Position numbers and translations under genes: made by a program. Shown piece after piece: positions 1 to 20,454 of a stretch of DNA of 20,454 nucleotides. Source of the DNA: a virus; IMG/VR virus record IMGVR_UViG_3300042882_001008, positions 1 through 20,454 of that record; one strand, written 5' to 3'. The stretch's first letter is position 1; each line of letters opens with the position of its first letter. The notes under the pieces were generated by a model. It was given only the letters and a program-made list of their open reading frames with translations. It was not told the origin of the DNA and made no database searches.

Positions 1-1574
1 CCTCATTTAGTGGATCATATAGCGAGCTTAGAGATTTGCCAACAATCCCAAGTGCATATACCGATGAGATGGCAAGAGATGCAGCAGGCACAGCCTTGGC
101 AAATGGTAGTCATGTTGGCATCAGCTTTGTAAATAGTGATGCTCAAGATCGTATCGATGCCACCGTTTCCCTTGCTTCTTTTGATACAGATGATCTCTCA
201 GAAGGTGCAACAAACAAATATTTTAGCGATACTCTTGCGAGAGGCGCTTTTAGTGCAGGTACAGGGATTTCTATCACTACAGGCACAATCGCAAGCACAA
301 TCACACAATACACAGACACAGATGCAGACGCTAGAATCACAGCTCAAAAAGGGCAAAACAATGGTCTTTGCGAGCTTGATGCAAATGGTCTTGTGCCTAC
401 AAATCACCTACCACCTTTGGCAATCACTGATGTCCATGTTGTGGCTGATCAAGCCGCTAGACTTGCCTTGACTGCTCAAGAGGGTGATGTCGCTATTCAA
501 ACAGATGATAGCTCTAGTTGGATTTATGACGGCACAACATGGGTGCAGTTTGGGATCAGCGGCGGTGTTTTGTCTGTCAATGGACAAACAGGTACAGTCT
601 CTTTGACTACTAGCGACATCGCTGAAGGCACAAATCTTTACTATACCACGACAAGATGGGATGATCGACTTGCTTTAAAGACAACCGATAATTTAACTGA
701 AGGCTCTACAAATAAATATTTTTCATCAAGCCTTGCAAAAACTGCCGCGGTTGTAAATAGCATGGCAGGCACTCAAACCGATCAAGCTCCATCTGTTTCA
801 TCGGTGAAATCATACTATACAGCAGGCACAGGCATTTCTTTGTCTAGTGGTACAATCGCAAGTACAATCACACAATACACTGATACACTCGCAAAGAGCG
901 CCGCTGTTGTAAACTCAATGGCAGGCACTCAAACCGATCAGGCTCCATCTGTGTCCTCGGTGAAATCCTACTACACTGCAGGCACTGGTATTTCTATCAC
1001 ATCAGGCACAATCGCATCCACGATCACACAATACACCGATGAGCAAGCACAAGATCAAGCTGCCTCTATTTTTACAGGTGGCACACATACAGGCATCTCC
1101 TATTCATATATCGATGGCTCAAATCGTATTGATAGCACCGTATCTTTGAGTAGTTTTTCAATTGATGCTTTGAGTGATGTTGATACTACTACCACAGTAC
1201 CAACCGATGGACAAGTACTAGCATGGCAAACATCAAGCTCAAAATGGATCCCCCAAACAATCAGCGGGGGCGGTGGTGGCTCAAGAATTGCTATCACTGA
1301 AAAAACAACAAGCTTTCAAATTTCTGATCCAGTTGATGCCTCGGTTGTGCAAGAGCACTATGCGATGAATAGCGCAAGCTCAACGACTTTTACACTACCA
1401 ACAGCAGCGGGCAATGATGGCTTGTCCTATATCATCACAAGAGTAGGCGCTGGTGCTGTAACTGTTGCCACTGTGAGCAGTCAGACGATCAGCGGGCTCT
1501 CCTCTCTATCTATCACATCTCAGTGGTCTTCTGTCACCGTAAAATCCAATGGGTCAAATTGGATTATTTTCTAA
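1..1574 (+). CDS. Tail fibre / receptor-binding protein, 5'-truncated by the window edge
   Basis: The frame is open from base 3, so the gene begins upstream. The first residues read SFSGSYSELRDLPTIPSAYTD, a hallmark of phage tail fibres, which makes the TTG at 36 an unlikely start. Residue numbers here count from that TTG. The protein is Ser/Thr/Gly-rich and repetitive. The fibre phrases 'DIAEGTNLYYTTTRWDDRLA' and 'DNLTEGSTNKYFS' lie at about 194-230. Two 52-residue tandem repeats follow (about 233-284 and 285-336), with a partial copy at 67-94. A Gly5 linker at 411-415 precedes a beta-rich C-terminal domain (about 417-512) ending in SNGSNWIIF, a common fibre tip type. Its expected role is in the trimeric fibre that contacts the host surface. 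The gene leads a run of small tail genes. I am sure of the class but not of the receptor. Confidence 0.85.
   Translation, partial: SFSGSYSELRDLPTIPSAYTDEMARDAAGTALANGSHVGISFVNSDAQDRIDATVSLASFDTDDLSEGATNKYFSDTLARGAFSAGTGISITTGTIASTITQYTDTDADARITAQKGQNNGLCELDANGLVPTNHLPPLAITDVHVVADQAARLALTAQEGDVAIQTDDSSSWIYDGTTWVQFGISGGVLSVNGQTGTVSLTTSDIAEGTNLYYTTTRWDDRLALKTTDNLTEGSTNKYFSSSLAKTAAVVNSMAGTQTDQAPSVSSVKSYYTAGTGISLSSGTIASTITQYTDTLAKSAAVVNSMAGTQTDQAPSVSSVKSYYTAGTGISITSGTIASTITQYTDEQAQDQAASIFTGGTHTGISYSYIDGSNRIDSTVSLSSFSIDALSDVDTTTTVPTDGQVLAWQTSSSKWIPQTISGGGGGSRIAITEKTTSFQISDPVDASVVQEHYAMNSASSTTFTLPTAAGNDGLSYIITRVGAGAVTVATVSSQTISGLSSLSITSQWSSVTVKSNGSNWIIF
732..1043 (+). repeat. Two tandem 156-bp repeats in the tail fibre gene
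   Basis: Positions 732-887 and 888-1043 encode two nearly identical 52-residue units. Both contain AAVVNSMAGTQTDQAPSVSS and SGTIASTITQYTD. They differ at only a few residues (T/S, LS/IT, T/E), while the DNA differs mainly at third codon positions. A shorter related block lies at about 234-317. This is an in-frame protein repeat, probably a repeated shaft unit. Confidence 0.85.
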
Positions 1575-1584
1575 AGGCTGATAT

Positions 1585-2076
1585 ATGACTTATTTAATTA
1601 AACATCCTATTGTAAGATATACACCTAAATTTGCCATTGCCTACAACAGTGTTGACTATACGATAAGCTCAGGGATTGGCACATTTACATTGTCTTTAAA
1701 TACACTCACTCAGTCAGCTGGCATGGGCTTATCTTTGGCATCAAATCAGATCACATTGGCCGCTAAAAAATACATGATCTACTATAAAGCGGGACTGACA
1801 AATGCGACTGAAAGTAGAGCAGGAGATATCACAATTCTTTTAAATGGCGTTGCTGTTTCCACATCTCAGTCAGTGCAGGCAATCACAACGGCAACAACGT
1901 CAGGCACAAGCTCAGGTGTTGTCACTCCTCAAAATCTAGCATCTTGTTTGATTTCAGCGACTGCTGGTGATGTGATCAGTTTTAGATATAGTCGGACATC
2001 AGGGGCAGTTTATGTAGATACTGTAAACACAGCGATGTCAAAAGCCTTTATTTTAGAGATAGGAGATGCGACATGA
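1585..2076 (+). CDS. Small beta-rich tail-associated protein (hypothetical)
   Basis: A 163-residue protein starting 10 bases after the fibre stop, with AAAGG upstream as ribosome binding site. I recognise no named family. The sequence alternates short hydrophobic strands with Ser/Thr/Gly/Asn turns, has almost no long helix, and ends in a hydrophobic strand (AFILEIG). This is the look of a jelly-roll or C1q-like trimeric head domain in phage fibre tips, but that is inference. Its stop overlaps the next start in an ATGA, so the two genes are translationally coupled. Position suggests a fibre-tip or accessory adhesin protein. Confidence 0.6.
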   Translation: MTYLIKHPIVRYTPKFAIAYNSVDYTISSGIGTFTLSLNTLTQSAGMGLSLASNQITLAAKKYMIYYKAGLTNATESRAGDITILLNGVAVSTSQSVQAITTATTSGTSSGVVTPQNLASCLISATAGDVISFRYSRTSGAVYVDTVNTAMSKAFILEIGDAT

Positions 2077-2474
2077 CATTTATCAATCAAGCAAATGCAA
2101 TTTCTAAACATGAGAACACAGGCATTGCGATCACATTGGGATCAGCAATATCCCCATTTATCTCTGCATATGGTGCTTTTTCTTTTGGTAGCTCCTCTAA
2201 TGTACATTCTACAAATGCAACGGCTGTACATATAAATGCCATTCTTACCAACGACACAGATACAAATCAGCCTCTAGGCACAATTTCCCTAACAAGCTCA
2301 AGAATCGGCTCTGCTTTAGCTCATAAAGCCTCTGTTGTGATGCTACCACGATCATGTATCACAACAACACAGTCGCATGTGAGTATGACTTCTGCTGTGC
2401 TTGATACAGGTGATCAGGTTTTAGCGAATCAAGTAGATATCTATCTTTTTTCATGTAGAGGAGCATCATCATGA
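2073..2474 (+). CDS. Small beta-rich tail-associated protein 2 (hypothetical)
   Basis: A 133-residue protein whose ATG overlaps the previous stop (ATGA at 2073-2076), with AGGAG about 8 bases upstream. It is rich in Ser, Thr, Ala and Asn, with predicted beta strands and a final hydrophobic strand (VDIYLFSCRG). No family is recognised. Both flanking genes have similar size, composition and coupled translation, so the three probably make one tail substructure or are diverged copies of one adhesin type. The next gene overlaps by ATGA at 2471-2474. Confidence 0.55.
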   Translation: MTFINQANAISKHENTGIAITLGSAISPFISAYGAFSFGSSSNVHSTNATAVHINAILTNDTDTNQPLGTISLTSSRIGSALAHKASVVMLPRSCITTTQSHVSMTSAVLDTGDQVLANQVDIYLFSCRGASS

Positions 2475-2959
2475 CATTTTCCCCGACTCCAGAGCTGAAC
2501 TTGTATATATGTGAGATTGAAATCGCGGCAAATTCTGGGCTTGGTTTTACTGCACCTGCTTTAAATCTTGGCTCAATTTTACGAGATACAGGGGGGCAAA
2601 TCTCAATCAGTGGAGGGAATACTATAAACATTCCCGCCAATTGCGAGGCGTTTCTTACGATAAATGCAATATCCGACCTTGATGGCACAGGCAACAGTGC
2701 AACTTATGGGTTTTTCACAGATGCAAGCGATGTAAAAATTACCACACAATCCGAAGCTTATTGCATTTGTCGAACAAGCACAGGGAGCTGGTTTAGTGGC
2801 ATGGAGGTGATGGCTGTACTCTTTACAAGTGCAAGCGCAAGGCAAATTAAATGCTTTGTGAGAGATGCAAGTGGATCAACAACAATCTCAATTCCATACA
2901 ATTCCGCTACTGCCTATTTGCCGAATTCCTCTGTCACAATCATGTATACAGGAGCCTAA
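2471..2959 (+). CDS. Small beta-rich tail-associated protein 3 (hypothetical)
   Basis: A 162-residue protein starting in an ATGA overlap with the previous stop, with AGAGGAG just upstream (about 2458-2464). Composition is beta-rich with many Ser/Thr/Gly/Asn, and the C-terminus (ATAYLPNSSVTIMYTGA) is a strand-turn-strand ending like that of trimeric phage tip domains. It contains five Cys residues (14, 97, 99, 122 and nearby), more than its two partners. No named family is recognised. From context it is the last of three coupled small tail genes before the endolysin. Confidence 0.55.
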   Translation: MTFSPTPELNLYICEIEIAANSGLGFTAPALNLGSILRDTGGQISISGGNTINIPANCEAFLTINAISDLDGTGNSATYGFFTDASDVKITTQSEAYCICRTSTGSWFSGMEVMAVLFTSASARQIKCFVRDASGSTTISIPYNSATAYLPNSSVTIMYTGA

Positions 2960-2961
2960 AA

Positions 2962-3339
2962 ATGCAAGTAACTAAAAATTTCAAATTGTCTGAGCTTGAG
3001 TTTAGCGATCCAATCCCTGCTGAAAAGATCGCAAGTGCAGTCGAACTTTTACAAAATCTTCAGATCATCCGCGATCACTTTCAAAGACCTATTGTGATCA
3101 TCAGCGGGTATCGATCACCTGAGAGAAATAAGGCTGTTGGTGGTGCAGATAAGAGCCAACACCTTGAGGCAAAGGCCGCTGATATCAAAATCGCTGGAGT
3201 GCCTACTGAAGAGATTTACAATCGAATTGACAAGCTCATCTCTCAAGGCAAAATCAAACAGGGAGGCCTTGGTAAATACATTAAATCAGGCTTTGTACAC
3301 TATGATGTACGAGGCACAAAAGCAAGATGGGAGGGCTGA
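2962..3339 (+). CDS. Peptidase M15-family endolysin (D-Ala-D-Ala carboxypeptidase-like)
   Basis: A 125-residue zinc peptidase expected to cut the peptide part of peptidoglycan during lysis. The M15 motif is clear: SQHLEAKAAD gives ligands H67 and D74, and FVHYDVRG gives H113 with nearby D115. The N-terminus (KNFKLSELEFSD) and the phrase VIISGYRSPERNKAVGGADK are typical of single-domain phage M15_3 proteins. I chose the ATG at 2962 because a GGAG at 2951-2954 precedes it and the protein then has normal family length; an upstream extension would run through the previous gene. No signal peptide is visible, so release would need a holin, and the next gene is a candidate. Confidence 0.88.
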   Translation: MQVTKNFKLSELEFSDPIPAEKIASAVELLQNLQIIRDHFQRPIVIISGYRSPERNKAVGGADKSQHLEAKAADIKIAGVPTEEIYNRIDKLISQGKIKQGGLGKYIKSGFVHYDVRGTKARWEG

Positions 3340-3342
3340 AAA

Positions 3343-3585
3343 ATGAATAGCGATATGATCTCAATTTCAGCCTTAACAGCTGTTATCACTGCACTCTTGC
3401 CAGCGTTTAAAATCTTCTCATCATATGATAAACGGATTGCACTTTTAGAGCATCAAACAATGGCTTTATTGGTCAAGCAAGAGAAGACAGACGCTGAACT
3501 CGATTCAATAAATCGCACTCTCAATCAACACACTGTTATCCTCGAACGAATAGAGACAAATGTTGATTTTTTGAAAAATAAATAA
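3343..3585 (+). CDS. Small membrane/coiled-coil protein, possible holin
   Basis: An 80-residue protein three bases after the endolysin stop, with a GGGAGGG ribosome binding site inside the endolysin end. One hydrophobic segment (about residues 6-25, ISISALTAVITALLPAFKIF) is followed by a continuous heptad-like helix (about 28-78). This layout and the place directly after the endolysin fit a small holin or holin partner that lets the endolysin reach the wall. XhlA-type proteins carry the same two parts in the opposite order. The lysis role is inferred from context. Confidence 0.5.
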   Translation: MNSDMISISALTAVITALLPAFKIFSSYDKRIALLEHQTMALLVKQEKTDAELDSINRTLNQHTVILERIETNVDFLKNK

Positions 3586-3602
3586 AGAATTGTGTTTTAA
3601 TT

Positions 3603-3621
3603 GCTCCCACAAAAAAGGAGC
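3603..3621 (+). promoter_or_regulatory. Hairpin covering the ribosome binding site of the ribonucleotide reductase gene
   Basis: GCTCC at 3603-3607 can pair with GGAGC at 3617-3621 across a 9-base loop. The 3' arm is the Shine-Dalgarno GGAG for the ATG at 3626. Pairing would hide the ribosome binding site, so it may tune translation. The stem is only five base pairs and could be chance. Confidence 0.35.
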
Positions 3622-3625
3622 TATT

Positions 3626-5566
3626 ATGAAAGCACAAAACGAGCTTTTAGGCGCTGTTGCCTTTGCTACTCAGTACGCCAAGATCAAATCAGACGGCACT
3701 AGAGAAAACTATATTGATGCGATGATTCGCGTTCGAGATATGCACTCAAAAAAATTCCCATCTTTGAAGCCACAAATTGACAAAGTTTTTGAAGATTTTG
3801 TATTTAAGAAAATCATATTCCCATCTCAGCGCTCAACACAATTTGCAGGTGTTGCCATTGAGAGAAACAACATGAGAATGTACAATTGTACTGCTTCTTA
3901 TGTCGATCGACCAAGATTTTTTGCTGAAGGTTTTTGGCTCTTGATGAGCGGGTGCGGGGTTGGTTTTTCAGTGCAAAAGCCACATATCGCAAAATTGCCA
4001 AGCTTAATTTCTAAAGAGCAAAGAGATGCAAGATTGTGCATTGTGCATGTCGTTGAAGACTCAATCGAGGGATGGGCTGATGCAATCGATGCCTTGATCA
4101 CAAGCTACCTACCACATGATGGCAAGGGTCAATATGCCATCAATTTCCATTATGATAGAGTACGACCAGAGGGTGCTCCCATCTCTATCGGTGGAGTAGC
4201 TCCAGGGCCTCAAGTACTCAAAACAGCGATTGAAAAAGTTAAATCTCTTTTGGATTTAGCAGTGGATCAAGGCCAAGAGAAACTACGATCAATTCAATGT
4301 TTTGATATCTTCATGCACATATCACACGCTGCACTTTTGAGCTCAAGACGAGCGGCGACTATCGCATTATTTTCACCTGATGATGAAGAGATGATGACTG
4401 CAAAAACAGGCTCTTGGTGGATCGATCAACCTCAAAGAGCATATGCGAATATCAGCGCTCAAATCATCTTGGACGGCACAGAAGAGAAAGATTTCTTTAA
4501 GCAAATTATTGAGAATGCAAAACAATATGGAGAACCTGGATTCTTCTTTGCTAGTAGTCAAGAGCATGCGACAAATCCGTGTGGTGAGATTGGCCTTTAT
4601 CCTACCTATAAAGATGAAAATGGCAATTGTCATAGTGGTTGGGCTGTTTGCAATCTCAATGAGATTGTGATCCCAAATGTACAAGATACTGATCATTTTT
4701 ATGAAGCTTGTAAAGCTGCTGCATTTTTAGGCACAATCCAAGCAAGCTACACAAGAGCGGGATATCTTGGAGAGATCACACAAAAGATCATAGAGAGAGA
4801 TGCACTTTTAGGCGTGTCTATGACAGGCATGATGAGCAAGCCTGATCTTAGTTTACATCCTCTTGCTCTCCAACATGGTGCAAGTCTTATTCAGCAAGAG
4901 AATAAAAAAACTGCTGATTTGATTGGAATCAATCCTGCTTTAAGATGCACCACAATTAAACCAAGCGGCAACTCAAGTACGGTTGCAGGCTGTTCAGCTG
5001 GCATCCATCCATATCATGCAAAGAGATATATTCGTACTATGCGAATAAATAAAATAAATCCCATTTGGCAAGAGATTTTAAGTAAATTGCCTGAGGTTTG
5101 TGATGATAGAGATGCACAGGTTGGTATTGTGTCTTTTGCATGTGAAGCACCAGCTGAAGCAGTTTTGCGATCGGATATAAATGCAAATGCTTTTTTGACC
5201 AATGTTGAGCTCGTTCAAAAATATTGGGTTGCACCGACTACATCGATGAGAGAAATCGATCAAAGAAAAATTACTCACAATGTAAGCAACACCTGCACGG
5301 TCAAGGCTGATGAATGGGATGATCTCACAAATCGCATTTGGGATTTGAGGGATAGAGTGAGAGGCATCTCTCTTTTATCTGACTATGGTGATCATGTATA
5401 TGAAAATGCACCGTATCAATCTGTAAATAAAGATGATGATCAAATGATTGAAAAATATAACAAATTGCTTAATGCTGATTGGTCAAAGGTTGATTTAAAT
5501 CTTGGTGGCTATGTTGAGCCTGCACAAGTGGATCCTGCCTGTGCAGGTGGTGTCTGCCTTATTTAA
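3626..5566 (+). CDS. Adenosylcobalamin-dependent (class II) ribonucleoside-triphosphate reductase
   Basis: A 646-residue enzyme reducing ribonucleotides to deoxyribonucleotides with a B12-generated thiyl radical. Visible residues: YNCTASY with C88 (first reducible Cys), the finger-loop NPCGEI with thiyl C319 and E321, C342 in VCNLNE (partner Cys), GVSMTGMM, PSGNSSTVAG, and a C-terminal CAGGVC (C639, C644) that shuttles electrons. This set matches the monomeric Lactobacillus leichmannii RTPR type. It is somewhat shorter than the roughly 740 residues usual there, with no obvious ATP cone. The ATG at 3626 follows AAAGGAG; a longer frame from a TTG at 3590 lacks such a site. It follows the lysis genes on the same strand and its stop overlaps the convergent RecT gene end by 8 bases. 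With ThyX, dCMP deaminase and thymidine kinase it supplies dNTPs. Confidence 0.9.
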   Translation: MKAQNELLGAVAFATQYAKIKSDGTRENYIDAMIRVRDMHSKKFPSLKPQIDKVFEDFVFKKIIFPSQRSTQFAGVAIERNNMRMYNCTASYVDRPRFFAEGFWLLMSGCGVGFSVQKPHIAKLPSLISKEQRDARLCIVHVVEDSIEGWADAIDALITSYLPHDGKGQYAINFHYDRVRPEGAPISIGGVAPGPQVLKTAIEKVKSLLDLAVDQGQEKLRSIQCFDIFMHISHAALLSSRRAATIALFSPDDEEMMTAKTGSWWIDQPQRAYANISAQIILDGTEEKDFFKQIIENAKQYGEPGFFFASSQEHATNPCGEIGLYPTYKDENGNCHSGWAVCNLNEIVIPNVQDTDHFYEACKAAAFLGTIQASYTRAGYLGEITQKIIERDALLGVSMTGMMSKPDLSLHPLALQHGASLIQQENKKTADLIGINPALRCTTIKPSGNSSTVAGCSAGIHPYHAKRYIRTMRINKINPIWQEILSKLPEVCDDRDAQVGIVSFACEAPAEAVLRSDINANAFLTNVELVQKYWVAPTTSMREIDQRKITHNVSNTCTVKADEWDDLTNRIWDLRDRVRGISLLSDYGDHVYENAPYQSVNKDDDQMIEKYNKLLNADWSKVDLNLGGYVEPAQVDPACAGGVCLI

Positions 5567-6422
5567 CCTTCCAAGTCTCCCGCCAATCCCTAACATCATC
5601 CTCGTCCATGTCTGCATCTCTCCACTGATGAACATCCAAATCTTTATCTCTATAAGCCTGCTGCTCAATAGCTTTCTTTTGATCACTTGGAAACAAAGGC
5701 TCTTGACCTATCGGTGGCGACTGCACAGGCTGCACAGGTTGCACTTGTACAGGCTGCACTTGTACAGGCTGCACTTGTACAGGCTGAGGCATATGAGAAA
5801 CATCTGCACCCGCTTTTTTGGTACCTGGTCTGCGATCTGCCTTCATCTTTTCATGAGCAACGGACTCAGCGATGGCTGTATCTTGTACCTCATCCATGGC
5901 TTTGACTTTCTCCTCTTCAGTCATATCCCATGCTGAATCGATCATCTCAACTGCATCATATCCACTGATCACATCTGCAAAAACCTCTCGCAAAGCCATA
6001 GTACGGCAACGAGCTTGAAGCATCTGCTTAGGCATTTTTTGCCAATTTGGTGATTTGGTGAGGTTTGCCTGTTGTGCCATCTCAATGGTAAAAGTGATGC
6101 GATGCACGGTTTTGCTATCGCGGCGCTTGCATTCGATAGTACATAGTCTATCTGTGCTCTCTACTGTATCGATGCGATCTGCTTTGCCTGATGATAGCAC
6201 TAGACCAATGAAAGCATGGACTTGATAGGCAAGCTTGCCACCTTGCATAACATGGAGGTTTTCCATTGTTTGAGCGATATTCCAACCGTACTTGATGCCA
6301 TAGGTGAGGTATGCTCTCACAATAATTTGAGGTGTCCAGCTGCCATGAGCGAGGAAATTTGCGATTTTTACAAGGCTATCCATTGAGTCAGCAATGTCTT
6401 GTACATCTTTGAAAACTGCCAT
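5559..6422 (-). CDS. recT: RecT-family single-strand annealing protein
   Basis: A 287-residue protein. Residues about 1-160 match RecT: TYGIKYGWNIAQTMENLHVM, KLAYQVHAFIGLVL, a beta-rich centre, then PNWQKMPKQMLQARCRTMALR and VFADVISGYDAVEM, the typical RecT ending. It should coat single-stranded DNA and anneal complementary strands in phage recombination. The tail from about 170 is low complexity: a Pro-Gln-Val repeat at about 213-234, then an acidic end (DADMDEDDVRDW). AAGG in the last codons of the preceding gene serves as ribosome binding site. It is the last gene of a minus-strand operon. No partner exonuclease is recognised in the window. Confidence 0.82.
   Translation of the reverse strand: MAVFKDVQDIADSMDSLVKIANFLAHGSWTPQIIVRAYLTYGIKYGWNIAQTMENLHVMQGGKLAYQVHAFIGLVLSSGKADRIDTVESTDRLCTIECKRRDSKTVHRITFTIEMAQQANLTKSPNWQKMPKQMLQARCRTMALREVFADVISGYDAVEMIDSAWDMTEEEKVKAMDEVQDTAIAESVAHEKMKADRRPGTKKAGADVSHMPQPVQVQPVQVQPVQVQPVQPVQSPPIGQEPLFPSDQKKAIEQQAYRDKDLDVHQWRDADMDEDDVRDWRETWKVK
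5739..5783 (-). repeat. Three 15-bp tandem repeats encoding the PVQVQ tail of RecT
   Basis: The plus-strand unit (C/T)TGCACTTGTACAGG occurs three times without gaps at 5739-5753, 5754-5768 and 5769-5783, with a degenerate copy on the left. It encodes the Pro-Val-Gln repeats of the RecT linker. Length variation by slippage is plausible. Confidence 0.8.
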
Positions 6423-6426
6423 TTTT

Positions 6427-6666
6427 TTATACCTTTTTGGTGAGTGAGTTGAGTTGATTTAGGATGTGAGCATAGATGTCTTTGGCATGGCAATCTGCAG
6501 GCAGGCCAAAGTTTTTTACCTTTAAAGTGATCATCTGATCTTCAGATACAACGATTTCAATGTCGTCACAGTCGATTGTCCAATCGATGCAAAGATGATT
6601 AAGGCTGTGCATGAGAACACCAAGAAGGTCGAGCTGTCTGATGTTTAATCTTGTGATTGTGTCCAT
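6427..6666 (-). CDS. Small hypothetical protein upstream of RecT
   Basis: A 79-residue protein. The start at 6666 is chosen because GGAG lies about 8 bases upstream; an in-frame ATG further up would run into the previous gene without such a site. No family is recognised. It has a hydrophobic N-terminal helix (LNIRQLDLLGVLMHSLNHL), a central beta-type stretch (DIEIVVSEDQMITLKVKNF) and a helical end. Its stop is 4 bases from the RecT start and its last codons provide the RecT ribosome binding site, so expression is coupled. A recombination accessory role is possible but not shown. Confidence 0.6.
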   Translation of the reverse strand: MDTITRLNIRQLDLLGVLMHSLNHLCIDWTIDCDDIEIVVSEDQMITLKVKNFGLPADCHAKDIYAHILNQLNSLTKKV

Positions 6667-6671
6667 TTTTG

Positions 6672-6863
6672 TTATCTCCAGAAAAAACCGAAGTAAATCC
6701 AAATGCTATGAAAGGCGGCTACTAGCAAGAAATGTCCGACATTGTTAATGAATGCCGCTCTGCCTTCTGCTTCTAGTTGAGCTTGATACTCTTGGCGCAT
6801 GCCTTCTTCTAGGTGTCGTTTGTCGACTGTTGGGAATAATCCGCATTTTGGTGAATGTTGCAT
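6672..6863 (-). CDS. Small membrane protein (hypothetical)
   Basis: A 63-residue protein with a charged N-terminal half (residues 13-38, helical, rich in Glu and Arg) and one C-terminal membrane segment (about 41-61, NVGHFLLVAAFHSIWIYFGFF). There is no signal peptide; the shape is that of a tail-anchored protein facing the cytoplasm. The ribosome binding site is weak, but the leader AGAAAGCAG...AAAATGCAA resembles that of the first gene of this operon. The last codons hold the GGAG of the next gene. Function unknown; a small early phage membrane protein acting on the host is one possibility. Confidence 0.5.
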   Translation of the reverse strand: MQHSPKCGLFPTVDKRHLEEGMRQEYQAQLEAEGRAAFINNVGHFLLVAAFHSIWIYFGFFWR

Positions 6864-6889
6864 TTTGTGCTGCTTTCTTTGTGTGTTGT

Positions 6890-7165
6890 TTAGATGTCTA
6901 AGTCTTCATCGTCTTCAATGAAAAACTCATCGCTTTCAGCAGTGGATATCTCTATGCCTCTGCCAGTGCTAAAAATGCCGATTGACTTTCTAGTCTTTAC
7001 TAGCATCTCGATGCGAAAGAAGAAAAACTCATCTTCACATACTGCACTGATATGCTCAAAAGAGCCTTGAGCGATGAGATCAAGTTTGATTGTGAGATCA
7101 TCAAGGTTGATCTCAGCTTGTGCTAAAATCTCTTGAGTGTGAATGTCTTTAAATGTGACTTGCAT
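6890..7165 (-). CDS. Small acidic hypothetical protein, N-terminus shared with its neighbour
   Basis: A 91-residue protein. The ATG at 7165 is preferred because AAGG lies 6 bases upstream and because the resulting N-terminus, MQVTFKDIHTQEI, matches MQIQIKDIQTQEI of the gene just upstream. The C-terminus is strongly acidic (about 76-90). A central Phe run (DEFFFFRIEM) sits in a predicted strand. The gene starts one base after the upstream stop. No family is recognised. Small size, acidity and an early-type operon are compatible with a host-takeover or anti-defence protein, but nothing here proves it. Confidence 0.6.
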   Translation of the reverse strand: MQVTFKDIHTQEILAQAEINLDDLTIKLDLIAQGSFEHISAVCEDEFFFFRIEMLVKTRKSIGIFSTGRGIEISTAESDEFFIEDDEDLDI

Positions 7166-7166
7166 T

Positions 7167-7556
7167 TTATGCCTTGTATCCGCTGGCAATCATGTCTTCT
7201 TCAATGAATGCTGCTAGACCTTCGATTTCACATTCCTCAGTCTTGATGTAGTTGCCATCTTTATCAACAAATTCAACATTGCAATAAAGATCATCGATAG
7301 CAGAGATGCTAAAAACAATCCCATCTTCTCCGTCTGTAGCTAGTGGATGAGCATTCATTGGATAAATACAAAGATGGCCTGTACCCATGTGAAACGCATA
7401 GTAGTATGGAGAATCATATGTTTTTACTGCATCTACAATTTCTGATTCAATTTCATGTAGTTGGTCTTCTGTCATTTGAGTACTGCTTTCTGTTTGATCG
7501 ATTGCATCTAAAACATCAATTTCTTGAGTTTGAATATCTTTAATTTGAATTTGCAT
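7167..7556 (-). CDS. Acidic hypothetical protein, first gene of the small-gene/RecT operon
   Basis: A 129-residue acidic protein, the first gene after the promoter at 7606-7634. The N-terminus MQIQIKDIQTQEI is shared with the next gene. The middle (SPYYYAFHMGTGHLCIYPMN, about 50-69) is aromatic-rich and beta-like. The rest contains strands DGIVFSISAID and CNVEFVDKDG and a final short helix. No family is recognised and no catalytic motif stands out. The shared N-terminus with otherwise different bodies suggests duplication with divergence or a common docking segment. Confidence 0.6.
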   Translation of the reverse strand: MQIQIKDIQTQEIDVLDAIDQTESSTQMTEDQLHEIESEIVDAVKTYDSPYYYAFHMGTGHLCIYPMNAHPLATDGEDGIVFSISAIDDLYCNVEFVDKDGNYIKTEECEIEGLAAFIEEDMIASGYKA

Positions 7557-7573
7557 TTTGCATTCTGCTTTCT

Positions 7574-7586
7574 GATCTTTAAGATC
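7574..7586. promoter_or_regulatory. Palindrome GATCTT-T-AAGATC in the operon leader
   Basis: GATCTTTAAGATC has perfect 6-bp arms (7 bp if the flanking T and A are counted) and contains two GATC sites. It lies downstream of the predicted transcription start of the minus-strand operon, so it could be a repressor operator or a 5' leader hairpin. No binding protein is shown. Confidence 0.45.
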
Positions 7587-7605
7587 AATGTTTGTCTATG
7601 AAATC

Positions 7606-7634
7606 AATGTATCCTAAATTTAAAACATTGTCAA
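7606..7634 (-). promoter_or_regulatory. Sigma70-like promoter for the small-gene/RecT operon
   Basis: On the minus strand a perfect -35 TTGACA (7629-7634) and a -10 TACATT (7606-7611) are separated by exactly 17 bases. Transcription would start near 7599, about 45 bases before the first gene at 7556. The adjoining stretch to 7680 is very AT-rich and carries TTTTACAAAA twice (7642-7651 and 7663-7672), possibly UP-element-like or a regulator site. Confidence 0.7.
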
Positions 7635-7680
7635 GAAAAAATTTTACAAAATTAAATATTTTTTTTACAAAAGAAAAGAG

Positions 7681-9111
7681 TTATGTGAAATCCGAGATAG
7701 TTTGAGTATTGCGATCGTATTTAGTCTTGGCTGTACCAAGTGAGCCATGCCTGTTTTTAGCAACGATAATCTCAAGCATGCCAGAATCTTGAGACAGCTC
7801 TTTATTGTAGTAGTCTTCTCTATATAGCATCAAAACGGCATCAGCATCTTGTTCAAGAGAGCCTGATTCTCTAAGATCGCTAAGGCCTGGTCTTTTGTCC
7901 ATTCTTTTCTCAGCTTCACGATTGACTTGAGTGAGGCACACGATTGGACAATCGCATTCTTTGGCAAGCAGCTTTAAAGACCTGCTGATCTCACTCACCT
8001 CTTGCTCTCGCATTTGATTTTTGTTTGTGCCTGATCCCTTGAGTAGTTGTAGGTAGTCAATCACAATCATACCGAGGTCGTTCTCCTTCTCTTTGATCAT
8101 TTTACAAAAAGATGTCAGTGAGCTGATATCAGTCACTCCTTTGTCCACCAAAGTGATGTTTTGTGATGCTAAAGATTCCGCCGCCTCAACAATCCTCTCA
8201 ACCACGAATTGGGGAGCTTCATCTAAAGATCGATCTTTCAAGTTGATGTAGTCAATGCCACCAACCGAGCAAAACAGTCTTGCGATCAATTGCTCTTTGC
8301 TCATCTCAAGGCTGATAAAGATCGTTCTGCGATTTGAGATTTGCTTTAGCTTGATCAGATGCAAAGCCAATGCAGTTTTGCCTACACCTGGACGACCTCC
8401 GATGTAGTATAAGCAACCTCTTTGAAGCTTCATATATCGATCCAACTCAGTCAACCCTGTACTGATGCCTGTAGGTACTGCACGCATTGAGAGAAGAGTT
8501 TGTCTGATCTGATCTGAAAAACTTTCACTCTCAACAGGTAGCAATTGCTTGTATAGATCAACCTTTGCTTTATGCCTTGACTCTACCCAATCCATATCAT
8601 GACCTTCTCTTAAAAGCTTGGCTTTGTATGCATCCACCATTGCGATCTGGCAAGACACATACCATTGCACATGAGCGCGCACCTCTGCATGTGCAATTGT
8701 GAAAAGCCTATAAGGCTCATAATTTAAGAGCAATGTAGTCATCACATGTCCGATTTCATCGGGAGATTTAGCGTTAGGCAAGTCTTTGAAATTAAAATGA
8801 TGCCTTTTTTTATACTCATCAATCATCGCAGGCAATGTGATAGGTACAGGATTGTCTTTTGTGCCTTTTGCTTTGATCCTGATTGCCATTCTGTACATCA
8901 AGCATAATGTTGGATCGAGCATGAGATCATCATCTTTAATCAATCTGAAAATCATATCTTTGATCTCATCATATCCATCTTGCACAAGTGTGGATAAAAT
9001 TCTTGATGCACGCATTGCGGCTGCGATGATATCATCTTCTGATAAAATATCGGTTGATGTGATCACATCAGAAAGCTTCACCTTATTATCCCAAGAGTGT
9101 TGATCATCCAT
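7681..9111 (-). CDS. dnaB: Replicative DNA helicase, DnaB family
   Basis: A 476-residue protein of normal DnaB length. The N-terminal collar domain covers about 20-185. The RecA-like domain shows Walker A GGRPGVGKT (238-246), SLEM with catalytic E269, Walker B IVIDYLQLL (349-357), the DnaB motif CLTQVNREAEKR (392-403), and SDLRESGSLEQDADAV (411-426). It should unwind DNA at the fork as a hexamer in the cytoplasm. Its ATG lies two bases after the stop of the upstream HTH gene, so both share the promoter at 9389-9417. The initiator on the opposite strand is the likely loader partner. Confidence 0.93.
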   Translation of the reverse strand: MDDQHSWDNKVKLSDVITSTDILSEDDIIAAAMRASRILSTLVQDGYDEIKDMIFRLIKDDDLMLDPTLCLMYRMAIRIKAKGTKDNPVPITLPAMIDEYKKRHHFNFKDLPNAKSPDEIGHVMTTLLLNYEPYRLFTIAHAEVRAHVQWYVSCQIAMVDAYKAKLLREGHDMDWVESRHKAKVDLYKQLLPVESESFSDQIRQTLLSMRAVPTGISTGLTELDRYMKLQRGCLYYIGGRPGVGKTALALHLIKLKQISNRRTIFISLEMSKEQLIARLFCSVGGIDYINLKDRSLDEAPQFVVERIVEAAESLASQNITLVDKGVTDISSLTSFCKMIKEKENDLGMIVIDYLQLLKGSGTNKNQMREQEVSEISRSLKLLAKECDCPIVCLTQVNREAEKRMDKRPGLSDLRESGSLEQDADAVLMLYREDYYNKELSQDSGMLEIIVAKNRHGSLGTAKTKYDRNTQTISDFT

Positions 9112-9113
9112 TT

Positions 9114-9350
9114 TTAGGCATCTTTCTTTGGCAAAAAGCCACAGCCTACTGCATAGGGATAGAGAAAAAATTGATGGCTGATGCCTGTGGCTTGCTCAAG
9201 TTGCATTGCCATCTTCATTGAACAGCCTTGATCATCTTTGAAATATAGATAAACCTGTTGACGAGTTTTTCCCATCTTCTCAGCGATCTTAGGGATGGAC
9301 ATGCCTGTGATCTCTCGTACACGGTTGACTTTAAAGCTAACTTTACTCAT
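9114..9350 (-). CDS. Small HTH transcriptional regulator (Cro/repressor-like)
   Basis: A 78-residue protein with a helix-turn-helix at about 18-38 (SIPKIAEKMGKTRQQVYLYF), the typical pattern of lambdoid small regulators. The ATG at 9350 is chosen because AAAGG stands upstream and a predicted -10 lies just beyond; a longer frame would extend into the promoter. It shares its pattern (V.E.TGM...A...G...TGIS..F.L) with the HTH protein at 10733-10954, so the two are paralogues. It is the first gene of the minus operon leading to DnaB and sits at a divergent promoter region, the classic place for an autoregulator of the replication switch. Confidence 0.78.
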   Translation of the reverse strand: MSKVSFKVNRVREITGMSIPKIAEKMGKTRQQVYLYFKDDQGCSMKMAMQLEQATGISHQFFLYPYAVGCGFLPKKDA

Positions 9351-9388
9351 GATTGAGCCTTTCTTTTTGATTAAAAAATTTCTATTCC

Positions 9389-9417
9389 ATCGTATCAAAT
9401 AGGCTTTACTTTGTCAA
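9389..9417 (-). promoter_or_regulatory. Sigma70-like promoter for the HTH-dnaB operon
   Basis: The minus strand shows TTGACA (9412-9417), a 17-base spacer and TACGAT (9389-9394). Transcription would begin near 9382, about 30 bases before the ATG at 9350. On the opposite strand the same bases give TTGTCA (9411-9416), a possible -35 for the divergent initiator gene, so the two promoters may share their core. Confidence 0.65.
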
Positions 9418-9427
9418 TCTTAAACTG

Positions 9428-9439
9428 TATCATGTGATA
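9428..9439. promoter_or_regulatory. Candidate operator TATCA-TG-TGATA in the divergent control region
   Basis: A perfect inverted repeat with 5-bp arms and a 2-base centre lies between the minus-strand -35 and the start of the initiator gene, where an HTH dimer would block the plus-strand promoter. A further half site TATCA occurs at 9393-9397 beside the minus -10. The proposed binders are the two HTH proteins flanking this region; that is inference. Confidence 0.45.
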
Positions 9440-9465
9440 AAAATCATTTACAAAAAGGGATTAAG

Positions 9466-10755
9466 ATGTCAAAGCTTTTTAGTGAAACAATGCCTTCTTT
9501 TGGCGTTCTCAGCAATATCAATCGATGCGGATTATTGGCTCAAATTCCAAATGCTCGCACTATTTTAATGCGAATCATTGAACTCATTGAGATTGATAAA
9601 AACTCAAATGGAAGATCAATAGTTGCTTCATATTCTTACATTGGCACAATGATCCATGTATCTGAGCAACAGGTAAAAAGATCAATTGAAAAGATGGCTG
9701 ATGATGGCATCTTGTCAAAATCCAAATACAAGTTTAGCGGCATGAATGAGATTAAATTAACTGATTTTTGCCTTGCTCGATATTGGAGATCATACACAGA
9801 CTTTTATAAAGATGATGAACGATTAGATCAAAAAAGACCTGATCGATTAGATCAAAAAAGACCTGAACGATCAGATCAAAAAAGACCTGATCGATTAGAT
9901 CAAAAAAGACCTACAAATAAAGAAACCTTTTTAATAAAGGAAAAAGAAATAAATAAAGAAAAAGCGATTGAGCCTGAGATTGAAAAATCTGAGTTTGAAA
10001 AAATCATTGAAGATGAGATGAAAGGGCACATGTGGGAGAGCCTACAGGCATCTAAGAAAATCATCATTGAAGATGAAAAGGTACAATGTGATCTTCCAAC
10101 ATGCTCATCAAACATTTATCGAGCATGTGAAGATACAGGAAAATATTATTGTGTTTTTGAGCCTAGTAAACCTTGGCAAAAAGAAAGCAGGCAAATTCAA
10201 ATCAGGAGAATGCTTAAAAGCCAATTCGTGCAAATGAAACAACATCACCTTGATCTATCACTACAAAATCTAAAACTCGATCTAAAAGGTGATGATTTAA
10301 ATTATGTGCTGGATGTCTGTAAAGGTGGCAAGCAGAAGCTTTTTATTCAAGGCTCAAGCAATATGCTCACACATCTAGCAACAGGCATTTTTAAGCAAAA
10401 CTTGTTTGAGGTACATTATCCCTATGAGCATAGCTATGGCATGCCTAGAATTGCCTTTATGACATGGGATGAGTGCATGCAACTGATGCATGATTTTTAC
10501 ATCGAGGAGAAACGCACATACTCCAATCAAATATCCACAATCAAAGATAAATTCTCAAAGTTTGATATGATCATCATTGATCAGTTTTCTGTAGGCAAAA
10601 AGAACAAGCTGAGAGAGGCCATGATCAAGCAATTGAATGAGTTTGTGCAGATTTTTGAAGGCTCAATCGTTTTACTATCAACCGAAGATCATGCACCAGC
10701 TGGCATGACAAAATTAAAATTGGAGAAACATCATGGCAATGAACGAAAAAACTAG
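9466..10755 (+). CDS. Replication initiator: N-terminal winged helix, iteron-encoded linker, degenerate AAA+ loader-like C-terminus
   Basis: A 429-residue protein with AAAAAGGGA upstream. Residues about 20-105 form a winged-helix pattern (SYSYIGTMIHVSEQQVKRSI recognition helix, then KMADDGILSK) like lambda O and other phage initiators. Residues 118-149 are four R(L/S)DQKRP repeats encoded by four 24-bp iterons. A charged linker follows. Cys208, Cys213, Cys221 and Cys229 may bind a metal. From about 275 the protein resembles DnaC-type helicase loaders: KLFIQGSSNMLTHLATGI stands where a P-loop would be but lacks the G-K-T residues, while FDMIIIDQF (366-374) resembles Walker B with Gln for Glu, and GSIVLLST resembles sensor I. 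It probably binds the origin in its own gene and recruits DnaB. The family is not firmly identified. Confidence 0.68.
   Translation: MSKLFSETMPSFGVLSNINRCGLLAQIPNARTILMRIIELIEIDKNSNGRSIVASYSYIGTMIHVSEQQVKRSIEKMADDGILSKSKYKFSGMNEIKLTDFCLARYWRSYTDFYKDDERLDQKRPDRLDQKRPERSDQKRPDRLDQKRPTNKETFLIKEKEINKEKAIEPEIEKSEFEKIIEDEMKGHMWESLQASKKIIIEDEKVQCDLPTCSSNIYRACEDTGKYYCVFEPSKPWQKESRQIQIRRMLKSQFVQMKQHHLDLSLQNLKLDLKGDDLNYVLDVCKGGKQKLFIQGSSNMLTHLATGIFKQNLFEVHYPYEHSYGMPRIAFMTWDECMQLMHDFYIEEKRTYSNQISTIKDKFSKFDMIIIDQFSVGKKNKLREAMIKQLNEFVQIFEGSIVLLSTEDHAPAGMTKLKLEKHHGNERKN
9817..9912 (+). repeat. Four 24-bp iterons, probable replication origin
   Basis: Four exact-length tandem units start at 9817, 9841, 9865 and 9889. 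Each ends in the invariant core AGATCAAAAAAGACCT. Units 2 and 4 are identical, and the others differ at one or two positions. They lie inside the initiator gene, as in lambda ori, and are followed by an AT-rich stretch. Confidence 0.8.
9913..9965 (+). other. AT-rich, purine-rich stretch beside the iterons (candidate unwinding element)
   Basis: About 80 percent A+T with strong A over T asymmetry on the plus strand. It contains the inverted repeat CCTTT-TTAAT-AAAGG (9926-9940). Its place right after the four iterons matches the melting region of lambda-type origins. The role is inferred from layout. Confidence 0.55.
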
Positions 10756-10954
10756 ACTTGTTAAAGAGAAAACAGGGATGACTTTAAAAGCCTTGTCCAA
10801 AGAAATCGGATATGCAGAAACATCTTTAACTTGTGCATTGAGAGGGCATTATCAAATGGGCTATCCATTGGCAAAAATCTTAGCTGAACGAACAGGAGTA
10901 TCCCCGCTCTATTTTTTAGAAGATAATGCTAAACTCGAAGATTTTTTAAAATAA
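10733..10954 (+). CDS. Small HTH DNA-binding protein, paralogue of the 9114-9350 regulator
   Basis: A 73-residue protein starting inside the end of the initiator gene (23-base overlap), with GGAG about 7 bases upstream of the ATG. The helix-turn-helix is TLKALSKEIGYAETSLTCAL (about 17-36), followed by a helix and TGVSPLYFLED, a typical Xre/Cro-like ending. It aligns along its length with the HTH protein on the other strand. It is likely a second regulator of the divergent control region or an autoregulator of the replication block. Confidence 0.75.
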   Translation: MAMNEKTRLVKEKTGMTLKALSKEIGYAETSLTCALRGHYQMGYPLAKILAERTGVSPLYFLEDNAKLEDFLK

Positions 10955-11075
10955 AAAAAGCATGCTTGATGTGTTTATGTTATTGATCGATCGAATCCTT
11001 TTGAAGAGACCTTTTTGTGAATGTTGACGATACGCGTAGCACTTTAGATCGATCAACAATTAAGAATAAAATATC
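10955..11075. promoter_or_regulatory. Intergenic region before thymidine kinase with inverted repeats
   Basis: A 121-base gap. It holds the palindrome AAGCATGCTT (10958-10967) right after the HTH stop. TTGATCGATC (10983-10992) and its exact inverted copy GATCGATCAA (11047-11056) are 54 bases apart. A TTGACG at about 11023 could be a -35, but no matching -10 is clear. The following ATG has no good Shine-Dalgarno. It is probably regulatory; no gene is seen. Confidence 0.45.
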
Positions 11076-11684
11076 ATGGCAAAGTTATATTTTTTCTATT
11101 CTGCAATGAATGCAGGAAAAACAAGTCAATTATTGCAAACGAATTTCAATTATGAGCAAAGGGGCATGAGCACACTACTTTTTGCACCTGCATTTGATCA
11201 AAGAGAAGGCCTTGGCACAATCAAATCGAGAATAGGCATATCAGCATCAGCCAATATCTTTTTTAAAGAAACTGATCTTTTTCAAGCAATAAACAGCCAT
11301 CACAATGGTGCTCAAGTGCATGCAGTCTTTATTGATGAAGCTCAGTTTTTATCTCCCGCTCAAGTGCTTCAATTGACCGTAGTTTGTGATAGGCTCAACA
11401 TCCCTGTGCTCACATATGGATTGAGAACGGACTTTAGAGGAGAGCCTTTTGAAGGTAGCAAATATCTGCTTGCTTGGTCTGATACTCTCACTGAGATCAG
11501 AACGATCTGCAAATCAGGGAAAAAAGCCACGATGTCAGCACGACTCGATCAAGATGGCAATAGGATTTTTGAAGGTGAGCAAATTGATATTGGATATCAC
11601 TATGAGCCTATGGCAAGGCATATGTTTCAGCTAGATAAAGCATCACCTATCGCATGCAAAGAGACACCAGCTGATCGTAAATAG
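11076..11684 (+). CDS. tdk: Thymidine kinase, TK1/type II family
   Basis: A 202-residue enzyme phosphorylating thymidine (and deoxyuridine) with ATP for dTTP salvage. The N-terminus KLYFFYSAMNAGKT holds the P-loop (9-16). VHAVFIDEAQFL gives Walker B and catalytic E88. YGLRTDFRGEPFEGS is the conserved TK1 segment, and IRTICKSGKKATMSARLDQDG leads to the C-terminal lasso and zinc ribbon. Of the four usual zinc ligands only C145 and H182 are evident; a Cys is missing from the CxxC pair and another from the C-R-x-H motif (here MARH). No clear ribosome binding site precedes the ATG, which is fixed by family length. Its last 58 bases overlap the convergent dCMP deaminase gene. Confidence 0.88.
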   Translation: MAKLYFFYSAMNAGKTSQLLQTNFNYEQRGMSTLLFAPAFDQREGLGTIKSRIGISASANIFFKETDLFQAINSHHNGAQVHAVFIDEAQFLSPAQVLQLTVVCDRLNIPVLTYGLRTDFRGEPFEGSKYLLAWSDTLTEIRTICKSGKKATMSARLDQDGNRIFEGEQIDIGYHYEPMARHMFQLDKASPIACKETPADRK

Positions 11685-12085
11685 TCTTCTCCTGTACTGA
11701 TCCATCTTGTGCTTTTTATCTCATAGTAAACAGCTTTGATGCCTGCATGATGAATAAGTTTAGCACACATTAAACAAGGTGGTGCAGTCACATAAATAGA
11801 GCATCCATCTGTTGCAATTCCATTTTTAGCGGCATTCGCAATTGCGTTCGTTTCAGCATGATGGCATCCTATTTGCGATTGTGATCCGCTGGCAATCTGA
11901 TCTTTATCTCTTAGGCAACAATCACCACCACACAATCCCGATTGTTTGCGAGCAATTCCATTAAAAGAAGATATGATAGGCACATCCCCGCGCACGATCA
12001 CAGCACCGACCTTTGCACGACTACAAGGAGATAGACTTGCCATGATCTCAGCCATGCTCAAAAAAGCCTTATCTTTAGCAGTCAT
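11627..12085 (-). CDS. dCMP deaminase (zinc-dependent cytidine/deoxycytidylate deaminase fold)
   Basis: A 152-residue enzyme converting dCMP to dUMP, the ThyX substrate. The catalytic motifs are complete: HAE at 76-78 (CHHAETNAIA, with E78 as proton shuttle) and PCLMC with zinc ligands C104 and C107. An insert with C52, C56, C57 and C74 resembles the second-metal region of phage and eukaryotic dCMP deaminases. I chose the ATG at 12085, which overlaps the end of the upstream transglycosylase gene by 11 bases; a TTG at 12130 would add an unrelated N-terminus. It is the last gene of the ThyX operon and its 3' end overlaps thymidine kinase. Confidence 0.87.
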   Translation of the reverse strand: MTAKDKAFLSMAEIMASLSPCSRAKVGAVIVRGDVPIISSFNGIARKQSGLCGGDCCLRDKDQIASGSQSQIGCHHAETNAIANAAKNGIATDGCSIYVTAPPCLMCAKLIHHAGIKAVYYEIKSTRWISTGEDYLRSAGVSLHAIGDALSS

Positions 12086-12551
12086 AGCAGTCGTCTTCTT
12101 TTGATGATAAACAGGCAAGCTCACTAGCAAGTTTTAAAACGGCCTTTGATCGTTTGCCGCATTTACCTTTATTGCCTACTGCATACCGACCAAGAGCAAG
12201 GCATGTATCACCTTGAGAGACATCAAGCCACACTTGAAAAGCCTTAATACCGTACTCAATTTCTGAGCAATCTTTACAATCAAAAAACTGTTTCTTTACC
12301 TGCATCACACCTTTAGCACCAGCTGATGATGTCAAACCTGTTTCAAACTTGCTTTCATAGTATGCAATCGCAATCATGAGATGAGGATCAACCCCCATCT
12401 TTTCAGCACTAGATGCGACCTTCAAGCACTGTTGCATTCTAGAGGGAATTGACTTAGCGACAATCTTTTCCCATCCAAGGTCTTGCTTGCTTTGAGTAGG
12501 ATTGAAGATCATACCCATCACAACCCAACAAACATCAAAATAGCTATTCAT
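12075..12551 (-). CDS. Lytic transglycosylase (SLT-like), Cys-rich, possibly exported
   Basis: A 158-residue protein with the SLT signature: AIAYYESKFETGLTSSAGAKGVMQV has catalytic E66 and the S-x-A-x-G-x-M-Q block, and ALGRYAVGNKG is the usual later motif. It should cleave the glycan strands of peptidoglycan. The N-terminus (VCWVVMGMIF) is hydrophobic enough for a weak signal or anchor. Nine Cys residues (8, 42, 92, 95, 117, 131, 147, 155, 158) suggest disulfides outside the cytoplasm. GAGG precedes a run of ATGs; the ATG at 12551 overlaps the zinc-ribbon gene stop by 8 bases. Its place inside a nucleotide-metabolism operon, far from the other lysis genes, is odd. Confidence 0.78.
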   Translation of the reverse strand: MNSYFDVCWVVMGMIFNPTQSKQDLGWEKIVAKSIPSRMQQCLKVASSAEKMGVDPHLMIAIAYYESKFETGLTSSAGAKGVMQVKKQFFDCKDCSEIEYGIKAFQVWLDVSQGDTCLALGRYAVGNKGKCGKRSKAVLKLASELACLSSKEDDCYDC

Positions 12552-12729
12552 CATCATCATCCTCGTCTTTGGTGATGTCATCCCAGCTCTCATCGTATGA
12601 GATATCATCGTATGAGATAACAATTGCTTTGTGATCAAAGATTGAACGGCAGTTTTTGCAATAGTGATATTCCATGCTGGAGCCTGCTAAGGTTGAGTTT
12701 ATTTTTGATTGGCATCTAAGACATTGCAT
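12544..12729 (-). CDS. Small zinc-ribbon protein with acidic tail
   Basis: A 61-residue protein with two CxxC pairs, C3/C6 and C24/C27 (CLRC and CKNC), that make a classic zinc ribbon, then a strongly acidic tail (residues 42-61) ending in a run of Asp. It overlaps ThyX upstream by 31 bases and the transglycosylase downstream by 8, so it is tightly coupled. Small ribbons of this type bind nucleic acids or RNA polymerase subunits in other phages; the acidic tail would suit protein binding. No specific family is recognised. Confidence 0.62.
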   Translation of the reverse strand: MQCLRCQSKINSTLAGSSMEYHYCKNCRSIFDHKAIVISYDDISYDESWDDITKDEDDDDE

Positions 12730-13376
12730 AAGAGTAAATCCATTGTTTTGGGGAAGATGCTTGATGTTATATCACAAACTGCTTGAGCATATTCTCTTAT
12801 TTCAAATTGAGCGTTTTCATCGAGTCTCAATCTCAAAAAGTGCATGATTGATTGTGTTGATGCCGTCCAAATGCACTCGCTATAAGTCGCCACAGGCAAG
12901 ACAATGCGAGCTTGCTCTCTACATACACCCATGGCAAGCAATCGCTGATAGTTGCCATATGCAAGGGAATAGACCTCATCAATCAAGATCAAAGCTTGGT
13001 CTTCCTCTGCATCTGATAGCGACCCTATCGATGATTGCTTGTTTTTTGTGTCTTGTAGTCTGAAATGGTCGGGATAATAAAAGCCTTCTTTGATCTCAGT
13101 ATATCGTGCTGATTGCTCATTCCAAGCACAGCCGACTTGATGCTTCATCCATTGTCTTAATACAAAGATAGGTGCCTTAATTCTGAATGAGACGCTAGAG
13201 TGTCTAAACGGTGATGTGTGCTCATGATCCCAAAGATATTTTAAGAGCTTGCCATCTCTATCCGTCCATGATGTGGAGATAGATGCAAAGCTCACACGAG
13301 CGGCATTGACCACAGATAGGTCTGATCCCATGTGATCGACATATTCAACAAATCCGTCTGAAATAATCTTTTTCAT
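12699..13376 (-). CDS. thyX: Flavin-dependent thymidylate synthase
   Basis: A 225-residue enzyme making dTMP from dUMP with FAD, NADPH and methylene-tetrahydrofolate. Family marks: SFASIS after an N-terminal strand, HTSPFRHSSVSF (53-64), RQWMKHQVGCAWNEQSARY (74-92, the ThyX signature in the form K-H-x-x-G-x-x-W-N-E-x-S-x-R-Y rather than the strict RHRx7S), and the C-terminal HFLRLRLDENAQFEIREYA (179-197). The ATG at 13376 follows AAAGG at 6 bases; a longer frame runs into the AT-rich promoter. It heads a minus-strand operon with the deaminase that supplies its substrate. Confidence 0.92.
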   Translation of the reverse strand: MKKIISDGFVEYVDHMGSDLSVVNAARVSFASISTSWTDRDGKLLKYLWDHEHTSPFRHSSVSFRIKAPIFVLRQWMKHQVGCAWNEQSARYTEIKEGFYYPDHFRLQDTKNKQSSIGSLSDAEEDQALILIDEVYSLAYGNYQRLLAMGVCREQARIVLPVATYSECIWTASTQSIMHFLRLRLDENAQFEIREYAQAVCDITSSIFPKTMDLLLCNVLDANQK

Positions 13377-13463
13377 ATTTGCCTTTCTTAATGAAATGTG
13401 TATTATATTATTATATAATTTTATGCTTTTCAAGTGTTTATATAACACCACTAAGGAGAAAAA
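13377..13463. promoter_or_regulatory. Divergent AT-rich promoter region between thyX and the ssb operon
   Basis: On the minus strand TTGAAA (13428-13433) and TAATAT (13405-13410) are 17 bases apart, a reasonable thyX promoter; overlapping TATAAT hexamers lie nearby. The inverted repeat GTGTT-TATAT-AACAC (13434-13448) sits just before the AAGGAG of the plus-strand operon and may be an operator. The plus-strand promoter is not clear. Confidence 0.5.
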
Positions 13464-13694
13464 ATGATCAACACAACTTTGATTTCAAGATTGCTTGTAA
13501 TTGATCAAGTGATTTCATCAGCACTTGAGCACTTTCCCGCTCAAAAAGAAGCCTTGCGATTGCATATTGATGCACTGATCAATCAACATGTAGATGATCA
13601 CTCAGACGATGTTGAGGCTCAACTCATGGCAAAGCTTGAAAATAACCGTATTTCAAACATTTACTCACAACTAAAGGACAATAAGCATGCTTAA
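13464..13694 (+). CDS. Small helical hypothetical protein upstream of ssb
   Basis: A 76-residue, mostly helical protein with a good AAGGAG site 5 bases before the ATG. It has a hydrophobic N-terminal helix (TLISRLLVIDQVISSALEHF), a His/Asp-rich middle (INQHVDDHSDDVEAQ) and a polar end. It overlaps the SSB start by 8 bases and is the first gene of the ssb-terminase operon. No family is recognised. Confidence 0.6.
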   Translation: MINTTLISRLLVIDQVISSALEHFPAQKEALRLHIDALINQHVDDHSDDVEAQLMAKLENNRISNIYSQLKDNKHA

Positions 13695-13971
13695 TTCAAT
13701 CACTTTAATTGGTCGTGTTGGTCAAAACCCAACCGTCAAAGTTATTTCAGATGCAACACAAGTCTCAAATTTCTCTGTTGCATATACTGAGAAATATAAA
13801 GATCAACCTCAAACAACATGGTTTAATGTGCAAGCATGGAACGGCCTATCAAAGATCGTTCAAGATCAAGTTAAAAAAGGTGATTTAGTCACAGTCATTG
13901 GCAAGCTGACATCAAGAGAAGCTGAAGGCAAAACCTACTGGACACTCACAGCTGAAAGAGTAATCGTTTGA
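13687..13971 (+). CDS. ssb: Single-stranded DNA-binding protein, short form
   Basis: A 94-residue OB-fold protein. NSITLIGRVGQNPTVKVI, NFSVAYTEKYK, TTWFNVQAWNGLSKIV, VKKGDLVTVIGKLTSRE and YWTLTAERVIV cover the SSB fold in order. It protects and organises single-stranded DNA at forks. The usual disordered linker and acidic tip that recruit partner proteins are absent; the protein ends with the last strand of the fold. AAAGGA lies 9 bases upstream of the ATG. The next gene starts in its stop codon (TGATG). Confidence 0.9.
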   Translation: MLNSITLIGRVGQNPTVKVISDATQVSNFSVAYTEKYKDQPQTTWFNVQAWNGLSKIVQDQVKKGDLVTVIGKLTSREAEGKTYWTLTAERVIV

Positions 13972-14192
13972 TGAAGCCAAAAGATCGCAAATCGATTTTG
14001 AGCCTTTACATATCAACTAAGCTGATCAACCTATTGGATACGATCAGCGATAGGCATAAAATCAAGGTCTCAAAACTAGCTGAAAAACTCCTGCTTGATG
14101 GCCTCAATCGAGATCAGATTGATCTTAGCCTTGAGATCGATGATGATGATGCTATTGAGAAAATCACTGCGAAGATTATTGAAAGAGGTTGA
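13971..14192 (+). CDS. Small ribbon-helix-helix-like DNA-binding protein
   Basis: A 73-residue protein. RKSILSLYISTKLINLLDTI followed by DRHKIKVSKLAEKLLLDGL is the strand-helix-helix pattern of CopG/Arc-type dimeric repressors. The C-terminus is acidic (EIDDDDAIE). I take the ATG at 13971, fused to the ssb stop as TGATG, over a TTG one codon upstream. It lies between SSB and the small terminase and might regulate this operon. The fold call is moderate. Confidence 0.55.
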   Translation: MKPKDRKSILSLYISTKLINLLDTISDRHKIKVSKLAEKLLLDGLNRDQIDLSLEIDDDDAIEKITAKIIERG

Positions 14193-14194
14193 TC

Positions 14195-14758
14195 ATGGCA
14201 AAGAATAGACAAGCTCCAGCACCTAAAAAGACCGTTGATAAAATTGATACGGTCGATTCGAAGACTAGCAAAAACGCCATTGTGCCAGCTAAAAAAACAG
14301 ACGAGGAAAAGGCAGACCTCGCAAAAAAGAAAAGGCTGATGTTAACCGAGCAAGTGCTTGAATATATTTCTCAAGGCCTTTCTCAGACTGATGCACTTTC
14401 TTTTGTCGGTGTTGCCTACAGCACTTGGAATGGATGGATGAGAGCAGACCCCGAATTGGTGGCTGATATCAAGAGAGCTGAAATCTCTTTAAAGGTCAAG
14501 CATCTTCAAAATATTCAACGACATGCTGAGAATGATGTGAGAGCCTCCCAATGGCTTCTAGCTCGTAAATTCCCTGCAGAATTTGGGGAAAAGCAAACGA
14601 TTGATATGAATACACGAGGGGATGATAATAAGGTTATCATCAATGTGATCCAGCAGGTGCAAAAAGAAAAGCATGCTCAAGCTATTGAGATCAAGCATGA
14701 GCTACCTGATGAGCTACCTGATGAGCTACCTGATGAGATAGACGATGAAGAAGACTGA
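14195..14758 (+). CDS. terS: Terminase small subunit
   Basis: A 187-residue protein starting at an ATG with AGAGG upstream. After a Lys-rich N-terminus, residues about 45-80 form an HTH (EYISQGLSQTDALSFVGVAY then TWNGWMRADPEL), and HLQNIQRHAENDVRASQWLLARKFPAEFG is a phrase typical of phage small terminases. It should recognise the packaging site and regulate the large subunit. The end carries three E-L-P-D repeats from 12-bp DNA repeats and an acidic tip. It overlaps the large subunit start by 14 bases. Confidence 0.82.
   Translation: MAKNRQAPAPKKTVDKIDTVDSKTSKNAIVPAKKTDEEKADLAKKKRLMLTEQVLEYISQGLSQTDALSFVGVAYSTWNGWMRADPELVADIKRAEISLKVKHLQNIQRHAENDVRASQWLLARKFPAEFGEKQTIDMNTRGDDNKVIINVIQQVQKEKHAQAIEIKHELPDELPDELPDEIDDEED
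14699..14734 (+). repeat. Three 12-bp tandem repeats in the small terminase tail
   Basis: GAGCTACCTGAT occurs three times at 14699-14710, 14711-14722 and 14723-14734, encoding E-L-P-D repeats. It is an exact in-frame microsatellite near the start of the large subunit gene and could change length by slippage without frameshift. Confidence 0.8.
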
Positions 14759-16127
14759 TCTAAAACTCAATCTTAACCCTTTACAGGTTGATCTGATTGA
14801 TAAGCTGATTTATTCAAACGACCCATTTATTGCCGTTCGTGCAGGTTGGGGGAGCGGCAAAACATCAGCACTTGTCTTTGCCTTATGGACATGGAGCAAA
14901 CTGCACCCCAATAAATCATCTCTCTTGGTGACTGATACAACACCAAGATATCGCTCCGTTTTAGGTCCAGAACTTGAAAAGTGGCTTGTGCCTTATGGAT
15001 GGCAATATCATCAGCAAGATGGCAAATGGCAAGCACCAAACGGCCATATTGTATGGACACGATCTTATTTTAGACCAGGTACAAGAGACGCTACACATAA
15101 CCCGCTCGAAGGTCTTAACATAACGAGCGGTTTGGCTTTGATCGATGAGTGCCAAACACTCTCCGAAGAGGTAGCACAGAAGACTTTAGGCCGTTTGCGA
15201 TCAGGTCCATCACCCAAGCTTATCATGGTAGGCCTACCTGTTTGGGATGCGTGGTGGGTAGCTTTTGCAGAAAGAGCAAATTGTCAGCCTATCCTACACT
15301 CAAGCCATGTTAATAAGGCAAATCTAAGTGATGCTTGGTTTGAAGCAGTCAAGAATTTACCTGAAATAGAGCGTCTTGCCATGGTGGAAAATCAACCTAG
15401 ACCACCTCAAGGCATTGTCTTTTCTGAATGGACACACTCGCATGTGATCGAGGGATGGCAATATGATCCATCAATGAGCGCTAGAATTGCTGTTGACTTT
15501 GGTTTTAGAAAGCCTTCCGTTTTGATTTTGGCACATGATCCACATCTTCAAGCAGATGTCATTTGTGCTGAGATCAATCCTCAAGAGATCACCTTAAGTC
15601 AGCTTGCAAAAGAGATTTTAAAAATAGCTTGTCCTCGTGAGCTTGCACATCTCTATCCCAATCGCATCTTGCTAGATGGTGCGTGTGGTGATAAAGCAGG
15701 CAGTGCTAGATCAGATCGTACTGCTCAATCTGCCTTTATTGAGCTCAAACAACCACCTGAAAAAGGTGGCATAGGGATGCCATTTAGGTGGGTAACTGAT
15801 CCCATTCGAGTTGATATTATGAACGGCGTTCAACGGCTCAAGCGACTGATCCACCAAAGAAAAATCCTATGCACTAAAGAGGTGTGGGATCGTGGAGAGC
15901 ATGCAACAGGCAATAGCTTTAGAAAAGCAATCGTTTCTTATGCTTGGGATGGCAAAGAGATGCCTAAAAAAGACGGTCGAGAGGATCCACTAGATGCTCT
16001 CAGGTACGATGTGATCAATTGGAGTTGGAGAGATAGCGACCTTCCTAGCATGGTCAATGATATCACAGCCAAAACAGGACAAATCGGCCAAAGGTCTGTA
16101 AAGATCATCAAAAAACTTAACTTTTAG
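14745..16127 (+). CDS. terL: Terminase large subunit
   Basis: A 460-residue packaging motor. The ATPase half shows Walker A GWGSGKT (34-40), Walker B LALIDE (130-135) and the coupling-type segment LIMVGLP (159-164). The nuclease half shows the RNase H-like acids: IAVDFGF (D251), ILLDGACGD (D311) and EDPLDALRYD (D414/D417). It cuts concatemers and pumps DNA into the prohead bound to the portal. Length and motif order are normal. It follows the small subunit with overlapping reading frames. Confidence 0.92.
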   Translation: MKKTDLKLNLNPLQVDLIDKLIYSNDPFIAVRAGWGSGKTSALVFALWTWSKLHPNKSSLLVTDTTPRYRSVLGPELEKWLVPYGWQYHQQDGKWQAPNGHIVWTRSYFRPGTRDATHNPLEGLNITSGLALIDECQTLSEEVAQKTLGRLRSGPSPKLIMVGLPVWDAWWVAFAERANCQPILHSSHVNKANLSDAWFEAVKNLPEIERLAMVENQPRPPQGIVFSEWTHSHVIEGWQYDPSMSARIAVDFGFRKPSVLILAHDPHLQADVICAEINPQEITLSQLAKEILKIACPRELAHLYPNRILLDGACGDKAGSARSDRTAQSAFIELKQPPEKGGIGMPFRWVTDPIRVDIMNGVQRLKRLIHQRKILCTKEVWDRGEHATGNSFRKAIVSYAWDGKEMPKKDGREDPLDALRYDVINWSWRDSDLPSMVNDITAKTGQIGQRSVKIIKKLNF

Positions 16128-16136
16128 GAAAACAAC

Positions 16137-16922
16137 ATGAAAAGCGACTTAAATTTTTATCTAGATGTCCGAAGCGTAAAGCATGGCTTTAAAAATACTG
16201 CAGGCTCTTTTGAGCTAGATGAAAGGCTTTGTGAAATAGAAAATCAGATCGAGCAAGATAATCGGAGAAAGCGAGATCTTCAAGCGACTTATTGGAAAAA
16301 GGAAGGCAAACGAAGACCGTCAATGCAATTCGATATTGCTAAAATTCAATCAATGGTTGAGCAAAAAATACCTTGGGAAAAGATTGCTGATGCTTTTGGA
16401 GTGAGTGATCACTGCATGCGAGGATTTGCTAAAAAGAACGGCATCTATGTTACTATCTCAAGCGGAGCTAGAAGAAAAATTCATATAGAATCAGGCAAGC
16501 TCAAGGCATTGATTGACCAAGGTTTAACTTGGCAAGAGATAGGCAAAAAGCTAAGTGTGAGCAAGCAACTTGTCATATCGAGAGCCATAGAGCTTGGCCT
16601 TAGCAAGCAAACCAAACGATTTTTTATTGACACTGAAAAGCTCAAAGGTTTAGTTGAGCAGGGATTGAGTTGGATAAAGATAGGTAGGCTTTTAGGTGTT
16701 AGCGACTACACTGCTCATCGTAGAGCCTCTGAGCTTGGTTTTATCAAACAGTATACAAAGAGAAAGAAAAGCGATGCTGATCAACTTAAGATTTTAGTTG
16801 AGCAGGGATTGAATTGGATGGAGATAGGCAAGGTTTTAGGTGTTAGTCATGTATCTGCACGAGAGAGAGCCAATAGGTTAGGCATCTTCAAGCAAGACAA
16901 CAGGAGAAAAACAAGTGAATAA
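16137..16922 (+). CDS. Protein with four tandem helix-turn-helix repeats
   Basis: A 261-residue protein with AGGAAAAC before the ATG. After a basic, partly coiled N-terminus (about 25-62), four repeats of about 47-52 residues begin at 70, 122, 169 and 217. Each follows the pattern L-(3)-V-E-Q-G-L-x-W-x-x-I-G-x-x-L-G-V-S and continues into an R-A-x-x-L-G-I/F-x-K-Q helix, a trihelical homeodomain/Hin-like HTH. Repeats 3 and 4 are almost the same in DNA too. There is no nuclease or other catalytic motif. It could bind a long repeated site in phage or host DNA, or serve packaging. It overlaps the methyltransferase start by 8 bases, so the two may act together. No named family is recognised. Confidence 0.65.
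   Translation: MKSDLNFYLDVRSVKHGFKNTAGSFELDERLCEIENQIEQDNRRKRDLQATYWKKEGKRRPSMQFDIAKIQSMVEQKIPWEKIADAFGVSDHCMRGFAKKNGIYVTISSGARRKIHIESGKLKALIDQGLTWQEIGKKLSVSKQLVISRAIELGLSKQTKRFFIDTEKLKGLVEQGLSWIKIGRLLGVSDYTAHRRASELGFIKQYTKRKKSDADQLKILVEQGLNWMEIGKVLGVSHVSARERANRLGIFKQDNRRKTSE
16650..16846 (+). repeat. Direct repeat from recent duplication of an HTH unit
   Basis: TTAGTTGAGCAGGGATTGA occurs at 16650-16668 and again at 16794-16812, 144 bases (48 codons) apart, and similarity continues to TTTTAGGTGTTAG in both. Repeats 1 and 2 have diverged far more, so this copy is recent or kept similar by gene conversion. Confidence 0.75.
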
Positions 16923-17661
16923 AATTCTTTTAGGTGATTGCCTTGAGCTCCTACCGACAATAGCAGATAAATCTGTTGATATGATCTTATGCGATTTGCC
17001 TTATGGTACGACTGCTTGCGAGTGGGATAGCGTGCTTGATATGGCTAGACTATGGGAGCAATATGAACGAGTGATTAAAGATAATGGTGCTATCGTGTTG
17101 ACGGCATCATCATTTTTTACTTTTGTTTTATACAATTCGAATCCAAAGCTGTTTAAATATAAAATGGTATGGGACAAAAATTTTAAAGTGGGATTTATGG
17201 ATGCAAATAGGCGACCGATGAGGCAACATAAGGACATCTTGCTCTTTTACAAGAAGCCACCGATTTACAATCCCCAAAAATCTAAAGGCGAAAAATATAA
17301 AAGTAAAAATGCAACAATTCCAGAGTATATGAACAAAATTAAACGAATTGATACTATAAACGAAGGAGATAGGTATCCAAGCGATATTATATCTTTTGAT
17401 AGTGTGACATTATCAAAAGAAAGAGGACTACACCCAACACAAAAGCCTGTGGCTCTGTTTGAATACCTGATCAAGACCTACACCAACGAAGGTGATCTAG
17501 TGCTTGATAATTGCTCAGGTAGTGGCACAACAGCAATCGCCTGCATCAACACAAATCGCAGATATATTTGCATGGAGAGAGATGAAGGATATTATCAAAA
17601 ATCAGTTGAGAGAGTGGCAAATCATGAGCCTTTATTGCAATTTATCAATCAAAAATCTTAG
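16915..17661 (+). CDS. DNA methyltransferase, beta class (N6-adenine or N4-cytosine), orphan
   Basis: A 248-residue protein starting at GTG with AGGAG 8 bases upstream. The catalytic motif DLPYG (27-31) precedes the AdoMet-binding motif DNCSGSGTT (198-206), the order of beta-class amino methyltransferases; LHPTQKP (172-178) is also typical. The central part (about 85-165) would be the target recognition region. It methylates an amino group in a specific DNA sequence that cannot be read from the protein. No restriction enzyme lies beside it. Likely roles are protection against host restriction or marking of DNA for replication or packaging. Its stop overlaps the stop of the convergent gene. 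Confidence 0.85.
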   Translation: MNKILLGDCLELLPTIADKSVDMILCDLPYGTTACEWDSVLDMARLWEQYERVIKDNGAIVLTASSFFTFVLYNSNPKLFKYKMVWDKNFKVGFMDANRRPMRQHKDILLFYKKPPIYNPQKSKGEKYKSKNATIPEYMNKIKRIDTINEGDRYPSDIISFDSVTLSKERGLHPTQKPVALFEYLIKTYTNEGDLVLDNCSGSGTTAIACINTNRRYICMERDEGYYQKSVERVANHEPLLQFINQKS

Positions 17662-18248
17662 TGTTGCATCTTTTTTAATTTGGCTTCTAGTTGGTCAACA
17701 CGATCCACAAGCTCATCATCACCGAGCTGAATTTTAGTAGCTTGTCTTGCTTGCTCATTGATTTTGCTTTCTAGTGTGTTGATCTTCTTTTCAATCTCAT
17801 GTCTCTCAAAGTCGCAGACAAGTGCATGGTCTTTGTCCTCTTGGCTTTTCTTATTCATCTTTTGAAACATCAACACGATCAAGATGATGAGCGCCAAAGG
17901 TGTGTTGTCTTTTGTGATTTTCATGAGTGCTTGGAATTGATCGATCTCAGGAGGTAGCTCCAAGGTCTGAGCAATAGGTTTCACATCTTGAGGTTGTGTT
18001 TGCATGATTGGAGCATCATCTGGCATGGGTAAAGTCAAAAACATGTCATCATCTTTCTTTATGTATATGAATTGATCATCTATCATTTTAATGGCTTTTT
18101 TAATAGGCTTATCAACTTTTTTCACATCGTAGTGCATAATGATTTTTGCACCTTCTTTAAATTCGCAATCTTCAATCTCATATACTTGGCCTTTGAAAAA
18201 TAGCTTGCCTGTTTGTGTGATAAAAAACTCATCATCGATTGAACACAT
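17658..18248 (-). CDS. Membrane-anchored coiled-coil protein (hypothetical)
   Basis: A 196-residue protein with GGGAG 8 bases before the ATG. Residues 1-75 look like a small beta domain (FFITQTGKLFFKGQVYEIED, then AKIIMHYDVKKV). A Pro/Gln linker (76-100), one membrane segment (about 116-130, TPLALIILIVLMFQK) and a long charged coiled coil (about 145-195) follow. It is a single gene on the minus strand between the methyltransferase and the portal, convergent with the former and divergent from the latter. No family is recognised. Possible roles are superinfection exclusion or a structural or lysis helper; none is shown. Confidence 0.62.
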   Translation of the reverse strand: MCSIDDEFFITQTGKLFFKGQVYEIEDCEFKEGAKIIMHYDVKKVDKPIKKAIKMIDDQFIYIKKDDDMFLTLPMPDDAPIMQTQPQDVKPIAQTLELPPEIDQFQALMKITKDNTPLALIILIVLMFQKMNKKSQEDKDHALVCDFERHEIEKKINTLESKINEQARQATKIQLGDDELVDRVDQLEAKLKKMQH

Positions 18249-18284
18249 TTTTAAACTCCCTTGTGTTTTGTTGATATAGCACCG

Positions 18285-18331
18285 ATCTGATCTGTGTATA
18301 CCTTTATTGCTTTACCTTGCACAGGTCAGAT
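18285..18331. promoter_or_regulatory. Long inverted repeat upstream of the portal gene
   Basis: ATCTGATCTGTG (18285-18296) and CACAGGTCAGAT (18320-18331) pair over 12 bases with one G-T wobble, 23 bases apart. The right arm is followed by TTTTT. It could be an operator pair or a terminator-like hairpin in the divergent region 18249-18417. No plus-strand gene ends nearby, which argues against an ordinary terminator. Confidence 0.5.
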
Positions 18332-18371
18332 TTTTGCAATTTTTATGAAATTATGTTTATATTTCTTGATT

Positions 18372-18408
18372 TTAATTTGTCTTGATGTGATAGAATGGTT
18401 TAGAGAGG
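18372..18408 (+). promoter_or_regulatory. Probable promoter and ribosome binding site for the head gene operon
   Basis: TG-A-TAGAAT is an extended -10 (hexamer 18391-18396). TTGATT lies 19 bases upstream as a poor -35. The purine-rich AGAGAGG (18402-18408) lies 9 bases before the portal ATG. Little 5' leader would separate the transcription start from this site. This gives a moderate promoter call. Confidence 0.45.
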
Positions 18409-18417
18409 TATAGAATA

Positions 18418-19824
18418 ATGACAAGTTACCCATATATGACAATGAAATCAGCAGGTGCTGAATTTCCATATCAGCCACAAAAGCCAACTTATCGACAATA
18501 TGGCATCAGTGGTACATCTATTATGGGGGGATATATCTCAGGTAAAGAGCAAAATAATGCTCTTAGTGGTCGTGCATGGACAAGAGAAGCTGAGGACATG
18601 CTCGCAACTGATCCAATCGTCAGACGGTCTTGGTCTTTGGTTAAGCAAACTCTCTTGTCAGCCAAATGGGAATTTAAAGCAGGTATTGATGGAGATCAAA
18701 CAAGTGAAGAGCTCGCAAGATTTGCAAACGAGGCCTTTGGCTTTGCTGGATATCCTGGCATGATGGACACATCTTTTGAGGATCAACTAAACTATTTACT
18801 TGAATTTATTCCACACGGTTGGAGATATGCAGAAGAAATTTACTGCATAGAAAAAGATAGTCTTGGTAAAGAGAAGGTCTTCTTAAAAAGATATGCAGAT
18901 AGAGAGCCTTCATCTCATCAACAATGGCTTTCTATTGATGGTCAAAATCTTGACGGTGTTATTCAAATAATGGTTGGTGGTGTTGTGCCTGATCCTATCC
19001 CTGCTTCAAAGCTTTTGCTATTGACTCTCAATAGAACAGGCTCAAACTTTGAAGGCATTGGGCTTTTACGGCCTTGTTGGTGGTGGTGGAAAGAAAAGCA
19101 AAGATCAGCGACACTCATGGCAATTGGCCTTGAAAAGTGGGCTGTGCCTACTCCTAAAGTTGTGGTTGATCGAGAGATTGCTGAACGGTTAGGCGTTTCA
19201 GACGGTGATATCTCAGCCATGATCTCAGAAGCAGAAGCACAAGCACAAGCTTATATCTCTCAAGAGCAATCCTACTTAGTTGAAAACACTGTTGTTAAAT
19301 TTGATACATATGGCAAAGATAGTGGCTTCAATGCTCAAGGCGCTTTGCAGGTTATCCAAGAGTGCGATAATCAGATAAGCCAAGCTTTCATGGCTCAATT
19401 TATGAATTTGGGGATCAGCGATACAGGCTCAAGATCGGTCGGTGAGGTGCATCTATCAGTTTTCAGAAGAGCATGTATCAATTTTCTCGATCTTGTAGCT
19501 AGTGCAATCAGTGGACAAGATAGACGATGCGGCGGCACAATTGGGCGATTGATCTCTTGGAATTATGGCAACATTGAAGTTACAAAATATCCTAAACTCG
19601 TACATATGGGCTTAGATACAGATGCACTTGCAGATGCCTTGATCTCCTTGCCTTCTTTAGTACAGGCTCAACTGTTGACACCAGATGATGATCTTGAGCA
19701 GTCGATCAGACAAAAAATAGGCGCTGGCCAATTGCCAAGTGAAGCAAGCAGATCAGCAAAAGATCGAGCAATTTCTCAGAATCCAAATCTTGCGATGATG
19801 GAAAGATTGAGAGCATTGAAATGA
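18418..19824 (+). CDS. Portal protein, DUF935 / Mu gp29-like
   Basis: A 468-residue protein that would form the dodecameric DNA gate at the capsid vertex. The N-terminal part (TDPIVRRSWSLVKQTLLSAKW), the phrase LEFIPHGWRYAEEIYCIEKD, GSNFEGIGLLRPCWWWWKEKQRS, GLEKWAVPTPKV and the FDTYG...ECDNQISQAFM region are the usual order of DUF935 portals. Length is normal. AGAGAGG precedes the ATG. The stop overlaps the next start (ATGA), the usual portal-protease coupling. Confidence 0.86.
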   Translation: MTSYPYMTMKSAGAEFPYQPQKPTYRQYGISGTSIMGGYISGKEQNNALSGRAWTREAEDMLATDPIVRRSWSLVKQTLLSAKWEFKAGIDGDQTSEELARFANEAFGFAGYPGMMDTSFEDQLNYLLEFIPHGWRYAEEIYCIEKDSLGKEKVFLKRYADREPSSHQQWLSIDGQNLDGVIQIMVGGVVPDPIPASKLLLLTLNRTGSNFEGIGLLRPCWWWWKEKQRSATLMAIGLEKWAVPTPKVVVDREIAERLGVSDGDISAMISEAEAQAQAYISQEQSYLVENTVVKFDTYGKDSGFNAQGALQVIQECDNQISQAFMAQFMNLGISDTGSRSVGEVHLSVFRRACINFLDLVASAISGQDRRCGGTIGRLISWNYGNIEVTKYPKLVHMGLDTDALADALISLPSLVQAQLLTPDDDLEQSIRQKIGAGQLPSEASRSAKDRAISQNPNLAMMERLRALK

Positions 19825-20454
19825 ATGAAAAACAAATCCAAATAGCAAAGCAAAGGCTGATGAATAGACGATTTCAAGCTTATGCTGATTTGCCTAAAAA
19901 ATATGCTGGCATCTCTTTCACTCCTCCCCAAGGTGTGCGAGATAATGCAATTCGTGCCTTGAAAAAACGAGCAGAACAGCCACCTTCAAAGCGTGGTATG
20001 ACTGCAGTAGGAATTGCAAGAGCAAGAGACCTTTCAAATGGTGTATCCGTTTCACCTGAAACTATCAAGAGAATGGTGGCTTATTTCACTAGACACGAGG
20101 TAGATAAGCAAGGCTCAACATGGGAGGAATATGGAAAAGGTCGTCAAGCTTGGGATGGATGGGGCGGTGATGAGGGCTTTACCTGGTCGAAAAAGGTATT
20201 GGCTCAGATGGATAAGGCTGATGAAAAATCGAAGAGTCTTGCATTATCTGAGCGTCTTGACTTATTCAAGGGGCAAGATATTAAGATTTTATCTTTAGGC
20301 AAAGTCAATTCAAGAGTTAGCGGCTCCACTATCCAAGAGATAACACCTGAAATCTTATCTGAGCTTGTGAGAGTTTTCTATGATCGCAAAGGTAAAGACC
20401 CTGTGATCATCGATTGGAATCATCAGTCATCTCCGTTTGTCAATCAAGGGCCTT
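19821..20454 (+). CDS. Prohead protease (Mu I-like) with N-terminal extra domain, 3'-truncated by the window edge
   Basis: The frame runs open from the ATGA overlap at 19821 to the end of the window: 211 residues and still incomplete. Residues about 38-127 are a separate domain with MTAVGIARARDLSNG, ETIKRMVAYFTRHEVDKQG and AWDGWGGDEGFTWSKKVL, a pattern I know from other phage head-region proteins but cannot name. From about 152 the Mu I-type protease starts (DIKILSLGKVNSR ... PVIIDWNHQSSP), with H201 as the likely catalytic His; Ser would lie beyond the window. It should mature the capsid and carry the scaffold in its missing C-terminus. Confidence 0.75.
   Translation, partial: MNEKQIQIAKQRLMNRRFQAYADLPKKYAGISFTPPQGVRDNAIRALKKRAEQPPSKRGMTAVGIARARDLSNGVSVSPETIKRMVAYFTRHEVDKQGSTWEEYGKGRQAWDGWGGDEGFTWSKKVLAQMDKADEKSKSLALSERLDLFKGQDIKILSLGKVNSRVSGSTIQEITPEILSELVRVFYDRKGKDPVIIDWNHQSSPFVNQGP

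Follow-up and report, generated by a model that had tools for sequence, protein, structure and literature searches.

A probable replication origin in four tandem repeats within the initiator gene of an uncultivated phage

Where does this phage start copying its DNA? The window (the whole stretch of DNA analyzed, 20,454 bp) contains an open reading frame for a 429-amino-acid protein (9466..10755, plus strand) with the features of a replication initiator, and a first-pass annotation had proposed a lambda-style origin inside that gene. In lambda, the O protein binds the origin and the P protein delivers the helicase. We have examined the repeats, the protein that they interrupt, and the relatives of both. 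Our reading of the sequence is that the phage probably starts DNA copying at four repeats within its own initiator gene.

Four iterons and an A+T tract lie within the initiator gene

The array occupies 9817..9912 on the plus strand, where it separates the DNA-binding half of the protein from its C-terminal half. It has a period of 24 bp, 4.0 copies, and 0 indels. The units (9817-9840, 9841-9864, 9865-9888, and 9889-9912) are in the frame of the open reading frame and encode, in order, the octapeptides ERLDQKRP, DRLDQKRP, ERSDQKRP, and DRLDQKRP. A 16-bp core, AGATCAAAAAAGACCT, is exact in 4/4 units (9825-9840, 9849-9864, 9873-9888, and 9897-9912), and an exact copy occurs nowhere else in the 20,454-bp window. 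When up to 3 mismatches were allowed, the window had 6 matches to the core, just 2 of which, both weaker, were outside the array; in 100 dinucleotide-shuffled sequences there were on average 0.48 matches and never more than 2. These data confirm the four gapless, in-frame iterons with an invariant core that the first-pass annotation described. A terminator-like match on the minus strand (9877-9860) was rejected, being the iteron sequence itself, and the count of such matches was near chance.

Directly after the iterons is a purine-rich A+T tract (9913..9965, plus strand), the presumed unwinding element. Positions 9912-9965 are 81.5% A+T and 74% purine, which puts them in the top 0.6% and the top 0.23%, respectively, of the 54-bp windows of the record, in agreement with the roughly 80% A+T, purine-rich stretch noted earlier. 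The short inverted repeat reported there is also present (CCTTTTTAATAAAGG at 9926-9940, arms 5+5). However, its importance is unproven because it is imperfect in L002, one of the relatives described below. Among these relatives, the tract is largely kept in L002 and L043 and is weaker in L007 (72%) and L011 (62%).

GATC is present in every unit of the window, and the first-pass annotation had suggested that its methylation could control binding. This is not supported because GATC is missing from most other repeat types: the arrays of L043, L060, L064, L007, L010, and L011 have none, and the L002 array has one. In addition, the records have about as many GATC sites as a Markov model predicts. 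GC skew tracks the strand on which genes lie and is therefore confounded as an origin signal. An Rfam scan returned nothing at the gathering threshold.

The N-terminal half is predicted to be a winged helix distantly like those of O-type initiators

Residues 1-113 (9466..9804, plus strand) are predicted to be a winged-helix DNA-binding domain by AlphaFold2, PHROGs, and Foldseek, and the model places a recognition helix at residues 67-79 (9664-9702, plus strand). The N-terminal domains of this family matched initiator and O-like PHROGs weakly (E values of 4e-5 to 0.05). TIGR01610, the N-terminal O domain, matched just one member, and weakly (0.065). In Foldseek searches the N terminus resembled phage O proteins, replisome organizers, and the N domains of plasmid RepA proteins, with the RepA structures 4pql and 4pt7 among the matches. 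Together, these models and profiles suggest a winged helix that is distantly like those of lambda-O-type initiators. PDB sequence searches with the protein gave no meaningful match, and there were no initiator relatives among 50,697 deposited phage records.

The recognition helix and the repeats change together

Relatives of the initiator were found in IMG/VR, with identities of 97% (L001), 82% (L002), 46% (L043), and about 25% (L007-L016, the L007 group); the L043 group comprises L043 and L059-L064. Their initiators also have a tandem array between the N- and C-terminal halves, and each array has its own sequence. Copy number shifts by whole 24-bp units: there are 4 copies in the window versus 5 in L001, and L061-L064 have 1 or 2 extra. 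A comparison of iterons in related phages, which had been suggested as a check, therefore revealed arrays at the homologous place that differ in sequence and vary in number by whole units.

The window and L002 are mostly 86-100% identical (100-bp bins) over about 10.5 kb. Two places depart from this, a gapped stretch near 7.1-7.7 kb and a block at about 9225-9975. The latter is a cassette (9225..9975) in which identity to L002 falls to 48-92% when counted in 25-bp bins, whereas its flanks are mostly 86-100% identical. Besides the DNA-binding domain and the iterons, it takes in the divergent promoter region, the N-terminal part of a small helix-turn-helix (HTH) regulator gene, and the first part of the A+T tract. 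At the protein level, the DNA-binding domain of the initiator is 69% identical between the two phages and the C-terminal part is 96% identical. L007 and L008 differ by a similar but milder divergent island. Therefore, the DNA-binding domain and the repeats have been exchanged together, as one cassette.

The regulator gene (9114..9350, minus strand; start set by comparison with L002) lies between the initiator and a divergently transcribed gene for a phage DnaB-like replicative helicase (7681..9111, minus strand; PF03796, E=4.3e-78). A DnaB-like helicase gene is also nearby and divergent at the relatives' loci that we read. L002 has 21-bp repeats, TTTACATTGTCAATAAAA, upstream of the initiator and past the end of the helicase gene (L002 positions 1682-1732 and 3479-3537). 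They are possible operators of the small HTH regulator, the N-terminal part of which diverges in the same cassette, and the matching places in the window have a degenerate form only. A second small HTH protein (10733-10954), conserved in L001 and L002, overlaps the initiator gene at its 3' end. We also searched genome contigs for a host: the initiator profile found no relative, and the DnaB profile found just distant DnaB relatives (<=46% identity).

Across the family, the recognition helices fall into six classes, and the repeats into the same six (window/L001; L002; L043/L059; L060-L064; L007/L008/L010/L016; and L011/L014). The closest pair of different classes is instructive. Six aligned residues distinguish L059 from L060: D68H, four that are repeat encoded, and K304Q. 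D68H is at the start of the recognition helix, and the four repeat-encoded changes alter the left arm of the copies. Because the lineages are few and related, we regard the matching of repeat and helix as strong circumstantial evidence, not proof, that this domain reads these repeats.

This co-variation ties the sites to the DNA-binding domain, but it does not say what binding does. The repeats might be sites at which the same protein controls its expression or copy number, as an operator or by titration, with the origin elsewhere. We consider this unlikely. The sites are 350 bp into the gene and beside an A+T tract, an arrangement shared with lambda O and pSK41 rep, and the confinement of the exact core to the array also argues against it.

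Relatives show constraint on the DNA of the repeats

The repeats might instead matter as protein, forming a charged, flexible linker of RLDQKRP octapeptides, with DNA identity a by-product of recent duplication. All copies are in frame in the window, L001, L002, and the L043 group, and their number changes by 24-bp units; both facts favor this reading. There are also 0 synonymous differences among the window copies. That could be mere recent duplication in the window clade. However, the octapeptide is not conserved, being NRSDNKLS in L002 and NQSGEKSP in L043, and the repeats travel with the DNA-binding domain. Furthermore, the L007 group reads one DNA word in two frames, as PMDKN and LWTKM. 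Such reuse of a 12-mer in two frames was reached by only 6/5000 (L007) and 10/5000 (L008) synonymous resamples. The same word in two frames means that constraint there is on DNA, not protein. The first-pass annotation had held that homologues keeping the protein repeat while synonymous changes scramble the DNA would speak against an origin, and the opposite was found: the DNA word persists as frame and peptide change. We infer by homology that the same DNA-level constraint applies to the window. Taken together, these observations make a purely protein-level role quite improbable. Neutral tandem duplication without function would fit the different array lengths of close relatives, but it is scarcely credible given arrays at a homologous place that each have their own sequence, exchange linked to the DNA-binding domain, and one DNA word reused in two frames.

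We also looked for dyad symmetry within the repeats. The arrays of L043 (AGGGGA-AAAA-TCCCCT), L007 (TATGGACA-AAAA-TGTCCATA), and L011 have perfect dyads; for L007 and L011 these are beyond what resampling gives (19/5000 and 7/5000, respectively). The iteron dyad of the window is weak (4/6 pairs, p=0.31; p=0.10 for three related lineages combined), and so we do not claim one. The lambda O iterons, which we checked in J02459, have dyads with an A-rich center and spacings of 20, 24, and 23, not all of which are multiples of three.

The C-terminal half looks like an AAA+ domain without an ATP site

An O-type C-terminal half, which contacts the loader P, was not found in the initiator. Instead, residues 276-420 (10291..10725, plus strand) matched DnaA/DnaC folds in an analysis using Foldseek, Pfam, and a motif check. 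The C-terminal part was modeled separately, with 12 sequences. The best Foldseek match of this model was DnaA domain III (E=1.6e-5), followed by Hda, IstB, DnaC, and DnaI. PF00308 matched the C-terminal half at 19.8 bits, under its 23-bit cutoff. A profile comparison with the single Escherichia coli DnaA sequence was not significant, yet the P-loop position lined up. At the position of the ATP-binding loop the initiator has LFIQGSSNMLTHLA versus LFLYGGTGLGKTHLL in E. coli DnaA, and LFIQG....THLA aligns with that DnaA loop.

The predicted fold therefore resembles the DnaA domain III/Hda/DnaC/DnaI/IstB clade, but it differs from that clade in its motifs. Walker A (GxxxxGK[TS]), with its lysine, was absent in 9/9 members checked, and the motif check revealed no conserved Walker B acid. 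Unlike in DnaA, the AAA+ fold is joined to an O-like winged helix and not to DnaA domain IV. The initiator looks like an O-like winged helix fused to a dead loader-like AAA+ domain. Because both structure models are of modest confidence (mean pLDDT of 57 and 59), we treat the dead loader-like domain as a supported interpretation and not as a fact. The earlier description of the initiator as a different protein from lambda O was half right: the C-terminal half does differ, but the winged helix at the N terminus has weak matches to O-type initiator families.

A model for initiation and its relation to known systems

We propose that the N-terminal winged helix would bind the four tandem iterons and probably bend them into a compact complex. 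Strain would then pass to the adjoining purine-rich A+T tract, which would open. The C-terminal half, an apparent AAA+ fold without an ATP-binding loop, might recruit or hold the phage's own DnaB. A single polypeptide, with a linker encoded by the origin DNA, would thus combine the roles that lambda gives to O and P. As a whole, this explanation, with an origin at 9817-9965 bound by the winged helix, opening of the A+T tract, and recruitment of DnaB by the C-terminal half in a tailed-phage lineage, seems to us likely. The lambda-style layout put forward at the outset is upheld by the co-variation of repeats and DNA-binding domain, the variable copy number, the two-frame word, and the A+T tract in nearer relatives. 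Because the record is a linear fragment, a second origin may lie elsewhere in the genome. A more specific version, in which an O-like winged helix and a dead AAA+ domain in one chain with an origin-encoded linker load DnaB without ATP hydrolysis by a loader, and in which specificity is traded as a cassette, is tentative, and we judge it slightly more apt to fail than to hold.

Lambda and its relatives, including lambdoids with 4 or 6 iterons, are an established case of an origin located inside an initiator gene (PMC7466680). The locus described here is like lambda O/ori in having iterons midway along the initiator gene, an A+T tract directly after them, and an N-terminal domain of the winged-helix type. 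As in the lambda family, too, iteron number is variable, and more than one reading frame of the iterons is found within the family. However, the iteron sequence differs, and full-length homology to O is not detectable. Also, lambda uses a separate loader, P, and the host DnaB, whereas here there is a divergent phage DnaB and a C-terminal half that lacks a P-loop.

The second precedent is the RepA_N plasmid pSK41. The origin boxes are in the center of its rep gene and code for a linker, and Rep has an N-terminal winged helix (PMC5703833). Between pSK41 and pPR9, about 500 bp encompassing the DNA-binding domain and origin has been exchanged, and the C-terminal part is >97% identical (PMC5703833). 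Our phages are alike in that the DNA-binding domain and putative origin were swapped as a unit and the C-terminal part was kept. They are unlike pSK41, a plasmid in which the Rep C-terminal domain contacts DnaG primase, in that they are phages and the C-terminal half is DnaA/DnaC-like.

Therefore, intragenic origins and cassette swaps are known from lambda and pSK41/pPR9, and what would be new is the fused, apparently dead AAA+ half that we infer from models of modest confidence. The literature that we searched, which covered few subscription papers, had nothing on point about an initiator/DnaA-like fusion in phages. This is a new family of intragenic-origin initiators with a changed C-terminal half, and it extends to an uncultivated phage lineage the principle of lambda and pSK41, an intragenic origin exchanged as a unit. 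The six naturally occurring combinations of recognition helix and iteron, including the near-minimal pair L059/L060, are material for studying the joint evolution of initiators and origins. Should the C-terminal half be a dead loader, initiator and helicase loader would have merged in one protein, and one might ask whether the loader can do without ATP.

Other features of the window

Nucleotide-supply genes are at 3590-5566 and 11076-13451 (a ribonucleotide reductase relative [PF02867], thymidine kinase, dCMP deaminase, and ThyX), and an N6/N4-type DNA methylase is encoded at 16915-17658 (PF01555, E=2.4e-31). There are also repeats in other genes. A RecT-like annealing protein (5559-6422) has a short proline/glutamine/valine repeat with a 15-bp DNA unit (5734-5786), the length of which differs in L002 and L007. 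A 156-bp tandem repeat (744-1040; 1.9 copies, 81% match) is within a large open reading frame at the left end of the window. Finally, the end of a small-terminase-like gene has a 12-bp repeat encoding ELPD (14697-14737), and its copy number in the window differs from that in L001 and L002.
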